From NCBI GenBank assembly GCA_016223085.1, contig JACRPS010000011.1, positions 62,001 to 126,000 on the forward strand: a DNA stretch of 64,000 bases, given 5' to 3'. The notes below the pieces were generated by a model. The model was not told where the DNA came from, searched no databases, and saw only the letters and a list, made by a program, of their open reading frames with translations. Each line of letters begins with the position of its first letter. Position 1 is the first letter of the stretch. Source of the DNA: Chloroflexota bacterium (GTDB lineage: Bacteria > Chloroflexota > Anaerolineae > Aggregatilineales > Phototrophicaceae). Positions 1 through 64,000 of the stretch are shown here, in pieces. A program made the translations under genes and the position numbers.

Positions 1-2428
1 GGCGCTGCCCCAGCCGGTGCAGGACCGCGCCAGAGCCGGGGGCGAAGTCTTTACACCGACGCACGCCGTCACCCGCACTAACGGCAGTAACAGCCTGCTG
101 GTCACAGTCTACAAAACCAGCGGCGCGAATACGGTGGCGGCCTTCCACACTGTTGCCGATGCGCTGAAAACGATTGATGCCCAGGACGATACCATCAGCA
201 CGTCCATCGTCTTCGAGCAGTCCAGCTTCATCGAAGAATCGATCAGCGGCGTGGCGCGCGAAGGCGGTCTGGGTGGCATCTTCGCCGTTATCATCATTCT
301 GGTGTTCCTCAGCGCCGGGGTGTGGTCACGGGGTTCGCGGCGCATCACGGGTCTGGTGCTAGCAGCCATTTTCCTGGCACTACTGGTACTGGTGGTGCTG
401 TCCGGCCTGGACGCCGCGAGCGGCGACTTCGGCCTCGCCTTCCAGCAGGCCGACCCGGTGGTGCGTGTGCTGCTGCTGCTGGGCGCGGTCGCCGGTGTGC
501 TGATCTTCCTCTGGCCGGGGCGGCTGCCCTACCCCGCCTGGCGCAGCACGCTGGTTGTTGCCGTCAGTATCCCGCTGTCGCTGGCGATGGCGCTGGCGGT
601 GATGAACTGGATTCCGCCGTTTGTGCATAACCTGCTGGAACCCGCCGCCGAAACCTCGCCCATCGTCGCCTTCCTCATCCGACTGTTCCCGGCGACGGTC
701 ACGCTGAACATCATGACACTGTCCGGCCTCACGGTGGCGATTGGCCGCGTCGTGGATGACTCTATCGTCGTGCTGGAAAACATCTTCCGCGAGATTCAGG
801 CAGGCGGCGATAAGCGGCAGGCGATTATCACCGGCACGCGCGATGTGTCGGTTGCCATCTTCTCCGCAACTGTGATTACGGTGGTGGTTTTCCTGCCGCT
901 GGGGCTGACCGGCGGCATCATCAGCGAATTTTTCCTCCCCTTCGGCCTGACCGTCACCTACGCGCTGATGTCATCATTTGTTGTCGCCATCACGGTGGTG
1001 CCGGTACTGGCTTACCTGTTTATCTCCCCGAAGGAAGCCGCCGCCGAAGGCCACGAGGGAACGCTGGAACGGCTGTACCTGCCGGTGCTGCGCTGGTCGC
1101 TTGCCAGCAGCCGCAACCGCTGGCTGGTGCTGGGCGCGGCAGCCGTCAGTTTTGTGCTCGGCATTCTGCTGTTTGCCACCCGCCCGACCACCTTCCTGCC
1201 GGAACTGGGCGAACCGCAAATCACGGTCAGCGTGAACCTGCCCGCCGGGACAAAAATCCTGGAAACCAACGAGAAGGTTCGAGCACTGGAAACCTTTATC
1301 GAAACAACCATCCCGCAGGAAGAACGGCGCAACATCCAGACGATCATCGGCAGCGGCGGCGCGAACCTGCAAACCCTGCTGGGCGGCAACAGCGGCGTGA
1401 GCGAGAATATCGCCAACCTCACGCTTGGCGTCGAATCGCGCGAGCAGCTGGATCATTGGGCGCAGCAAATCCGCGCACAGGCGGAAGCAATCTTCGGCAA
1501 GGAGAATGTCACGGTATCGGCGGCTTCGATCAGCGAACAGGGCTTTGGCGGCTTCGCGGTGGTGCTGTCCGGGCCGCAGGATAATCTGGCGGCCATCAAC
1601 CAGAAGGTGATTGACACCCTGAACACGGTGCCGGGACTGACCAACGTTAGCAGCAATCTGGCGCAGGTCAGCGCGGCGGGTGGTGACGATGGCCCGACCA
1701 CCTATATCCGTATTGACCGCGAATCGGCGGTGCGCTTCACCGGCGAACTGGAAACGGAAAACACCCTCGGAGTTACACGCGAAGCGATTGAGACAATCAA
1801 GGCGCTGCCAGATTTACCGCCGACGATCAAGGTCAGCCAGGGCTTTGAGAGCGAACTGCAAACCGAAGGCTTCCAGAGTCTGTTTGTGGCAATGGGCATC
1901 GCCATCGTCATTGTCGTGCTAATTCTGATGGTGACGTTCGGCTCGGTGGTGCACTGGCTGGACATCATCCTCAGTGTGGCGGTCGCGCCGGTGGGCGCGG
2001 CGGTACTGCTGGCGCTGACCAACCGGGTGCTGGGCATCTCCGCCATGATCGGCCTGCTGATGCTGATCGGCATCGTCGTAACCAACGCCGTCGTGCTGAT
2101 TGACCGCGTGCAGGCCAACCGCCGTGAGCGCGGTATGCCCGTGCGCGACGCGCTGATTGAAGCGGGCGGACGGCGGCTTCGGCCTATCCTCATGACCGCG
2201 CTGGCGACGATCTTCGCGCTGATGCCACTGGCGATTGGCCTGTCAAAAGGCGCGATTATCGCTGCCGAACTGGGTACGGTCGTGATCGGCGGCCTGTTCA
2301 GCAGCACGCTGCTGACGCTGATCGTCGTGCCGGTGGCCTACAGCCTGCTCGCGCCAGTACATAAGCGCGTGATGGGCGTGTTCGGTCGGCGCGAAGAAGA
2401 AATCAGCCCGGAACCCGTGGCGCGGTAA
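1..2428 (+). CDS. RND efflux transporter, 5'-truncated by window edge
   Basis: This is the C-terminal four fifths of a proton-driven RND exporter (HAE1/SwrC-like); the reading frame is open from the first bases, so the start lies outside the window. The TM4 proton-relay motif VDDSIVVLEN and the late GIVVTNAVVL and RLRPILMTALA motifs are intact. In the TM10 motif, T stands where E. coli AcrB has K940, as in SwrC-type pumps of monoderm bacteria. Between the segment equal to AcrB TM2 and the TM3 motif (WRSTLVVAVSIPLSL) there are about 80 extra residues with two more hydrophobic stretches, followed by a further insertion of about 35 residues before TLNIMTLSGL. Substrate unknown. A weak hairpin (2436-2457) and a palindromic repeat follow the stop. 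Confidence 0.9.
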   Translation, partial: ALPQPVQDRARAGGEVFTPTHAVTRTNGSNSLLVTVYKTSGANTVAAFHTVADALKTIDAQDDTISTSIVFEQSSFIEESISGVAREGGLGGIFAVIIILVFLSAGVWSRGSRRITGLVLAAIFLALLVLVVLSGLDAASGDFGLAFQQADPVVRVLLLLGAVAGVLIFLWPGRLPYPAWRSTLVVAVSIPLSLAMALAVMNWIPPFVHNLLEPAAETSPIVAFLIRLFPATVTLNIMTLSGLTVAIGRVVDDSIVVLENIFREIQAGGDKRQAIITGTRDVSVAIFSATVITVVVFLPLGLTGGIISEFFLPFGLTVTYALMSSFVVAITVVPVLAYLFISPKEAAAEGHEGTLERLYLPVLRWSLASSRNRWLVLGAAAVSFVLGILLFATRPTTFLPELGEPQITVSVNLPAGTKILETNEKVRALETFIETTIPQEERRNIQTIIGSGGANLQTLLGGNSGVSENIANLTLGVESREQLDHWAQQIRAQAEAIFGKENVTVSAASISEQGFGGFAVVLSGPQDNLAAINQKVIDTLNTVPGLTNVSSNLAQVSAAGGDDGPTTYIRIDRESAVRFTGELETENTLGVTREAIETIKALPDLPPTIKVSQGFESELQTEGFQSLFVAMGIAIVIVVLILMVTFGSVVHWLDIILSVAVAPVGAAVLLALTNRVLGISAMIGLLMLIGIVVTNAVVLIDRVQANRRERGMPVRDALIEAGGRRLRPILMTALATIFALMPLAIGLSKGAIIAAELGTVVIGGLFSSTLLTLIVVPVAYSLLAPVHKRVMGVFGRREEEISPEPVAR

Positions 2429-2435
2429 ACAAACA

Positions 2436-2457
2436 GGGCGAATCATCGGACTCGCCC
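2436..2457 (+). terminator. Possible hairpin after RND gene
   Basis: A 6-bp stem (GGGCGA/TCGCCC) lies 8 bases after the RND stop codon. There is no T-run directly after it, so termination is only a possibility. Confidence 0.3.
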
Positions 2458-2466
2458 CGCAAATTC

Positions 2467-2496
2467 TGTAGGGACACGATATATCGTGTCCCTACA
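2467..2496. repeat. Palindromic repeat, GGGACACG core
   Basis: A perfect 30-bp palindrome with outer arms TGTAGGG/CCCTACA and core ACACGATATATCGTGT. It sits between the convergent RND and oxoamine synthase genes and could end transcription from both sides as an RNA hairpin. Confidence 0.85.
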
Positions 2497-2517
2497 TCTT
2501 TATTCGTCTTGGCAGTT

Positions 2518-3738
2518 CTATTTCGCCACCGGCAGTTCCGGCTTGGTGGGAATTAAGTCCAGCCGTTCGCCGACGATCTTAAACGCTTCCAGCGCCCGGT
2601 CGAGGTGTTCCTGGCGGTGGGTGGCGGTGTAGCTCGTCCGCAGCAGGCCGCCGTTGGGCGGGGTCGCCGGGGGAACCACCGGGTTGGTATACACACCTTC
2701 CTGAACCAGCGCGTTCCAGGCCAGCGCCACGATAAAATCACTGCCCAGAATGACCGGGATAATCGGCGTGTTGCTCTTGCCGGTGTTGTAACCCAGTTCG
2801 CAGAAACCGCGCCGCATGTATTCGGCGTTGTTCCACAAATTCTGAACGTGCTGCGGTTCGTTCTCCATGATGTCCAGCGCCGCCAGCACCGCCGCCGCCT
2901 GGGGCGCGGGCAGCGCCGCCGAAAAGATGAGCGCGCGCGCCTTGTGCTGGATGTAGTAGATCACGTCAGCATCACCAGCAATCACGCCACCGATGGAAGC
3001 AAAGCTCTTGCTGAACGTGCCCATCGTCAGGTCAACCTGGTCATTCAGGCCAAAGTGTACCGCCGTGCCGCGCCCGCCACCCGTGACGCCGATACCATGC
3101 GCGTCGTCAACCATGATGCGCGCGCCATACTGCTTGCAGATGGCGACAATTTCAGGCAGCGGCGCGATATCCCCACCCATGCTGTATACGCCATCCACGA
3201 TGACCAGCTTGCCGGCATCAGCGGGCAGCTTGCTCAGCACGTTTTCCAGGCTGCTTACGTCGTTGTGGCGGAAGCGTTTCATCTGCCCCTGGCTCATGAT
3301 GCAGCCATCCACGATGCTGGCGTGGTCATCCTTGTCCACAATCACAAAGTCGTCCTTGCTGACCAGCGCCGAAATCGTGCCAACGTTCGTCTGGTAGCCG
3401 GTGCTAAAGACGCAGGCCGCTTCCTTACCCATGAACTTCGCCAGCCGGCGTTCCAGTTCCAGGTGCAGCTCCAGCGTGCCGTTCAGAAAGCGCGAGCCGG
3501 TAACGCTCGTGCCATAACGCTCGATGGCTTCAATCGCCGCCCGCCGGACACGGGGATCGGTCGTCAGCCCCAGATAGTTATTCGAACCCAGCATCACCAC
3601 TTCGCGGCCTTCAAACGTGGCCGTCACCCCCTCGGAGTCGCTCAACGCGCGGAAATAGGGATAGACTCCAACTTCGGTCGCTTCTTTCGCGCGTTTGATC
3701 GTCTCGTCAGTTGCAATCTTATCGAACAAGTCAGCCAT
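2518..3738 (-). CDS. PLP-dependent alpha-oxoamine synthase (serine palmitoyltransferase / KBL type)
   Basis: A 406-aa fold-type I PLP enzyme that joins an amino acid to an acyl-CoA with loss of CO2 (serine palmitoyltransferase) or cleaves 2-amino-3-oxobutyrate (KBL). The PLP lysine is K244 in TFSKSFASIGG. The cofactor-binding DDAHGIG motif and the substrate-site motif GSRFLNGT are present. The VYSMGGDIAPL and STGYQTN segments look most like bacterial serine palmitoyltransferases, but KBL and BioF belong to the same family and cannot be separated by eye. No sphingolipid, threonine or biotin gene is adjacent. It is transcribed alone, convergent with the RND pump. A sphingolipid role is an inference. 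Confidence 0.85.
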   Translation of the reverse strand: MADLFDKIATDETIKRAKEATEVGVYPYFRALSDSEGVTATFEGREVVMLGSNNYLGLTTDPRVRRAAIEAIERYGTSVTGSRFLNGTLELHLELERRLAKFMGKEAACVFSTGYQTNVGTISALVSKDDFVIVDKDDHASIVDGCIMSQGQMKRFRHNDVSSLENVLSKLPADAGKLVIVDGVYSMGGDIAPLPEIVAICKQYGARIMVDDAHGIGVTGGGRGTAVHFGLNDQVDLTMGTFSKSFASIGGVIAGDADVIYYIQHKARALIFSAALPAPQAAAVLAALDIMENEPQHVQNLWNNAEYMRRGFCELGYNTGKSNTPIIPVILGSDFIVALAWNALVQEGVYTNPVVPPATPPNGGLLRTSYTATHRQEHLDRALEAFKIVGERLDLIPTKPELPVAK

Positions 3739-4020
3739 AAAAACTGGCCCCCTTTACCCTTACCCACTCAAAATGGAATGATCGCCCATGCTGGCGACCA
3801 GCACGCGCGGCTATGCCTCGACTTACCGGACACGTTGGTTATAACACTGGTCGGGGCCACAGGATATGACGGAACTTTAACTCGCTTTTGCAAGTTTAAC
3901 AACCTCGTTAGATTGTGCCACTATTTTTCTGAAAAAAGAATGCAGGACTTGCATCCTGGCCCTGCCAGTGGTTAAAATCACTGAAGTATAAGCTTCTGAT
4001 TGTGACCGGAGAGGGTTTGA

Positions 4021-4251
4021 ATGTCTTCCCTGACTGTTCGCCGCCTGATTGTATGGGTTGTTTCGTTTGTCCTGGGGTTTGTCATCTCCCTGCTGATTAT
4101 TAGCTCTTTCCCGATTATCCTGCCCAGCGCGCGCAGTGTCAGCATCCAGGAATACGGCACGACGTATTTCCTGGTGACGATGGTGCCGATCGCGCTGGTG
4201 TTTGTTATCTGGCTGGATGCGGTGATGGGCACGAAGATTCTGCCGGATTAA
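4021..4251 (+). CDS. Small two-helix membrane protein
   Basis: A 76-aa protein with two hydrophobic segments (about residues 9-33 and 47-65), joined by a short loop holding SVSIQEYGTTYF. The sequence GGAGAGG lies 7 bases before the ATG, a good ribosome-binding site. No family recognised. The hydrophobic pattern and ribosome-binding site support it over the antisense frame on the minus strand. It stands alone between divergent neighbours. Confidence 0.6.
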   Translation: MSSLTVRRLIVWVVSFVLGFVISLLIISSFPIILPSARSVSIQEYGTTYFLVTMVPIALVFVIWLDAVMGTKILPD

Positions 4252-4296
4252 CCCCCCACCTTCACTAAAAAATAACCTTCTTTTTATATGTTTATG

Positions 4297-4325
4297 TGTA
4301 GGGACACGATGTATCGTGTCCCTAC
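4297..4325. repeat. Palindromic repeat, GGGACACG core
   Basis: Same family as the palindrome at 2467 (arms GTAGGG/CCCTAC). It overlaps the 3' end of the deacetylase gene and supplies its TAG stop codon. Confidence 0.8.
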
Positions 4326-5182
4326 TGATTCTCCCGCAGCAGCGCCGCTAGCCCGCCCGGCCCCGTACCGCCGTGAACCCGCAGACGAGGCACTTCCAGC
4401 CGGTTATCCGTCGTGTGCCATACGCCGCGCGCGGTGGTGACGGCGCGCCAGATAGGAAGCTGCCGCGCGACGGTCAGCGTCATCGTGTCGTAGTGACCGA
4501 TGGGATACGACAGCATATGCGGCATCTGCCCGGTGTAGGCGTTCAGACTTTCCAGGCTGCCGAGCAATTGGTACACCAGGAAATTGTAGTCCCGCCCCCG
4601 TAAATCAACGTGATCTTTGGTATGCGATTCCATGCTCATTCCGGCGATGGCCATTTCGCGGATTTGCCCCCAGTTGAGATAATCGGAGCGGTTGGCATCC
4701 GCCAGCGCGGTAATAATGAAGAACGTCGCGGTGAAGCCGTAGGTTTGCAGCGCCGGAAACACATTCACGTAATGATCTATGTAGCCGTCGTCAAATGTGA
4801 GAATCACGGGCTTGGCCGGTAGCGGCGCGCCGTTCAACAGCGCCTCGTCCAGTTGGTACAGCGAAATCGTTTCGTAGCCCTGTTCCTTTAAATAGGCCAG
4901 ATGCGCCAGGAATAAATCTGGCGTGATCGTCAGTTCGCGGCGGTACTGGTCGGCGTCCGGCGGCAGATCGCTGACGTAGTGGTACATCAGAATCGGCACG
5001 CGCATCCGCCGCAGCGTGCCATCCCACGCCGGCGCCTGCCGCTGGATGATCGTAGGGGCGGGCAGCGGAGAGGTGTTGTATGGGCGAACTGGCGTTTCGC
5101 CCCGACCGACAGCCACCCCCATCGACAGCACCCCAACACACAGCGCCACGATTGCGAAAAGGCCGATTCGCCGTATCATCAT
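4322..5182 (-). CDS. Exported polysaccharide deacetylase (NodB fold)
   Basis: A zinc-dependent carbohydrate esterase family 4 protein likely to remove acetyl groups from a surface or wall polysaccharide. After an N-terminal signal anchor (residues 1-25) come the motif VPILMYHYVS, the catalytic/metal motif TFDDGY and the second metal motif SHTKDH, the order seen in PgaB/IcaB-like enzymes. I place the start at one of two adjacent ATG codons (5182 or 5179); a TTG at 5197 would add five residues. The stop codon is provided by a palindromic repeat. It is divergent from the anchored exported protein that follows. Confidence 0.85.
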   Translation of the reverse strand: MMIRRIGLFAIVALCVGVLSMGVAVGRGETPVRPYNTSPLPAPTIIQRQAPAWDGTLRRMRVPILMYHYVSDLPPDADQYRRELTITPDLFLAHLAYLKEQGYETISLYQLDEALLNGAPLPAKPVILTFDDGYIDHYVNVFPALQTYGFTATFFIITALADANRSDYLNWGQIREMAIAGMSMESHTKDHVDLRGRDYNFLVYQLLGSLESLNAYTGQMPHMLSYPIGHYDTMTLTVARQLPIWRAVTTARGVWHTTDNRLEVPRLRVHGGTGPGGLAALLRENQ

Positions 5183-5198
5183 TGTCCCGAATGTCAAC

Positions 5199-5230
5199 TG
5201 TAGGGGCGGGTTTAGAAACCCGCCCTTACA
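5199..5230. repeat. Palindromic repeat, GGGCGGGTTT core
   Basis: A 32-bp near-perfect palindrome with outer arms TGTAGGG/CCCTTACA and inner arms GCGGGTTT/AAACCCGC. It lies between two divergent genes, unlike most copies. Confidence 0.8.
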
Positions 5231-5241
5231 CAGAATACTGG

Positions 5242-5859
5242 ATGGTTACGATGCCCCAAGCATACGCAGCATCCCCCACCCCGTCAACCGATAGTGTGCC
5301 GCCGCGTCAGTGGCGGCAGGCGTTGGCGCTGCTGGCGCTGGTCATCGTGAGCGGCGCGGCGCTGGCAGTCGCGCTGGCGCTTGGTCTTGCTGACCCGCCG
5401 CGCGCCGGGTCGCTGGCGTGGGAAACGACCTCAATGGACGTGAGTTGGCCGCTGGACAAAGACCTGGGCGGGAATCCGCGCCTGTGGGTGCTTCGCGCCC
5501 CCGTTGAGGCTCACGCGCCGCCGTTTACGATTGAGATCGAAGCGACCGTTTTAAACCTGGAGTCGTCCGCATGGGGGTTATGGGTCGAAACGCGGCACGC
5601 TGAATATCTGTTCCTCGTCGGCTATGAGGATTACGTCAGCACGGGCACAATGCTCGACTGGCGTAACTTTATTCACATCCGACCTGATACCAACCAGCTT
5701 TATCTCCATATCGAACAAAACGGTATGACAACCTTCCGCGTCAACGGCGAAATCGCATGGCGTGGTCAACTGGATTTGCCCGATACGCCGTTATGGGGAC
5801 TGGCGACGTTCACCAATACTCGATTTGACCTGCGTTCAGCCCGGCTGTATGCGCCGTGA
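5242..5859 (+). CDS. Membrane-anchored exported protein of unknown function
   Basis: About 205 aa. One N-terminal transmembrane segment (about residues 28-50, LALLALVIVSGAALAVALAL) is followed by an outside domain rich in beta-strand-like stretches. The pattern (FTIEIEATV, YLFLVGYEDY, FRVNGEIAWRG, ending LRSARLYAP) resembles concanavalin/LamG-like sugar-binding folds often seen in Chloroflexota surface proteins; this fold call is an inference. The ATG at 5242 is chosen because the longer frame would run back into the divergent deacetylase gene and the repeat. No operon partner. Confidence 0.65.
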   Translation: MVTMPQAYAASPTPSTDSVPPRQWRQALALLALVIVSGAALAVALALGLADPPRAGSLAWETTSMDVSWPLDKDLGGNPRLWVLRAPVEAHAPPFTIEIEATVLNLESSAWGLWVETRHAEYLFLVGYEDYVSTGTMLDWRNFIHIRPDTNQLYLHIEQNGMTTFRVNGEIAWRGQLDLPDTPLWGLATFTNTRFDLRSARLYAP

Positions 5860-5898
5860 TTCATCAACCATTTATCCTTTGTGCCCTTTTTCACCATT

Positions 5899-5930
5899 CC
5901 TGATAGTTTTTGAAAGCATTCGCCTGCTAG
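5899..5930 (+). promoter_or_regulatory. Shared promoter-like element, copy 1
   Basis: CCTGATAG-K-TTTTGAWAGC-N8-GCTAG occurs 11 bases before the HMG-CoA reductase start and again, with identical spacing, at 9761-9792 before the split DUF35 genes. The two TTTTGA and GCTAG blocks could be promoter contacts or an operator shared by the mevalonate genes. Confidence 0.5.
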
Positions 5931-5940
5931 ATTAGGGCGC

Positions 5941-7230
<1,290 letters not shown>

Positions 7231-7231
7231 A

Positions 7232-7260
7232 TGTAGGGACACAATATATCGTGTCCTTAC
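7232..7260. repeat. Palindromic repeat, GGGACAC core
   Basis: An imperfect copy of the GGGACACG palindrome subfamily, starting 2 bases after the reductase stop codon. Confidence 0.75.
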
Positions 7261-7285
7261 TGATCGTTTAACGACAGGAACAGGC

Positions 7286-7315
7286 GTCGGGGCGGGTTTC
7301 TAAACCTGCCCCGAC
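7286..7315. repeat. Palindromic repeat, GGGCGGGTTT core
   Basis: A 30-bp palindrome of the GGGCGGGTTT subfamily with arms GTCGGGG/CCCCGAC, placed 25 bases after the previous repeat; two different subfamilies side by side. Confidence 0.75.
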
Positions 7316-7343
7316 AGAATGAAATCAATCTGAGGACAACCAC

Positions 7344-8429
7344 ATGGCATTAAATGGAACGAATCCCCTCAACCAGAATTTTATGATGCACCCGGACCGG
7401 CAGGTGGGCATTGTCGGTTACGGCGCGTATGTGCCGCGTTACCGGCTGCCGGGCGCGGAAATCGCCCGCGTGTGGACAAACGGCCTGGGCGGCAGCCCGG
7501 TGAAAGAGAAGGCCGTCGCCGGATTGGACGAGGACGTGACCACCATGTCCATCGAAGCGGCGCGTAACGCCCTCGCCCGCGCTCGGATTGATCCGCAGGC
7601 TATCCGCGCCGTGTGGGTCGGCAGCGAAAGCCACCCCTACGCGGTCAAGCCCACCAGCACGATTGTGGCGGAAAGCATCGGCACGTCGCCCAATATTACT
7701 GCCGCCGACTGGGAATTCGCTTGCAAGGCGGGTACGGAAGCGGTGCAGGCTTCGATTGGTTTGATCGGCAGCGGCATGGTCGGTTACACATTGGCAATTG
7801 GCATGGACACGGCGCAGGGACGCCCCGGCGACGCGCTGGAATACACGGCGGCGTCCGGCGGCGCGGCTTACATCCTCGGCCCGGCGGATGAAGCCTGCGC
7901 GGTCTACCAGGGCAGCTACAGCTTTGTGACCGACACGCCTGATTTCTGGCGGCGTCCAGGGCAGGAATACCCCAGTCATGGCGACCGCTTCACCGGCGAA
8001 CCAGCTTATTTCCACCACACGCTGTCAGCGGCAAACATGCTGCTGGAACAGATGGGCACAACGGCGGCAGATTACTCCTATGCCGTGTTCCACCAGCCGA
8101 ACGTCAAGTTCCCCTCGCGCGCGGCGGAAATGCTCGGCTTTAAGCCGGAGCAAATCAAAACCGGCCTGCTGTGCAACGAAATCGGCAACGTGTACTCCGG
8201 CTCATCCATGCTCGGCCTGACCGCCGTGCTGGACGTGGCGCAGCCGGGCGACCGGATTTTGATGGTCAGCTATGGCAGCGGCGCGGGTTCAGATGCGTTT
8301 GACATTCGCGTGACGGAGCGCATCACCGAGATTCAGCACCTTGCGCCGACCACCCGCGATTACATCAACCGCCGCACGCCGGTGGATTACGCCACCTACG
8401 CCCGTTATCGCGGAAAACTGAAGGATTAA
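7344..8429 (+). CDS. Hydroxymethylglutaryl-CoA synthase, archaeal type
   Basis: A 361-aa enzyme that condenses acetyl-CoA with acetoacetyl-CoA to HMG-CoA. The catalytic triad is intact: Glu95 in [11 protein letters not shown], nucleophile Cys127 in FACKAGT, and His250 in [10 protein letters not shown]. The length and motifs match the archaeal clade, whose members form a complex with a thiolase and a DUF35 protein that passes acetoacetyl-CoA directly between active sites. The next genes are exactly a thiolase homologue and a DUF35 homologue, but both look degenerate here. AGGA lies 7 bases before the ATG. An in-frame ATG at 7383 is a possible later start. Confidence 0.95.
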
Positions 8430-8437
8430 CAATCATC

Positions 8438-8467
8438 TGTAGGTCGGGTTTCGAAACCCGCCCCTAC
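8438..8467. repeat. Palindromic repeat, CGGGTTT core
   Basis: Arms TGTAGG/CCCTAC around CGGGTTTCGAAACCCG, just after the HMG-CoA synthase stop codon. One arm has GTCGGG where the partner has CCCGCC. Confidence 0.75.
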
Positions 8468-8511
8468 CCCACACCATAGATCAACACACCCTCAAAAGGA
8501 CAAACCCAACC

Positions 8512-9663
8512 ATGCGAGATGTAGCGATTATTGGAATTGGACAGATTCCCGTTGGCGAACACTGGGACAGCAGCCTGCGCCAGTTGGCCGCCGAAGCCGC
8601 ACAGGCGGCATTAAGGGACGCCGGCCTGAAAGCGGTAGACGCGCTGTACGTCGGCAACGCTTTTGGCGCAGCTTTCAGCGAACAGACGCATCTGGGCGCG
8701 CTGGTCGCGGACTATGCCGGGCTGAACGGCGTGGAGGCGTTCTCCGTCGAAGCGGCAGACGCTTCCGGCGGCGCGGCGCTGCGAACGGGTTATCTGGCGG
8801 TGGCGTCCGGTGCGGTGGATACGGCGCTGGTGCTGGGCGTGGAGAAGGCCACTGACACCGTCGGCGACGCGCGCACCCGTGCCCGCAACGTCAGTCTGGA
8901 CGCTGATCTGGAAGCGATGCACGGCGCGACGCAGACGGCGCTGGCCGCACTGTTGATGCGGCGCTATATGCACGAATATGGTCTGGAACTGAGCGCGTTT
9001 GAAGGCTTCAGCATCAACGCCCACGCCAACGGCGCGCGCAACCCCAATGCCATGTTCCGCAACATGCTCAAGCCCGGCGGCTTTGCCCGCGCCCCGATGA
9101 TCGCGGACCCGGTGAACCTGTTTGACAGCGCGCCGGATGCTGATGGCGCGGCGGCAGTTATCCTGACCAGCGCCGAACGCGCCGCCGATCTCGTGCCGCA
9201 GCCGGTTCGGATTACCGGCAGCGCCGTTGCCACCGACACACTGGCGCTGCACGACCGCCCCGATTTGCTCTACCTGGGCGCGGCCAATCGGTCGGCTTAT
9301 AAGGCTTATGCTCAGGCAGACATTCAGCCAAACGACGTCAGCCTGTTTGAACTGCACGACGAATACACCGTGCTGGCGGCGCTCTCGCTGGAAGCGGCGG
9401 GTTTCGCCGAACGCGGCCAGGGCTGGAAACTGGCGCAGGACGGCGCGCTTGGCCTGAACGGGTCGCTGCCAGTCAGCACCTTCGGCGGGCTGAAAGCGCG
9501 CGGCAACCCGGTGGGCGCGACCGGCGTATATCAGGCGGTGGAAGCCTGCCTACAACTGCGCGGTCAGGCCGAGGACAATCAGGTGCCAAACGCGCGTATT
9601 GCGCTGATTCAGAACCTCGGCGGGTTGGGCGCAACGGCGGTTACCCATTTATTCCAAGTGTAA
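8512..9663 (+). CDS. Thiolase-fold protein with lost catalytic residues
   Basis: A 383-aa member of the SCP2/archaeal thiolase clade (acetyl-CoA acetyltransferase). The fold motifs are clear over the full length and the gene is intact. The key residues are changed: the nucleophile motif ACASGG reads ADASGG (Asp83, codon GAC at 8758), the GHPVGATG His is Asn332, and the second Cys of GGSGATC is Ala376 (GGLGATA). Only His282 of the HDCFT motif remains, as HDEYT. Thus normal Claisen condensation looks impossible. It may be a structural subunit that holds the HMG-CoA synthase, or have another acyl-CoA role. RBS AGGA lies 11 bases upstream. Confidence 0.85.
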   Translation: MRDVAIIGIGQIPVGEHWDSSLRQLAAEAAQAALRDAGLKAVDALYVGNAFGAAFSEQTHLGALVADYAGLNGVEAFSVEAADASGGAALRTGYLAVASGAVDTALVLGVEKATDTVGDARTRARNVSLDADLEAMHGATQTALAALLMRRYMHEYGLELSAFEGFSINAHANGARNPNAMFRNMLKPGGFARAPMIADPVNLFDSAPDADGAAAVILTSAERAADLVPQPVRITGSAVATDTLALHDRPDLLYLGAANRSAYKAYAQADIQPNDVSLFELHDEYTVLAALSLEAAGFAERGQGWKLAQDGALGLNGSLPVSTFGGLKARGNPVGATGVYQAVEACLQLRGQAEDNQVPNARIALIQNLGGLGATAVTHLFQV

Positions 9664-9667
9664 TACT

Positions 9668-9693
9668 TGTAGGGACACGATATATCATGTCCC
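9668..9693. repeat. Decayed palindromic repeat
   Basis: A partial copy of the GGGACACG subfamily lacking the right outer arm (ends ATCATGTCCC), directly after the thiolase-like gene. Confidence 0.65.
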
Positions 9694-9760
9694 GGCATCA
9701 AGGCTAAATTCGCCTGTTACATGCTGTTTTTTGAGAGCCTGTGATAGCTCTCATCCTGTC

Positions 9761-9792
9761 CCTGATAGGTTTTGATAGCCCAATTCCGCTAG
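9761..9792 (+). promoter_or_regulatory. Shared promoter-like element, copy 2
   Basis: Second copy of the element found before HMG-CoA reductase, with the same 8-base gap before GCTAG. Just upstream (9733-9752) is an inverted repeat GAGAGC/GCTCTC, and TTTTTTGAGAGCC there echoes the GTTTTGATAGCC in the element itself. Confidence 0.5.
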
Positions 9793-9854
9793 GATTACGA
9801 GCAGTTTCGTGCAGAAATGCACAATCTTAACGGTTGATGAGGAGTAATACGGAA

Positions 9855-10028
9855 ATGCAAATCTCACGGCACTGGCGCTTGAACCCCCTGCGTTATCGCC
9901 TTCAGGGTGTCCGCTACGACAACGGCACAGTCAGCCTTCAGGCGCGGCCCCAGCCGGTCAGCGACCTGCGCGATACCCGCGAAACGGTCGCCGTCAAGGA
10001 AAAATCCGCGCTCATGACCGGGCGCTAG
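9855..10028 (+). CDS. N-terminal half of a DUF35 protein, zinc ligands lost
   Basis: A 57-aa ORF starting at an ATG 10 bases after GAGGAG. It begins with the HWRLNPLRYRLQG helix typical of DUF35 acyl-CoA-associated proteins, where a rubredoxin-like zinc ribbon (two CxxC motifs) should follow. Here the matching stretch VRYDNGTVSLQARPQP has no cysteine. The TAG stop at 10026 is in the same frame as the downstream OB-fold ORF, so the pair is one ancestral gene divided by a stop codon. The AGGA used to start the second ORF overlaps this stop, suggesting coupled translation. It could be a working two-chain protein or a decaying gene. Confidence 0.6.
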   Translation: MQISRHWRLNPLRYRLQGVRYDNGTVSLQARPQPVSDLRDTRETVAVKEKSALMTGR

Positions 10029-10037
10029 GAATTGCCG

Positions 10038-10343
10038 ATGAACGAACCACGCAAGCAGGTTGAGGTCCAGCGCGAGCAGTATACGTTTGCCGGCACGGGC
10101 GAGGTTTACAGCTATACCACCTTGCAGCAAGCGCCCGAAGGCTTTGAAGATCAAGCCCCCTACGTGCTGGCGCTGGTCAAGCTGGACGAAGGCCCGATGG
10201 TCACAGCGCAGCTGACCGATCTCGACGGCCCGGTAGCAATTGGCGACCGGGTGGAAATGGTCACGCGCAAGCTAACGACCGAAGGCAGCCGGGGTGTGAT
10301 CGTCTACGGCTACAAATTTCGCCCCATTTTGCCGCGTTCGTGA
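10038..10343 (+). CDS. DUF35 OB-fold protein (C-terminal half)
   Basis: A 101-aa protein matching the OB-fold half of DUF35 proteins: GTGEVYSYTT, GFEDQAPYVLALVKL, and the closing YGYKFRPI motif are characteristic. In archaea the full-length protein bridges thiolase and HMG-CoA synthase and helps form the shared CoA-binding site. This copy starts at ATG 10038 in frame with the preceding ORF and 9 bases after its TAG stop, with AGGA 7 bases upstream. It lacks any zinc ribbon. Its neighbours argue for a role with the HMG-CoA synthase and thiolase-like protein. Confidence 0.75.
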   Translation: MNEPRKQVEVQREQYTFAGTGEVYSYTTLQQAPEGFEDQAPYVLALVKLDEGPMVTAQLTDLDGPVAIGDRVEMVTRKLTTEGSRGVIVYGYKFRPILPRS

Positions 10344-10605
10344 GCCATCGTTCAGGATGGCTCACATCCCTATCTAACGATAATCCGTTCCTGCATAAGC
10401 TGGCTTCGTGGCGAAGACCGGCTTTGTTTGTTTTGCTCCATCCGCATGATTTAAGCGTGTCAAAATTTTTCTTTCTTACCGAGAATTTTTTAATACGGTT
10501 TGCGGTAACTAATTTTGGGCAAAATCTTAAAATAATGTTATAGTTCTACCAGCCTCAACCGGGGCGAGTTTACCAATTTCACTGTTATGCAGGGAGAAGA
10601 TCGGC
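10344..10605. other. Intergenic region before the polyamine operon
   Basis: 262 bases, more AT-rich than the genes. An open frame across 10340-10543 has no ribosome-binding site or family features and is not called. The only recognisable signal is the potD promoter candidate near its 3' end. Confidence 0.5.
10515..10544 (+). promoter_or_regulatory. Candidate potD promoter
   Basis: TTGGGC and TATAGT separated by 18 bases, 62 bases before the potD start. The 11-base string TGTTATAGTTC containing the -10 also occurs at 46638 before the M24 peptidase gene. Confidence 0.35.
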
Positions 10606-11784
10606 ATGAAAAAAGTTATTGTTTTGTTGTTAGTGGTGCTGTCGCTCGGCATCACCGTAACCAGCGCGCAGGATGCGCCTATGCAGTCCATCGGCGCGGG
10701 CGAAGGCCAGGTGGACATTGTGGCCTGGCCGGGATACATCGAACGCGGCGACACCGACCCCGCCTATGATTGGGTCACCAGCTTCGAGGAGGAAACCGGC
10801 TGCAAGGTCAACGTCAAAACCGCCGCGACCTCCGACGAGATGGTGGCGCTGATGAACGAAGGCACGTTCGACCTGGTGACGGCCTCCGGCGATGCCAGCC
10901 TGCGCCTGATCTATGGTGGCCGCGTCCAGCAGATTAACCCCGACCTGATTCCGAGCTGGAGCACCGTAGACGAACGGCTACAAAACGCACCCTGGCACAC
11001 CGTTGATACCGACGGCGATGGCGAACTGGAACATTACGGCGTGCCGTACCAGTGGGGGCCAAACGTGCTGATGTACAACACCGAGGTGTTCCCGGAACCG
11101 CCGACCAGTTGGAGTGTCGTCTTTGAGGAACAAACACTACCGGACGGCCAGTCAAACAAAGGTCGCGTGCAGGCGTATGACGGCCCGATTCACATCGCCG
11201 ACGCCGCTCAATACCTGATGTACCATCAGCCGGAACTGGGCATTACCGACCCCTACGCGCTCGACCGAGACCAGTTTAACGCCGCGCTCGACCTGCTGCG
11301 CCAGCAGCGCGAACTGGTCGCCCGTTACTGGCACGACGCCTTCGTCCAGATTGACGACTTCACCAACGAAGGCATTGTCGCGTCCGGTTCGTGGCCGTTC
11401 CAGGTCAACCTGCTGAAAGCCAACGGCCAGCCGGTGAGCAGTGTCGTGCCGGAAGAAGGCGCGACCGGCTGGGCGGATACGACCATGATGCACATCAACG
11501 CGCCGCACCCGAACTGCGCCTACCTGTGGCTGGAGCATTCGCTGAACCCGAAACTCCAGGGCGACCTGGCGGCGTGGTTTGGCTCGGTGCCGGCGGTGCC
11601 GGCAGCCTGCGAAGGCAATGAACTGCTGGGTGACGAGGGCTGCCAGACCAACGGTTTTGACGACTTCGAGAAGATCCGCTTCTGGAAGACGCCGACCGCT
11701 AACTGCGGCGATGATCGCGGCGAGGTCTGCGTGCCGTATTACGAGTGGGTGACGAGCTACATTGCTGTCATCGGCGGGCGTTAA
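10606..11784 (+). CDS. potD: Polyamine-type ABC transporter, substrate-binding protein
   Basis: A 392-aa solute-binding protein of the PotD family, first gene of a potD-aldehyde dehydrogenase-potABC operon. The N-terminus is a signal peptide (residues 1-21, ending TSAQ) without a lipobox Cys, so how it is held at the cell surface is unclear. The start of the mature chain (VDIVAWPGYIERG) and the TYDLVT-like segment FDLVTASGDAS match the family. Late cysteine-rich segments (PAACEGNELLGDEGC, NCGDDRGEVC) could form disulfides. GGAG precedes the ATG. Ligand is likely spermidine or putrescine, judged from the family and the operon. Confidence 0.85.
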   Translation: MKKVIVLLLVVLSLGITVTSAQDAPMQSIGAGEGQVDIVAWPGYIERGDTDPAYDWVTSFEEETGCKVNVKTAATSDEMVALMNEGTFDLVTASGDASLRLIYGGRVQQINPDLIPSWSTVDERLQNAPWHTVDTDGDGELEHYGVPYQWGPNVLMYNTEVFPEPPTSWSVVFEEQTLPDGQSNKGRVQAYDGPIHIADAAQYLMYHQPELGITDPYALDRDQFNAALDLLRQQRELVARYWHDAFVQIDDFTNEGIVASGSWPFQVNLLKANGQPVSSVVPEEGATGWADTTMMHINAPHPNCAYLWLEHSLNPKLQGDLAAWFGSVPAVPAACEGNELLGDEGCQTNGFDDFEKIRFWKTPTANCGDDRGEVCVPYYEWVTSYIAVIGGR

Positions 11785-11789
11785 TTCCT

Positions 11790-11812
11790 GTAGGGGCACG
11801 GCGTGCCCCTAC
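11790..11812. repeat. Short palindromic repeat, GGGGCAC core
   Basis: 23 bp with arms GTAGGGGCAC/GTGCCCCTAC and a 3-base centre, between potD and the aldehyde dehydrogenase gene. In the RNA it could shield the 3' end of potD and raise its level over the rest of the operon. Confidence 0.75.
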
Positions 11813-11835
11813 CTCCCCTTCTGTGAGGAATTAAG

Positions 11836-13278
11836 ATGGACTACAAACTGTGGATAGATGGTCGGTGGACGGACAGCCAGGGCGGCAGCCGCATGGCGAT
11901 TGAAAACCCGGCCACCGGCGAGAAAATTGCCGACGTGATTGACGCCAGCCGCGCCGACGTAGACACCGCCGTTCAGGCCGCCCACCGCGCCTTTTACGAT
12001 GGCCGCTGGTCGCGTTTAACGCCTGCCGAACGGTCACTGGCAATCTGGCGGCTGGCGGAACTGCTGGAAGAACGCGCGGAGGAATTTGCGCGGCTTGAAT
12101 CAGACAACACCGGCAAGCCGTTCCAGATGGTCAGCCTGGGCGCGGACCTGCCGTTCAGCGTAGACAACCTGCGCTTCTTCGCCGCCGCCGCGCGGGATAC
12201 ACATGGCCACAGCGCAGGCGAATACGCCAGGGGCTTCACCTCGATTTACCGCAAAGAGCCGGTTGGCGTGGTCGGGCAAATCACCCCCTGGAATTACCCG
12301 CTGATGATGGCAATCTGGAAGATCGGCCCGGCGCTGGCGGCAGGCTGCACCATTGTGCTGAAGCCTGCCCCCACCACCCCGCTGACAACCCTGCTGCTGG
12401 CTGAACTGATCGCCGAAGCGGGCATCCCGGATGGCGTGGTGAACATCGTCACCGGCGGCAACGATACCGGGCAGGCATTAGTTGAACATCCCGAGGTACG
12501 GATGGTCAGCCTGACCGGCTCCACCAACACGGGCAAGAAGATCATGAAGACGGCGGCGGACACCCTCAAACGGGTGCATCTCGAACTGGGTGGCAAAGCG
12601 CCGTTTATCGTGTTTGACGACGTAGACATCGAACAGGTGGCGGCCATCGCCACCCTGACCGGCACGTTCAACACCGGCCAGGACTGCACCGCCTCCACCC
12701 GCGTGTACGTCGAAACAAGCCGCTACAACGACGCCACCGAAGCGATTGTCGAAGCGATGCGGAACGTCAAAATCGGCCTGCCCTATGACGACGGCGTGCA
12801 GATGGGGCCGCTGATTTCCCGCGTCCAGCGCGAACGGGTGCAGGGTTTTGTCGAACGAGCCAAAGCATCCGGCGCGCAGGTGCTCACCGGCGGCAGCATC
12901 CCGTCTGACCACGTCGGAGGTTACTACTTCGAGCCAACCGTGATTGTCAACGCCGACCAGCGGTCGGAGATCATCCAGAGCGAAGTATTTGGGCCGGTGC
13001 TGACAATCAATACGTTTGACAGCGAAGCCGAAGCCGTGCGGCTGGGCAACGACGTGCAGTACGGGCTGGCGGCGTCGGTGTGGACGAAGGACATTGGCCG
13101 CGCCATGCGCGTGGCCGCGCAGTTGGAGTTTGGCACGGTGTGGGTCAACGATCACATTCCGCTGGCGTCAGAAACGCCGCACGGCGGCTTTAAGCAGTCG
13201 GGCTTTGGCAAAGACCTGTCCGCCGAAGCAGTGGCAGATTACAAAGTCACCAAACATGTGATGGTGAAGAACGCATGA
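11836..13278 (+). CDS. Aldehyde dehydrogenase, aminobutyraldehyde/betaine aldehyde type
   Basis: A 480-aa NAD(P)-dependent aldehyde dehydrogenase. Catalytic Cys284 (NTGQDCTAST) and general base Glu250 (LELGGKAP) are present, as are the PWNYPL cofactor-loop and GSTNTGK Rossmann motifs. The overall pattern is closest to gamma-aminobutyraldehyde and betaine aldehyde dehydrogenases. Its place between the binding protein and the other parts of a polyamine transporter suggests it oxidises 4-aminobutanal formed from imported putrescine, giving GABA; no amine oxidase or transaminase is next to it. GAGG lies 8 bases before the ATG, and its stop overlaps the potA start by 4 bases. Confidence 0.9.
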   Translation: MDYKLWIDGRWTDSQGGSRMAIENPATGEKIADVIDASRADVDTAVQAAHRAFYDGRWSRLTPAERSLAIWRLAELLEERAEEFARLESDNTGKPFQMVSLGADLPFSVDNLRFFAAAARDTHGHSAGEYARGFTSIYRKEPVGVVGQITPWNYPLMMAIWKIGPALAAGCTIVLKPAPTTPLTTLLLAELIAEAGIPDGVVNIVTGGNDTGQALVEHPEVRMVSLTGSTNTGKKIMKTAADTLKRVHLELGGKAPFIVFDDVDIEQVAAIATLTGTFNTGQDCTASTRVYVETSRYNDATEAIVEAMRNVKIGLPYDDGVQMGPLISRVQRERVQGFVERAKASGAQVLTGGSIPSDHVGGYYFEPTVIVNADQRSEIIQSEVFGPVLTINTFDSEAEAVRLGNDVQYGLAASVWTKDIGRAMRVAAQLEFGTVWVNDHIPLASETPHGGFKQSGFGKDLSAEAVADYKVTKHVMVKNA

Positions 13279-14324
13279 CCACCCCGGTAAAACCTTCCGT
13301 CGCCGTCCGGCTGGCTGACGTATGCCGGTATTTTGGCGAGGTCAAAGCCGTTGACCATGTGACTCTGGATATTTACGACGGCGAGTTTTTCTCCTTGCTC
13401 GGCCCTTCGGGGTCGGGCAAGACCACCTGTCTGCGCCTGATCGCCGGCTTCGAGCAGCCCACCTCGGGCAGCATCCAGCTCTACGGGCAGGAAGTCGCCA
13501 GCGTGCCGCCCTACGAGCGCGACGTAAACACGGTGTTTCAGGACTACGCGCTGTTCCCGCACATGACCGTCGGCCAGAACGTAGCCTACGGGTTAATGGT
13601 CAAAAAAGTACCAAAGGCCGAACGCGAGCGCCGCGTGCGCGAGATGCTGGATATGGTGCGGCTGCCGGGCATGGAAAACCGCAAGCCGTCGCAGCTTTCC
13701 GGCGGGCAGCGGCAGCGGGTGGCACTGGCGCGGGCGCTGGTGAATCAGCCGCGTGTGCTGCTGCTGGACGAGCCGTTGGGCGCGCTCGACCTCAAACTGC
13801 GCCAGCAGATGCAGATTGAACTGAAAGCGATCCAGGAACGTATCGGTATTACCTTCATTTTCGTCACCCACGATCAGGAAGAAGCCCTGACGATGAGCGA
13901 CCGGCTGGCGGTGTTTAATCACGGCAAAATCGAGCAGGTAGGTACACCCGCCGATCTATACGAACGCCCGGCAACGGGCTTCGTCGCGGGTTTCGTCGGC
14001 ACAACCAATCTGGTCAGCGGCGACGTGGCGTACAGACTGACCGGCTCACCGGAAATGTTCTCGATTCGACCGGAAAAAATCCGTCTTTGCCCGCCGGATA
14101 CACCGATCACAGACGACCTGCATGGTGTTGGCGGCACAGTACGGGATGCGATCTACCTGGGCATGCACACCCGCTATCTGGTGGAAACCGATGCCGGCTG
14201 TGATTTGATTGTGGTGCAGCAAAACCTGGAGTCGTCCTCGGCGGACATTCACGCCACACGCGGCAGCCGGGTGAAACTGCTGTGGCAGAAGGCTAGCGCC
14301 CGCCATCTGACGGAGACAAACTAA
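13275..14324 (+). CDS. potA: Polyamine ABC transporter ATP-binding protein
   Basis: A 349-aa ATPase that powers the importer from the cytoplasmic side. Motifs in order: Walker A GPSGSGKTT, Q-loop FQDYALFPH, signature LSGGQRQR, Walker B VLLLDEPLGALD, and switch His in THDQEEA. A C-terminal TOBE-like domain (about residues 240-345, starting near the FVGTTNLVSG segment) is present, as in PotA. ATG overlaps the aldehyde dehydrogenase stop (ATGA), indicating translational coupling. Confidence 0.93.
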   Translation: MTTPVKPSVAVRLADVCRYFGEVKAVDHVTLDIYDGEFFSLLGPSGSGKTTCLRLIAGFEQPTSGSIQLYGQEVASVPPYERDVNTVFQDYALFPHMTVGQNVAYGLMVKKVPKAERERRVREMLDMVRLPGMENRKPSQLSGGQRQRVALARALVNQPRVLLLDEPLGALDLKLRQQMQIELKAIQERIGITFIFVTHDQEEALTMSDRLAVFNHGKIEQVGTPADLYERPATGFVAGFVGTTNLVSGDVAYRLTGSPEMFSIRPEKIRLCPPDTPITDDLHGVGGTVRDAIYLGMHTRYLVETDAGCDLIVVQQNLESSSADIHATRGSRVKLLWQKASARHLTETN

Positions 14325-14325
14325 G

Positions 14326-15271
<946 letters not shown>

Positions 15272-15285
<14 letters not shown>

Positions 15286-16072
15286 TCCGACCGGACACGC
15301 TTCACTGGGGCTAAAAATCGCCGTCGGGCTGGTGCTGCTGTTCCTGCACTTCCCGCTGCTCATCATCCTCCTGTATGCTTTCACGACGGAAGAAGCCTCG
15401 TTCCAGTTCCCACCGCCGGGTTTGACCACACAATGGATTGGCGAACTCGTCAACCGGACTGATTTCTGGAACGCGCTCAGCCTGTCGCTGTCGGTCGCGG
15501 CGGTGGCAACGCTGCTGGCAATCGTGTTGGGCACGCTGCTGGCCGCTGCCATCTACCGGGGCAAATTCTTCGGACGGGAGGCGTTGACGCTGCTGGTCGT
15601 CCTGCCGATTGCGCTGCCCGGCATCGTCACCGGCATTTCGCTGCGTTCCGCTATCAGTCTGGTGGATTTGGACTTTACATTCTGGACGATTGTGATCGGC
15701 CATACCACCTTTTGTATTGTCACGGTGTACAACAATGTGATCGCCCGGCTGCGACGCACGGCGCACTCGCAAATCGAAGCCTCGATGGATTTGGGCGCTT
15801 CGACCTTCCAGACGTTCCGCTACGTGGTGCTGCCGAATATCGCCACCGCGCTGCTGGCGGGCGGGATGCTGGCCTTCGCGCTGTCGTTTGACGAGGTGAT
15901 CGTGACGACCTTCACGGCAGGCCAGCAGCAAACGCTGCCGATCTGGATTCTCAGCCAGCTCACGCGCCCGCGCGACCGGCCCGTGACCAACGTCGCCGCG
16001 CTGTTTGTCATCCTTGCCACGTTTATCCCGATTTTGATCGCCTACCGCTTCACGCGGGAAACGAGCGAGTAA
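15272..16072 (+). CDS. potC: Polyamine ABC transporter permease 2
   Basis: A 266-aa permease with about six helices and the EAA motif [21 protein letters not shown]. It starts with TTG inside the end of potB, supported by AGGAGG (15256-15261) ten bases upstream and by the family-like N-terminus; no ATG fits. Together with PotB it forms the membrane channel. A palindromic repeat closes the operon. Confidence 0.9.
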
Positions 16073-16076
16073 TTTT

Positions 16077-16104
16077 GTAGGGACACGGCATGCCGTGTCC
16101 CTAC
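16077..16104. repeat. Palindromic repeat, GGGACACGGC core
   Basis: A perfect 28-bp palindrome with arms GTAGGG/CCCTAC and centre CGGCATGCCG. It sits between the convergent potC and pyrophosphatase genes, a good place for a two-way terminator, though without T-runs. Confidence 0.85.
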
Positions 16105-16123
16105 GACCTGCGTACAACGAAAC

Positions 16124-18238
16124 CTAGACCAGCGGTGACCCCGCCAGCAGCGGCGCGATCACCAGCGCCACTATCGCCAGCAGCTTGAGCAGGATGTTCA
16201 GCGACGGCCCGGCGGTATCCTTAAACGGATCGCCCACCGTATCACCGACCACTGCTGCCTTGTGCGCGTCTGACCCCTTGCCGCCGTGATTGCCCGCCTC
16301 GATGTGTTTCTTGGCGTTGTCCCACGCGCCGCCGGCGTTTGCCATCATCACCGCCAGCATGAAGGCCGATACCAGCGCGCCGATTAACATGCCGATCAAC
16401 GTCGTCGTGCCCACAAACTGGCCGATGATGTTGCCGCGCCCCACAATCACCAGCAGCGCCAGCAGCACCGGCGTTAACACCGCAATCACGCCTGGCAAAA
16501 TCATCTGCCGGATGGCACTGTCCGTGCTGATACCAACGCAGCGTTCGTAGTCGGGTTCTGCCGTACCGTCCATGATGCCCCTGATCTCGCGGAACTGGCG
16601 GCGCACCTCCTGGACGATCTCCTGCGCCGTGCGGCCAACCGCCAGCATCGCCAGGGCGCTGAACAGGTACGGTAGCACCGCACCCAGGAACAGGCCGGTG
16701 ATAAAGCGCGCATCCAGCACATCAATCATGAGGATGCTCAGGCCGTTCCCGGTAGCGCCTTGCAGCGCCGTGATAAAGGCCGCGTTGAGTGCCAGCGCCG
16801 TCATGGCCGCGCTGCCGATGGCAAAGCCCTTGCCGGTCGCTGCCGTCGTGTTGCCCAGGCTATCCATCGCGTCGGTGCGCTGGCGCACGCTTTTGTCCAG
16901 ATGCGCCATCTCCGCGATACCGCCGGCATTGTCCGCGACCGGGCCGTAAGCGTCGGTCGCCAGCGTGATGCCCAGCGTTGCCAGCATCCCAACGGCGGCA
17001 ACCGCCACACCGTACAGGCCGCTGGCAGCCGTCGCCACCAGCGTCACCGCGACCACCACCAGCACCGGCGCGACCGTGCTGAACATGCCCAGCGCCATGC
17101 CGCGAATGACAACGATGCCCGCCCCACCCTGCGCGCTGATCGAGAGCGCCTGTGTCGGGCGGTAGCTATCCGCCGTGAAATACTCGGTGCAGTAGCCGAT
17201 CAATACACCGCCCACCAAACCGCTGAGCGTGGCAGCGATTACGCCCCAGCCGAGGTCGAACATCAGCCCCAGCACGACAATCGCGGCAGCGACCAGGCCG
17301 CTAGCAGCGTATACGCCGCGCCGCAGTGCGCCGAGCAGCCTCTCCTGGGTCGCATCTTCTTTCGCGCTGACGAGAAAGGTGGACAACATACCGATGATCA
17401 GGCCGACTGCCGCGATCAGCATCGGGAAGACCTGCCCCGCCAGCGTTTTGTCCGGCGTGAGGCCAGAACCGAGCGCCGCCAGCGTGATGGCCGCGATAAT
17501 CGAACTGGCGTAGCTCTCAAACAGGTCAGACCCCATCCCGGCCACATCGCCAACGTTGTCGCCCACGTTGTCGGCAATCGTTGCCGGGTTGCGCGGGTCA
17601 TCTTCAGGGATTCCTGCTTCGGTCTTACCGACCAAATCCGCGCCGACGTCCGCTGCTTTGGTATAGATGCCGCCGCCGACACGGGCAAAGATCGCTATCG
17701 AAGTGCCACCGAAGCCAAACCCCGCCAGCGCGCTCACCGCTTCCAGCGGCGGTAGCAGCCGCGTGAACAGGATAAACAGGATGCTGATGCCCAGCAGCGC
17801 CAGCGAAACCACAATCGTGCCCATCACCGTGCCGCTGGCGAAAGCCACGCGCAGCCCGCCGTTCAGGCTTCTGGCTGCTGCCGCCGTCGTGCGGACGTTG
17901 GCGCGGACGGCAGTATACATGCCGATATACCCGGCCAGACCGGACGCGAACGCCCCCGTCACAAACGCTACCGCCGTCCAGAGGCTCATGCGTGAATTGG
18001 GAACAAAGCTCAGCAGCACCAGCACGGCGGTGACGACGATGACCAGGATAAACACGGCGCGGTATTCCCGGCGCATAAAGGCCTGAGCGCCGCGCTGGAT
18101 AGCCGACGCAATCTGCCGCATCCGGTCGTTCCCGGCATCCTGTGCCAGTATCCAACGAAGCTGATAACCGGCAAACGCCAGCCCCAGCAGGCTGGCGATC
18201 AAGGCGATGATATTAGCATTATCCAGCAAAAACCCCAT
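16124..18238 (-). CDS. hppA: Membrane-bound ion-pumping pyrophosphatase, K+-dependent type
   Basis: A 704-aa integral membrane enzyme that splits PPi in the cytoplasm and pumps H+ or Na+ outward. PPi-binding motifs [28 protein letters not shown] and late [14 protein letters not shown] are intact. [10 protein letters not shown] has Ala at the position that is Lys in K+-independent enzymes, so this one should need K+. Gate Glu lies in LFESYASS. It has the normal 16-helix length. GAGGAG precedes the ATG. It is divergent from a second pyrophosphatase gene, with 333 bases between. The pumped ion cannot be settled by eye. Confidence 0.95.
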
Positions 18239-18571
18239 TCCCTACTCCTCGTTTTTAACTGTTATCCATTCTGCACAGTTCGCCAAAGTTAGCAGGAATG
18301 GATAACTAAAAGTAGGGGGAATACGCTGATCTTCCCCCTCAAACCTTCGTTGCATTTCACCAAATTTCGCCTTGAGGTAATGCCTTTTGGATGCTTTTTT
18401 TGTGCCATATGTAACCACCCCTGCCAGTAGCATGTCTCCTACAATATTGCGCAGAACGAATTGCACCACTCTCCTGACGCCACAGAGTGTGCACACTCCC
18501 CCACCTTACGCTGACGACACCCGGCTCAGGAGAGTCGCTTTTTGGTATGTCCTAGTAAGGATTAATCATCA
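18239..18571. other. Intergenic region between two divergent pyrophosphatase genes
   Basis: 333 bases, less GC-rich than the genes. It holds an inverted repeat GGGGGAA/TTCCCCC (18315-18338), the structured leader at 18468-18543, and the promoters of both genes. An open frame on the minus strand (18242-18496) stops in the GAGGAG of the next gene, but its composition is unlike a gene and I do not call it. Confidence 0.6.
18468..18543 (+). promoter_or_regulatory. Structured leader / attenuator-like hairpin before second pyrophosphatase
   Basis: A 10-bp inverted repeat (ACTCTCCTGA at 18468, TCAGGAGAGT at 18526) encloses a second, perfect 14-bp palindrome GAGTGTGCACACTC (18485-18498) and is followed by CGCTTTTT. 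The hairpin ends 36 bases before the start codon at 18572. The layout is like a terminator or riboswitch; no known riboswitch class fits fully. Confidence 0.4.
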
Positions 18572-21229
18572 ATGCAAGCAATGCAAGGCATCCAACCGTT
18601 TGAGCAGGTCATGATCCTGATCGTGCTCGCAACCGCTTTTATCGCGCTGGCGTATGCCTACTGGCTGGCACGTCAGACGTTCGCCGCCGAAAAAGGCAGC
18701 GAAGCGATGCAGCGGGTGTGGGGCTTCATCCGTGACGGCGCGAATGCGTATCTCCGCACGCAGCTTCGCACCATCGCCATCCTCATCGTCGTCCTGACCG
18801 TTGCTATGTTCCTGAGCGTGGCACTGGTCAAACCCACCGGCGAAGCAAACGAACTGTTCTGCCAGACAGCGGTTGAAGACGCTTACGCGCAGGACATTTC
18901 CGCCAACAGCAGCCTGTCGGTGGAACAGGTTCATACGCTGCTGGCAGACCGCACCCAGACGGCCAAGCAGATTGCGGTCGCCAATGGTTATGCTGCCTTC
19001 AACCCGGAGCGCGTAGCGGGCGCGGTGTCGTGCCAGCCGGCAGTCACTGGTGTTGCCATCGGTCGCGCGCTGGCGTTTGCCATGGGCGCATCGTTCTCCG
19101 CGCTGGTGGGCTTCATCGGCATGAACATGGCCGTGCAGGGCAACGTGCGCGTTGCCGCTGCCGCGCGTACCAGCTTCAAGAAGGCGCTGACGATTGCCTA
19201 TCGCTCCGGCACGATCACCGGTATGCTGACCGACGGCCTCGGCCTGCTCGGCGGCACGCTGATTTTTATCATCTTCGGCAAGGCTGCCCCGGACGTGCTA
19301 CTGGGCTTCGGCTTCGGCGGCACACTGCTGGCGCTGTTCATGCGTGTGGGTGGCGGTATCTACACCAAAGCGGCAGACGTGGGCGCTGACCTCGTTGGCA
19401 AGGTTGAAGCCGGCATGGAAGAAGACGACCCGCGCAACGCGGCTGTTGTGGCCGACCTGGTAGGCGATAACGTGGGTGACTGCGCCGGTATGGCGGCGGA
19501 CATCTTCGAAAGCTACGAAGTCACCATCGTGTCCAGCCTGATCCTCGGCCTGGCGCTGACCTCGCTCACCGGCCAACTGTTCTGGATCGTGCTGCCGCTG
19601 CTGGTGCGCGGCATTGGCGTGGTCAGTTCCATTGTCGGCACATACATGGTCTCGGTGTGGAAAGTGGACGATGCCGAAGAAGCCATGTACAAGAGCTACG
19701 AAATTTCGAGCGCCATCACCATCATCTCGACCTTCACACTGTCCGTCCTGTACGCGGGTGGGCGCGACCCAGGCGGCGATTTGCTGTCGCACCTGTCGCT
19801 GGGTGCGCTGGTTGCGGTTGGGGTGGCGCTGGCCGTGATCTTCAACCCGCTGACCTCTTACGCCACCTCGGCCAAGAGCAAGCGCGTGCATAACATCGCC
19901 AAGGCAACCGTGTTTGGCCCGGCACTGGTTATTCTGGAAGGCATATCGCTTGGCTATCTGTCCAGCGTGTGGTCGGTGCTGGTGATCGTCGCCAGCGTTG
20001 GCGCATCCATCCTCGTCTATAGCGTCACCTTCCCGTCAAACCTGTATCTGCCTGTGTTCCTGCTGGGAGTCGTGCTGTCGGTCTTGGCGATTGCGCGCGG
20101 CTATACCAAGAAAAACGTGATTGGCGGCATCTTCCAGGCGTTGTGGATTATGGTCGCGGCGCTGTTCCTCATCAGTATGCGCGAGGTTCCGGCGGCTGAC
20201 CGCTTCGTTTACACGCTGTTCGGCGTGTCGCTGATCGGCGTTGGGATGCTGTCGCACACCGGCAACAACGTTTCGATGGACACCTTCGGTCCCATCTCCG
20301 ACAACGCCAACGGTATTGCCGAACTGTCCGGCGTCGAAGATTTCTCGCTGGAAGCGCGGCAAATCCTGGCCGATCTCGACGCGGCGGGCAACACCACCAA
20401 AGCGATCACGAAGGGTATCGCCATTGGTTCGGCGGTCATCGCGGCGCTGTCGTTGTTTGGATCGTTCTTCATTGACATCGAGCGCGTCATGCCGGCAGAA
20501 CGGCTGGAAACGTTCAACCGTTCGATCAACCTGGCTGACCCGACCGTGTTCATCGGCCTGTTGCTCGGCGGCGCGCTGCCGCTGCTGTTCGGCGGCCTGC
20601 TGATTAAGGCTGTAAACCGCGCGGCAGGTTACATCATGGCGGAGGTTCGCCGCCAACTGCGCATCCCCGAAATTCAGAACAAGCAGCGCCCACCGGATTA
20701 TGCCCAGTGCGTGACGATCTCGACGCGCTCGGCGCAGGCGGAACTGATTCCGCTGGGTTTGATCGCCATCCTGTCGCCCATCGTCGTCGGCCTGCTGCTG
20801 AAGGAACAGGCGCTCGGCGGCTTCCTGGCGGGCGTCATCCTGTCGGGGCAGCTTCAGGCGGTCTTTATGGCGAACTCCGGTGGTGCCTGGGACAACGCCA
20901 AGAAATACATCGAAGATGGTAACATGGGTGGCAAGGGCACCGACAACCACAAAGCCAGCGTCGTCGGCGATACGGTGGGCGACCCCTTCAAGGATACGGC
21001 TGGCCCGGCGCTGAACCCGATGATTAAGGTGATGAACCTCGTCTCGCTCATCATGGCGCCCATCGTCGTGCAGACACAAACGCCGGAAGCGACCGTGCCG
21101 GTGCTGATCTTCATCGTCGTCGGCATTGCCCTGATTATCTGGTCGGTGCGCCGCAGCGACCGTGACGAAGAAGTGGCGACGCCGCAGCCGGTGAAGGCCG
21201 CCGAACCGAAGACACGGCACGCGGTCTAA
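18572..21229 (+). CDS. hppA: Membrane-bound pyrophosphatase, K+-independent type, with extra helices
   Basis: An 885-aa H+-pyrophosphatase homologue, much longer than the usual 660-800. Catalytic motifs ([44 protein letters not shown]) are intact. GNTTKAITKG has Lys, the K+-independent signature. Two additions stand out: an outside loop of about 70 residues after the second helix (residues 87-160, with Cys97 and Cys154), and a stretch at about residues 487-543 with two extra hydrophobic segments (PVFLLGVVLSVLAIARG, IGGIFQALWIMVAALF), suggesting 18 rather than 16 helices. A charged tail follows the last helix. AGGA lies 9 bases before the ATG. Confidence 0.95.
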   Translation: MQAMQGIQPFEQVMILIVLATAFIALAYAYWLARQTFAAEKGSEAMQRVWGFIRDGANAYLRTQLRTIAILIVVLTVAMFLSVALVKPTGEANELFCQTAVEDAYAQDISANSSLSVEQVHTLLADRTQTAKQIAVANGYAAFNPERVAGAVSCQPAVTGVAIGRALAFAMGASFSALVGFIGMNMAVQGNVRVAAAARTSFKKALTIAYRSGTITGMLTDGLGLLGGTLIFIIFGKAAPDVLLGFGFGGTLLALFMRVGGGIYTKAADVGADLVGKVEAGMEEDDPRNAAVVADLVGDNVGDCAGMAADIFESYEVTIVSSLILGLALTSLTGQLFWIVLPLLVRGIGVVSSIVGTYMVSVWKVDDAEEAMYKSYEISSAITIISTFTLSVLYAGGRDPGGDLLSHLSLGALVAVGVALAVIFNPLTSYATSAKSKRVHNIAKATVFGPALVILEGISLGYLSSVWSVLVIVASVGASILVYSVTFPSNLYLPVFLLGVVLSVLAIARGYTKKNVIGGIFQALWIMVAALFLISMREVPAADRFVYTLFGVSLIGVGMLSHTGNNVSMDTFGPISDNANGIAELSGVEDFSLEARQILADLDAAGNTTKAITKGIAIGSAVIAALSLFGSFFIDIERVMPAERLETFNRSINLADPTVFIGLLLGGALPLLFGGLLIKAVNRAAGYIMAEVRRQLRIPEIQNKQRPPDYAQCVTISTRSAQAELIPLGLIAILSPIVVGLLLKEQALGGFLAGVILSGQLQAVFMANSGGAWDNAKKYIEDGNMGGKGTDNHKASVVGDTVGDPFKDTAGPALNPMIKVMNLVSLIMAPIVVQTQTPEATVPVLIFIVVGIALIIWSVRRSDRDEEVATPQPVKAAEPKTRHAV

Positions 21230-21250
21230 CGCACGCATCTCAAAACCCAG

Positions 21251-21278
21251 GTAGGGACACGATAGATCGTGTCCCTAC
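21251..21278. repeat. Palindromic repeat, GGGACACGAT core
   Basis: 28-bp near-perfect palindrome (arms GTAGGG/CCCTAC, extended by AG/CT on each side) just after the second pyrophosphatase gene. Confidence 0.8.
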
Positions 21279-21301
21279 CTGCAACCAACAGGTAGAGGAA
21301 T

Positions 21302-21331
21302 CGTAGGGGCGCACGGCGGTGCGCCCTTACG
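21302..21331. repeat. Palindromic repeat, GGGCGCAC core
   Basis: 30 bp with arms CGTAGGG/CCCTTACG but core GGCGCACGGCGGTGCGCC, different from its neighbour 23 bases away; both lie between the pyrophosphatase and kinase genes. Confidence 0.75.
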
Positions 21332-21417
21332 TTTTCCATCCAACACGGTTTTACAGTCCCGCCTGTTTGCGTTATTGTCGTAGCGATCTCCGTTCTTCAA
21401 AGAGAGGAATTTTTACG

Positions 21418-22467
21418 GTGACTGTCGAACAACCCGATCAGCCGATGCGTGTGATTAACAGCGTGGCGCCGGTGCGCATCTGCGATAACGGCGGCTGGAC
21501 CGATACCTGGTTTGCTGAAAAAGGCGAAGTGTTTAACATCGGCGTCTACCCGTATGTCGAAGTGCAGATCAAGGTGTATCCGGTGGAACACCGCGAACAC
21601 CGCATCACGCTCTACGTCGAAAACTACGGCGAGATGTACGCCGTTGCTGGCGGCCAAACCGAATGGGAGCGCCATCCCCTGCTGGAAGCGGCGATACACT
21701 ACATGGGCGTGCCGGACAATCTGGCGCTGCAAATTACGATCTTCTCAGAAGTACCCGCCGGCTGTTCTACGGGTACGTCGGCAGCGATCACCGTCGCGCT
21801 GATCGGCGCGCTTGATCGCCTCACGCCCGGCACGATGACGCCGCATCAGGTCGCCTATGCTGCACATCGCGTCGAAACGGAACTGCTGAAACTGCAAAGC
21901 GGGATTCAGGACCAGTTGTGCGCGGCTTACGGCGGTATCAACTACATCGAGATGTTTGAATACCCCCACGCCAGCGTCTCACAGATTCAGATTCCGAATT
22001 CCCTGTGGTGGGAGCTGGAACGGCGGCTGGTACTGTTTTTTCTGGGCAAGGCACACCAGTCCTCGTCGGTACATGAGCAGGTCATCCACCGGTTTGAAGC
22101 TGCCGGCTCCGACCACACCACCCTCGATAAACTCCGCAGGACGGCACAGCAGTCCCGCGACGCGGTGTATGCCGGGGACTGGAACGCCTTTGGCCGCGCC
22201 ATGATCGCCAACACGGAAGCACAGGCCGAACTGCACCCGGCGCTGATCTGCGACGATGCGCACCTGCTGATTGACGTAGCGCGGCGCAACGGCGCGATTG
22301 GCTGGAAGGTCAACGGTGCGGGCGGCGACGGCGGTTCGATCACACTGCTGTGCGGCCCGACATCGAGCGATAAACGCCAGATAATCCGCGCCGTGCAGGA
22401 AGCTAACCCGCTGTTCCGTAACCTGCCGATTTACCTCAGCCGCTTCGGCCTGCGCGTGTGGGAATAG
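21418..22467 (+). CDS. GHMP-family sugar or mevalonate-type kinase
   Basis: A 349-aa GHMP kinase. The N-terminal APVRICDNGGWTDT segment, ATP-loop PAGCSTGTSAA and C-terminal VNGAGGDGGS motif are characteristic. The GGWTDT start looks most like the heptose-7-phosphate kinase (HddA) and fucokinase branch, so a sugar substrate is likelier than mevalonate, but this is not certain. A GTG start at 21418 is chosen from AGAGAGGA nine bases upstream; ATG 21445 is the alternative. It lies between two pyrophosphatase genes, and a terminator follows. Confidence 0.8.
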   Translation: MTVEQPDQPMRVINSVAPVRICDNGGWTDTWFAEKGEVFNIGVYPYVEVQIKVYPVEHREHRITLYVENYGEMYAVAGGQTEWERHPLLEAAIHYMGVPDNLALQITIFSEVPAGCSTGTSAAITVALIGALDRLTPGTMTPHQVAYAAHRVETELLKLQSGIQDQLCAAYGGINYIEMFEYPHASVSQIQIPNSLWWELERRLVLFFLGKAHQSSSVHEQVIHRFEAAGSDHTTLDKLRRTAQQSRDAVYAGDWNAFGRAMIANTEAQAELHPALICDDAHLLIDVARRNGAIGWKVNGAGGDGGSITLLCGPTSSDKRQIIRAVQEANPLFRNLPIYLSRFGLRVWE

Positions 22468-22807
22468 CAGTCTTTCGAGACTAACACGCTGCGGTGGGCG
22501 ACCTCAAAAGAGTCGCCCTTTTTGTCGCGTCAACCAACTGCCCGGCTTTCTGCCATTCACACGGTCATCTTATACGAGGCCGCTATAATCAGCCGCTAGA
22601 CAGCCCTAACTTCTCTGTTTTGCCGACTAAAGGGCCGTGTGCTGATTGCACAAAGTATGGGGTTTGGATTATAAAATATTTGCGCTACACTACTCCTCCG
22701 TGCGTTTTTACCAAAACAGGAGTTCGCTCGTTCAGCATAACTAACCTATCCGCCCCCTTACTCGTCTGTGTTTTACCTTAAATTGCACTACGGAGACTCG
22801 AATTGAC
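22468..22807. other. Intergenic region before third pyrophosphatase
   Basis: 340 bases. It begins with the terminator at 22496-22523; the rest is AT-richer and holds no convincing gene. A small hairpin GTGTGC/GCAC near 22638 is the only other structure seen. The promoter of the third pyrophosphatase should lie here. Confidence 0.6.
22496..22523 (+). terminator. Rho-independent terminator after GHMP kinase
   Basis: Stem GGGCGAC/GTCGCCC with a 9-base loop followed by TTTTT, 28 bases after the kinase stop codon. Confidence 0.8.
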
Positions 22808-25309
<2,502 letters not shown>

Positions 25310-25363
25310 TTTATGGTCATTGGCGGGGCAGCGCTAGCCTATTCCCGCCGACCGATCAAAGGA

Positions 25364-25391
25364 TAGGGGCGAACCGGCGGTTCGCCCCTAC
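25364..25391. repeat. Palindromic repeat, GGGCGAACC core
   Basis: Palindrome with core GGGGCGAACC/GGTTCGCCCC and right arm CCCTAC, between the third membrane pyrophosphatase and the soluble one. Same subfamily as the copy at 31867. Confidence 0.8.
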
Positions 25392-25502
25392 GGTTATATC
25401 CCTGCTGAAACCGTCTTTTCTCTACCTCTACCCATGCAGTCGGGGCTGATTTCGTCTATACTGAAAGTATTGTTTACCGGCAGTCATCCAGACAGGAACG
25501 CT

Positions 25503-26051
25503 ATGGCAACGTTACATCTGTGGCACAGTTTGTCATCCGGGCCAAAAGCGCCGGACGTGATTTACGCGGTGGTGGAAGTCCCCAAGGGCAGCCAGAACAA
25601 ATACGAATACAGCAAAAGCGCCGGCGTGATTAAACTGGACCGGGTGCTGTACAGCCCGCTGCACTACCCCGGCGATTACGGCTTTATCCCCCAGTCGTAT
25701 TATGGCGATGGCGACCCGCTGGACGTGCTGGTGATGATGGAGGAGCCAACCTTCCCCGGCTGCGTCATCGAAGCGCGTCCGGTTGGAATGCTGCGACTGC
25801 TGGATCGCGGCGAAAACGACGACAAGATTCTGGCCGTGCCTTCGACTGACCCTCACTACGAGGACTATTACGACATGGACGACCTGCCCAAACACTTCCC
25901 GAAGGCGGTCGAACATTTCTTCATCACCTACAAGCATCTTCAGGGCGCGGAAGTCACCAGCCAGGGTTGGGTGGGCGCGGCAGCCGCCAAGGAAGCGATT
26001 CTGAAGTCCATGCAGTTCTACCGGGACAACTTCCCCCCGCAGCGCATTTAG
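25503..26051 (+). CDS. ppa: Soluble inorganic pyrophosphatase, family I
   Basis: A 182-aa cytoplasmic enzyme that hydrolyses PPi to two phosphates with Mg2+. The metal-binding signature GDGDPLDVLV and upstream YPGDYGFIPQSY are intact, with further Asp residues in DPHYEDYYDMDDLP. The start is ATG 25503 with AGGA 6 bases upstream; an earlier ATG in frame lacks a site. It wastes as heat the same PPi the neighbouring membrane enzymes use for ion pumping, so the two systems compete and should be regulated differently. yraN follows in the same direction. Confidence 0.93.
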   Translation: MATLHLWHSLSSGPKAPDVIYAVVEVPKGSQNKYEYSKSAGVIKLDRVLYSPLHYPGDYGFIPQSYYGDGDPLDVLVMMEEPTFPGCVIEARPVGMLRLLDRGENDDKILAVPSTDPHYEDYYDMDDLPKHFPKAVEHFFITYKHLQGAEVTSQGWVGAAAAKEAILKSMQFYRDNFPPQRI

Positions 26052-26059
26052 AGGCAGTT

Positions 26060-26416
26060 GTGTCGCAGCCATTTGGCCAGCGGGGCGAACAACTGGCAAC
26101 CCACTACCTGAAGCAGCAGGGTTACACCATCATCGGCACCAACTGGCACTGCCGCTTTGGGGAGATTGACATCATCGCCCGCCAGGGCGACACGCTGGTG
26201 TTTGTCGAAGTGCGCGCCCGCCACGCCGCCCTGCCCGAAGCGGCCTTCGCCAGCATCTCCAAGCGCAAGCGCGCCCGGCTGCTGCGCGCCGCCCACCTGT
26301 ACCTGGCCGATCATCAACTGGAAAACGCAAACTGGCGCGTGGATGTGATCGCCATCGCCATTCCGCCATCCGGCAGGCCGATGATCGAACACGTGGCCGA
26401 TGCGCTGGACTGGTGA
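26060..26416 (+). CDS. yraN: YraN family (UPF0102) nuclease-like protein
   Basis: A 118-aa protein of the restriction-endonuclease-like fold. The family motifs GQRGEQLATHYL, RFGEIDIIARQGDTLVFVEVRAR are clear and include the E-D-(Q/E)VK-like residues. Function in the cell is not established for the family; roles in DNA recombination have been suggested. The start is GTG 26060, with GAGG five bases upstream, eight bases after ppa, so the two are probably co-transcribed; a longer frame would overlap ppa without reason. Length fits the family. Confidence 0.85.
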   Translation: MSQPFGQRGEQLATHYLKQQGYTIIGTNWHCRFGEIDIIARQGDTLVFVEVRARHAALPEAAFASISKRKRARLLRAAHLYLADHQLENANWRVDVIAIAIPPSGRPMIEHVADALDW

Positions 26417-26521
26417 AGCCAGAGGGCTGTACTTTTTATGATGTTACATGTTGGCAAAATGGCCGTCAAAAGTGTATGATGATGGTGTGACCGGGTTTAC
26501 TGTAACTGGGCAACCGAGTGT

Positions 26522-28831
26522 ATGCATCGTTTATTAAAATCCCCGCAACAGCTTGCGTCCGTGCTGAATGCAGTCGCTGACGCGATCACCGCCCAGGATA
26601 AAAATGGACAGCTCATCTACGCCAATGATGCCGCTGCCCGCATTCTCGGCTTTCCTTCGGCGGAAGCCCTCACCAATACACCGGTGGAAGAAATCGTCAG
26701 CCACTACGAGATGCTCACCGAACACGGCCAGCCATTTCCGCTTCAGGATTTACCCGGTCGCCGGGCGCTGTTGGGCCTCGACAGTCCCGACCAATTAATC
26801 CGCTTCCGCATCCGCCAGACTGGCGAGGAACAGTGGGCAATTGTGAAGGCGCGCCCGGTGCATAATCAGGACGGCGGCATCGAGTTCGTGGTGAATATCT
26901 TTCAGAATATTACCCGCCTGAAGCTGGCGGAACAATCGCTGGACGAGCAGCGTGAACGGCTGCGGGTGACGCTCTACAGCATCGGTGACGGGGTGATCGC
27001 CACTGACATTGGCGGGCGCGTGACCATGATGAATCCAGTCGCCGAACGGTTAACCGGCCACCGTCAGGCTGACGTGCTGGGAAAACCGATACAGGATGTG
27101 TTTTACGTCATCCACGAGCACACGCGGCAGCCCGTGGAAAACCCGGTACATACGGTGCTGGCCTGCGGTGAGGCCGTTGCGTTGGCGAATCACAGCCTGC
27201 TGGTAGCGCGTGGCGGCGCGGAAATCCCGATTGAGGATAGCAGCGCCCCGATCATCACGCGCGACGGCACGCTGGCCGGTGTGGTGCTGGTATTCCACGA
27301 CGTGACCGAACGCCGCCGCGCCGAAGCTGATTTGCGCGAGCGCGAAGCCCGCTTCCGCACGATGGCGGATAACGCGCCGGTGCTGATCTGGATGGCCGGC
27401 CCGGACAAGCTGTGCCACTATTTCAACAAGCCCTGGCTGGACTTCACAGGGCGGGCGATGGAACAGGAACTGGGCATGGGCTGGGCGGAAGGCGTTCACC
27501 CGGACGATCATGACCGCTGCCTGGAGATGTATAGCAGCTCGTTTGATGCGCGCCAGCCATTTATGATGGAGTACCGCTTGCGAAACAACCAGGGTGAATA
27601 CCGCTGGATGCTGGATAATGGTATACCACTGTATACCCCGGATGGCCGGTTTGAAGGCTATATCGGCTCGTGCATGGACATCACGGAGCGCAAGCAGCAT
27701 GAAGAACGGACACAACTGTTACAGGATGTGACCGCCGCGCTGGCCGGGGCAGTGACAGTCGAACAGGTGGCGGACATCATGGCCGGCAAGGTGATTGACG
27801 CCCTGGGTGGTAGCATCGCCGTTGTCTACCTGCTCACCACCGACAGCCAGTTTCTGGAAATCGTTAATTCAGCCGGTATTCCGCCGGCGGTTGCCGGTCG
27901 TTTTCGACGACTCTCCCTGCTCACATCGTTGCCTATTACCGACGCGGTACGCAACTGCCAACCCGTATGGATTGAAACGCCGGAGGATTACAGCCGTCAG
28001 TATCCACAGTTGTATCAGACGCTTCAGGGTTTTACCAACAGCCAGGCCACCGTCTGTCTGCCGCTGATTGTACAGGACCGGGTTCTCGGTGGCCTCGGCG
28101 TCAGCTTTCTCCAGTCGCGCCGGGTGGATGAAGGCGAACGCGCCTTCATGCTGGCGCTGGCGCAGCAGTGCGCGCAGGCGATTGAGCGCGCCCGGCTGTA
28201 CGCCGAAGCGCAGAACCTGGCCGCCATGAACGAACGTCAGCGGTTGGCGCGCGATCTGCACGACGCCGTGAGTCAAACACTTTTTTCCGCCAACGTCATC
28301 GCGGAGTCGCTACCACGCCTGTGGGAACAGAACCAGCCAGCGCGGACGCTGCACCTGCTGGAGCAACTACGCCTGCTCAACCGGGGCGCAATGGCGGAAA
28401 TGCGCACGCTGCTGGTGGAACTGCGACCGGAAGCCCTGCTCAACACCCGGCTGGAAACGCTGCTGTCGCAGTTGATTGACACCGCTAAAGTGCGCAAGCA
28501 GATGGACATCACGCTGAAGATCAACCTGCACAACCGGCAGCCGTTGCCGCCAGAGGTGCATATCGCCTTTTACCGCATCGCCCAGGAAAGCCTGACCAAC
28601 ATCATCAAACATTCGGGAGCGACCGAGGCGACCATCGAGTTCACCGAAACCCGCCAGCAGGCCAAACTCCTGATTAGCGATAACGGCAAAGGTTTTAACC
28701 CCCGCACAGCCTCCAACGGCATTGGCCTGACCTCCATGCGCGAACGGGCCGACGATATTCAGGCACGGTTGCGGATTGTCAGTCAGAAAGGCAAAGGTAC
28801 GCGGGTGTCACTGGTCTGGACACGGCCATGA
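26522..28831 (+). CDS. PAS-PAS-PAS-GAF sensor histidine kinase (HisKA_3)
   Basis: A 769-aa kinase without clear transmembrane segments, so likely a cytoplasmic sensor. Three PAS domains lie at about residues 10-130, 145-265 and 275-395 (the third a PAS_3 type ending GYIGSCMDITERK), then a GAF domain (about 400-560). The phosphoacceptor is His580 in ARDLHDAVSQTLF, followed by a GHKL ATPase (DNGKGFNP, GIGLTSMRERA). Kinases of this class usually signal to NarL-type response regulators; none is adjacent. It overlaps miaA by four bases. Confidence 0.9.
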   Translation: MHRLLKSPQQLASVLNAVADAITAQDKNGQLIYANDAAARILGFPSAEALTNTPVEEIVSHYEMLTEHGQPFPLQDLPGRRALLGLDSPDQLIRFRIRQTGEEQWAIVKARPVHNQDGGIEFVVNIFQNITRLKLAEQSLDEQRERLRVTLYSIGDGVIATDIGGRVTMMNPVAERLTGHRQADVLGKPIQDVFYVIHEHTRQPVENPVHTVLACGEAVALANHSLLVARGGAEIPIEDSSAPIITRDGTLAGVVLVFHDVTERRRAEADLREREARFRTMADNAPVLIWMAGPDKLCHYFNKPWLDFTGRAMEQELGMGWAEGVHPDDHDRCLEMYSSSFDARQPFMMEYRLRNNQGEYRWMLDNGIPLYTPDGRFEGYIGSCMDITERKQHEERTQLLQDVTAALAGAVTVEQVADIMAGKVIDALGGSIAVVYLLTTDSQFLEIVNSAGIPPAVAGRFRRLSLLTSLPITDAVRNCQPVWIETPEDYSRQYPQLYQTLQGFTNSQATVCLPLIVQDRVLGGLGVSFLQSRRVDEGERAFMLALAQQCAQAIERARLYAEAQNLAAMNERQRLARDLHDAVSQTLFSANVIAESLPRLWEQNQPARTLHLLEQLRLLNRGAMAEMRTLLVELRPEALLNTRLETLLSQLIDTAKVRKQMDITLKINLHNRQPLPPEVHIAFYRIAQESLTNIIKHSGATEATIEFTETRQQAKLLISDNGKGFNPRTASNGIGLTSMRERADDIQARLRIVSQKGKGTRVSLVWTRP

Positions 28832-29754
28832 CCCCGCCGCTGCTGGTTATCCTCGGCCCGACCGCCGTTGGCAAAACCGGGTTCGCCATCGAACTGGCCC
28901 AGGCCGTCAGGGGTGAGATTATCAACGCCGACAGCCGCCAGATTTACCGCCTGATGGACATCGGCACGGCCAAGCCCACACCGGAGCAGCGGGCCCACGT
29001 ACCGCATCATCTGCTGGACATCGTTTACCCGGACGAAAACCTGTCGCTGGCGCAGTACCAGCGCCTGGCTTACGACACAATAAACTCGCTCCACCAGCGC
29101 GGGCGCGTTCCACTGCTGGTCGGCGGCACAGGGCAGTATATTACCGCCGTTGTGGAAGGCTGGACCGTGCCGGAAGTGCCGCCCAACCCCATCCTGCGCG
29201 CCGAACTGGAAGCCTTCGCCGCCGCGCATGGTTCGGCGGCGCTGCACCACCGCCTGAGCGCCGCCGACCCCGTCGCAGCCGCCAGCATTGACCATCGCAA
29301 CGTGCGCCGCGTCATCCGTGCGCTCGAAGTCTATCTGGAGTCCGGCCAGCCAATCAGCGTTCTCCAGCGTAAACAGCCCCCACCCTACACCATCCGGCAG
29401 TACGGGCTGACGCTCGACCGCGCCGACCTGTACGACCAGGCCGACCACCGAGTAGATGAGATGATGGCACAGGGGTTTCTGGACGAAGTGCGCCGCCTGC
29501 TGGACGCCGGTTACAGCCGCACGCTGCCGGCCATGAGCGGGCTGGGCTACCGCGAACTGGCCGCGCATCTGCTGGACGGCCTGCCGCTGGACGAGGCTGT
29601 TACCGCTACCAAAATCGCCACCCATGACTTCATCCGGCGGCAGTACACCTGGTTCAAGGGGCACGACAATGGTATTCTGTGGCACAATATAAAGGATATG
29701 GACAGAGCCGCCCTCATCCGGGAAGCTGCCGGATGGCTACAGAAGCAGGTCTGA
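28828..29754 (+). CDS. miaA: tRNA dimethylallyltransferase
   Basis: A 308-aa enzyme that adds a dimethylallyl group from DMAPP to A37 of tRNAs reading UNN codons. P-loop GPTAVGKT, DSRQIYRLMDIGTAKP, and the tRNA-binding GGTGQYI motif are intact. It overlaps the kinase gene (ATGA), so both are made from one message, a curious pairing of a house-keeping enzyme with a sensor. Its substrate DMAPP comes from isoprenoid synthesis. Confidence 0.95.
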   Translation: MTPPLLVILGPTAVGKTGFAIELAQAVRGEIINADSRQIYRLMDIGTAKPTPEQRAHVPHHLLDIVYPDENLSLAQYQRLAYDTINSLHQRGRVPLLVGGTGQYITAVVEGWTVPEVPPNPILRAELEAFAAAHGSAALHHRLSAADPVAAASIDHRNVRRVIRALEVYLESGQPISVLQRKQPPPYTIRQYGLTLDRADLYDQADHRVDEMMAQGFLDEVRRLLDAGYSRTLPAMSGLGYRELAAHLLDGLPLDEAVTATKIATHDFIRRQYTWFKGHDNGILWHNIKDMDRAALIREAAGWLQKQV

Positions 29755-29757
29755 ACC

Positions 29758-30441
29758 TTGAGCATCTTTCGCCGGTCGAACAACACCAACCTGCTGGTTG
29801 GCATTTTTCTGCTGCTGCTGCTGGCGGTGTTTGCCGGCCCCGGCACGCTGCCCCGCCTGATCTCGTCGCTGGTACCCAACATTGATGAAAGTATCCCGTG
29901 CGCCTGGCTGCGGCAGGGGATTAACCGCGCCGAGCACCAGTCGCTGATTGGCCGCGCTGCCGCCAGCCCGCTGGCACTGCGGGTGCGCCCGTCGCCGGTG
30001 CCGAATACCCCGGATGGCATCCTGACAATCACCATCATCGTTACCAATACATCCATTGGCACCGTCGCCATCGTCTACGATCCCGACCAGGTGCGGATTG
30101 GCGACGACGGCGTGACCAGCGGCCTGGGTGTGGTGTTTAATTCGCCTGGCCCGCTGCCGGTCGGGGTATCGCAGGGGGCCGGCTCATACCCGGAAAGTGA
30201 AATCCGGCTGCTGGGGCCGCGCCAGAGCTGCGTCCACAAGCTCGAATTCCCGATCACGCAGCTTCCCGCTACCAACATCGCCACCGGCAGCGCGACGGTG
30301 AAGGCTTACTACCGCAACACCAATCGCGGCATTGTGCAGAACATCAACCCCCAGGCGACGCCGGTTTATACTGACCAGGGGTTATGGGTGGGCGTGGTTG
30401 AATCCGAGTCCGTACCCATTCCACTCTCGGCGGGGACGTGA
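29758..30441 (+). CDS. Membrane-anchored protein of unknown function
   Basis: A 227-aa protein with a TTG start three bases after miaA. An N-terminal hydrophobic segment (residues 11-31, NLLVGIFLLLLLAVFAG) anchors it, and the rest should be outside. The outside part carries TITIIVTNTSIGTVAIVY, a pattern like beta-sandwich domains, and two Cys (about 48 and 160). No family recognised. No ATG fits; the TTG is inferred from the position of the anchor. Probably in the kinase-miaA operon. Confidence 0.65.
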   Translation: MSIFRRSNNTNLLVGIFLLLLLAVFAGPGTLPRLISSLVPNIDESIPCAWLRQGINRAEHQSLIGRAAASPLALRVRPSPVPNTPDGILTITIIVTNTSIGTVAIVYDPDQVRIGDDGVTSGLGVVFNSPGPLPVGVSQGAGSYPESEIRLLGPRQSCVHKLEFPITQLPATNIATGSATVKAYYRNTNRGIVQNINPQATPVYTDQGLWVGVVESESVPIPLSAGT

Positions 30442-30499
30442 TATATAATAGTGGTTGTATTGAGGTTAAAGCATCCTTCACCAGAGGTAGCAGACCGTT

Positions 30500-31165
30500 A
30501 TGCCCAGACCTGAAAACGAGCGCCCGATTTTGATGATACGGCGCGAAAACCAGCCCACCCAGCACGTGCCGGTGACCAAGGATGAAGTGCTGGTCGGGCG
30601 CGATGAAGCCTGCGATATTTCGCTGCCGGAGCGGCAGATTTCCCGGCAGCATATTCGCATCTACCGTAACGGCGACCGTTTTTTTGTGCAGGATTTGGAC
30701 AGTAAAAATGGCACCTGGCTAAACGGCCAGCCGCTGAAAGGCAGCGTCGAACTGCATGATGGCGACGAGATTCAACTGGCCCTGACCACGCGCATCCGCT
30801 ATGTCGGCATCGGCTCAACCACCCCGCTCACGTCGGAAGTACCGGCCTATGGCAACGCCCGCCTGCGGCTGGAACACGAATCGCGTCGCGTGTTTGTGGG
30901 CGACAAGGAACTGAACCCCCCGCTCAGCCTGCCGCAGTACCGCCTGCTGGAGATGCTGTATAACAACGCCGGCACGATCTGCACCCGTGACATGGTGATT
31001 GAAACCGTCTGGCCGGAGGCGATGGGCGAAGGGGTGAGCGAACAGGCGATTGACGCGCTGGTACGCCGCCTGCGCGACCGGCTGGCCGAACTCGACCCCG
31101 ATCACCAGTATATCCAGACGGTGCGCGGGCACGGTTTTCGTCTGGAAAATCCGCCATTGAGCTGA
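30500..31165 (+). CDS. FHA domain - winged helix DNA-binding protein
   Basis: A 221-aa fusion. The N-terminal FHA domain (about residues 25-105) shows the phosphothreonine-binding motifs VLVGRDEACDI, RQISRQHIRI and DSKNGTWLNG. The C-terminal domain (about 115-215) is an OmpR/PhoB winged helix (YRLLEMLYNNAG, CTRDMVIETVWP, VRGHGFRL). It lacks a receiver domain, so it probably answers to Ser/Thr kinases rather than a histidine kinase; no such kinase is in the window. AGG precedes the ATG. Confidence 0.9.
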   Translation: MPRPENERPILMIRRENQPTQHVPVTKDEVLVGRDEACDISLPERQISRQHIRIYRNGDRFFVQDLDSKNGTWLNGQPLKGSVELHDGDEIQLALTTRIRYVGIGSTTPLTSEVPAYGNARLRLEHESRRVFVGDKELNPPLSLPQYRLLEMLYNNAGTICTRDMVIETVWPEAMGEGVSEQAIDALVRRLRDRLAELDPDHQYIQTVRGHGFRLENPPLS

Positions 31166-31280
31166 CATGAGATTAGCTGGATAGCGGTTTTCCCGCGCCA
31201 GCAGCCGGATAACCGACAGAAAGCCGCTGCCGTCCCTGAGACGGCAGAGTACATGCTATAAACCTTACGAGTGCGGACTT

Positions 31281-31845
31281 ATGACCACTTCTCTCCTGTC
31301 TCGTTCCAATAACCGTTCGATCATGGATAGGGTGCTGGACGGTGGTGGCGGGATGGGCGCGCTCATCCGGTCGAAGGATTGGTCGCAGAACGGGCTTGGC
31401 CCGGTGGCAAACTGGCCGCAGAGTTTACAGACGGCGGTGGGCATCTGCCTGTCGTCGCGCTTCCCTATTCTGCTGTGGTGGGGCGCGGAATTAACCATGA
31501 TCTACAACGATGCCTACCTCCCCATCCTGGGCCTCATGAAACACCCGGGCGCTATGGGACAGCCGGGGCGCGAGTGCTCGCTGGAAATTTGGCACATCAT
31601 CGGCCCCATGCTGGAAAGTGTAATGCAGCGGGGCGAAGCCACCTGGTCGTATGACCAGATGCTGGCGCTGGAACGCAACGGCTTCCCGGAAGAATGTTTT
31701 TTTAACCTTTTCCTACAGTCCCATCTGGAACGAACTGGGCGAAATCGGCGGGCCGAAGAAATTGCTGCTACGCTCCACATTGAAAGCGCACCGGGGCGGG
31801 GAACAACGGTCAGCCTGGAATGGGCCGTGCCTTATGATTAAATGA
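31281..31845 (+). pseudogene. Broken sensor histidine kinase remnant
   Basis: The first 138 codons encode the N-terminal PAS-like part of a kinase (MGALIRSKDWSQNGLGP, LSSRFPILLWWG, YNDAYLPILG). A run of seven T at 31697-31703 shifts the frame: with six T the text continues as the expected FLTFSYSPIWNELGEIGG, found in the next frame. After about 17 codons homology jumps to the very end of a GHKL ATPase (LHIESAPGRGTTVSLEW) in the original frame. So a single-base insertion and a large deletion removed the kinase core. The open frame of 186 codons is a chance restoration. Confidence 0.75.
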
Positions 31846-31866
31846 AAACCGATACACATGACTTTT

Positions 31867-31896
31867 CGTAGGGGCGAACCGGCGGTTCGCCCCTGC
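31867..31896. repeat. Palindromic repeat, GGGCGAACC core
   Basis: 30 bp, identical in core to the copy at 25364 (GGGGCGAACC/GGTTCGCCCC), between the broken kinase and the convergent kai operon. Confidence 0.8.
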
Positions 31897-31955
31897 ATTC
31901 CATGAATCGGTTGTCGGTCATCCATTAGCAATAAACGCTTTCGCAACAATCCGGT

Positions 31956-33710
31956 TCAGGATATTTTCCGCGCGGCGCTGACCCACACCACCCGGATGGT
32001 CGTGCCCTGCCCACGCTGGCTGTAAACCTGCAGGTCCGCGCCGATGGACTCGGCGCGTTCGCGCATCATACCCAGCCCCAGGCCGGCTTTCGGATTGTGC
32101 AGGTCAAAACCGGCTCCATTGTCTTCAATGTCGAGAACAACCTGCTGGCCGTCACTGCGCAAATTGATGCGAACGCGCGACGCGCGGGAATGTTTAACAA
32201 TGTTGTTGAGCGCTTCCTGAATAATTCGATACAGGCTGATGTGAACATCCATCGGCAGCGGCGCATCGTCCTCTACCGTGACATCTACCGCAATTCGCTT
32301 TTTGACCTGAATCGCGTTGCAAAGCTGCTGGATAAGCTGGCTCATCCTGCTGTTGACCAGTGCGGCGGGTCGCAGTTCCAGCAGCAGCGACCGCATTTCC
32401 GCCAGTGCGCCCCGTGTCAGCCGGCTGACTTCGGGAAGTTGCTGGATGGCCCGCTCCGGGTCGCGTTGCGCGATTCGCGGCAGGGTTTCCGCCAGGACGC
32501 TGGCCGAAAACAGGGTTTGGCTGACGGCATCGTGCAAATCCCGCGCCAACCGCTGCCGTTCTTCGATGGTGGCCGTCATCTGCACCCGTTCGTGCAGCAG
32601 CGCCCGGTGCAGCGCCTGAGCGCACTGATCGGCCAGGGTGAGGATAAAGCGCTGCTTCTCGCTGTCCAGTTCTTCAGCAGCGGCAAAGCCCAGACACAGC
32701 AGGCCGATACTCCGCAGGTTAAACCCCAGCGGGATCACGGCCCAGGTTTCTTCCTCGTCCGGTGGCCAGCCCACCTGCTGCGTATCAAACAGCAGAGCCG
32801 GGGCCACCCCCCAGGCTGTCTCCAGCGTCTGGATGCAGGTCTGAAAAGTTGGCGGCAGCTCGCCAGTCGGCACGTTAATCCAGGACTGCACCAGCCCTTC
32901 GGGATACCCTTTGGAATAGGTCAGCCGCAGCAGCTTGTGGTCTTCTGAGAGCAGCAGTACGCCGACGGACACCGCGTCGGCGGCTTCGCTGCCCTGCAGC
33001 ACAATCGCGCGGGAAACCTCCTGCACGTTGAGCGCCGCTGACAGCGCGGTTGTCACCGCCTGAAGCCGAGCCAGCCGGTCGCCCACCCGGATGCGTTCGG
33101 CGATTTCCAGGTGCAACTGTTCGTTGGTCTGCATCAGTTCGGCAGTCCGCTCGCGTACCCGGTTTTCCAGTTCCTTCTGGAGCTGGATGATTTCCTGTTC
33201 GCGCTGGGTTTGAACCGTTAAATCGGTCACGACCAGGCACACGGCCTGCAGGTTCTCCAGCGGCAGCGGGCTGAAGGCCACTGACACCGGCACGGTTGTA
33301 CCATCACCAGCGACCAGACAGAACTCCGCATGGTGGCTCGTTGTCCGGCTTTCGTTCAGCAGCGACTCAAACTTCTGCCGGTGTTCGGAAGCCAGGAAGG
33401 GATAAATGGATGCGCCCAGCACCTTTTGCAGTGGGGCATTTAACATGCTGGCAAAACGGGGGTTGCAGTACAGAATCTGGCCGCTCTCACCAATCGTAAC
33501 CGCGCCTTCCTGCATCGACTCCACCAGCACGCGGTACGGCCAGTCCGCGCCGTGGAGTGTGAAGACCTGATACCCGCCGGCGTTGGTGACAACCAGCGCA
33601 TCAACTTCGCCGCTGCGAATCGCCTCTAATGTCTGCTCCGCCTCATCAAGACGTGCCCGGAGGCTGTCAAGCTCATCCTGTACCTTCTGTTCAGTTACCT
33701 TCGACTCCAT
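31956..33710 (-). CDS. PAS-GAF sensor histidine kinase in kai operon
   Basis: A 584-aa kinase, last gene of kaiC-kaiB-kaiB-kinase. Order: an N-terminal coiled coil (residues 1-35, with AIRSGEVDALVV), a PAS domain (about 60-175), a second coiled coil (180-220), a GAF domain (about 225-375), phosphoacceptor His393 in ARDLHDAVSQTLF, and a GHKL ATPase (DNGAGFDL, GLGMMRERA). No transmembrane helix. Its position suggests it carries kai timing or state to a response regulator, as SasA does in cyanobacteria, though its domain order is different and it has no KaiB-like domain of its own. Confidence 0.9.
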   Translation of the reverse strand: MESKVTEQKVQDELDSLRARLDEAEQTLEAIRSGEVDALVVTNAGGYQVFTLHGADWPYRVLVESMQEGAVTIGESGQILYCNPRFASMLNAPLQKVLGASIYPFLASEHRQKFESLLNESRTTSHHAEFCLVAGDGTTVPVSVAFSPLPLENLQAVCLVVTDLTVQTQREQEIIQLQKELENRVRERTAELMQTNEQLHLEIAERIRVGDRLARLQAVTTALSAALNVQEVSRAIVLQGSEAADAVSVGVLLLSEDHKLLRLTYSKGYPEGLVQSWINVPTGELPPTFQTCIQTLETAWGVAPALLFDTQQVGWPPDEEETWAVIPLGFNLRSIGLLCLGFAAAEELDSEKQRFILTLADQCAQALHRALLHERVQMTATIEERQRLARDLHDAVSQTLFSASVLAETLPRIAQRDPERAIQQLPEVSRLTRGALAEMRSLLLELRPAALVNSRMSQLIQQLCNAIQVKKRIAVDVTVEDDAPLPMDVHISLYRIIQEALNNIVKHSRASRVRINLRSDGQQVVLDIEDNGAGFDLHNPKAGLGLGMMRERAESIGADLQVYSQRGQGTTIRVVWVSAARKIS

Positions 33711-33722
33711 TCCAACCCTCGG

Positions 33723-34067
33723 TCAAACGTTGGTTTTGACCCGCAGCCCCAGCCCTGCAAGCACCCGGTCCTCATCTGACATATCCCCCACCAGCCGGCG
33801 CAGCGGCAGTGGCAGTGTTTTTATCAGCGTCGGCGCGGCGATAATCCCTTCTTTCTGGGCACGCTCCGGCTGCTGGTAAATATCTATCACCTCCAGCTCG
33901 TAGCGCCCCTGGAGGTAGCGGTCGCAGATGGCGATCAGATTTTTGACGGCTCTGGTTGATTTGGGCGTGGCTCCGGTGATAAACAGGGACAGGATATAGT
34001 GGGTGTCATCCGGGCGCGCGAAGAAGCCTTCCATAGCCCGCTGGAAATTCTCCGCCTGGTTGGTCAT
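33723..34067 (-). CDS. kaiB: KaiB family protein 2
   Basis: A 114-aa thioredoxin-like KaiB homologue. It keeps the core pattern LSLFITGATPKSTRAV, YELEVIDIYQQPERA, APTLIKTLPLPLRRLVGDMSDEDRVLAGL. About 20 extra residues precede the fold. In cyanobacteria KaiB switches fold and binds the CI ring of KaiC. It is 12 bases downstream of the first kaiB and 12 before the kinase, so one transcript. It has diverged from the first copy (ATP-site side KIIGDLS is RLVGDMS), which hints at different roles. Confidence 0.9.
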   Translation of the reverse strand: MTNQAENFQRAMEGFFARPDDTHYILSLFITGATPKSTRAVKNLIAICDRYLQGRYELEVIDIYQQPERAQKEGIIAAPTLIKTLPLPLRRLVGDMSDEDRVLAGLGLRVKTNV

Positions 34068-34079
34068 ACTTGTCCCTCC

Positions 34080-34397
34080 TTAACGGGAGCGTAGTTCCAA
34101 ACCGATGAGTACGCGCTCCTTGTTGGAGAGATCACCAATGATCTTTCGCATCGGTTCTGGTAGCTTCCGCACCAGCGTGGGAATGGCAACAATCTGGTCC
34201 CTCTGGGCCAAGTGCGGGTGTTCGAGCAAATCAATCACCTCCAGGCGATATTTGCCCGCCAGATATTCGTCACAGAACCGTTGTAAATTGGCGAAGGCCG
34301 TCAGCGATTTGGGAGTCTGCCCGGCCACGTAGAGGCGAAGTTCCCAGACATCATCGGTCATATCGGTACTGAAATTGGACTGCCATACCCCCGTCAT
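34080..34397 (-). CDS. kaiB: KaiB family protein 1
   Basis: A 105-aa KaiB homologue very close to the canonical pattern: [64 protein letters not shown]. The ATG overlaps the kaiC stop by four bases, so it should be made at a fixed ratio to KaiC. A second Met at residue 13 could be the real start, since the fold begins there. Two KaiBs with one KaiC and no KaiA is a known arrangement outside cyanobacteria, where true 24-hour timing is mostly unproven. Confidence 0.93.
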
Positions 34398-36145
34398 ATC
34401 CCGTTTCTCCTGCCGCTCTCACCCCCATCGGGTTCGGTACTATAGACCGTTCGGTGGCGCGCCATGTCTGCCCGGTCAGTCATGATCTGCTGCTCCCTCG
34501 CGGCCTGCTGGTCAATGATCCGGTAAAGTTCTTCCGCTTCGGCGTCAAAGTTGGCTCGTAAGGCCGCAATTTGCGCTTCCAGCGCCCTCCGTTTGCGCTC
34601 CAGGTTAAGCCGCAGCCGTTCAACCTCCTGTGCCTGAGCCAACGCAGCGGCGCGCTCCTGCGCCTCCTGCGCTGCCCGGGCCGAGCCGGTCAGCACGCCG
34701 CCAGCGCCAACGTAAACATCCACCAGACGGATACCGTTACTGGTCAGTAAGAACTCCCGGAGTTGGTTGGAGTGCGGCATCCCGCGGGACTTCAGCAGAT
34801 ACATCAGTCGGTTGCGTTCGCCGTTGGCTTCCATATCCCGCAGCAGAATCCAGGTGTCAATCAGCGAGGAAATACCCACTTCCGTCTGTTCCAGCGCATC
34901 GCCGCCGCCGGTCAGGCTGGTCATCATGGTGGTGATCTGGCACGATTTGAGGTTATCAATCAGGCGCATCAGCATCGCCTTCACCTCGTTCGGGTTTCCC
35001 ATCAGGTTGAAGTTGGTGATCGGGTCAATGACCACCGCCTGCGGCTGGAACTCGTTGATGATGCGGTTGGTGATAGTCAGATACAGCTCCAGGCTGGACG
35101 CGGTCGGGCGCGCGTTGTGGAAGTGGAGCAGACCCGCCTCCACCCAGGGCTGCAAATCAATGCCAATCGAGCGCATGTTGCGGATGATCTGATGGCGCGA
35201 TTCCTCCGACGCCAGATAGAGGCTGCGTTCCCCGCGCTGGCAGGCGGCATGGACAAAGTGGGCCGCCAGGCTGCTTTTGCCGCTGCCTGCCGTGCCGGAT
35301 ACCAGCACCGTGCTGCCCCGGTACAATCCCCGGCCTCCCATCAGATCATCCAGTTGGGGAACGCCGATCGAAACCCGCTCCTCGGTTACCTGGTGATCCA
35401 ACCCGACTGACGTGATCGGCAGTACAGAGAAGCCATCCCGGTCAATCAGAAACGGGTATTCGTTGGTGCCGTGCGCCGTACCGCGATATTTGACGATCCG
35501 CAGCCGCCGGGTAGAAACCTGTTCCGTCACCCGGTGGTCCAGTAAAATCACGCAGTCGGACACGTATTCTTCCAGCCCATGCCGTGTCAGCGTGCCGTCG
35601 CCCCGCTCCGCCGTGATGACCGCCGTCACCCCTTTCTGCTTCAGCCAGTTAAACAGCCGGCGCAGTTCCGAGCGCAGAATATAAGTGTCAGACAGCGCGC
35701 CAAACAGCGCCTCGACCGTGTCCAGCACCACCCGTTTGGCGCCGATGGAGTCGATCAGATACCCCAGCCGGATGAACAGCCCTTCCAGATCGTACTCGCC
35801 GGTTTCCTCGATCTCGCTGCGGTCAATATAGATGTGATCAATCAGCAGCTTTTTGTCCGCAATCAACCGTTCCAGATCAAAACCGAGCGAGGCCACGTTC
35901 ATGGTGAGTTCACCCGGGGTTTCTTCAAATGCCAGGAACAGGCCCGGTTCGTCGTATTCGGCTGCGCCGTGCACCAGAAACTCCACACCGAGCAGCGTCT
36001 TGCCAGAGCCAGCTCCGCCGCACACAATCGTCGGGCGTCCCTTGGGCAGGCCGCCACCCGTGATTTTATCCAGCCCGCTGATGCCCGTCGGCGCCTTGGG
36101 CAGAACCGATACAAAGGGATTGGTGCGTTCCCACTGACTGACCAT
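34394..36145 (-). CDS. kaiC: KaiC double-ATPase clock-like protein
   Basis: A 583-aa KaiC with both RecA-like lobes. CI: Walker A GGAGSGKT (43-50), catalytic EE 74-75. CII: Walker A GTAGSGKS (284-291), EE 314-315. The autophosphorylation pair equal to Ser431/Thr432 of S. elongatus is Ser426-Ser427 in [11 protein letters not shown], so the sites are present as S-S. The C-terminal tail that binds KaiA is replaced by a long coiled coil (about 488-552, [20 protein letters not shown] onward), and no kaiA is present. First gene of the operon, divergent from a response regulator. KaiC is likely a phospho-switch or timer; a circadian role is not shown. Confidence 0.95.
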
Positions 36146-36466
36146 GACCTGCCTCTATCACATCCCTGTAGCTTGATTTCAGTTCCTGATAGTAACTATA
36201 CCTGATTATCGTGTTCCGGTCACTTCAACGACACCCCGAACACGGACAGCCATTTCAATTGTAAGATCGGATAGAACAAGCGAACTCATACGTTAGCCAT
36301 GACAAATGTCATAAAGATACTGCCAACTTTACCACAAAAGCCCGAGAAAGGTAGCACTAAAAAACCTGCCGGGATTCCCAATCAAAATGGGACAATTGGG
36401 GACTTAAGGCCACCGGTTAGTTTTTATATACTACAGTAACGGAAACTGGTAAACGGTGATTTCATC
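36146..36466. other. Divergent promoter region, kaiC / response regulator
   Basis: 321 bases, AT-richer than the genes. It must hold promoters for kaiC (leftward) and the response regulator (rightward). TATACT at 36427 is a possible -10 for the regulator, but no well-spaced -35 is seen. No gene. Confidence 0.5.
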
Positions 36467-36847
36467 ATGGTAGGCCAGGATGTGATACGAGTCATGGTTG
36501 TGGACGATCAGGATATGGTCCGGCTCAGTTTGGGTGTTTTTCTGCAAACGCAGGAAGATATGCAACTGGTGGCCGAGGCGAGCAGCGGTTCGGAAGCGCT
36601 ACACTTGTGCGCTGTGGTCTGCCCGGATGTGGTGCTGGTAGACCTGGTGATGCCGGAAATGGACGGCGCGACGCTCATCCGCCGCCTGCGGCGTCACCAT
36701 CCAACCACACGCTGTATTGTCCTGACCAGCACCGTTGAAGCGCCGCTGATTCAGGCGGCTCAGGCAGCCGGCGCGGTTGATTGTGTCTATAAAACCGCCA
36801 GTATTGATACTATCGCAGATGCCATCCGTAGCGCCTGTACCAACTGA
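36467..36847 (+). CDS. Single-domain response regulator
   Basis: A 126-aa receiver domain with no output domain. Acidic pocket VVDDQD, phosphoacceptor Asp in VLVDLVMPEMDG, switch Thr in VLTST and Lys in YKTAS are all present. The sequence is closest to NarL-type receivers, which pair with HisKA_3 kinases. It is divergent from kaiC, making it the best local partner for the kinase of that operon; lacking a DNA-binding domain, it probably works by protein contact or as a phosphate relay. A strong terminator follows. Confidence 0.9.
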   Translation: MVGQDVIRVMVVDDQDMVRLSLGVFLQTQEDMQLVAEASSGSEALHLCAVVCPDVVLVDLVMPEMDGATLIRRLRRHHPTTRCIVLTSTVEAPLIQAAQAAGAVDCVYKTASIDTIADAIRSACTN

Positions 36848-37282
36848 TGGCGTGGCTGACTTCCATGCTGTCCATCCAACCATGCAGCGGGGATGACCAC
36901 ACTGGTCATCCCGGTCGCTTTTTTACCCAGAATCCAGGTACCTTTTAAGGCGCGTTAAGCGTATAACAAGTCCGTAAGGCATGTTCCCAGCGCCGTCAAA
37001 AATGTTACAGCCAAACCCGCTAATGTTTCAAAATTGTGACACCTGACCCCTTAAACGTTTAAAAGATCCGCTACCGTTCTTCAAAATCCTCTCGCCTGTT
37101 GGCGCTGATGTTTCGGATTTCTGGTACAACTGCATAGTATCGGTTATTAACTAAAATGCTAATAAATGAATTGCGGTTGAAAATTAGAAATCCATGAGCT
37201 AGAATTCAGTTAGAAAATCCTAATGTCCGGCGATACAGTTTGTTTTCTGAAAGCTGTTTCCGACCAGGGTTAAAGATAAAAC
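36848..37282. other. Intergenic region before TIR-NACHT-HEAT gene
   Basis: 435 bases. A terminator lies at its start; the remaining part from about 36950 is clearly AT-rich compared with the genes on both sides. No ORF or RNA recognised. The low GC could mark a promoter region or the edge of acquired DNA. Confidence 0.55.
36886..36924 (+). terminator. Rho-independent terminator after response regulator
   Basis: Ten-bp stem GGGATGACCA/TGGTCATCCC with a 3-base loop, extended by AGCG/CGCT, then TTTTTT. Confidence 0.85.
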
Positions 37283-40200
37283 ATGCCCCAGGTGAAGCAC
37301 ATTTTTCTGAGCTATCGTAGCCTTGAGGCGGAGTTCGCGCTACGGCTGGCGACCGACCTGAAGAATCTAGGCGTGAATCTCTGGATGGATCGCCTGGACA
37401 TTGCCCCCGGCGACGACTGGCCGAAAACGCTGCAAAAAGCGGTGAATAACAGCCTGGCCCTGATTGCCGTCATCAGCCCCGAATACATTTCATCGAAATA
37501 CTGCCAGCGGGAACTGGGCCGCGCTGACCGGCTAGAACTGCCGGTCTTTCCGGTGCTGCTGAAAACCGTGCCAGACTCCGACTGGCCGATTCAGGTTGAA
37601 AACCACCAGTACATTGACTTCCGCGACTGGCAGGATGAAAACGTTTACCGAACCCAACTGAACAAACTGGTTACGATCTTGAAAGAGCGTTTTAGCGACC
37701 AGACCGGCCTGACCCCAAACCCGGAAATGCAGTACATCAACCGGCTGATCGCGGAACTGGAAGCGCAGCGGCTGGTGGTCGAACGGCTGGAACCGTTTTC
37801 CGGTTCTGACCGCAGCGGCGATACCCGCCCGCAGCCGCTGACCACCAAAGTCTGGTACATGCCGGGGCGCTTTGTGCGGGAAAGCGAGCCGGACGACCAG
37901 CCGCCGCAGCGGGCGGTCCCGCGCCGCGCCTTCGAAAGCATTCACGCGGTGGTGGCGAGCTATCCTCGCTTTGTCTTAACCGGCGCGCCCGGCACCGGCA
38001 AAACCGCCGTGCTGCGCTATCTGGTGCTTAGCGCGGCGCACGCCTACCGTGCCACCCCCACCGCCGCGCCGCTGCCGCTGTTCCTGCGGCTGACACAGTG
38101 GAAAAACGAACCGAGTTTTGAGGCCTTTGTCCGCGCCCACTGGCCGCTGCGGGGCGACCCGATCAGGCTGCTGGCCCAGGGCAAGGTGTCCCTGTTCCTC
38201 GAAGGGTTAAACGAGATCGAATACGACCGCGAGGCCAAAATCGCGCTGCTGCGGGAATGGCTGGTTGGCCCGAACACGCCGCAGCGGGTGGTCGTGACCT
38301 GCCGCGAAGCGGACTACACCCCCAGCACCGATCTGAATCTGCCGGTTGTCCAGACGGTTGACCTGAACACGGAGAACATCCGCGAGTTTGTTAAACATTA
38401 CCTCGACGAACCGGAAGCCAGCGAATTTCTGGCGCAGGTGGTGCCAACCGACGACAACCGGCCTCAGCTTCATTACATCTACCAGATGGCGCGCAACCCG
38501 TTCCTGTTAAGCGCCCTCATCGCCGTGTATCTGCGCTCACCCGACCACATCCTGCCGCCGAACATGGGGCAGCTACTCAAACGGCTGGTGGACGAACTGT
38601 GGGCTTCCCGCCCGTCAACGGCCAGCGACGTGCCGTTTGTGATCGTGGAAACCGCGCTGGCGGACCTGGCTTTTAACATGATTGACGCCGACATGCCGGT
38701 GTACGTGCCCCAAACCTACGTCCTCCAGAATATCGGCCAGGAAATGATTCTGGAAGCGGCGCTGGCGGCCAATCTGCTTAAGTCCGACGACAACCAGATT
38801 CGCTTCTCGCACCAACTGCTCCAGGACTACTTCGCCTCGCTGAACCTTGACCGCGTCGGGCTGCCTACCCGCCTGAGCGCGCCGCAGTTTAACCAGAAAA
38901 TCCAGCGCATCCCAACCAAGTGGGACAACGCCATCATCATTCTGGCGAGCAACGCGCCCAACCCGGACTCGGTTGTGCTGAACGTGGCCGAGGTGGACCC
39001 ATATCTGGCGCTGCGCTGCGCCCTGAGCGCCGTGTACATCACCGAGCGCACCTACCGCGCCATCACCCGGCAGACGCTGGAAACGATGCAGGGCGACCGC
39101 CGTATCGCGCTGGCGCGGGTGTTTATGGGTATTGACGACGAAAAAGCGATGCTCATCCTGTTTGAAGTGATGCGCGACGCTGCCTGGCCGGTCCGCCAGT
39201 TCGCGGCGACCGTGCTGGGGGAAATCGAACTGCCGCTGCTGCCCGGTCTGGCGCAGGCGATTGAAGACCTGGAAGACCGCACCCGCGAAAGCACACTGGC
39301 CGCGCTGCGCCAGCTTGGCAAAACCGCGCTGCCGACGCTGCTGCGCCTGCTGCGCAGCGACAACTGGCACCAGCGGCGGGGCGCGGTCTGGGCGCTGGGT
39401 GAGATGAAAGACAAGGTGGCCGTTCCCCTGCTGGTAGACAGCCTGAGCGATGCCGACGAGCTGGTTGCCAGCGATGCTGCCTACGCGCTGGGACGCATCC
39501 GTGACAGCGCCGCGATCCCCGCCCTGCTGGATACGCTGGGACACCAGAACTGGCGCGTGGGCAAGGCCGCGTCAAAAGGGCTGGCGGGCATCGGCAAACC
39601 GGCAGTGCCGGCGCTCATCAAAATTCTGGATGGCAAGATCAGCAGCCCGACGCGGCAGGTGCGCGCCATCGAAGCCCTGGCGCTGATCGAAGACCCGGAC
39701 TCTGCTGCCGCCCTGCTGGACGCGACTCACGCGCAAAATGTTGAGGTGCGCAGCGCCGCTGTCGAAGGGTTGCGCAACTTCCGGGGCGAAGCGATTAAAC
39801 AGCGGCTGGTGGAATGCCTGTCGGACACGGCCAAACCGCGCTCCAGCAAGCAGCGGATCTGTGACATTGCCGCCGAAATTCTGGACGCTATGAGTGGAGT
39901 GGATGACGCCGTGCTGGAACAATGGCGTAAAGGGGAAGCCGAACCGAAGTCTCGCGCCGCTGATCTGCCCAGCAGCAAAAAGGCTAGAGTCCGGCTGGAA
40001 CAGGGCAAGGACGGTTATATCCCGTTGGCCGGGAATCTGGCCGCCGCGCTGAAGGACCCGGACTGGGTGGCGCGGCGCAACGCCGTTGTGGAACTGGCGA
40101 ATGTGCCGCCCACGACCGCGATTCCGCATCTGCGGCTGGCGCTCCGCGACGAAGACAGCCAGGTGCGGCTGGCGGCAGTCACCACGCTGGCGATTTTCCA

Positions 40201-41356
40201 CGAGTTCCCCGGCGTGATCGAAGCGCTGGTAGAAGCGTTAAGCGACGAGGAATACGTTGTCTGCGACGCCGCCAAGGAAACGCTGAAGCAGGTGGCGCAG
40301 CCGCCGCTGCCGGCGCTGGTGGATATTCTGCGCGGCAACAATGTTAATATGCGTGGCGCGGCCATCGAAATCCTGGGCAGCATCCGTGATACGGACGCTG
40401 TTCCGGCGGTTGCAGAATGTCTGGCCGACCTGCGCCGCCCCTGGCTGTCCGATGAACGCATCTGTGATATTGCTGCGCGGGCGCTGATGGCGATCAACAC
40501 GCCGGAAGCGGCAGAAGCCGTGCGCCAGTGGCAGACGCTCGTGCAGGCCAGCGCGCCGCCGGTGGTGGTCGAGCCGCCACCCGCGCCCCCGCCCGCCCAG
40601 CAGGATGTTCTATCCGACCTGTTAAATACCCTGCGCGTGAAGGACTGGAACACCCGGCAAAAAGCGGCCAAGGCGCTCAGTGACTATGCGCAAACGCTGC
40701 GCGGCGTGGCTGACCAGTCGGTTATTCAGCGGCTGGTGGCCGCCTTAAGCGACCCGGACTGGGTGGTGCGCTTTGCAACCGCCGAAGCCCTCGGTTGGTT
40801 CCGCGACCGTTCGACGGTGCAGCCGCTGACGACGCTGGTGCATGACCCCAAGTGGAAAGTCCGTGTAGCGACCATTCGGGCGCTGGCGGAAATCGGCGAC
40901 CCGGCAGCGGCGGAGACCGTTCTCGAGGCCCTGGCTGACCCGCACAATCTGGTGCGCGAAGCCGCTGCCGAGGCGTTGGGCAATCTGGGCAATCCGGTGG
41001 CGATCAACCAACTGGTTGAAGCCATGTCCGACCCGGAACGGTTCGTGCGGCTGGCCGCCATTGATTCGGTGGGCAAAATGCGTAATCCTGCCACCGTTAA
41101 TTCGCTCATCACCCTGCTGAACGACTCCGATGACGCCGTACGCTGTTATACCGTCTATGCCCTGGCGCGCATTGGACAGGTGCAGGTGATACCGGCGCTG
41201 ATCGCCAGCCTGGACGACACGGCTGTCCCCTACTGGGAAGACCGCCGCATCTGCGACATCGCCGCCGAAGCTCTGCAAACCATCGGCACTCCCCAGGCCC
41301 GCCGGGCCGTGCAGGAGTGGCAGCAACAGCAAGCCAGTCAGAACGAGGATACTTAA
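37283..41356 (+). CDS. TIR - NACHT-like NTPase - HEAT repeat protein
   Basis: A 1357-aa multidomain protein. TIR domain (1-140): HIFLSYRSLEAEFA start and putative NADase Glu77 in SSKYCQREL. NTPase of the STAND/NACHT type (about 215-560): Walker A GAPGTGKT (234-241), Walker B LFLEGLNEI (304-312; usual DGLDE is EGLNE), sensor-like VVVTCREADY. From about 600 to the end are HEAT repeats in three blocks, each closing with an RICDIAAEAL-like helix (Arg858, Arg1059, Arg1322). A Pro-rich linker separates blocks 2 and 3. Such proteins are thought to sense a ligand with the repeats and trigger NAD+ breakdown; defence or regulated death is an inference. A TIR-FGE gene follows by 21 bases. Confidence 0.88.
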   Translation: MPQVKHIFLSYRSLEAEFALRLATDLKNLGVNLWMDRLDIAPGDDWPKTLQKAVNNSLALIAVISPEYISSKYCQRELGRADRLELPVFPVLLKTVPDSDWPIQVENHQYIDFRDWQDENVYRTQLNKLVTILKERFSDQTGLTPNPEMQYINRLIAELEAQRLVVERLEPFSGSDRSGDTRPQPLTTKVWYMPGRFVRESEPDDQPPQRAVPRRAFESIHAVVASYPRFVLTGAPGTGKTAVLRYLVLSAAHAYRATPTAAPLPLFLRLTQWKNEPSFEAFVRAHWPLRGDPIRLLAQGKVSLFLEGLNEIEYDREAKIALLREWLVGPNTPQRVVVTCREADYTPSTDLNLPVVQTVDLNTENIREFVKHYLDEPEASEFLAQVVPTDDNRPQLHYIYQMARNPFLLSALIAVYLRSPDHILPPNMGQLLKRLVDELWASRPSTASDVPFVIVETALADLAFNMIDADMPVYVPQTYVLQNIGQEMILEAALAANLLKSDDNQIRFSHQLLQDYFASLNLDRVGLPTRLSAPQFNQKIQRIPTKWDNAIIILASNAPNPDSVVLNVAEVDPYLALRCALSAVYITERTYRAITRQTLETMQGDRRIALARVFMGIDDEKAMLILFEVMRDAAWPVRQFAATVLGEIELPLLPGLAQAIEDLEDRTRESTLAALRQLGKTALPTLLRLLRSDNWHQRRGAVWALGEMKDKVAVPLLVDSLSDADELVASDAAYALGRIRDSAAIPALLDTLGHQNWRVGKAASKGLAGIGKPAVPALIKILDGKISSPTRQVRAIEALALIEDPDSAAALLDATHAQNVEVRSAAVEGLRNFRGEAIKQRLVECLSDTAKPRSSKQRICDIAAEILDAMSGVDDAVLEQWRKGEAEPKSRAADLPSSKKARVRLEQGKDGYIPLAGNLAAALKDPDWVARRNAVVELANVPPTTAIPHLRLALRDEDSQVRLAAVTTLAIFHEFPGVIEALVEALSDEEYVVCDAAKETLKQVAQPPLPALVDILRGNNVNMRGAAIEILGSIRDTDAVPAVAECLADLRRPWLSDERICDIAARALMAINTPEAAEAVRQWQTLVQASAPPVVVEPPPAPPPAQQDVLSDLLNTLRVKDWNTRQKAAKALSDYAQTLRGVADQSVIQRLVAALSDPDWVVRFATAEALGWFRDRSTVQPLTTLVHDPKWKVRVATIRALAEIGDPAAAETVLEALADPHNLVREAAAEALGNLGNPVAINQLVEAMSDPERFVRLAAIDSVGKMRNPATVNSLITLLNDSDDAVRCYTVYALARIGQVQVIPALIASLDDTAVPYWEDRRICDIAAEALQTIGTPQARRAVQEWQQQQASQNEDT

Positions 41357-41377
41357 TCGCTTATACGGAATAGTGCC

Positions 41378-42943
41378 ATGCGTCTTTTCGTCAGCTACGC
41401 GCGCGTAGACAAACCGTACTGCATCGAAATTATGGAAACGCTGGAAGCCCATGAAATCTGGTACGACCAGCGTCTCTACGCCGGCCAGCACTGGTGGAAG
41501 GAAATCCTGCGCCGGCTGGACTGGTGCGAAGGCTTCGTGTACCTGTTGTCACCGGATTCGGTGAACTCGCAGTACTGCAAGCAGGAATACGAGCTGGCCT
41601 GCAACCTGGGGCGGCATATCTTCCCGGTCATGATTCGGGAAGTTCCCAACCTGCCCCAGTTCCTCGGCGATCTGCAGTACGTGGACTTCACCAAAGGCAT
41701 AAACTCCGAAGCGGTGAAGAACCTGCTGAACGCCATTTACCTGGCGGACCACGAACACCAGCCCAACGCGCGGGTATCCTCAATCAGGACCGAGATGGTC
41801 AAGCAGCAGCAGGTTAACCCGGCGACGGTGATTCGAATCGCCGCCAACGCAATGGAGAACGGCCAGTACGACCAGGCCGTCTTCCTGCTGCGCCAGGCCA
41901 AAGCCAACGGCTTTAAATCGCGTTTTATCAACCTCGACGCACTGCTGCAGGAGGCCGAAACGGCGCTGGAACGGCAGACCTATTTGATCGAAGCCGAGCG
42001 TGAGTACCGGCAGATCGCGGAACTGCTCAAACACAAACGTACCAACCGGCTGGGCTGGGAAGCGTTTGAAGCCTTCCGCCGCGATTTCCCCGACTACGAC
42101 CCGGACAAGCTGGCGGAAAAATACGGTACAAAAGCGTTCGCCGCTGCCGCTGCGCCGGTTTCTCGTCCGCCTGCCATGACCTTAACGCTGCCAGAGCCGC
42201 CGGCGCTCGCGGACGTTTTCACCCTGCCGCTGCTGGAATGGTGCAATATCCCGGCGGGTGTGGTCGAACTGCTGGACGTGGACAAAAACGGCCAGCGCGT
42301 GTCCGCCAAAGTTACGGTTGAACCGTTCCAGATCAGCAGGTTTCCGGTCACCAACAAGCAGTTTCAGGCATTTCTGGACGATCCAATGGGCTACGCCAAC
42401 CCGGCCTGGTGGCAGTATCATCCCCAGGCGTATGCCTGGCGCGAGAAAAACCCGGAAGCCAAAGCCTGCCGCTTCAAGGGTGACGAACGCCCACGCGAGA
42501 TGGTGACATGGTATGAAGCGGTCGCCTTCTGCCAGTGGCTGACGGCGCGCATGGGCTGTTCGATTGCCCTGCCCACCACCGCCCAGTGGCAGCGCGCCTT
42601 CCAGGGCGATGACGCCCGCGCTTATCCCTGGGGTAACAACTTCGACAAGGCCAACTGCAATACGGCGGAAAGCAATCTGAAGATGACAACGCTGGTCACG
42701 CGCTACCCCGGCGGAGTCAGCCCGTATGGCGTGTTTGACATGGCCGGCAACGTGTGGGAATGGTGTCTGGACAGCCCGGTCAACGGTGGTGACAACGGCA
42801 GTAGCGCTGCGTCGCACAAGCGGTTCGTGCGCGGCGGCTCGTACATCAGCCCGTACCAGCGGGCGCACGTGGCTTTTAAGTATTCGCTGACGCCGGAAAC
42901 CTTCCACAATTCCATCGGCTTCCGCATCGTCTGCAACCGTTAG
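41378..42943 (+). CDS. TIR - formylglycine-generating-enzyme-like fusion protein
   Basis: A 521-aa protein. TIR domain (1-130) starts MRLFVSYARVDKPY and has putative catalytic Glu70 in QYCKQEYELA. A linker with helices (130-270) leads to an FGE-sulfatase/SUMF1 domain (about 280-520): FPVTNKQFQAFL, EMVTWYEAVAFCQWL, LPTTAQWQRAF, AYPWGN, GVFDMAGNVWEW, FVRGGSY, GFRIV. The Cys pair needed for formylglycine formation is not evident at the usual end position, so it may be a C-type-lectin-like binding or sensing domain. It is probably an operon partner of the TIR-NACHT-HEAT gene. Confidence 0.87.
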   Translation: MRLFVSYARVDKPYCIEIMETLEAHEIWYDQRLYAGQHWWKEILRRLDWCEGFVYLLSPDSVNSQYCKQEYELACNLGRHIFPVMIREVPNLPQFLGDLQYVDFTKGINSEAVKNLLNAIYLADHEHQPNARVSSIRTEMVKQQQVNPATVIRIAANAMENGQYDQAVFLLRQAKANGFKSRFINLDALLQEAETALERQTYLIEAEREYRQIAELLKHKRTNRLGWEAFEAFRRDFPDYDPDKLAEKYGTKAFAAAAAPVSRPPAMTLTLPEPPALADVFTLPLLEWCNIPAGVVELLDVDKNGQRVSAKVTVEPFQISRFPVTNKQFQAFLDDPMGYANPAWWQYHPQAYAWREKNPEAKACRFKGDERPREMVTWYEAVAFCQWLTARMGCSIALPTTAQWQRAFQGDDARAYPWGNNFDKANCNTAESNLKMTTLVTRYPGGVSPYGVFDMAGNVWEWCLDSPVNGGDNGSSAASHKRFVRGGSYISPYQRAHVAFKYSLTPETFHNSIGFRIVCNR

Positions 42944-42949
42944 AATCCT

Positions 42950-42973
42950 GGGCGACCACGCAGGGTCGCCCTA
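42950..42973. repeat. Palindromic repeat, GGGCGACC core
   Basis: Stem GGGCGACC/GGGTCGCCC, 6 bases after the TIR-FGE stop codon, with the right outer arm CCCTAC of the repeat family. It lies between convergent genes. Confidence 0.7.
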
Positions 42974-43000
42974 CGGACCCTCAATCATTTCACACGGTGC

Positions 43001-43885
43001 TTAACGTTTGCGCAGGCGCGGGTCAAGAATATCGCGCAGGCCGTCGCCGATGAAGTTGAAGGCCATCACCAGACTGGCAATCGCCAGACCGGGGTACAAC
43101 CACATCCACCATTGATCGAAGAAGTCAATGCCGATGGAGACCATGCGCCCCCACTCCGGTGAAGATGGGTCTGGCCCCAGGCCGAGGAAACTCAAACCGG
43201 CAAAGGTGAGGATGGCGCTGCCGATGTCCAGCGTTGCCACCACAATCGCGGTTGAAATGCAGTTGGGCAGAATCGTGCGGAACAGAATATAGGTGCCCGG
43301 CGCGCCGACCGCCCGCGCCCCTTCCACGTACTCTTTCGACTTCACTTCCAGCACCAGCCCTCGCGTGACGCGGGCATACGTCGGCCACCAGACAATCACC
43401 AGCGCCAGAATCGCGTTGCGGATGTCCGGCCCCAGCGCGGCGGTGATCGCCATCGCTAGGATGATGGTCGGAAAAGCCATAAACAGTTCTGCAATCCGCA
43501 TCAGGATTTCATCCCAACGACCACCCACATACCCGGCTACCGCGCCGATGATGACTCCCAGGCTGCTGCCAACCACGATTACGGCGATGCCTGCGGGAAT
43601 GGTGATGCGCGCGCCGTACAGCACGCGGCTGAACATATCACGCCCCAGTTCGTCTGTACCAAAGCGGTGGATTTCGCCGGGAGGTTGCAGGCGCTCCCGC
43701 ACGTTCTGCTGCAGCGGGTTAAATGGCGCAATCACTGGTGCCAGCGGCGCGATCACCAGCCAGAACGCCACCACCACCGCGCCTACCGCCACCAGCACGT
43801 TCCGGCGCAGCCAGCGCAGCCCCAGATTAAACCGGGCGCTACGCGAGTCGGATACGGGGGTCAAGGAAATAGTAGAGGATGTCAA
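43001..43885 (-). CDS. dppC: Peptide/nickel-type ABC transporter permease (DppC)
   Basis: A 294-aa permease with the N-terminal OppC-type helix, the HRFGTDELGRDMFSRVLYG motif typical of DppC/OppC, and the EAA-like segment EGARAVGAPGTYILFRTILPNC. Starts are uncertain: a TTG at 43885 gives a 47-base overlap with the upstream permease, and a TTG at 43864 gives 26. It ends the operon dppA-dppB-dppC, which has no ATPase genes; those must come from elsewhere. Confidence 0.9.
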   Translation of the reverse strand: MTSSTISLTPVSDSRSARFNLGLRWLRRNVLVAVGAVVVAFWLVIAPLAPVIAPFNPLQQNVRERLQPPGEIHRFGTDELGRDMFSRVLYGARITIPAGIAVIVVGSSLGVIIGAVAGYVGGRWDEILMRIAELFMAFPTIILAMAITAALGPDIRNAILALVIVWWPTYARVTRGLVLEVKSKEYVEGARAVGAPGTYILFRTILPNCISTAIVVATLDIGSAILTFAGLSFLGLGPDPSSPEWGRMVSIGIDFFDQWWMWLYPGLAIASLVMAFNFIGDGLRDILDPRLRKR

Positions 43886-44858
43886 CGAAAAAATTTACCC
43901 CAATGTAAATCGCCGCGATCAGGATGCTCACACCCATGATCGCCGGAAAATCCTGTGACGTGGAGGCGCGGAACATGTAGCGCCCGATGCCCGGCCAGGC
44001 GAAGATCGATTCCGTCAGCACCGCGCCGGAGAGCAGGTTGCCGTAGGACAGGCCAATGACCGTCACCACCGGAATCAGCGCGTTGCTCAGGCCGTGCCGC
44101 CGGATGACCACACGCTCGCTCAGCCCTTTCGACCGCGCTGTACGGATGTAGTCCATACCCAGCACTTCCAGGAGCGACGACCGGGTGACGCGGGCGATCA
44201 TGCCGGAAACATAACTGCCGAGAATCAGACTCGGCAGGATTAAATGGGACAGCGCATCGCCTAACGTGGTCCATTGCCCGGCCAGAATGCTGTCAATTGT
44301 CATCCAGCCTGTGACCACCGGCGGTTCGCTGACACGCACACCCAACCGCCCCGGTCCGGCGACCAGCCCCAACTGGGCGTACAGCACCTGCAGGCCGATC
44401 AGCGCCAGCAGAAACACGGGAAAGCTGACGCCGATCAGGGCAAAGCCGCGTACCAGATAGTCAGCTAAACTATTGCGCCACACTGCTGAGATCGTACCGA
44501 AGCCGACACCCATCAGGATGCCGAAAATAATGCCAAAGGTTGCCAGTTCAAATGTCGCCGGCAAAAAGCGCCCGATGTCATCCGCCACCGGCTTTCGGGT
44601 TTTGATGGATGTACCCAGGTCGCCTTGCAGCAGGTTTCCCAGGTAGGTCAAATACTGCTCGTGCGGCGGTTTGTCCAGCCCCCACTTCTGGCGGAAAGCG
44701 GCGATGATTTCCGGGTCATTGAGGGCGCTCTGCGGCAGGTTGGCGTTGATCGGGTCAGCCGGCACGGCGTTGGCGATCAAAAACGCAAAAAACGTGATGC
44801 CGAACAACGTCGGAATGACAAACAGCAGCCGCCGCAAAAAATACAGGTGAAAAGGCAT
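43839..44858 (-). CDS. dppB: Peptide/nickel-type ABC transporter permease (DppB)
   Basis: A 339-aa permease starting RRLLFVIPTLFGITFFAFL, the conserved first helix of DppB/OppB, with the EAA-like YIRTARSKGLSERVVIRRHGL loop and the closing DILYYFLDPRIR motif. It pairs with DppC to form the channel. A palindromic repeat lies between it and dppA. Confidence 0.92.
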   Translation of the reverse strand: MPFHLYFLRRLLFVIPTLFGITFFAFLIANAVPADPINANLPQSALNDPEIIAAFRQKWGLDKPPHEQYLTYLGNLLQGDLGTSIKTRKPVADDIGRFLPATFELATFGIIFGILMGVGFGTISAVWRNSLADYLVRGFALIGVSFPVFLLALIGLQVLYAQLGLVAGPGRLGVRVSEPPVVTGWMTIDSILAGQWTTLGDALSHLILPSLILGSYVSGMIARVTRSSLLEVLGMDYIRTARSKGLSERVVIRRHGLSNALIPVVTVIGLSYGNLLSGAVLTESIFAWPGIGRYMFRASTSQDFPAIMGVSILIAAIYIGVNFFVDILYYFLDPRIRLA

Positions 44859-44887
44859 GAGGAAAACCTGTGTTTAACGTGGAACGG

Positions 44888-44916
44888 GTAGGGACATGGC
44901 GACGCCATGTCCCTAC
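44888..44916. repeat. Palindromic repeat, GGGACATGGC core
   Basis: 29 bp with arms GTAGGG/CCCTAC and inner ACATGGC/GCCATGT, placed between dppA and dppB, so it may set the higher level of the binding protein. Confidence 0.8.
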
Positions 44917-44929
44917 TGAAAAGGATGAC

Positions 44930-46513
44930 TTACTCGCTGCGGCTCAACAGCGCCACATCCAGCAGCCATTGCGGATGCCAGACGTAGCCCTGAATGTCCG
45001 CGCGCAGCGCCGTCTGGATGTCTGGTTGGTTAAACGGCGCGAACGTACTGGTCTGCTGCGCGTACTGCTGAAGCTGGCGGTACAGATCGAGCCGCGCGGC
45101 CTGGTCGGTTTCCACCTTCGCCTGCTCGATCAGGTCAAGCAGCGACTGTTCGGCGCGTTCGGGTGTCCATAGGGCACGCTCGGTTGCCACCTTGCCGCCG
45201 GGCAGGAAGGACAGGAAGTCCACCGGGTCGAGCTTGTCCGGTCCCCAGAACCAGTAACCAAAGCCTTCTTTGCCGCTGCGGTATTCTTCCAGCGCCACCT
45301 GCAATTCGCCTGGATTTAGCGTGACCGTGATGCCCACTTCAGCCAGATCCGCCTGAATCTTCTGGGCGTTGGTGTTCATGTTCACACCCTGGAAAGAGAA
45401 GTCGGGGTAATCGAGCGTGACTTCAAAGCCATCGGGATAACCGGCTTCGGCCAGCAGTTGTTTGGCCTTCTCCACGTCACGCTTGATCGCCTCGTCCGGC
45501 CCCAGCGCGCCGGCAATGCCGACTGCCAGATTCGACCCTGGCTGCACGCCGCCCCACAGCGCTGCGTAACCGTCGTAGTCCAACGCATAGCGCACGGCCA
45601 ATTGCACCTTCGGATCGGCCATCGGGCCGCCAACGTCAGGGTCGGCGTTCATCAGCAGGAAGTGGATGATGTTGGCCGGCCCGCGCACAATCTGAATATC
45701 CGGGTTGCCTTCCAATCCGCCGATTTCGTCGGCAGTCAGGTCAAGCGCGAGATCAATGTCGCCTGCTTCCAGCGCGATCTTCTGCGTGGCCGATTCCGGG
45801 ATATTCGTGATAATCACCCGGTCGAAGTACGGCGCATCGCCCTGGTAATTCGGGTTCCGCACCAGCACTGTTTCCACCTGTGGCTCCCATTTTTCCAACT
45901 GGTACGGACCAGAGCCGACCGAATTATTGTTCAGAAATTCTTCCGCCGTATCAGCAGTGGCTGCATCTACTGCGTCCGTGCCGCCGTTTTCCTTGATAAC
46001 CTGCGAGTCGGTCACTTGGAAAGCGGGATTTGGCAGCGTGGACAGGAAGGACGGGTCTGGCGAGGCCAATGTCACCACGACGGTCTGCGGGTCAGTCGCT
46101 TCCACGCTGGCAATATTATCCGCCAGGAAGGCCGGGCTGCCCTGGAGATTCTTCAGACGGTTGAACGAAAACACCACGTCATCCGCCGTGACCGGATTGC
46201 CACTGGCAAATTCTGCACCTTCACGAAGTTTAAATGTGTACGTCAGGCCATCATCTGACACTTCCCACGACTCGGCCAGCATTGGCTCGATGCTGCTGGC
46301 GTCGGCATCCGGGAAAGTGACCAGTGTTTCGTAAATGGCGCGGAAGATAAAACCGGATGTCTGGGTATACCCGCGCGCCGGGTCCAGCGAGTCGGTGCTT
46401 TCGGCATGGCCGATCACCAGTACCTTCTCGTCCTGCGCCAGACTGGTGATGCCGGAGAGCAGCGCCCCCACCACCAGCAGCGCAACCAGTATCCATAAAC
46501 CAAAGCGTCGCAT
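44930..46513 (-). CDS. dppA: Peptide/nickel-type ABC transporter substrate-binding protein
   Basis: A 527-aa SBP_bac_5 family protein (DppA/OppA). A signal peptide (1-26) ends SLAQ without a lipobox Cys, as in the polyamine-binding protein of this window. Family segments STDSLDPARGY, EPMLAESWEVSDDGLTYTFKLREGAEF and TADDVVFSFNRL are clear. AGGA precedes the ATG. First gene of dppABC. Ligands of the family include di- and oligopeptides, nickel and some glycosides; the nearby M24 peptidase favours peptides. Confidence 0.92.
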   Translation of the reverse strand: MRRFGLWILVALLVVGALLSGITSLAQDEKVLVIGHAESTDSLDPARGYTQTSGFIFRAIYETLVTFPDADASSIEPMLAESWEVSDDGLTYTFKLREGAEFASGNPVTADDVVFSFNRLKNLQGSPAFLADNIASVEATDPQTVVVTLASPDPSFLSTLPNPAFQVTDSQVIKENGGTDAVDAATADTAEEFLNNNSVGSGPYQLEKWEPQVETVLVRNPNYQGDAPYFDRVIITNIPESATQKIALEAGDIDLALDLTADEIGGLEGNPDIQIVRGPANIIHFLLMNADPDVGGPMADPKVQLAVRYALDYDGYAALWGGVQPGSNLAVGIAGALGPDEAIKRDVEKAKQLLAEAGYPDGFEVTLDYPDFSFQGVNMNTNAQKIQADLAEVGITVTLNPGELQVALEEYRSGKEGFGYWFWGPDKLDPVDFLSFLPGGKVATERALWTPERAEQSLLDLIEQAKVETDQAARLDLYRQLQQYAQQTSTFAPFNQPDIQTALRADIQGYVWHPQWLLDVALLSRSE

Positions 46514-46637
46514 ACCAAATCCTTTCTACAGCAAAAAAGTAACCCAATCCAACGGCGTATCGTAATCTTGGGTAATTCTAGTGAATTTAACTCCATTACG
46601 CAAAATTTCGCCTCTGGTTTTCTATACCATTTTTTCG

Positions 46638-46648
46638 TGTTATAGTTC
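46638..46648 (+). promoter_or_regulatory. Candidate -10 region of M24 peptidase gene
   Basis: TGTTATAGTTC, an 11-base string identical to the one in the candidate potD promoter (10536). TATAGT would be the -10; the -35 (TTTTCT, 17 bases upstream) is weak. Confidence 0.3.
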
Positions 46649-46685
46649 GTGCGCTTTAGCTTAATCCACCAGAGAGTCCCATGAT

Positions 46686-47831
46686 ATGAACTACGATGAC
46701 CGTGTAAGGCGTTTTCAGGCGGCTTTGGGCGGTGCTGCTGATGTAGTGTTTTTGCCTATCTCCGCCGATCTTCAATATTTAACCGGCGTCCCGCGAGACA
46801 TTCCCAACTACGGCCTGACGATGCACCCCGGCGCGTGGCTGGAAGGCGCGTGGCTCTCGCCCAACACCGCGCCGGTGCTGCTGCTGCCGCGCATGACCGC
46901 CGAATTCGGCGGTTTAAATAAGCTGTCCGGCGTGGACATCCGCGTGCTGGGCGATTGGGATGACCCCGCCGCGCTGGTGCGGGACATCCTCAGGCAGATT
47001 AACCCACCCGCCAACCCCCGCGTCGCCATCAGCGATACCGCGACCGGCGAAACGGTCATCCACTTGCAGCAGCTCATCCCGGATGCGCGGTTTATTTCCG
47101 CTACATCCCTGCTGCGCCCGCTGCGGGTAATTAAATCCGAGGACGAAATCGCCGTCATGCGCCGCGCCGGTGCAATCACCGAAGCAGCCTTTGCCGACGT
47201 GGTGAAGCAGCTTAAACCTGGCATGACTGAACTGGAACTCATGTCCGAAGTGGATTACCAGTTGCGGCGGCACGGGTCGCTGGGGCCGTCCTTCACCACC
47301 TCGTTTTACAACTCCGGCCCGGACCACCCACTGCTGTTCGGCCAGCGGCTGGCAACCTGGCCGCGTGCCCTGACGCCGCCGGTATCGGTGCTGTTTGACT
47401 TCGGCGCGGTGCTGGACGGTTACTGCTATGACTATGGGCGCACCGTGTCGTTCGGCGCGCCCAGCGAAGAACAGGTGCGCGTGCACCGGCTGGTGATGGA
47501 ATCGCAGGCCGCCGGTATCGCTGCGCTCAAGGTGGGCACGGCCACGACCAGCCAGGTTGACGCCGCCGCTCGCCAGGTGATCGCCGCCGCGGGTTACGGC
47601 GAAGCCTTCCGCCATCGGCTGGGACACGGCATCGGCATGGATGTGCATGAGCCACCATTCCTGACGGCAGGCGACGAAACGCCGCTGCGGGAAGGAATGC
47701 TGTTTACGATTGAGCCGAGCATCACCCAGTTCAACAGCTTTTCGGCGCGGGTGGAGGATGTCGTCGTAGCGCGTCCTGGCGGCGGTGAACCGCTGACGCG
47801 TCGCTATCAGGATTTGATCGTGATTGAGTAG
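46686..47831 (+). CDS. M24 family metallopeptidase (Xaa-Pro peptidase-like)
   Basis: A 381-aa protein with a creatinase-like N-terminal half and a pita-bread catalytic half. Metal ligands appear as Asp in LFDFGAVLDGYCYDYGRT, His in HRLGHGIGMDVHEPPF, Glu in FTIEPS and Glu in RVEDVVV. The family includes Xaa-Pro aminopeptidases and dipeptidases. It is divergent from dppABC, suggesting that imported peptides are cut here. Its TAG stop is inside a palindromic repeat. Confidence 0.9.
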   Translation: MNYDDRVRRFQAALGGAADVVFLPISADLQYLTGVPRDIPNYGLTMHPGAWLEGAWLSPNTAPVLLLPRMTAEFGGLNKLSGVDIRVLGDWDDPAALVRDILRQINPPANPRVAISDTATGETVIHLQQLIPDARFISATSLLRPLRVIKSEDEIAVMRRAGAITEAAFADVVKQLKPGMTELELMSEVDYQLRRHGSLGPSFTTSFYNSGPDHPLLFGQRLATWPRALTPPVSVLFDFGAVLDGYCYDYGRTVSFGAPSEEQVRVHRLVMESQAAGIAALKVGTATTSQVDAAARQVIAAAGYGEAFRHRLGHGIGMDVHEPPFLTAGDETPLREGMLFTIEPSITQFNSFSARVEDVVVARPGGGEPLTRRYQDLIVIE

Positions 47832-47857
47832 GGGCGGGTTTCTAAACCCGCCTCTAC
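47828..47857. repeat. Palindromic repeat, GGGCGGGTTT core
   Basis: 30 bp, arms GTAGGGG/CCTCTAC, core GGGCGGGTTTCTAAACCCGC. It supplies the TAG stop of the M24 peptidase gene. Confidence 0.8.
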
Positions 47858-47877
47858 ACCGCAAGGTTGATATTCGC

Positions 47878-47904
47878 AGGGACACGGCGACGGCGTGTCC
47901 CTAC
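47878..47904. repeat. Palindromic repeat, GGGACACGGC core
   Basis: Second repeat 20 bases after the previous one, of the other main subfamily (GGGACACG/CGTGTCCCTAC) and less perfect in its centre. Confidence 0.7.
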
Positions 47905-47923
47905 AGCGAGGATAAAGGGGTTG

Positions 47924-48319
47924 ATGATGTCCCAACGGCAGAATATCCCGTCCGGCACGAAATGGGAGGCTATCGCTGGTTACTCGCGGGCGGTGCGCCT
48001 CGGTAATATCGTTCATGTCTCCGGCACAACCGCTACCGACGAACACGGCAACGTCGTCGGCGCGGACGACCCCTACGCGCAGACCGTGTACATCATCCAG
48101 AAGATCGAACGCGCGCTGAAGCCAACCGGCGCGACGCTGCGGGATGTGGTGCGCACGCGCATCTACGTGACCGACATCAGCCGTTGGGAAGACGTGGCGC
48201 GGGCGCACGGCGAATACTTCGGCGCGATTCTACCGACGAATACACTGGTGGAAGTCAGCGCCCTGGTTGGCCCAGAGTATCTGGTCGAAATGGAAGCCGA
48301 GGCGATCATCCAGCCATGA
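47924..48319 (+). CDS. RidA/YjgF family protein
   Basis: A 131-aa RidA-like protein. RidA members deaminate reactive enamines/imines, and others act in specific catabolic routes (RutC in pyrimidine breakdown). The core GNIVHVSGTTATDEHG, LRDVVRTRIYVTDISRW, and PTNTLVEVSALV pattern is clear. The Arg that contacts the substrate carboxylate is in VVRTRIYV. The start is one of two adjacent ATG codons (47924 or 47927) after AAAGGGG. It overlaps the next gene (ATGA), so it belongs to the LLM oxidoreductase operon rather than being a general house-keeping copy. Confidence 0.88.
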   Translation: MMSQRQNIPSGTKWEAIAGYSRAVRLGNIVHVSGTTATDEHGNVVGADDPYAQTVYIIQKIERALKPTGATLRDVVRTRIYVTDISRWEDVARAHGEYFGAILPTNTLVEVSALVGPEYLVEMEAEAIIQP

Positions 48320-49317
48320 AATTCAGCCTGCGCCTGAACAATGACCTAGGGGTGGTTGACTATGTAAAACTGGCGAAGCTGGCCGAGGCGGTCGGTTTTG
48401 ACCAGTTCTGGGTCAGCAACGATCTGTTTCTCCGCAGCGCGCCGGTGATTTTAACGGCGGTGGCGCTGGCGACGGATCGCATTGAGATCGGGACGTGCAT
48501 TCTCAACCCGTACACGATCAACCCGGCGGAAATCGCCATGATCGCCGCCACGCTGGACGATGTATCCGGCGGTCGCTTCAATCTGGGACTGTCGTCCGGC
48601 GCGGCGGATTTTCTCGCCTGGGTCGGCATCCCCGCCGACAAACCGCGCACCGCCGTTGTTGAAAGCGTCGCAGCGATCAACCGGCTGCTGTGCGGCGAAC
48701 GCGCGTTCACTGATGGCGCATTCCTTCACTGGACAGATGAAACCTACCTGCGCTTTAAGCCGCAGCGGCGCGTTCCGATCTACATCGGCGCGATGAGTCC
48801 CAACATGCTGCGCGAAATTGGTCGCGTCGCTGACGGCGGCCTGCCGCTGCTGTTTCCACCGGAGCATTACCGCAACGTCGCGCCGCTGATTGCCGAGGGC
48901 GCCGCCCGCGCCGGGCGCAGCCTGGACGAGGTGGATGTGGCCGCCTGCATCTGGTGTTCGATTGACGATGATGGAACTGCGGCTGAGGACGCGCTGAAAG
49001 AAAAAGTTGCCTACTACGGCCATGCCCTGAGCGCGCTGATTCTGGAACAGTTGGGGCTAACACACATCGATTTCGAGGCCATCCAACAGGCGGTCATGGT
49101 CGAAAACGACGTGGCGAAAGCCAAATCGCTGGTGACGCCGGCCATGCTGCGTATCGGCATTGCTGGCACGACTCACGACCTGATCGCCCGGCTGGAAAGT
49201 CTGGTCGAATTGGGGGTGAAGCACATCAGCCTTGGCCCGCCGTTGGGGCCAGACCCCGCCGCCGCCGTTGCCGCCATCGGGCGCGACGTTATCCCTTATT
49301 TTCGGAACACCGCATGA
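48316..49317 (+). CDS. LLM class (F420-type) oxidoreductase 1
   Basis: A 333-aa TIM-barrel flavin/F420 enzyme of the luciferase-like family. KLAEAVGFDQFWVSND near the start, ATDRIEIGTCILNPY, and DDVSGGRFNLGLSSG are typical of F420-dependent members such as methylene-H4MPT reductase-like proteins. The start is ATG 48316 overlapping ridA; a longer frame upstream would run inside ridA. Substrate unknown. It shares an operon with RidA, a TIGR04076 protein and a second LLM enzyme. Confidence 0.88.
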   Translation: MKFSLRLNNDLGVVDYVKLAKLAEAVGFDQFWVSNDLFLRSAPVILTAVALATDRIEIGTCILNPYTINPAEIAMIAATLDDVSGGRFNLGLSSGAADFLAWVGIPADKPRTAVVESVAAINRLLCGERAFTDGAFLHWTDETYLRFKPQRRVPIYIGAMSPNMLREIGRVADGGLPLLFPPEHYRNVAPLIAEGAARAGRSLDEVDVAACIWCSIDDDGTAAEDALKEKVAYYGHALSALILEQLGLTHIDFEAIQQAVMVENDVAKAKSLVTPAMLRIGIAGTTHDLIARLESLVELGVKHISLGPPLGPDPAAAVAAIGRDVIPYFRNTA

Positions 49318-49631
49318 GCCGCGACTTTGAGCTTTACGATCTGCGTGTGACGGTCGAACGCATCGAAGGGCGCTCGGTCTGCGGTCTGAACGTGGGCGAC
49401 TATTTTGACCTGACCGAGAGCAGCCGCGTGCGCATCCCCGCCGGCAAACACTTCTGCATCTACGCGCTGGCGGCGGTCCTGCCGCTGCTGGCCGCCAAAC
49501 AGCGCCAGCTCACAGCGAATGACTGGCTTGAATCGGACTCACTGGTCGCCTGTCCTGACCCGGACGAACGCCTGATTATGCGTATCACACGCCTTGACCG
49601 GCGCACGCTGAACGCCGACGAGTTAACCTGA
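49314..49631 (+). CDS. TIGR04076 family protein
   Basis: A 105-aa protein matching the TIGR04076 pattern: VERIEGRSVCGLNVGDYFDL, a middle HFCIYALAAVLPLLAAKQ segment, a single Trp after it, and CPDPDERLIMRITRL at the end. Function of the family is not known; it often sits near redox enzymes. Both ends overlap neighbours (ATGA with the LLM gene before, TGATG with the one after), showing tight translational coupling. Confidence 0.8.
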   Translation: MSRDFELYDLRVTVERIEGRSVCGLNVGDYFDLTESSRVRIPAGKHFCIYALAAVLPLLAAKQRQLTANDWLESDSLVACPDPDERLIMRITRLDRRTLNADELT

Positions 49632-50632
49632 TGCCGCGCGAAGTCAGCATCGCCTTCCAGACCGACAAATCCGCCACGCAGTACATCGCCCTGGCGAAGC
49701 TGGTGAACCAGTATGCCTTCGATGCCGTAACGGTCTACTGCGACCTGCCCTACCACACCCCCTACGCGCCACTGATGCTGATGGCCCCTCACCTTGACCG
49801 CGCCCGCGTCGGCGTGGCGGCCAACGCGCCGTCCCGCATCCATCCAGTGGACATCGCCGCGCAGACCGCGCTGTTGGCCGACGTAGCGCGCGGCGGCGTC
49901 TACGTTGGGCTGGCGCGCGGCGCGTGGCTGGGCGATCATGGTATCCACGAACTGACTCCTCCCGCGCAGGTCATCCGTGAGGCGGTGGACGTAATCCGCT
50001 ACCTGCTGGAAGGGCGCACCGGCGGTTACACCGGCCAGGTCTACTCGCTGGCCCCGCAAGTGCACGCGCCGTACCCGCTGCCAGCCGGTCGCGTCCCTGT
50101 ACTGATCGGCACCTGGGGGGGGCAGTTGGCAGGTGTTGCCGGGGAAATCGCCGATGAGGTGAAGGTGGGCGGCTCGGCTAATCCCGACTTCGTACCACTG
50201 ATGCAGTCCTACATTGCCGCCGGCGAAAGCCGCGCCGGTCGCTCGATGGGAACGGTGCGCGTGGTAATGGGCGCGGTCTGCGTGGCTGACGACGACCGCG
50301 AACGCGCCCGACACGCTGCGAAACGCTCGGTGGCGCAGTACCTGCCGGTCGTCGCGCCACTGGACCCCACCATCACGCTCGAACCGGAACTGGTCGCGCG
50401 CCTCAATGCTGCCTTCAACGCCGGTGATCTTGATGCCGCCGCCCACCTGATTTCCGACGATCTGCTTAACCGCTTTGCCTTCGCCGGCAATGCCGCCGAC
50501 CTGATTCAGCAGGCGGAACGGCTGTTTGCAGCCGGTGCGGGCCGGGTCGAATTTGGCACGCCGCACGGTCTATCATCGGAACACGGTATCCGTATTCTAG
50601 GTGAACAGGTGCTGCCCGCCTTAAAACGTTAA
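49631..50632 (+). CDS. LLM class (F420-type) oxidoreductase 2
   Basis: A 333-aa luciferase-like protein, distant from the first copy. It keeps KLVNQYAFDAVTVYCDLPYHTPY, RVGVAANAPSRIHPVDIA, ADVARGGVYVGLARGAW and the late GNAADLIQQAERLFAAG helix. The likely cofactor is F420 or FMN. Last gene of the RidA operon; two LLM enzymes in one operon suggest two successive oxidation or reduction steps on one compound. Its ATG overlaps the TIGR04076 stop. Confidence 0.87.
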   Translation: MPREVSIAFQTDKSATQYIALAKLVNQYAFDAVTVYCDLPYHTPYAPLMLMAPHLDRARVGVAANAPSRIHPVDIAAQTALLADVARGGVYVGLARGAWLGDHGIHELTPPAQVIREAVDVIRYLLEGRTGGYTGQVYSLAPQVHAPYPLPAGRVPVLIGTWGGQLAGVAGEIADEVKVGGSANPDFVPLMQSYIAAGESRAGRSMGTVRVVMGAVCVADDDRERARHAAKRSVAQYLPVVAPLDPTITLEPELVARLNAAFNAGDLDAAAHLISDDLLNRFAFAGNAADLIQQAERLFAAGAGRVEFGTPHGLSSEHGIRILGEQVLPALKR

Positions 50633-50833
50633 GCCATGTGACCCGCAACGCCGTTGTTCTCCCGTAAACCTTTACAAACCGGGTGTCCCTGTCACTTTGC
50701 TAACCGCCGCTGCCCATCCCATCAACGTTGTTATAATCCCGTAACAAAATACAAATATTACTTTCAATTAAAGTCGTCTCGCATTAGGATGAGAAAGATT
50801 AATTACAGTGTGAATGAAGGGACGAGGTTTACT

Positions 50834-53530
50834 GTGAAACACATTCGCCTGTATATCATCGTGCCGGCGTTACTGATCGCGCTGGCATTGCTGCGGCTGT
50901 CCGTCGGTTCTGCCGCCTCGCTGGACCAGACCGGTACTGTCTGGTCGCCGTACCTGGAATGGAACCTGCCGAACCCCACCTACACCGGCAACCCGTTTGA
51001 TCTGGCCGCCACCGTCACATTTGTTCACGGCGACAGCGGGGAAATCCGCCGCACCGGCATGTTCTACGCCGGGGATAACACCTGGAAGTTCCGCTTTACC
51101 GCTACGCGTACCGGCCTCTGGACGTTCACAACCCAGAGCGACGACCCCGACCTGAACGGCCACACCGGTACAGTGGTGGTTAACCCCAATCCTGACCCGA
51201 ATATCACCGGCTTTTTAACGTCGGTTGGCAACAAATTCGCCCTGCAAACTGGCCCTGATGGACAGTTGCGCGGCTTTCTGCTGAATATCTACCAGAACCA
51301 GATTGACCCCAACGGCGCGCCGGGCAGCATTTTCCTGGAAGGCGTGCTGAGTTTCAAGGACCCGAACCGACTCAACACCTACTTGCAGGAGGCGCGCAGC
51401 CTCGGCTTCCGCACTGTCTTTTTTGCGCCGGTAGATGATCTGGTCTGGACGGATGGCACCAATCCGCGCCTGGACACCTTTGCCGCCCTCGACTTCATCA
51501 TTTCCGAGTCCCATCGGCAGGGCATGGGCGTGCATCTGTGGCTGTGGGGGGACGCTGAACGTGGCTGGACACCGCCGGGCAGCATCAACAGCGCGGCAGA
51601 CAAACGCCTGCAGCGGTACATCGCCGCGCGGCTGGGGCCGCTGCCGGGCTGGACGATGGGCTACGGCTTCGATCTGGGTGAATGGGTGACGGAGGCGCAG
51701 TTACAGGAATGGGCGAACACGCTGCACAGCAACATGGGCTGGGAGCACCTGCTGTCCGCGCGTGGGTTTCCGCTGCTGGAACAGGATATGCTGTCATATT
51801 CATCCAGCGGCACGGAGGCGGCTCGCGGCAAACTGTATACCTCCCCGAATGGCCCGGCCAGTTTTGAGGAAGTGGCCGCTGATCTGGACAGCAGCACCGG
51901 GCAGCCCCACCTGTACGAAGAACGCTTCTTCTACCAGCGCAGCGCCGACGGCGGCCCAACGTGGACGATGGAGCGCACCCGGCAAAGCCTGTGGTGGTAC
52001 GCGATGGCGGGCGGTGTTGGTGCGATCTGGGGCTACCGCGGCGGCAACCGCTACCCCAACCCGGAGCAGATTCTCACCTTCAATCGCTTCTGGGAGAACC
52101 GCTTCCTGCTCGACCTGGAGCGCGTGAACAGCGGTAGCAGCACGCGCGTCCTCAGGGCCGACGACCGCTACGTATTCTATCAGGAAAATACCAACGCTAT
52201 CCCGTTGGACCTGTCGGCGCTAACCGGCAGACAGCCGGCAGTCGCTGTTGACACGAAAAAAGCCTATGCCGAAATTGACCTCGGTGTGTTACAGCCTGGC
52301 AGCCAGACGTGGACGGCGCCGTATGTCTCCGACTGGGCAATTGCCGTTGGCTGGTTCGACGCGGGTGAGGCCCAGCCACCTACGTCCACCGAAGCGCCAA
52401 CGACCACCCCAACCGGAACGCCCTCACCGACGGAAACAGCAACACCAACGCCCACCGAGACTCCAACGCTGCCTTTGCCAACCGAAACTGCCATACTAAC
52501 CCAAACCGAGCTGCCGACCACCACGCCGGGTGGCGGTTCCAGCATTCCAACGACAACACCGCCTGCCGGCGCCGCCACGCTGCGGCTGATGCCGCAGCCA
52601 CCTGCCGCGCGCACTGGCGAGACGGTGCTGGTTGCGCTGGAACTGGCAAACGTGACCGATCTCTACGGTCTGGAAGTGCGCTGTCAGATCAACCCTCAGG
52701 TACTAAATGGCATGACAGTCAGCGGCGGTGAGGGTTTCAGCAGCGCCAACAGCTTTATCGTGGACAAGGGGTTTAACCCGGCGGACGGCTCGTGGACGGT
52801 GGCTGCCAGCCGTACCCGCCCGAATCCAGCCATCACCGCCGGCGCCATCCCAGCATTCTATTTGAACTACACCGTTGTGGGCGCAGGCACAACGGACATT
52901 ACCTGCAGCGCCACAGCGGTGAACAGCAGCGGCCAGTCAATTCCGCTAACGGTTGCCAACAGCCGCTTTGAGGCCACTGCGCCGGAAGCTACCGCGCCCC
53001 CAACCGCCACTCATGAACCGCCTACCCCAACGGCCACACCAACCGAAACACCCTCGCTAACCCTGACGCCGACAGTCGAACCGGTTGCTGGCAGCATCAG
53101 CGGCGTTGCCGCTTACCAGAGCGCGCCGGATAATGCCGGTATCACGATCCAACTGCTGGACGCCCAGCAGACGCCACTGGTCAGCGTTGTGACCGAGGGC
53201 AGCGGCGCGTACCGGTTTACCGATGTGCTGCCCGGCACATACACCCTCATCATCAGTGGCCCGCTGCATCTGTCTGCCACGCGAACCCTCACCGTTGCTG
53301 CGGGCGGTCTGCCGGTAGACCTGGGCACGGCTGTCCTGCCCGGCGGCGACGTGGACGGCAATCAGGCGATTGATCTGCTGGACGCCAGCCTTGTGGGCGG
53401 GAATTATGATGTAAGTGTCCCACCCGCGCCGGCGAGCACAGACATCAACCGGGATGGGCGGGTTGACCTGCGCGATCTGGTGATCGTCGCTGGCAATATT
53501 GGCTTATCGGGGCCGGTCACCCTGCCGTGA
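50834..53530 (+). CDS. Exported glycosidase-like protein with cohesin and dockerin
   Basis: About 898 aa. Signal peptide (1-31), then a DUF5060-like beta domain (WSPYLEWNLPNPTYTGNPFDL...TGLWTFTTQSDD), a TIM-barrel-like region resembling glycoside hydrolases (QGMGVHLWLWGD, WTMGYGFDLGEWVT), a Thr/Pro-rich linker, a cohesin-like domain (TGETVLVALELANVTDLYGLEV), a second Thr/Pro linker, a carboxypeptidase-regulatory-like domain (SGVAAYQSAPDNAGITIQLL) and a type I dockerin at the end: DVDGNQAIDLLD and DINRDGRVDLRDL are two Ca-binding repeats. GTG 50834 is chosen for its GAGG site and the signal peptide; ATG 50789 is possible. Confidence 0.87.
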   Translation: MKHIRLYIIVPALLIALALLRLSVGSAASLDQTGTVWSPYLEWNLPNPTYTGNPFDLAATVTFVHGDSGEIRRTGMFYAGDNTWKFRFTATRTGLWTFTTQSDDPDLNGHTGTVVVNPNPDPNITGFLTSVGNKFALQTGPDGQLRGFLLNIYQNQIDPNGAPGSIFLEGVLSFKDPNRLNTYLQEARSLGFRTVFFAPVDDLVWTDGTNPRLDTFAALDFIISESHRQGMGVHLWLWGDAERGWTPPGSINSAADKRLQRYIAARLGPLPGWTMGYGFDLGEWVTEAQLQEWANTLHSNMGWEHLLSARGFPLLEQDMLSYSSSGTEAARGKLYTSPNGPASFEEVAADLDSSTGQPHLYEERFFYQRSADGGPTWTMERTRQSLWWYAMAGGVGAIWGYRGGNRYPNPEQILTFNRFWENRFLLDLERVNSGSSTRVLRADDRYVFYQENTNAIPLDLSALTGRQPAVAVDTKKAYAEIDLGVLQPGSQTWTAPYVSDWAIAVGWFDAGEAQPPTSTEAPTTTPTGTPSPTETATPTPTETPTLPLPTETAILTQTELPTTTPGGGSSIPTTTPPAGAATLRLMPQPPAARTGETVLVALELANVTDLYGLEVRCQINPQVLNGMTVSGGEGFSSANSFIVDKGFNPADGSWTVAASRTRPNPAITAGAIPAFYLNYTVVGAGTTDITCSATAVNSSGQSIPLTVANSRFEATAPEATAPPTATHEPPTPTATPTETPSLTLTPTVEPVAGSISGVAAYQSAPDNAGITIQLLDAQQTPLVSVVTEGSGAYRFTDVLPGTYTLIISGPLHLSATRTLTVAAGGLPVDLGTAVLPGGDVDGNQAIDLLDASLVGGNYDVSVPPAPASTDINRDGRVDLRDLVIVAGNIGLSGPVTLP
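52378..52562 (+). repeat. Thr/Pro-rich linker coding repeat
   Basis: Low-complexity stretch of ACN/CCN codons encoding PTxTPTxT units that separate the catalytic part from the cohesin-like domain; a second, shorter run lies at 52980-53075. Confidence 0.8.
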
Positions 53531-54294
53531 AAACACTCAAGGAGTCCGGGTACATGCCTTACCGGCTGGGTCTTTCACTCATCATGATGGTTGTTTCCCT
53601 GCTGGCGCTTGGCGCAGCGCTGATGCAGGCTGACCAGCCGACCGTGTGGCTGTCCACGCAGCAGTCCGGCACCCGGCTGGTCGTGGATGTCTCAGTATCA
53701 GGCGCCAGACAGGCCTACGGCTGGAGCTTCCGGCTGGCGTATGATACGGCGGTAGCGGAAGTCGTGGGCGATAATCCGGTGGAAGTTGGCAGTTTCACGC
53801 ACCAGCAGCCCAACTTCGTTTTGAAGAACACCGTCGAGGCGAGTGTGATTGACTTCGCGCTCACGCTCACCCAGCCGGCGACACCTGTAGACGGGGACGG
53901 CATCCTCGGCACGGTTACATTTGAGGTACAGCCTCGCCAGAACGCCGGCGTGCGGCTGCTGGATGCCAGGCTGGTAACACCCCGGTTTGTGGAGGTTGAC
54001 GGTCAGCAGATCGCGGAAGCAATGGAGGAAGTGCCGGTCACGCTCATCGGCAGCGATGGCAGCACTGTCGCTACTGTGCCGTCCACCGAGGAGGTACAGC
54101 GCCCGGTCAGGCGCGGGCCAGTTTCGACGGAAGTTAGCGAGCTAAGCCTACCGGAAACGGTTGTGCTCCCCCCGCGACGGCAGGATATCGCGCTGGTGGT
54201 CGTCGCAATCACGCTGTTCCTGGCTGGGCTGGCACTGTTCACAGTGTCAGTCAGCGCCTATGTCAGCCTGCGGCTGCGGCTGGCGGCGGATTAG
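53527..54294 (+). CDS. Membrane-anchored cohesin-domain protein
   Basis: A 255-aa protein. Signal anchor or peptide (about 10-34), then a cohesin-like domain (about 38-175: RLVVDVSVSGARQAYGWSFRLAYDTAVAEVVG, VDGDGILGTVTFEVQ), a linker, and a C-terminal transmembrane helix (about 217-245) with Arg residues after it, so the cohesin should face outward from the membrane. The ATG overlaps the stop of the cohesin-dockerin protein by 4 bases. It may be the surface receptor for that protein or another dockerin protein. Confidence 0.83.
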   Translation: MKTLKESGYMPYRLGLSLIMMVVSLLALGAALMQADQPTVWLSTQQSGTRLVVDVSVSGARQAYGWSFRLAYDTAVAEVVGDNPVEVGSFTHQQPNFVLKNTVEASVIDFALTLTQPATPVDGDGILGTVTFEVQPRQNAGVRLLDARLVTPRFVEVDGQQIAEAMEEVPVTLIGSDGSTVATVPSTEEVQRPVRRGPVSTEVSELSLPETVVLPPRRQDIALVVVAITLFLAGLALFTVSVSAYVSLRLRLAAD

Positions 54295-54317
54295 CGCCAA
54301 GTATCGTTGCGTCAGGC

Positions 54318-54344
54318 GTAGGGACACGGCAATGCCGTGTCCCT
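54318..54344. repeat. Palindromic repeat, GGGACACGGC core
   Basis: Arms GTAGGG/CCC with core ACACGGC/GCCGTGT, followed by TTTT, between convergent genes; this copy could act as a true terminator for the cohesin operon. Confidence 0.75.
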
Positions 54345-54364
54345 TTTAAGTATATCTATTCCAC

Positions 54365-55387
54365 CTACTGCCAGCGATCCGGGACGCTTTCCAGCCGTTC
54401 GCGGATGACGTAGGTCGGCCTGCCGCGCGGCTCGTGGTAGACCCGCATCACCAGTTCTGCCAACAGCCCGGTGCAAATCATCTGGATGCCGAGGATGACC
54501 AGCACCACCGCCAACAGCAGCAGCGGGCGGTCGCCAATCCCTTCACCAAGCACCAGTTTGACGTACACCAGATACAGGCCAAGGATGCCGCCTACGGTGG
54601 CGATGGCAACACCGATGCCACCGAAAATGTGCAGCGGCTTCGTAGCAAACCGCAGCAGAAAGCTGACGGTAATCAGGTCGAGGATCACGCGGAAGGTGCG
54701 CCAGATACCGTATTTACTTTTGCCAAAACGCCGCGCGCGGTCATTTACCGGCACTTCGGTTACGGTCACGCCCATCCAACTGGCGACCGCCGGGATAAAG
54801 CGGTGCAGTTCGCCGTACAGGCGCACGTTTTTGACCACGTCGCGCTGGTACGCCTTGAGCGTGCAGCCGTAATCGTGCAGCGCCACATGAGTGGTGCTGG
54901 AGATCAGGCGGTTTGCCAGTATCGAGGGCAGCCGGCGGCTGAAAAACGGCTCTTTACGCTCCACACGCCAGCCGCTGACAATATCGTACCCTTCCTCGAT
55001 TTTCTCCAGCAGCCGGGGAATATCACGCGGGTCGTTCTGCAGGTCGGCGTCCATTGTCACTACAATCCGCCCCTGGGCAGCGTCAAACCCGGCGGACAGG
55101 CCAGCGGTCTGCCCGAAGTTGTGCCGGAAGCGAATAATGCGCCAGCGCGGGTCTCGCTGGTGAACGGCGCGCAGTTGGGCGAAACTGCCATCGCGGCTGC
55201 CATCGTCCACCACGATCACCTCGTAACTGTAACCGGTATCCGTGAGCGCGTTGGTAATCTCCTGGTATAACGCCGGGATACTCTCCTCCTCGTTATACAG
55301 GGGGATGACAATGGACAGGTCAGGATCGCTGGCGTCAAAAATAAACGAGTGGGTTTGATCGTTGAAATCAAGAACCTTGTGTTCCAC
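54365..55387 (-). CDS. Family 2 glycosyltransferase, dolichol-phosphate-mannose/undecaprenyl type
   Basis: A 340-aa membrane-bound transferase. The GT-A domain has LSIVIPLYNEEESIPALY, VVDDGSRDGS, DADLQNDP (metal and nucleotide sugar binding) and the FGKSKYG segment; two helices at the C-terminus (about 238-262, 280-305) anchor it, as in ArnC and GtrB, which load sugars onto undecaprenyl phosphate. GTG start with GGGAG upstream. It faces the glycan cluster and is separated from it by a 350-base gap. Confidence 0.92.
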   Translation of the reverse strand: MEHKVLDFNDQTHSFIFDASDPDLSIVIPLYNEEESIPALYQEITNALTDTGYSYEVIVVDDGSRDGSFAQLRAVHQRDPRWRIIRFRHNFGQTAGLSAGFDAAQGRIVVTMDADLQNDPRDIPRLLEKIEEGYDIVSGWRVERKEPFFSRRLPSILANRLISSTTHVALHDYGCTLKAYQRDVVKNVRLYGELHRFIPAVASWMGVTVTEVPVNDRARRFGKSKYGIWRTFRVILDLITVSFLLRFATKPLHIFGGIGVAIATVGGILGLYLVYVKLVLGEGIGDRPLLLLAVVLVILGIQMICTGLLAELVMRVYHEPRGRPTYVIRERLESVPDRWQ

Positions 55388-55738
55388 CGGGGTACTCCCT
55401 TATCACCATCACCCTGCTTACATTACAACGGCATCCACGCAACGGGTTTTCCCGGTATCCCGTTTACAATTTTAATCTTTTAGGCGATTGGGCTTGCATC
55501 GAACTCAATTACCAATCCTTACAAAACACCTAAATATAAGCAAACTCAGCTAGAGATTTTGGTTTCGAATGTTAGAATCCCATCAAACTTTTGTATACGC
55601 CGTATCGCAAAATCCATGAACACAAACCCAAGACCAACCTAACAGGTGAAATAACGACATATTGATTGTAAGGTGAAGGCAAGCCGCAATTTTTATACTT
55701 GCGCCAGTGTAGAACGGGAGTTTGCGCAGGTAAATGTA
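55388..55738. other. Divergent promoter region before surface glycan genes
   Basis: 351 bases, with 55440-55670 markedly AT-rich. It must hold promoters for the glycosyltransferase on the left and the methyltransferase operon on the right. No convincing gene or RNA. Confidence 0.5.
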
Positions 55739-56464
55739 ATGGTGGCATTTCCCGAAACAGCCGACATTGAAACGGCTTCCGACGACTATGCGCGGCGCTT
55801 CGCCGGCAGCGTCGGGAAGTGGTTTCTCGACGTGCAAACAGCGGCCACGCTGCGGCTGCTGGCGCCCTACTCCGGCGCGCGCGTACTGGACGTAGGTGGC
55901 GGGCACGGCCAGATCGCCGGGGCGCTGGTGGAACAGGGCTTTGACGTGACCGTATTGGGCAGCGACGAGGTCTGCAAAGCCCGTATCCAGAAGCTGCTGG
56001 ACGAACGGCGCGCCGCGTTTCAGATCGGCAACGTACTCGACCTGCCCTACCCCGACCGCCACGTTGATGTGGTCATCAGCTACAGGCTGCTGCCACATGT
56101 TGCCCAATGGCAGCGTTTTTTGGCCGAGTTATGCCGCGTGGCGCGACAGGCAGTAATCGTAGACTATCCCGAAGTGCGCAGCGTTAACGCCGTCGCGCCG
56201 CTGTTGTTCGGTTTGAAGAAGCAGTTGGAAGGCAACACCCGCACCTATATCAGCTTCAGGCAGGCCGATTTACTGGCGGAATTTCAGCGAAACGGGTTTG
56301 TCTACAGCGACCAGTATAAAGAGTTTTTCTTCCCGATGGTGCTGCACCGTAAGCTGGGCGCCCCTCGTCTTTCCGCCGCGTTGGAAAGCGGCGCGCGGGC
56401 CCTGCAACTCACCCGTCTGCTGGGGTCGCCGGTCATCCTCAAAGTCGTGCGGGAAGGACAGTAA
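55739..56464 (+). CDS. Class I SAM-dependent methyltransferase
   Basis: A 241-aa methyltransferase. The SAM-binding motif VLDVGGGHGQIAGALVEQG, motif II VLGSDEV and DLPYPDRHVDVVISYRLLPH are clear. ATG 55739 follows AGG by 8 bases; a GTG 66 bases upstream is not supported. It heads a run of glycan or glycolipid genes, so its target is probably a sugar or lipid head group. Three bases separate it from the next glycosyltransferase start region. Confidence 0.85.
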   Translation: MVAFPETADIETASDDYARRFAGSVGKWFLDVQTAATLRLLAPYSGARVLDVGGGHGQIAGALVEQGFDVTVLGSDEVCKARIQKLLDERRAAFQIGNVLDLPYPDRHVDVVISYRLLPHVAQWQRFLAELCRVARQAVIVDYPEVRSVNAVAPLLFGLKKQLEGNTRTYISFRQADLLAEFQRNGFVYSDQYKEFFFPMVLHRKLGAPRLSAALESGARALQLTRLLGSPVILKVVREGQ

Positions 56465-56468
56465 CCCC

Positions 56469-57623
56469 ATGCGAATTCTGTTTTTGGCGCCGATGCCGGT
56501 GTATCAGGAACGCGGCTCTCCGATTGCCGTCAAAATGGCGCTGGAAGTGCTGTCCCGGCGTGGCTGCGCGGTGGACGCGCTGGTCTTCCACGAAGGTGAG
56601 GATTTTACGCTGCCGGGATTAACTCTGTACCGGATTCCGGCGCTGCCCGGCATAAAGAACGTTCGCCCCGGTTTTTCGTTCAAAAAACTGGTTTGTGACG
56701 TAGTTATGTTCCTTATGGCGCTGGGGTTTGCCCTGCGGCGGCGCTACGATCTGGTCTACGCGGTCGAGGAAGCGGCGTTTATGGCGCTGGCCTTCAGGGC
56801 GCTGTTCCGCCGGCCCTACGTGTACGACATGGACTCGTCGCTGGCGCAGCAGATGGTGGAAAAGTACCGCGCGCTCCGCTTCCTCGCCCCGGCGCTGAAC
56901 GCTGCCGAAGGGCTGGCGGTTCGCCACGCCGAAGCGGTGGTGCCGGTGTGCGACGCACTGGCGGAGGTGAGCGCCAAGTACCACCCCCGTAAAGTTACAG
57001 TCCTGCACGACGTGCCGCAGGTGCACAACCAGCCGCCGACAACCTCGGAAAACCTGCGCGATACACTGGGAATCACCGGCCTGCTGGTGATGTACGTTGG
57101 CAACCTCGAACGGTACCAGGGGATTGACCTGCTGCTGGACAGTTTTGCGCGGGCGCGGCTGGATAACGCCCATCTGGTTATCATCGGCGGCGCGCCGGAG
57201 CATATCCGGCACTATCAGCACCGCGCGGCCCAGCTTGGCATCGCGTCCCGCGTTCACCTCATCGGTTCGCGTCCTGTTGCCGCGTTGCCCGCGTATCTGG
57301 CGCAGGCCGACATTCTGGTGTCGCCACGCATCAAGGGCGTGAACACGCCGATGAAGATTTATTCGTATCTTGCCAGTGGCAGGCCGGTGGTGGCAACCGA
57401 CCTCAAAACGCATACGCAGGTGCTTAACCCGGATGTGGCACTGCTGGCACAACCTACGCCGCAAGCCTTTGCCGAAGGACTGGCGCGGCTGGCACATGAT
57501 GCCGCGCTGCGCCAACGCCTCGGTGAAAACGGCCAGCGGCTGATCGCGGAAAAACACAATTACACAGCTTTTGTGAAGACGTTTAACGCCCTGCTGGATG
57601 GACTGGCGCCACAGGCGGTATAA
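56469..57623 (+). CDS. Family 4 glycosyltransferase
   Basis: A 384-aa GT-B enzyme. N-terminal MRILFLAPMPVYQERGSP holds the acceptor-side loop; the C-terminal domain has VMYVGNLERYQGIDLLLDSF, VIIGG and the nucleotide-sugar site RIKGVNTPMKIYSYLASGRPVVATD. In place of the common EPFG motif, the K(I/L)YSYLASG segment with Lys-Gly-Val precedes it. ATG 56469 fits the family; an open frame further upstream is in the preceding gene. It is one of a series of tightly spaced genes. Confidence 0.9.
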   Translation: MRILFLAPMPVYQERGSPIAVKMALEVLSRRGCAVDALVFHEGEDFTLPGLTLYRIPALPGIKNVRPGFSFKKLVCDVVMFLMALGFALRRRYDLVYAVEEAAFMALAFRALFRRPYVYDMDSSLAQQMVEKYRALRFLAPALNAAEGLAVRHAEAVVPVCDALAEVSAKYHPRKVTVLHDVPQVHNQPPTTSENLRDTLGITGLLVMYVGNLERYQGIDLLLDSFARARLDNAHLVIIGGAPEHIRHYQHRAAQLGIASRVHLIGSRPVAALPAYLAQADILVSPRIKGVNTPMKIYSYLASGRPVVATDLKTHTQVLNPDVALLAQPTPQAFAEGLARLAHDAALRQRLGENGQRLIAEKHNYTAFVKTFNALLDGLAPQAV

Positions 57624-57626
57624 GCG

Positions 57627-59318
57627 ATGCAGCGAAACCTCCACGCGCTGACGGAAACGATTTACGATGTGCTGGTGATCGGCGGCGGCATCTACGGCGC
57701 GGCGGTCGCCTGGGAAGCGGCGCTGCGCGGCCTGTCGGTCGCGCTGATCGAAAAAGGCGATTTCTGCGGCGCAACCTCGGCCAACAGCCTCAAGACGATT
57801 CACGGCGGCCTCCGGTATTTGCAGCACGCCGATTTTAAACGGATGCGCGAGTCCATTCGCGAACGCACCACGCTGATGCGTATCGCGCCACATCTGGTGC
57901 ACCCCCTGCCCGTCCTCGTCCCAACCTATGGACATGGGCTGAAGGGACGCGAAGTGCTGGCGCTGGCGCTGCAGCTGAACGACGCGCTGAGCTTTGACCG
58001 CCACCTGCCTGACCCGCAGAAACACCTGCCGCCAGGTTACACCATCTCCCGCCAGGAATGTTTACGCCGCCTACCCGGTATTCCCGATACCGGACTAACC
58101 GGCGGTGCGGTCTTTTACGACGCGCAGGCTTACAACACGGAACGGCTGGTCATTGCCCTGCTGCATTCCGCCACTACGAAGGGCGCGCAGATTGCGAACT
58201 ATGTTGAGGCAACCGGCTTTCTGCGGCAGGGCAGCGCCGTGAGCGGCGTCACCGCCCGCGACCGGCTGACCGGCGACCGGCTGGACATCCACGCCAAGCT
58301 CGTTATCAATACCACCGGCCCCTGGGTCAATCGAGTGCTTGGCTGGCTCGGCAAGCCGCAGCCTGAAACCCGGCTGGCGCTGTCCATAAACGTTATCACG
58401 CGGCAGTTATTCGAGGGCTGCGCAGTTGGCTTACCCGTGCCGCGCACTTTCCATGATGCCGATACCATTCTGAACAAAGGCAGCCGCCTGCTGTTTTTCT
58501 CGCCCTGGCGCGGGCATACGATAACTGGCACCACCGCCGAACCCTACGCGGGCAAACCCGATGATTGTCTGGTCAGTGAGGAACATATTCAGCGTTTTCT
58601 GGATGACATAAATGCAGCTTATCCACCGGCGCATCTGACGCCGAACGACGTGACGCTGGTTCACGCTGGGCTGCTGCCCGCGTCGGGCGTGGATGCCAGC
58701 AGCGGCGAAGCGCGGATCGCCAAACACTACCGGATACACGATCACCGGCAGGATGGCGTGGATGGGCTGCTGACGGTCATCGGCGTCAAATACACGACCG
58801 CACGCCACGTCGCGGAGGAAACCATTAACCAGGTGTTTGGCCGTGTCAGCCAGCGGCCTCCACGCTCCCCATCGGCGACTACGCCGCTTTACGGTGGCAG
58901 CTTCGACCGCTTTAACGACCTGCTGCGAGAGCTTTTGCGTCAGAAACCGTGTGGGCTGGATGCCAACGCGCTGCATCATCTGGCCTACAACTATGGCAGC
59001 GCTTACCCGGACGTGCTGCGGTATTACGCCGAAAGTACCGCCGCCGCGCGCGGCCAGCACAAGGCGCTGCTGGAAGCGGAAACGCGCCACGCCATCCGCA
59101 GTGAAATGGCCCACACGCTGGCGGATGTGCTGCTGCGCCGCACGGATTACGGCAGCGCGGCCTATCCGGGTGAGGAAACGGTACGAACGTGCGCCGGGGT
59201 GATGGCCGCCGAACGGGGCTGGACGCCGGCGCGCGTCCGGCAGGAGATCGAAACCTTCAAGACACATTATCGGTTTGGGCGAGGGATTCATGCAGCAGTG
59301 GCCGGTACGCCTGTTTAA
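57627..59318 (+). CDS. FAD-dependent glycerol-3-phosphate dehydrogenase-like protein
   Basis: A 563-aa GlpD/GlpO-type oxidoreductase. FAD-binding VIGGGIYGAAVAWEAALRG, KGDFCGATSANSLKTIHGGLRYL and FSPWRGHTITGT are clear, and a C-terminal helical domain with ARHVAEETINQV is present. The family oxidises glycerol-3-phosphate to DHAP with electrons to quinones. Being inside a glycan cluster, it may act on a glycerol-phosphate unit or head group; that is an inference. It starts 3 bases after the glycosyltransferase and overlaps the next methyltransferase by 29 bases. Confidence 0.87.
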   Translation: MQRNLHALTETIYDVLVIGGGIYGAAVAWEAALRGLSVALIEKGDFCGATSANSLKTIHGGLRYLQHADFKRMRESIRERTTLMRIAPHLVHPLPVLVPTYGHGLKGREVLALALQLNDALSFDRHLPDPQKHLPPGYTISRQECLRRLPGIPDTGLTGGAVFYDAQAYNTERLVIALLHSATTKGAQIANYVEATGFLRQGSAVSGVTARDRLTGDRLDIHAKLVINTTGPWVNRVLGWLGKPQPETRLALSINVITRQLFEGCAVGLPVPRTFHDADTILNKGSRLLFFSPWRGHTITGTTAEPYAGKPDDCLVSEEHIQRFLDDINAAYPPAHLTPNDVTLVHAGLLPASGVDASSGEARIAKHYRIHDHRQDGVDGLLTVIGVKYTTARHVAEETINQVFGRVSQRPPRSPSATTPLYGGSFDRFNDLLRELLRQKPCGLDANALHHLAYNYGSAYPDVLRYYAESTAAARGQHKALLEAETRHAIRSEMAHTLADVLLRRTDYGSAAYPGEETVRTCAGVMAAERGWTPARVRQEIETFKTHYRFGRGIHAAVAGTPV

Positions 59319-60117
59319 CAAATCCGTCCTCAAGCAGCGGAAATTCCGCGAGATCACGGCCATGCTGGGGCCGACAGCCGGTCTGCGTTGTCTGGACATT
59401 GGCTCGGACAACGGCGTGATCAGCCTGCTGCTGCGGCAGCAGGGCGGCTCGTGGGCCAGCGCCGATCTGGAAGAAAAAACGGTGCGCTCGATCCGCGCTC
59501 TGGTGCAGACCGACGTACACCGGATTGACGGCAGGGGCACCCCGTTCGCCGATGACGAATTTGACTGCGTGGTGATCGTGGATTTCCTCGAACATATCCC
59601 GGACGACGAAGCGTTTATCCGCGAGCTGTTCCGCATCCTGAAGCCGGACGGGCTGCTGGTCGTCAACGTGCCGCATGTCAAACACTCCCTGCTGCGGCGC
59701 TTCCGCTTTGCCATCGGCCAGACGGACGAAAAACACGGCCACCTGCGCCCCGGCTACACCATCGAATCGCTGCGGCGGCTGCTGGGTGACCGGTTTACGC
59801 TGGAACAGCACCACACCTATTCGCGCTTCTTCTCGGAGTGGATAGACACGATGATCGTCTGGGCGGTTGGTCTGCTGAAGGGACGTAAAGGCGACGAGTC
59901 AAAAAAAGGGCTGGTCATCACGGGTGAGGACATGGCGGCTTATCAGAAGATGTTCAGGCTGTACGCGCTGGTCTATCCGGTGGTGTGGCTGATCGCAAAA
60001 CTCGACCTGCTGCTGCCCTTCACCAGTGGCTACATGCTGATCGCCCGCGCCCGCAGCGCCAAAGTGCCTGTACTAACCCGCCCTACCGTTCCGGCGGAGG
60101 TGAACCATCATGGCTAA
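59290..60117 (+). CDS. Class I SAM-dependent methyltransferase 2
   Basis: A 275-aa methyltransferase with CLDIGSDNGVISLLLRQQGG (SAM site), FDCVVIVDFLEHIPDD, and FRILKPDGLLVVNVPHV. A hydrophobic stretch near the end (LYALVYPVVWLIAKLDLLLPF) suggests membrane contact. The ATG at 59290 is preferred with GAGGGA 5 bases upstream; a TTG at 59275 adds five residues. It overlaps its neighbour on both sides. Likely target: a lipid-linked sugar or head group. Confidence 0.87.
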   Translation: MQQWPVRLFNKSVLKQRKFREITAMLGPTAGLRCLDIGSDNGVISLLLRQQGGSWASADLEEKTVRSIRALVQTDVHRIDGRGTPFADDEFDCVVIVDFLEHIPDDEAFIRELFRILKPDGLLVVNVPHVKHSLLRRFRFAIGQTDEKHGHLRPGYTIESLRRLLGDRFTLEQHHTYSRFFSEWIDTMIVWAVGLLKGRKGDESKKGLVITGEDMAAYQKMFRLYALVYPVVWLIAKLDLLLPFTSGYMLIARARSAKVPVLTRPTVPAEVNHHG

Positions 60118-61093
60118 AACCGCACTCGTCACCGGAGCCAGCGGCTTCACCGGCAGCAACCTGGCGCGCAAGCTGGCCGCCTGCGGTTACAGCGTCCGTG
60201 CGCTGGTGCGGCGCAGCAGCAGGCTGGATGCGCTTCAGGGCGCGGCGGTGGAAGTGGTCTATGGCGACCTGGCCGACGAAACGCTGCCGGATGGGCTGAT
60301 GCGCGGCGTGGACGTGGTCTACAATATCGCTGCCATGTACCGGCACGAGGGTGCGGCCAGCGACTTTTATGACGTGAATGCGCGCGCCGTTGAACGCCTG
60401 CTGTGCGCGGCGCTGGACGCCGGAGTCAGCCGCTTCGTGCATTGCAGCACTGTTGGCGTGCTGGGCAATATTGAGAATCCGCCTGCCAACGAAACCGCCC
60501 CTTATAGGCCGGGCGACTGGTATCAGAAGTCGAAACTGGAAGGCGAAAAAATCGTGCTGGCGTTCGGCCAGCAGCACGGGCTGCCGGTCAGCGTGGTTCG
60601 CCCCGCCGCCATTTATGGCCCCGGCGACACCCGCTTTCTCAAGCTGTTTAAGGGCATTGACCGGGGGCTGTTTGTCATCCTCGGCAGCGGCGAGGTGTAT
60701 TATCACTACGTTTACATTGATGATCTGGTGCAGGGTTTTCTGCTGGCCGGCGAAAAAGAGGCAGCGGTCGGCGAGGTGTTTATCATCGCCGGCGAACAGT
60801 ACGTGACCATCAACCAACTGACGGCCATGATCGCGGAGGCGCTGGGCCGCCCCACCCCCCGGCTACATATCCCCTTGGCGCCGGTGATGCTGGCGGCCAG
60901 AGTCTGCCGCGCCATGTGCAAACCGCTGGGTATCGAGCCACCGCTGTACCCGCGCCGGTTGGACTTCTTCCGCAAGCACCGCGCCTTTGACATCACCAAA
61001 GCCAGAACCGTGCTCGGCTACCACCCGATGGTGGATTTACGCACCGGGCTGCGGCAGACGGCGGACTGGTATCGGGCGCACAACTATCTGTAG
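60110..61093 (+). CDS. NAD-dependent sugar epimerase/dehydratase (SDR)
   Basis: A 327-aa extended short-chain dehydrogenase. The Rossmann motif is GASGFTGSNLAR, and the catalytic Tyr-Lys pair is modified: YQKSKLEGEKIV has Tyr three residues before the second Lys. The sequence resembles the hopanoid-associated sugar epimerase HpnA. GGAG lies 9 bases before the ATG. The TAG stop is inside a palindromic repeat. Substrate is probably a nucleotide- or lipid-linked sugar. Confidence 0.88.
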   Translation: MAKTALVTGASGFTGSNLARKLAACGYSVRALVRRSSRLDALQGAAVEVVYGDLADETLPDGLMRGVDVVYNIAAMYRHEGAASDFYDVNARAVERLLCAALDAGVSRFVHCSTVGVLGNIENPPANETAPYRPGDWYQKSKLEGEKIVLAFGQQHGLPVSVVRPAAIYGPGDTRFLKLFKGIDRGLFVILGSGEVYYHYVYIDDLVQGFLLAGEKEAAVGEVFIIAGEQYVTINQLTAMIAEALGRPTPRLHIPLAPVMLAARVCRAMCKPLGIEPPLYPRRLDFFRKHRAFDITKARTVLGYHPMVDLRTGLRQTADWYRAHNYL

Positions 61094-61119
61094 GAGCGGG
61101 TTTATAAACCCGCCCCTAC
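61090..61119. repeat. Palindromic repeat, AGCGGGTTT core
   Basis: 30 bp with arms GTAGGAGC/GCCCCTAC around GGGTTTATAAACCC. It supplies the TAG stop of the epimerase gene. Confidence 0.8.
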
Positions 61120-61172
61120 GATGGCACGAATAACGGTTCAGGATTTATGGTAAGGTTTGACGAGGAACTCCG

Positions 61173-62399
61173 ATGACAGTAAAAAAACACCGGGTTTGTG
61201 TTTTAGGTAACTTTTCGGGCCGGAACGCGGGTGATAACGCCATCCTCGGCTGCCTGATGCACGACGTAGCCGCCCTGTATCCTGACGTGCGCTTTGTTGT
61301 GCCGACGTTTAACCCCGGCTTCGTCCGCAGCCATTACGCGCAATACGACGTTGAGCCGGTGTCGCTCAAACCCTGGGCATTGAGCCTCAAGATTTTTGGC
61401 CTGCCAATCTTCCGCGCCGTGCTCAGTTCCGATCTGGTGCTGATGACGGACAATATCCTGTTTGACATGAAGCTGTATAACCCGCTGTTTAACTACCTGT
61501 CTACCCTGTCGCTGGTGCTGCCGCTGGCCAAACAGCGCGGTATCCCGGTGGTGCTGTATAACATGAGCCTGGGACCGATCAAAACCCCGGCGGGCCGGCG
61601 TATGTTCGAGCGTGTCATCAAAAGCTGCGATCAGATCATCTTGCGTGACGAACAATCGCGTGAGCTGCTCGACCGGTTGGGACTGCCCCACCCTCGTTTA
61701 ACCCAGGCGGCGGACTGCGCCGTGAATGCTCGTCCGGTTGGCCCAGACCGCCTGCGCGCCATCATGGATAAAACCGGCGCGTTCCGCAATCCAAAGGGCA
61801 CGCTTGGCTTTAACATCAATGCCTATCTGGACGCCTACCTGCGCGGCGACCGCAGCGACCAGGACAAGCAGCTTTTTTCCGAGGTGATTGCCAGAGCCGT
61901 TGACCGGATTATTGATGCGACCGGCACGGACGTGCTGTTTTTTGTCACGCAGGTCATGGACATAAAGATCACGATGGAGGCCATCAACCGCGTCTGTCAC
62001 CGCGATCAGGTGCATGTCGTCGGCAATAAGGATTACACCTACGAAGAACTCACGGCGCTGTTGAGCCAGGTGGAACTGCTGGTCGCTATGCGGACACATG
62101 CTATCATCCTGGCATCGTCGGTCTGTACGCCGGTGGTTGGCATCATCTCGTATCCCAAAACGGCGGGCTATCTCAAAACCATCGAGCAGGATCAATGGAT
62201 GATCGCCTTCGACGAACTGACCGCTGACCGGCTGGCAGCGCTGACGCTGGAAGCCTATCGCTGGCGCGGGCAGACGCGCGAAGCGCTGCAACCGATCATC
62301 CAGCGCGAAAAAGCGAAGGCTAGCCACAGCGCCGCGCTGCTCAGCCCCTATCTCGGTCAGCCACAGCCAGTTGCCGAAGTTCAGGCAGGTTCAGTGTGA
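61173..62399 (+). CDS. Polysaccharide pyruvyl transferase family protein
   Basis: A 408-aa GT-B-like enzyme (CsaB family) that adds pyruvate ketals from PEP to sugars of surface polymers. GNFSGRNAGDNAILGCL at the start, and VELLVAMRTHAIILASSVCTPVVGI near the end, are the family motifs (the His in MRTHA is functionally important in CsaB). AGGA lies 6 bases before the ATG. Its stop overlaps the start of the F420 dehydrogenase-like gene, a pair common in exopolysaccharide clusters. Confidence 0.9.
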   Translation: MTVKKHRVCVLGNFSGRNAGDNAILGCLMHDVAALYPDVRFVVPTFNPGFVRSHYAQYDVEPVSLKPWALSLKIFGLPIFRAVLSSDLVLMTDNILFDMKLYNPLFNYLSTLSLVLPLAKQRGIPVVLYNMSLGPIKTPAGRRMFERVIKSCDQIILRDEQSRELLDRLGLPHPRLTQAADCAVNARPVGPDRLRAIMDKTGAFRNPKGTLGFNINAYLDAYLRGDRSDQDKQLFSEVIARAVDRIIDATGTDVLFFVTQVMDIKITMEAINRVCHRDQVHVVGNKDYTYEELTALLSQVELLVAMRTHAIILASSVCTPVVGIISYPKTAGYLKTIEQDQWMIAFDELTADRLAALTLEAYRWRGQTREALQPIIQREKAKASHSAALLSPYLGQPQPVAEVQAGSV

Positions 62400-63793
62400 T
62401 GGAATATTTTACGTACCTTGATGACGGTCGCGTTGATGAAACACAGCGCACCTCCCCGCTGTGGGTGATTCCCAAAGACCTGTGTACCCGCTGCGGCGCA
62501 TGCCATGTCATCTGCCCACCGAACGTGATTCGGTTTGACGACCACGATTTTCCGCACATTGAGTCTGAAGGCTGCATTGACTGCGGCCTGTGCGTGAAGG
62601 TATGCCCTGGCATTGACTTCGACATGAAGGCGCTGCACGAGCAGATGTACGGCGCGGAGTACCAGCCGCAGAAGATGAGCGGCACGTTTCGCAAGGCGTA
62701 TCTCGGCCACGCAACACGCCCCGGCGTACGCCAGGAAGGCGCGGCGGGCGGTGTGGTCACGCAACTGCTGATCGCGCTGGTCAAACAGGGGTTGGTAGAC
62801 GGCGCGGTGGTAGTCGGGCCGAACCCGGATGACCCGGCGCTGCCCCGCCCCTACATCGCCCGTACCGAAGCAGAAATCCGCGCGGCGGCGCAGTCCAAAT
62901 ATACGACGGTCCCCAACACCAAGGTCCTGCGCGATCTGAAAGGTACAAACGAACGGTTCGCCTTTGTCGGCGTGGCCTGTCAGGTACACGGCCTGAGGAA
63001 GCTGGAACAGCTCAATAAACGCCTGCACGACCGCGCCTTCCTGACCATCGGCCTGGCCTGCCGGGGCACGCTGGAAAAAGAGGCGATTCAGGATTTGGTA
63101 GACGTAAACGGTATCCAGATGCAGGATTTAAAGCAGGTATCGCATCGTGGCGGGCCGTTCCCCGGCAAGTTCCAGGCGCACTTCAAAACCGGCGCGGTGC
63201 GGGATCTGCACCACTTCGAGTACAAGGACGGTGCGTACAACATGATGCTGCGCATGTACCTGCCCGACCGCTGCCACCTGTGCCCGGACTACTCCGCCGA
63301 GTTTTCGGACATCACCTGTTCTGATATGTGGCTGCGCGGCAGGGACGGCAAGTACCTGCATCCCAAAGGCAGCACGCTGATTCTGTGCCGTACGGAAAAA
63401 GGCGAGCAGGTCATCGAAGCCCTGCGGCAGGCCGGTGAACTGGCGCTGGAGCCGGTCGAGCCGCGTACGGTGGATAAAGCCTACGCTCACCTGCGCCGCG
63501 AACGCAAGATGATCTCCTACCTGCGGATTTCGCAGCGGCTGCGGCAGGGGCGGCGCGCACCGGATTACGGGGTGGACGCAGCGGCGCAGGTCACCCACAT
63601 GTCGTGGAGTGACCGGCTGTATGAGTTCACCTACCGTATGTCGTTCCTGTTTGCCAATCGCCCACGCGCCCGCCGCATGATGCTGCGCTTTTTCTTCTCG
63701 CCGGTTGGCGTCGCCCTGATCTTCCTCAAGATCAAATCGAAGCAGTGGCGCGGCGCGCTCAAAGCCCGCGTCAAAGCGCGCCAGGGGGCTTAA
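62399..63793 (+). CDS. Coenzyme F420 hydrogenase/dehydrogenase beta-subunit-like protein
   Basis: A 464-aa iron-sulfur flavoprotein-type protein. Two 4Fe-4S motifs at the N-terminus (CTRCGACHVICPPNVI and CIDCGLCVKVCPG) precede the FrhB-like N- and C-terminal domains (QEGAAGGVVTQLLIALVKQG, KYTTVPNTKVLRDL, FVGVACQVHGLRKL, CHLCPDYSAEFSDITCSDMW). ATG 62399 overlaps the pyruvyl transferase stop; GTG 62396 is possible. In surface-polymer clusters such proteins are thought to reduce a sugar or pyruvyl intermediate, but the substrate is unknown. Confidence 0.88.
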   Translation: MEYFTYLDDGRVDETQRTSPLWVIPKDLCTRCGACHVICPPNVIRFDDHDFPHIESEGCIDCGLCVKVCPGIDFDMKALHEQMYGAEYQPQKMSGTFRKAYLGHATRPGVRQEGAAGGVVTQLLIALVKQGLVDGAVVVGPNPDDPALPRPYIARTEAEIRAAAQSKYTTVPNTKVLRDLKGTNERFAFVGVACQVHGLRKLEQLNKRLHDRAFLTIGLACRGTLEKEAIQDLVDVNGIQMQDLKQVSHRGGPFPGKFQAHFKTGAVRDLHHFEYKDGAYNMMLRMYLPDRCHLCPDYSAEFSDITCSDMWLRGRDGKYLHPKGSTLILCRTEKGEQVIEALRQAGELALEPVEPRTVDKAYAHLRRERKMISYLRISQRLRQGRRAPDYGVDAAAQVTHMSWSDRLYEFTYRMSFLFANRPRARRMMLRFFFSPVGVALIFLKIKSKQWRGALKARVKARQGA

Positions 63794-63796
63794 ACG

Positions 63797-64000
63797 GTGA
63801 AACGCTTGCGGTCGCTGGTTTTCCTGGCGATTACCCTGCTGCTGCTGGCGCTGGTGCTGCGTCAGGTTGGCATTAACGAACTGCTGGCAACACTGCGCCA
63901 GGCCGATCCGTTGCTGGTGATCGTCGCGGTGCTGCTGTCGCCGTTGCTCATTCTCATCAGCGTCATCAAATGGCAGCTACTACTGCGGTCACAAGGGGAT
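63797..64000 (+). CDS. Lysylphosphatidylglycerol synthase/flippase-like membrane protein, 3'-truncated
   Basis: The first 68 residues of a membrane protein cut off by the window edge. GTG start 3 bases after the preceding stop. KRLRSLVFLAITLLLLALVL, then a short amphipathic helix ELLATLRQADP and a second helix, is the opening pattern of the UPF0104/LPG synthase transmembrane family, including AglD/flippase-like members of glycan clusters. Identity beyond that cannot be judged from this part. Confidence 0.6.
   Translation, partial: MKRLRSLVFLAITLLLLALVLRQVGINELLATLRQADPLLVIVAVLLSPLLILISVIKWQLLLRSQGD

Follow-up and report, generated by a model that had tools for sequence, protein, structure and literature searches.

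The window, which is the whole 64,000-nucleotide stretch of Chloroflexota DNA that we analyzed, contains a mevalonate operon whose genes all lie on the plus strand in the order HMG-CoA reductase (HMGR), HMG-CoA synthase (HMGS), thiolase, and a DUF35 protein divided into an N-terminal (DUF35N) and a C-terminal (DUF35C) reading frame (Table 1). The three genes of the archaeal HMGS/thiolase/DUF35 complex are found together here, and the same order is seen in many relatives. At positions 10606-16072 a solute-binding protein, an aldehyde dehydrogenase, an ABC ATPase, and a permease are encoded in a row; the aldehyde dehydrogenase sits within this transporter block, and the last permease (15272-16072) was assigned by eye.

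Table 1 Features of the mevalonate gene block in the window.
Feature	Position	Strand	Basis
HMG-CoA reductase (HMGR), first in the block	5941..7230	+	Pfam PF00368, E 8.6e-115; NCBIfam TIGR00532, 429 bits vs cut-off 260
HMG-CoA synthase (HMGS), archaeal type, catalytic Cys/His/Glu present	7344..8429	+	TIGR00748, 541 bits, and PRK04262, 550 bits, both above cut-off; motifs
Pseudo-thiolase of the SCP2/archaeal acetoacetyl-CoA thiolase family, catalytic Cys and His absent	8512..9663	+	PF22691, PF00108; PRK06064, 426 bits vs cut-off 420; 7YVY and 6ESQ by sequence and fold
Thiolase codon 83, GAC = Asp, place of the nucleophilic Cys	8758..8760	+	Codon read; alignments
Thiolase codon 332, AAC = Asn, place of the catalytic His of GHPxGATG	9505..9507	+	Codon read; alignments
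DUF35 N-terminal part, separate small ORF (MQISRHWR...), no Cys	9855..10028	+	Homologous mini-ORFs in relatives; profile match
DUF35 C-terminal OB-fold, separate ORF	10038..10343	+	PF01796, E 1.7e-21; separate ORF in relatives too

The thiolase gene encodes 383 residues in an intact, full-length frame, as an earlier reading of the sequence alone had stated. Sequence family and fold both place the protein among the archaeal-type acetoacetyl-CoA thiolases of the SCP2-thiolase branch: it scores above the PRK06064 cut-off, and a sequence search matched it over nearly its full length to the thiolases of Pyrococcus furiosus (PFC_04095, 7YVY; the best match, E 1.6e-114) and Methanothermococcus (6ESQ). 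It falls short of the acetyl-CoA acetyltransferase equivalog NF053570, scoring 360.6 against a cut-off of 600. An AF2 model of the protein has a confident thiolase fold (pLDDT 93.8, pTM 0.94), and a fold search with this model returned 7YVY as the closest structure by E-value and gave a TM-score of 0.97 to 6ET9 chain C.

Thiolase catalysis proceeds via an acyl-Cys intermediate. In the window protein the catalytic Cys of the ACASGG motif is absent, as is the catalytic His of GHPxGATG, and their places are taken by Asp83 and Asn332, respectively. This pair of substitutions was the central claim of the sequence-only reading, and it is borne out by the codons (GAC and AAC) and by alignment to 6ESQ and 7YVY, where the two residues fall on the Cys and on the His of GH(A/P)xGATG; the P. 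furiosus enzyme, by contrast, keeps both. The catalytic pair does not lie elsewhere in the sequence, as the sole Cys of the protein is Cys346, within a predicted C-terminal helix (334-349). The protein does retain His282 of the HDxF motif, which here reads HDEY, along with the QNLGG motif. These retained elements could be taken to mean that some thiolase activity persists without the Cys, by way of Asp83 or His282. However, all 26 of the 26 live rows have the Cys, as do both solved relatives, and given the acyl-Cys chemistry we regard such activity as highly improbable. Here and below, a row is called live when Cys83, His282, and His332 are all kept, and dead when this set is not kept. A further proposal, that Ala376 marks the loss of a second Cys, proved undiagnostic: position 376 is V in 20, I in 4, and A in 2 of the 26 live rows, V in 6ESQ, and I in 7YVY. 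The Cys of 6ESQ falls one place further on, at 377, where the live rows have V, I, or F.

The neighboring enzymes had been said to keep their catalytic residues. For HMGS this is upheld by the motifs in 78 sequences, with the window included and the named set (below) left out: the catalytic Cys lies in FACKAG in 78 of 78, the His in FHQPN in 76 and LHQPN in 2, and the Glu in GSESH in 77 and GTESK in 1. For the window HMGR the residues were judged by eye only, against motifs that we take to be the catalytic ones.

We surveyed the thiolase across Chloroflexota in three sets. The relatives' set covers 61 genomes, 58 of which gave a match at E 1e-40, and 42 orthologue rows were taken from it, with three rows left out beforehand. 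Residue 83 in these 42 rows is D in 32, E in 9, and G in 1; residue 332 is N in 39 and H in 3; and residue 282 is H in 41 and N in 1. HMGS was scored as adjoining in 37 of the 42, two further rows (L053, L077) lie at contig ends, and three (L066, L068, L094) are dead D/N copies from three genomes of one genus (G043, G049, G054), around which the 11 kb that were fetched contain no HMGS match. Archaeal-type HMGS was found in 65 of 301 genomes of the phylum, our own included; 40 of these 65 loci were fetched as the phylum set. The named set consists of the best 80 of 580 matches from genome contigs, with record titles that name Chloroflexota or groups within it.

In total, 125 of 146 HMGS-adjacent thiolase rows from these overlapping sets are dead and 21 are live. 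As the sets overlap (for example, L128 with L178 and L048 with L168), rows more than 82% identical were also removed, which left 93 dead and 14 live among 107 HMGS-adjacent rows. By set, the live rows number 11 among the 40 rows of the phylum set and 10 among the 67 of the named set, and the 39 rows of the relatives' set include none; one live row belongs to a Thermoflexus MAG (L199). Another residue occupies position 83 in 124 of the 125 dead rows, the remaining one (L198) missing this region, and none of the 146 rows has lost a His while keeping the Cys. The dead state is present across the same genus, family, order, and class as the window and in other families of the phylum. It includes named strains such as Leptolinea tardivitalis YMTK-2 (L192; G, C, and N at 83, 282, and 332) and Thermanaerothrix daxensis GNS-1 (L247; D, D, and N). 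The loss therefore spans most of the sampled HMGS loci of the phylum, which goes beyond what had been read from the window itself.

The replacing residues vary in the wider set and are more uniform around the window. Among 95 dead rows, residue 83 is D in 40, G in 35, E in 18, Q in 1, and S in 1. Position 332 of these rows is occupied by N, D, F, H, or Y, and 32 of them lack the HDxF His. The window falls in a starred, all-dead clade of 31 rows, which includes a record named Aggregatilineales (L176) and so makes the class Anaerolineae very likely for the window's genome. In this clade, 23 rows have D and 8 have E at position 83, and position 332 carries N in 29 rows and D and H in one row each. 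Because the substitutions are conserved within this clade, and the same state recurs in many genomes, we rule out a sequencing error, a local mutation, or chance.

The variety of residues prompted us to consider many independent losses, and this idea is not upheld. A tree of 123 thiolase rows built without the catalytic columns places the 95 dead rows on one side of a branch, requiring 1 change, with weak support (79). On the HMGS tree the dead/live label needs 6 changes and the starred branches force 2, but the HMGS data do not reject a tree in which the 14 live rows are kept together (p-AU 0.277). With live rows included, residue 83 itself changes 25 times on the thiolase tree. A single old loss combined with a few thiolase exchanges fits these results, as do a few losses; one loss is compatible with the trees rather than proven by them.

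The DUF35 partner has also changed, a feature of the locus that the sequence-only reading had not included. According to passages of PMC6996347, every DUF35 protein whose structure had been characterised at that point binds zinc, and does so at equivalent positions. Beside live thiolases, a DUF35 protein is encoded in 20 of 21 loci, and two CxxC pairs are present in 20 of 20. Of the 125 loci with dead thiolases, 92 have a DUF35 protein, with both CxxC pairs in 32, one in 3, and none in 57, and it was not found nearby in the other 33, these counts being taken without regard to relatedness. DUF35 proteins that lack the zinc cysteines were seen exclusively next to dead thiolases. A single DUF35 chain with a four-Cys zinc ribbon is not present in the window, which instead has two ORFs and no CxxC. 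The same two-ORF arrangement, likewise without zinc ligands, is seen in the window's relatives (e.g., L038-L062), where the gaps range from 2 to 32 bases and the frames often differ, and we therefore conclude that the split is real and not the result of a single stop codon. DUF35N alone has no Pfam match, but its profile aligns, with a probability of 97.1, to columns 1-36 of DUF35 proteins that are in one piece. The zf-ChsH2 domain was found in a protein of a live operon (L132) and not in the N-terminal part in the window. The tree calls for 3 changes in the zinc state of DUF35 and for 2 in its splitting. Elsewhere in the phylum, undivided DUF35 proteins that have no zinc cysteines adjoin dead thiolases (L148, L152, L159, L162, L164).

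Once dead, the thiolase diverges faster than its neighbors. Mean pairwise identity at live and dead loci is 0.638 and 0.607 for HMGR, 0.698 and 0.692 for HMGS, and 0.677 and 0.535 for the thiolase. Positions that are conserved beside live thiolases are kept beside dead ones at 139 of 164 sites in HMGR and 140 of 163 in HMGS, compared with 86 of 147 in the thiolase, and the relaxation is therefore confined to the thiolase. The thiolase positions kept least are C83, F141, and N145 (0), K78 (0.01), and H332 (0.05). Even so, the dead thiolase gene is under purifying selection: dN/dS is 0.015-0.093 in seven of eight pairs of close relatives, with dS near saturation in some, and 0.197 in one pair in which HMGS also reaches 0.157. 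DUF35N evolves faster, with a dN/dS of 0.242 in the window/L038 pair.

These data bear on whether the thiolase is a decaying gene en route to loss, held only by its position in the operon. Its faster divergence would fit this view, the zinc loss and the splitting of DUF35 resemble erosion, and the copy in one genome (G047, L087) is frameshifted. However, HMGR and HMGS of G047 are frameshifted too, which points to its assembly, and the low dN/dS values argue against decay. In addition, no internal stop occurs in any listed match from the 61 genomes of the relatives' set, and the state extends from the genus to other families. The window thiolase itself, with its intact frame and low dN/dS, shows neither of the pseudogene signs we looked for, a broken frame or selection relaxed across the whole gene, and decay is, in our judgment, very improbable.

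Acetoacetyl-CoA could be supplied by other enzymes in these genomes. The sequence-only reading had suggested looking for a second intact thiolase, and the search of the window's own genome returned four classical thiolases, with GHPxGxxG in four of four and the Cys motif pattern in three of four, as well as a paralogue that has both Cys and His. Across 33 classical thiolase loci, these four included, GHPxGxxG is present in 33 and the Cys motif pattern in 27. A thiolase match elsewhere in the genome, at E 1.6e-38 or better, was found in 42 of 43 genomes with a dead copy, our own included. The genome G020 (97% complete, 560 contigs), which has a dead operon thiolase, yielded nothing stronger than a match at E 2.3e-5, a weak one that may be to the dead copy. 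Dxr was not found in any of the 26 dead-copy genomes searched (our own and 25 others) and was matched in 9 of 14 controls. Together with the type 2 IPP isomerase present in our genome, the lack of a Dxr match suggests that mevalonate is probably the isoprenoid route of these genomes; an archaeal-type pathway is described as encoded by some Chloroflexota in a section of PMC13001223.

The Cys/His paralogue (G000:C9:7490-8635; L007, L078) is 56% identical to the window thiolase and lies away from HMGS, and small genes that resemble toxin-antitoxin genes by eye adjoin it. It is possible to imagine that the dead thiolase and this intact paralogue combine on the synthase into a mixed thiolase that is active. 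Within the genus, 15 of the 17 genomes do have a second match of 53-56% identity, and the five fetched (L078, L089, L090, L091, L093) carry Cys and His. This heteromer is nevertheless quite unlikely, as the paralogue of our own genome has no HMGS or DUF35 match in its fetched 11 kb (L078), and in several relatives the dead copy is the sole match (e.g., G018-G021).

Taken together, we think it likely that the operon thiolase is an old pseudoenzyme, kept as a non-catalytic subunit of an HMGS/thiolase/DUF35 assembly; the complex, the inactivity, and the shared CoA site are inferred. This agrees in the main with the sequence-only proposal of a dead, structural thiolase with acetoacetyl-CoA made elsewhere, and such a role fits best because of the wide conservation, the purifying selection, the varied replacements, the intact synthase, and the other motif-bearing thiolases. 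Ala376 adds no weight to it, and docking to HMGS would follow the example of the archaeal complex. A fused HMGS-thiolase AF2 model (L039, 32 paired rows; built without DUF35 and without homodimers) did not give a confident packing (pTM 0.55) and speaks neither for nor against docking. In the archaeal complex, as outlined in parts of PMC12329534, the CoA site is shared by three proteins, and acetoacetyl-CoA passes from thiolase to HMGS without release. We hypothesize that in Chloroflexota with archaeal-type HMGS the catalytic Cys and His of the operon thiolase were lost early, perhaps once, and that the thiolase body was retained as a non-catalytic part of the assembly. Because each of the three proteins contributes residues to the CoA interface of the archaeal complex, CoA binding by the synthase would still depend on the bodies of the thiolase and DUF35, though the thiolase would make nothing. 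Acetoacetyl-CoA would then come from ordinary thiolases encoded elsewhere, as a free pool with no channelling.

The best reading of the pseudo-thiolase in its presumed HMGS assembly is as a variant of the known archaeal complex. It resembles the thiolase of the Methanothermococcus thermolithotrophicus complex (6ESQ/6ET9) in family, in predicted fold, and in having the same partner genes side by side; it differs from it in the two catalytic replacements and in a DUF35 that is split and without zinc ligands. PhlABC (PpATase) of Pseudomonas protegens offers a mirror image: the portion of PMC6392133 consulted describes a three-part architecture in which one thiolase-fold subunit is without catalytic residues, but there the loss, of Cys and Glu, is in the HMGS-like PhlA, and it is the thiolase-like PhlC that is functional. 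PhlA is thought, in the same portion, to be necessary for a properly folded PhlABC complex. By analogy with PhlABC and the archaeal complex, we infer that the dead thiolase would serve HMGS by completing the CoA site and the assembly. Another thiolase-fold protein, ST0096 of Sulfolobus tokodaii (4YZO), has Ser at the place of the Cys in our alignment, although it keeps the His; archaea may harbor more dead members. A search of open-licence papers found no account of such a pseudo-thiolase.

Several observations count against a structural role. Among them are the three dead copies with no HMGS match nearby (L066, L068, L094), the weak thiolase match of G020, and the faster evolution of DUF35N. 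Another is the uniformity of the window's clade, where position 83 is always acidic and position 332 nearly always Asn, a greater uniformity than one would expect of free drift. The protein could be a repurposed enzyme in which the acid at 83, Asn332, and His282 run another reaction (e.g., decarboxylation, thioester hydrolysis, or retro-aldol cleavage), in the manner of the steroid aldolases Ltp2 and Sal. Thiolase-fold aldolases with DUF35 partners are known: the relevant parts of PMC12329534 describe Ltp2-ChsH2(DUF35) and Sal-Shy(DUF35), which do no thiolase chemistry, and report that Sal has Gly in place of the SCP-2 thiolase catalytic Cys. However, these aldolases use Tyr or Tyr/Cys acid-base residues, and their YDHF/YDCY motif is not found at the HDxF place of the window protein, which has no such set and sits in a mevalonate operon. 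The wider dead set, with its variation at 83 and 332 and its frequent loss of the HDxF His, has no common catalytic set, and the HMGR/HMGS context is unchanged. We consider a new reaction unlikely. We give no better odds to a related proposal, restricted to the window's clade, that the acid-Asn pair was selected and that the former thiolase pocket now senses or processes acyl-CoA and gates HMGS.

A further point against a structural role is that HMGS can perhaps do without a dead thiolase next to it. No full thiolase was called beside HMGS at 13 of the 80 loci of the named set, three of which (L217, L236, L242) hold a fragment cut by a contig end. A family member was found somewhere in 9 of these 13 genomes at E 1e-40, the best match having a Cys at position 83 or its equivalent in 7 and being dead in 2 (G360, G371), and none was found in 4; the genome of L211 (G363) gave no thiolase family match at this threshold. 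In the Caldilineaceae loci L213, L216, and L231 (G364, G365, and G367) HMGS and reductase have no thiolase nearby, and each genome encodes a Cys/His thiolase elsewhere (L280, L278, and L279), those of L278 and L280 adjoining a DUF35 match. At L233 and L235, DUF35 directly follows HMGS with no thiolase called beside it. Since HMGS loci exist whose thiolase is live and unlinked or was not found, the weight that we give to the structural role is slightly reduced.

Genes such as this one match thiolase family models, yet they should not be counted as a source of acetoacetyl-CoA in metabolic models. Two testable questions follow from the finding, namely what non-catalytic service a thiolase body provides to HMGS and whether channelling is needed, and laboratory work looks possible, as the named strains L. 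tardivitalis YMTK-2 and T. daxensis GNS-1 hold dead copies. If the pocket were indeed to sense or process acyl-CoA, a former enzyme would govern the entry into isoprenoid synthesis in these bacteria. It seems that thiolase catalysis has been dropped, and the protein body kept, in much of the sampled phylum.
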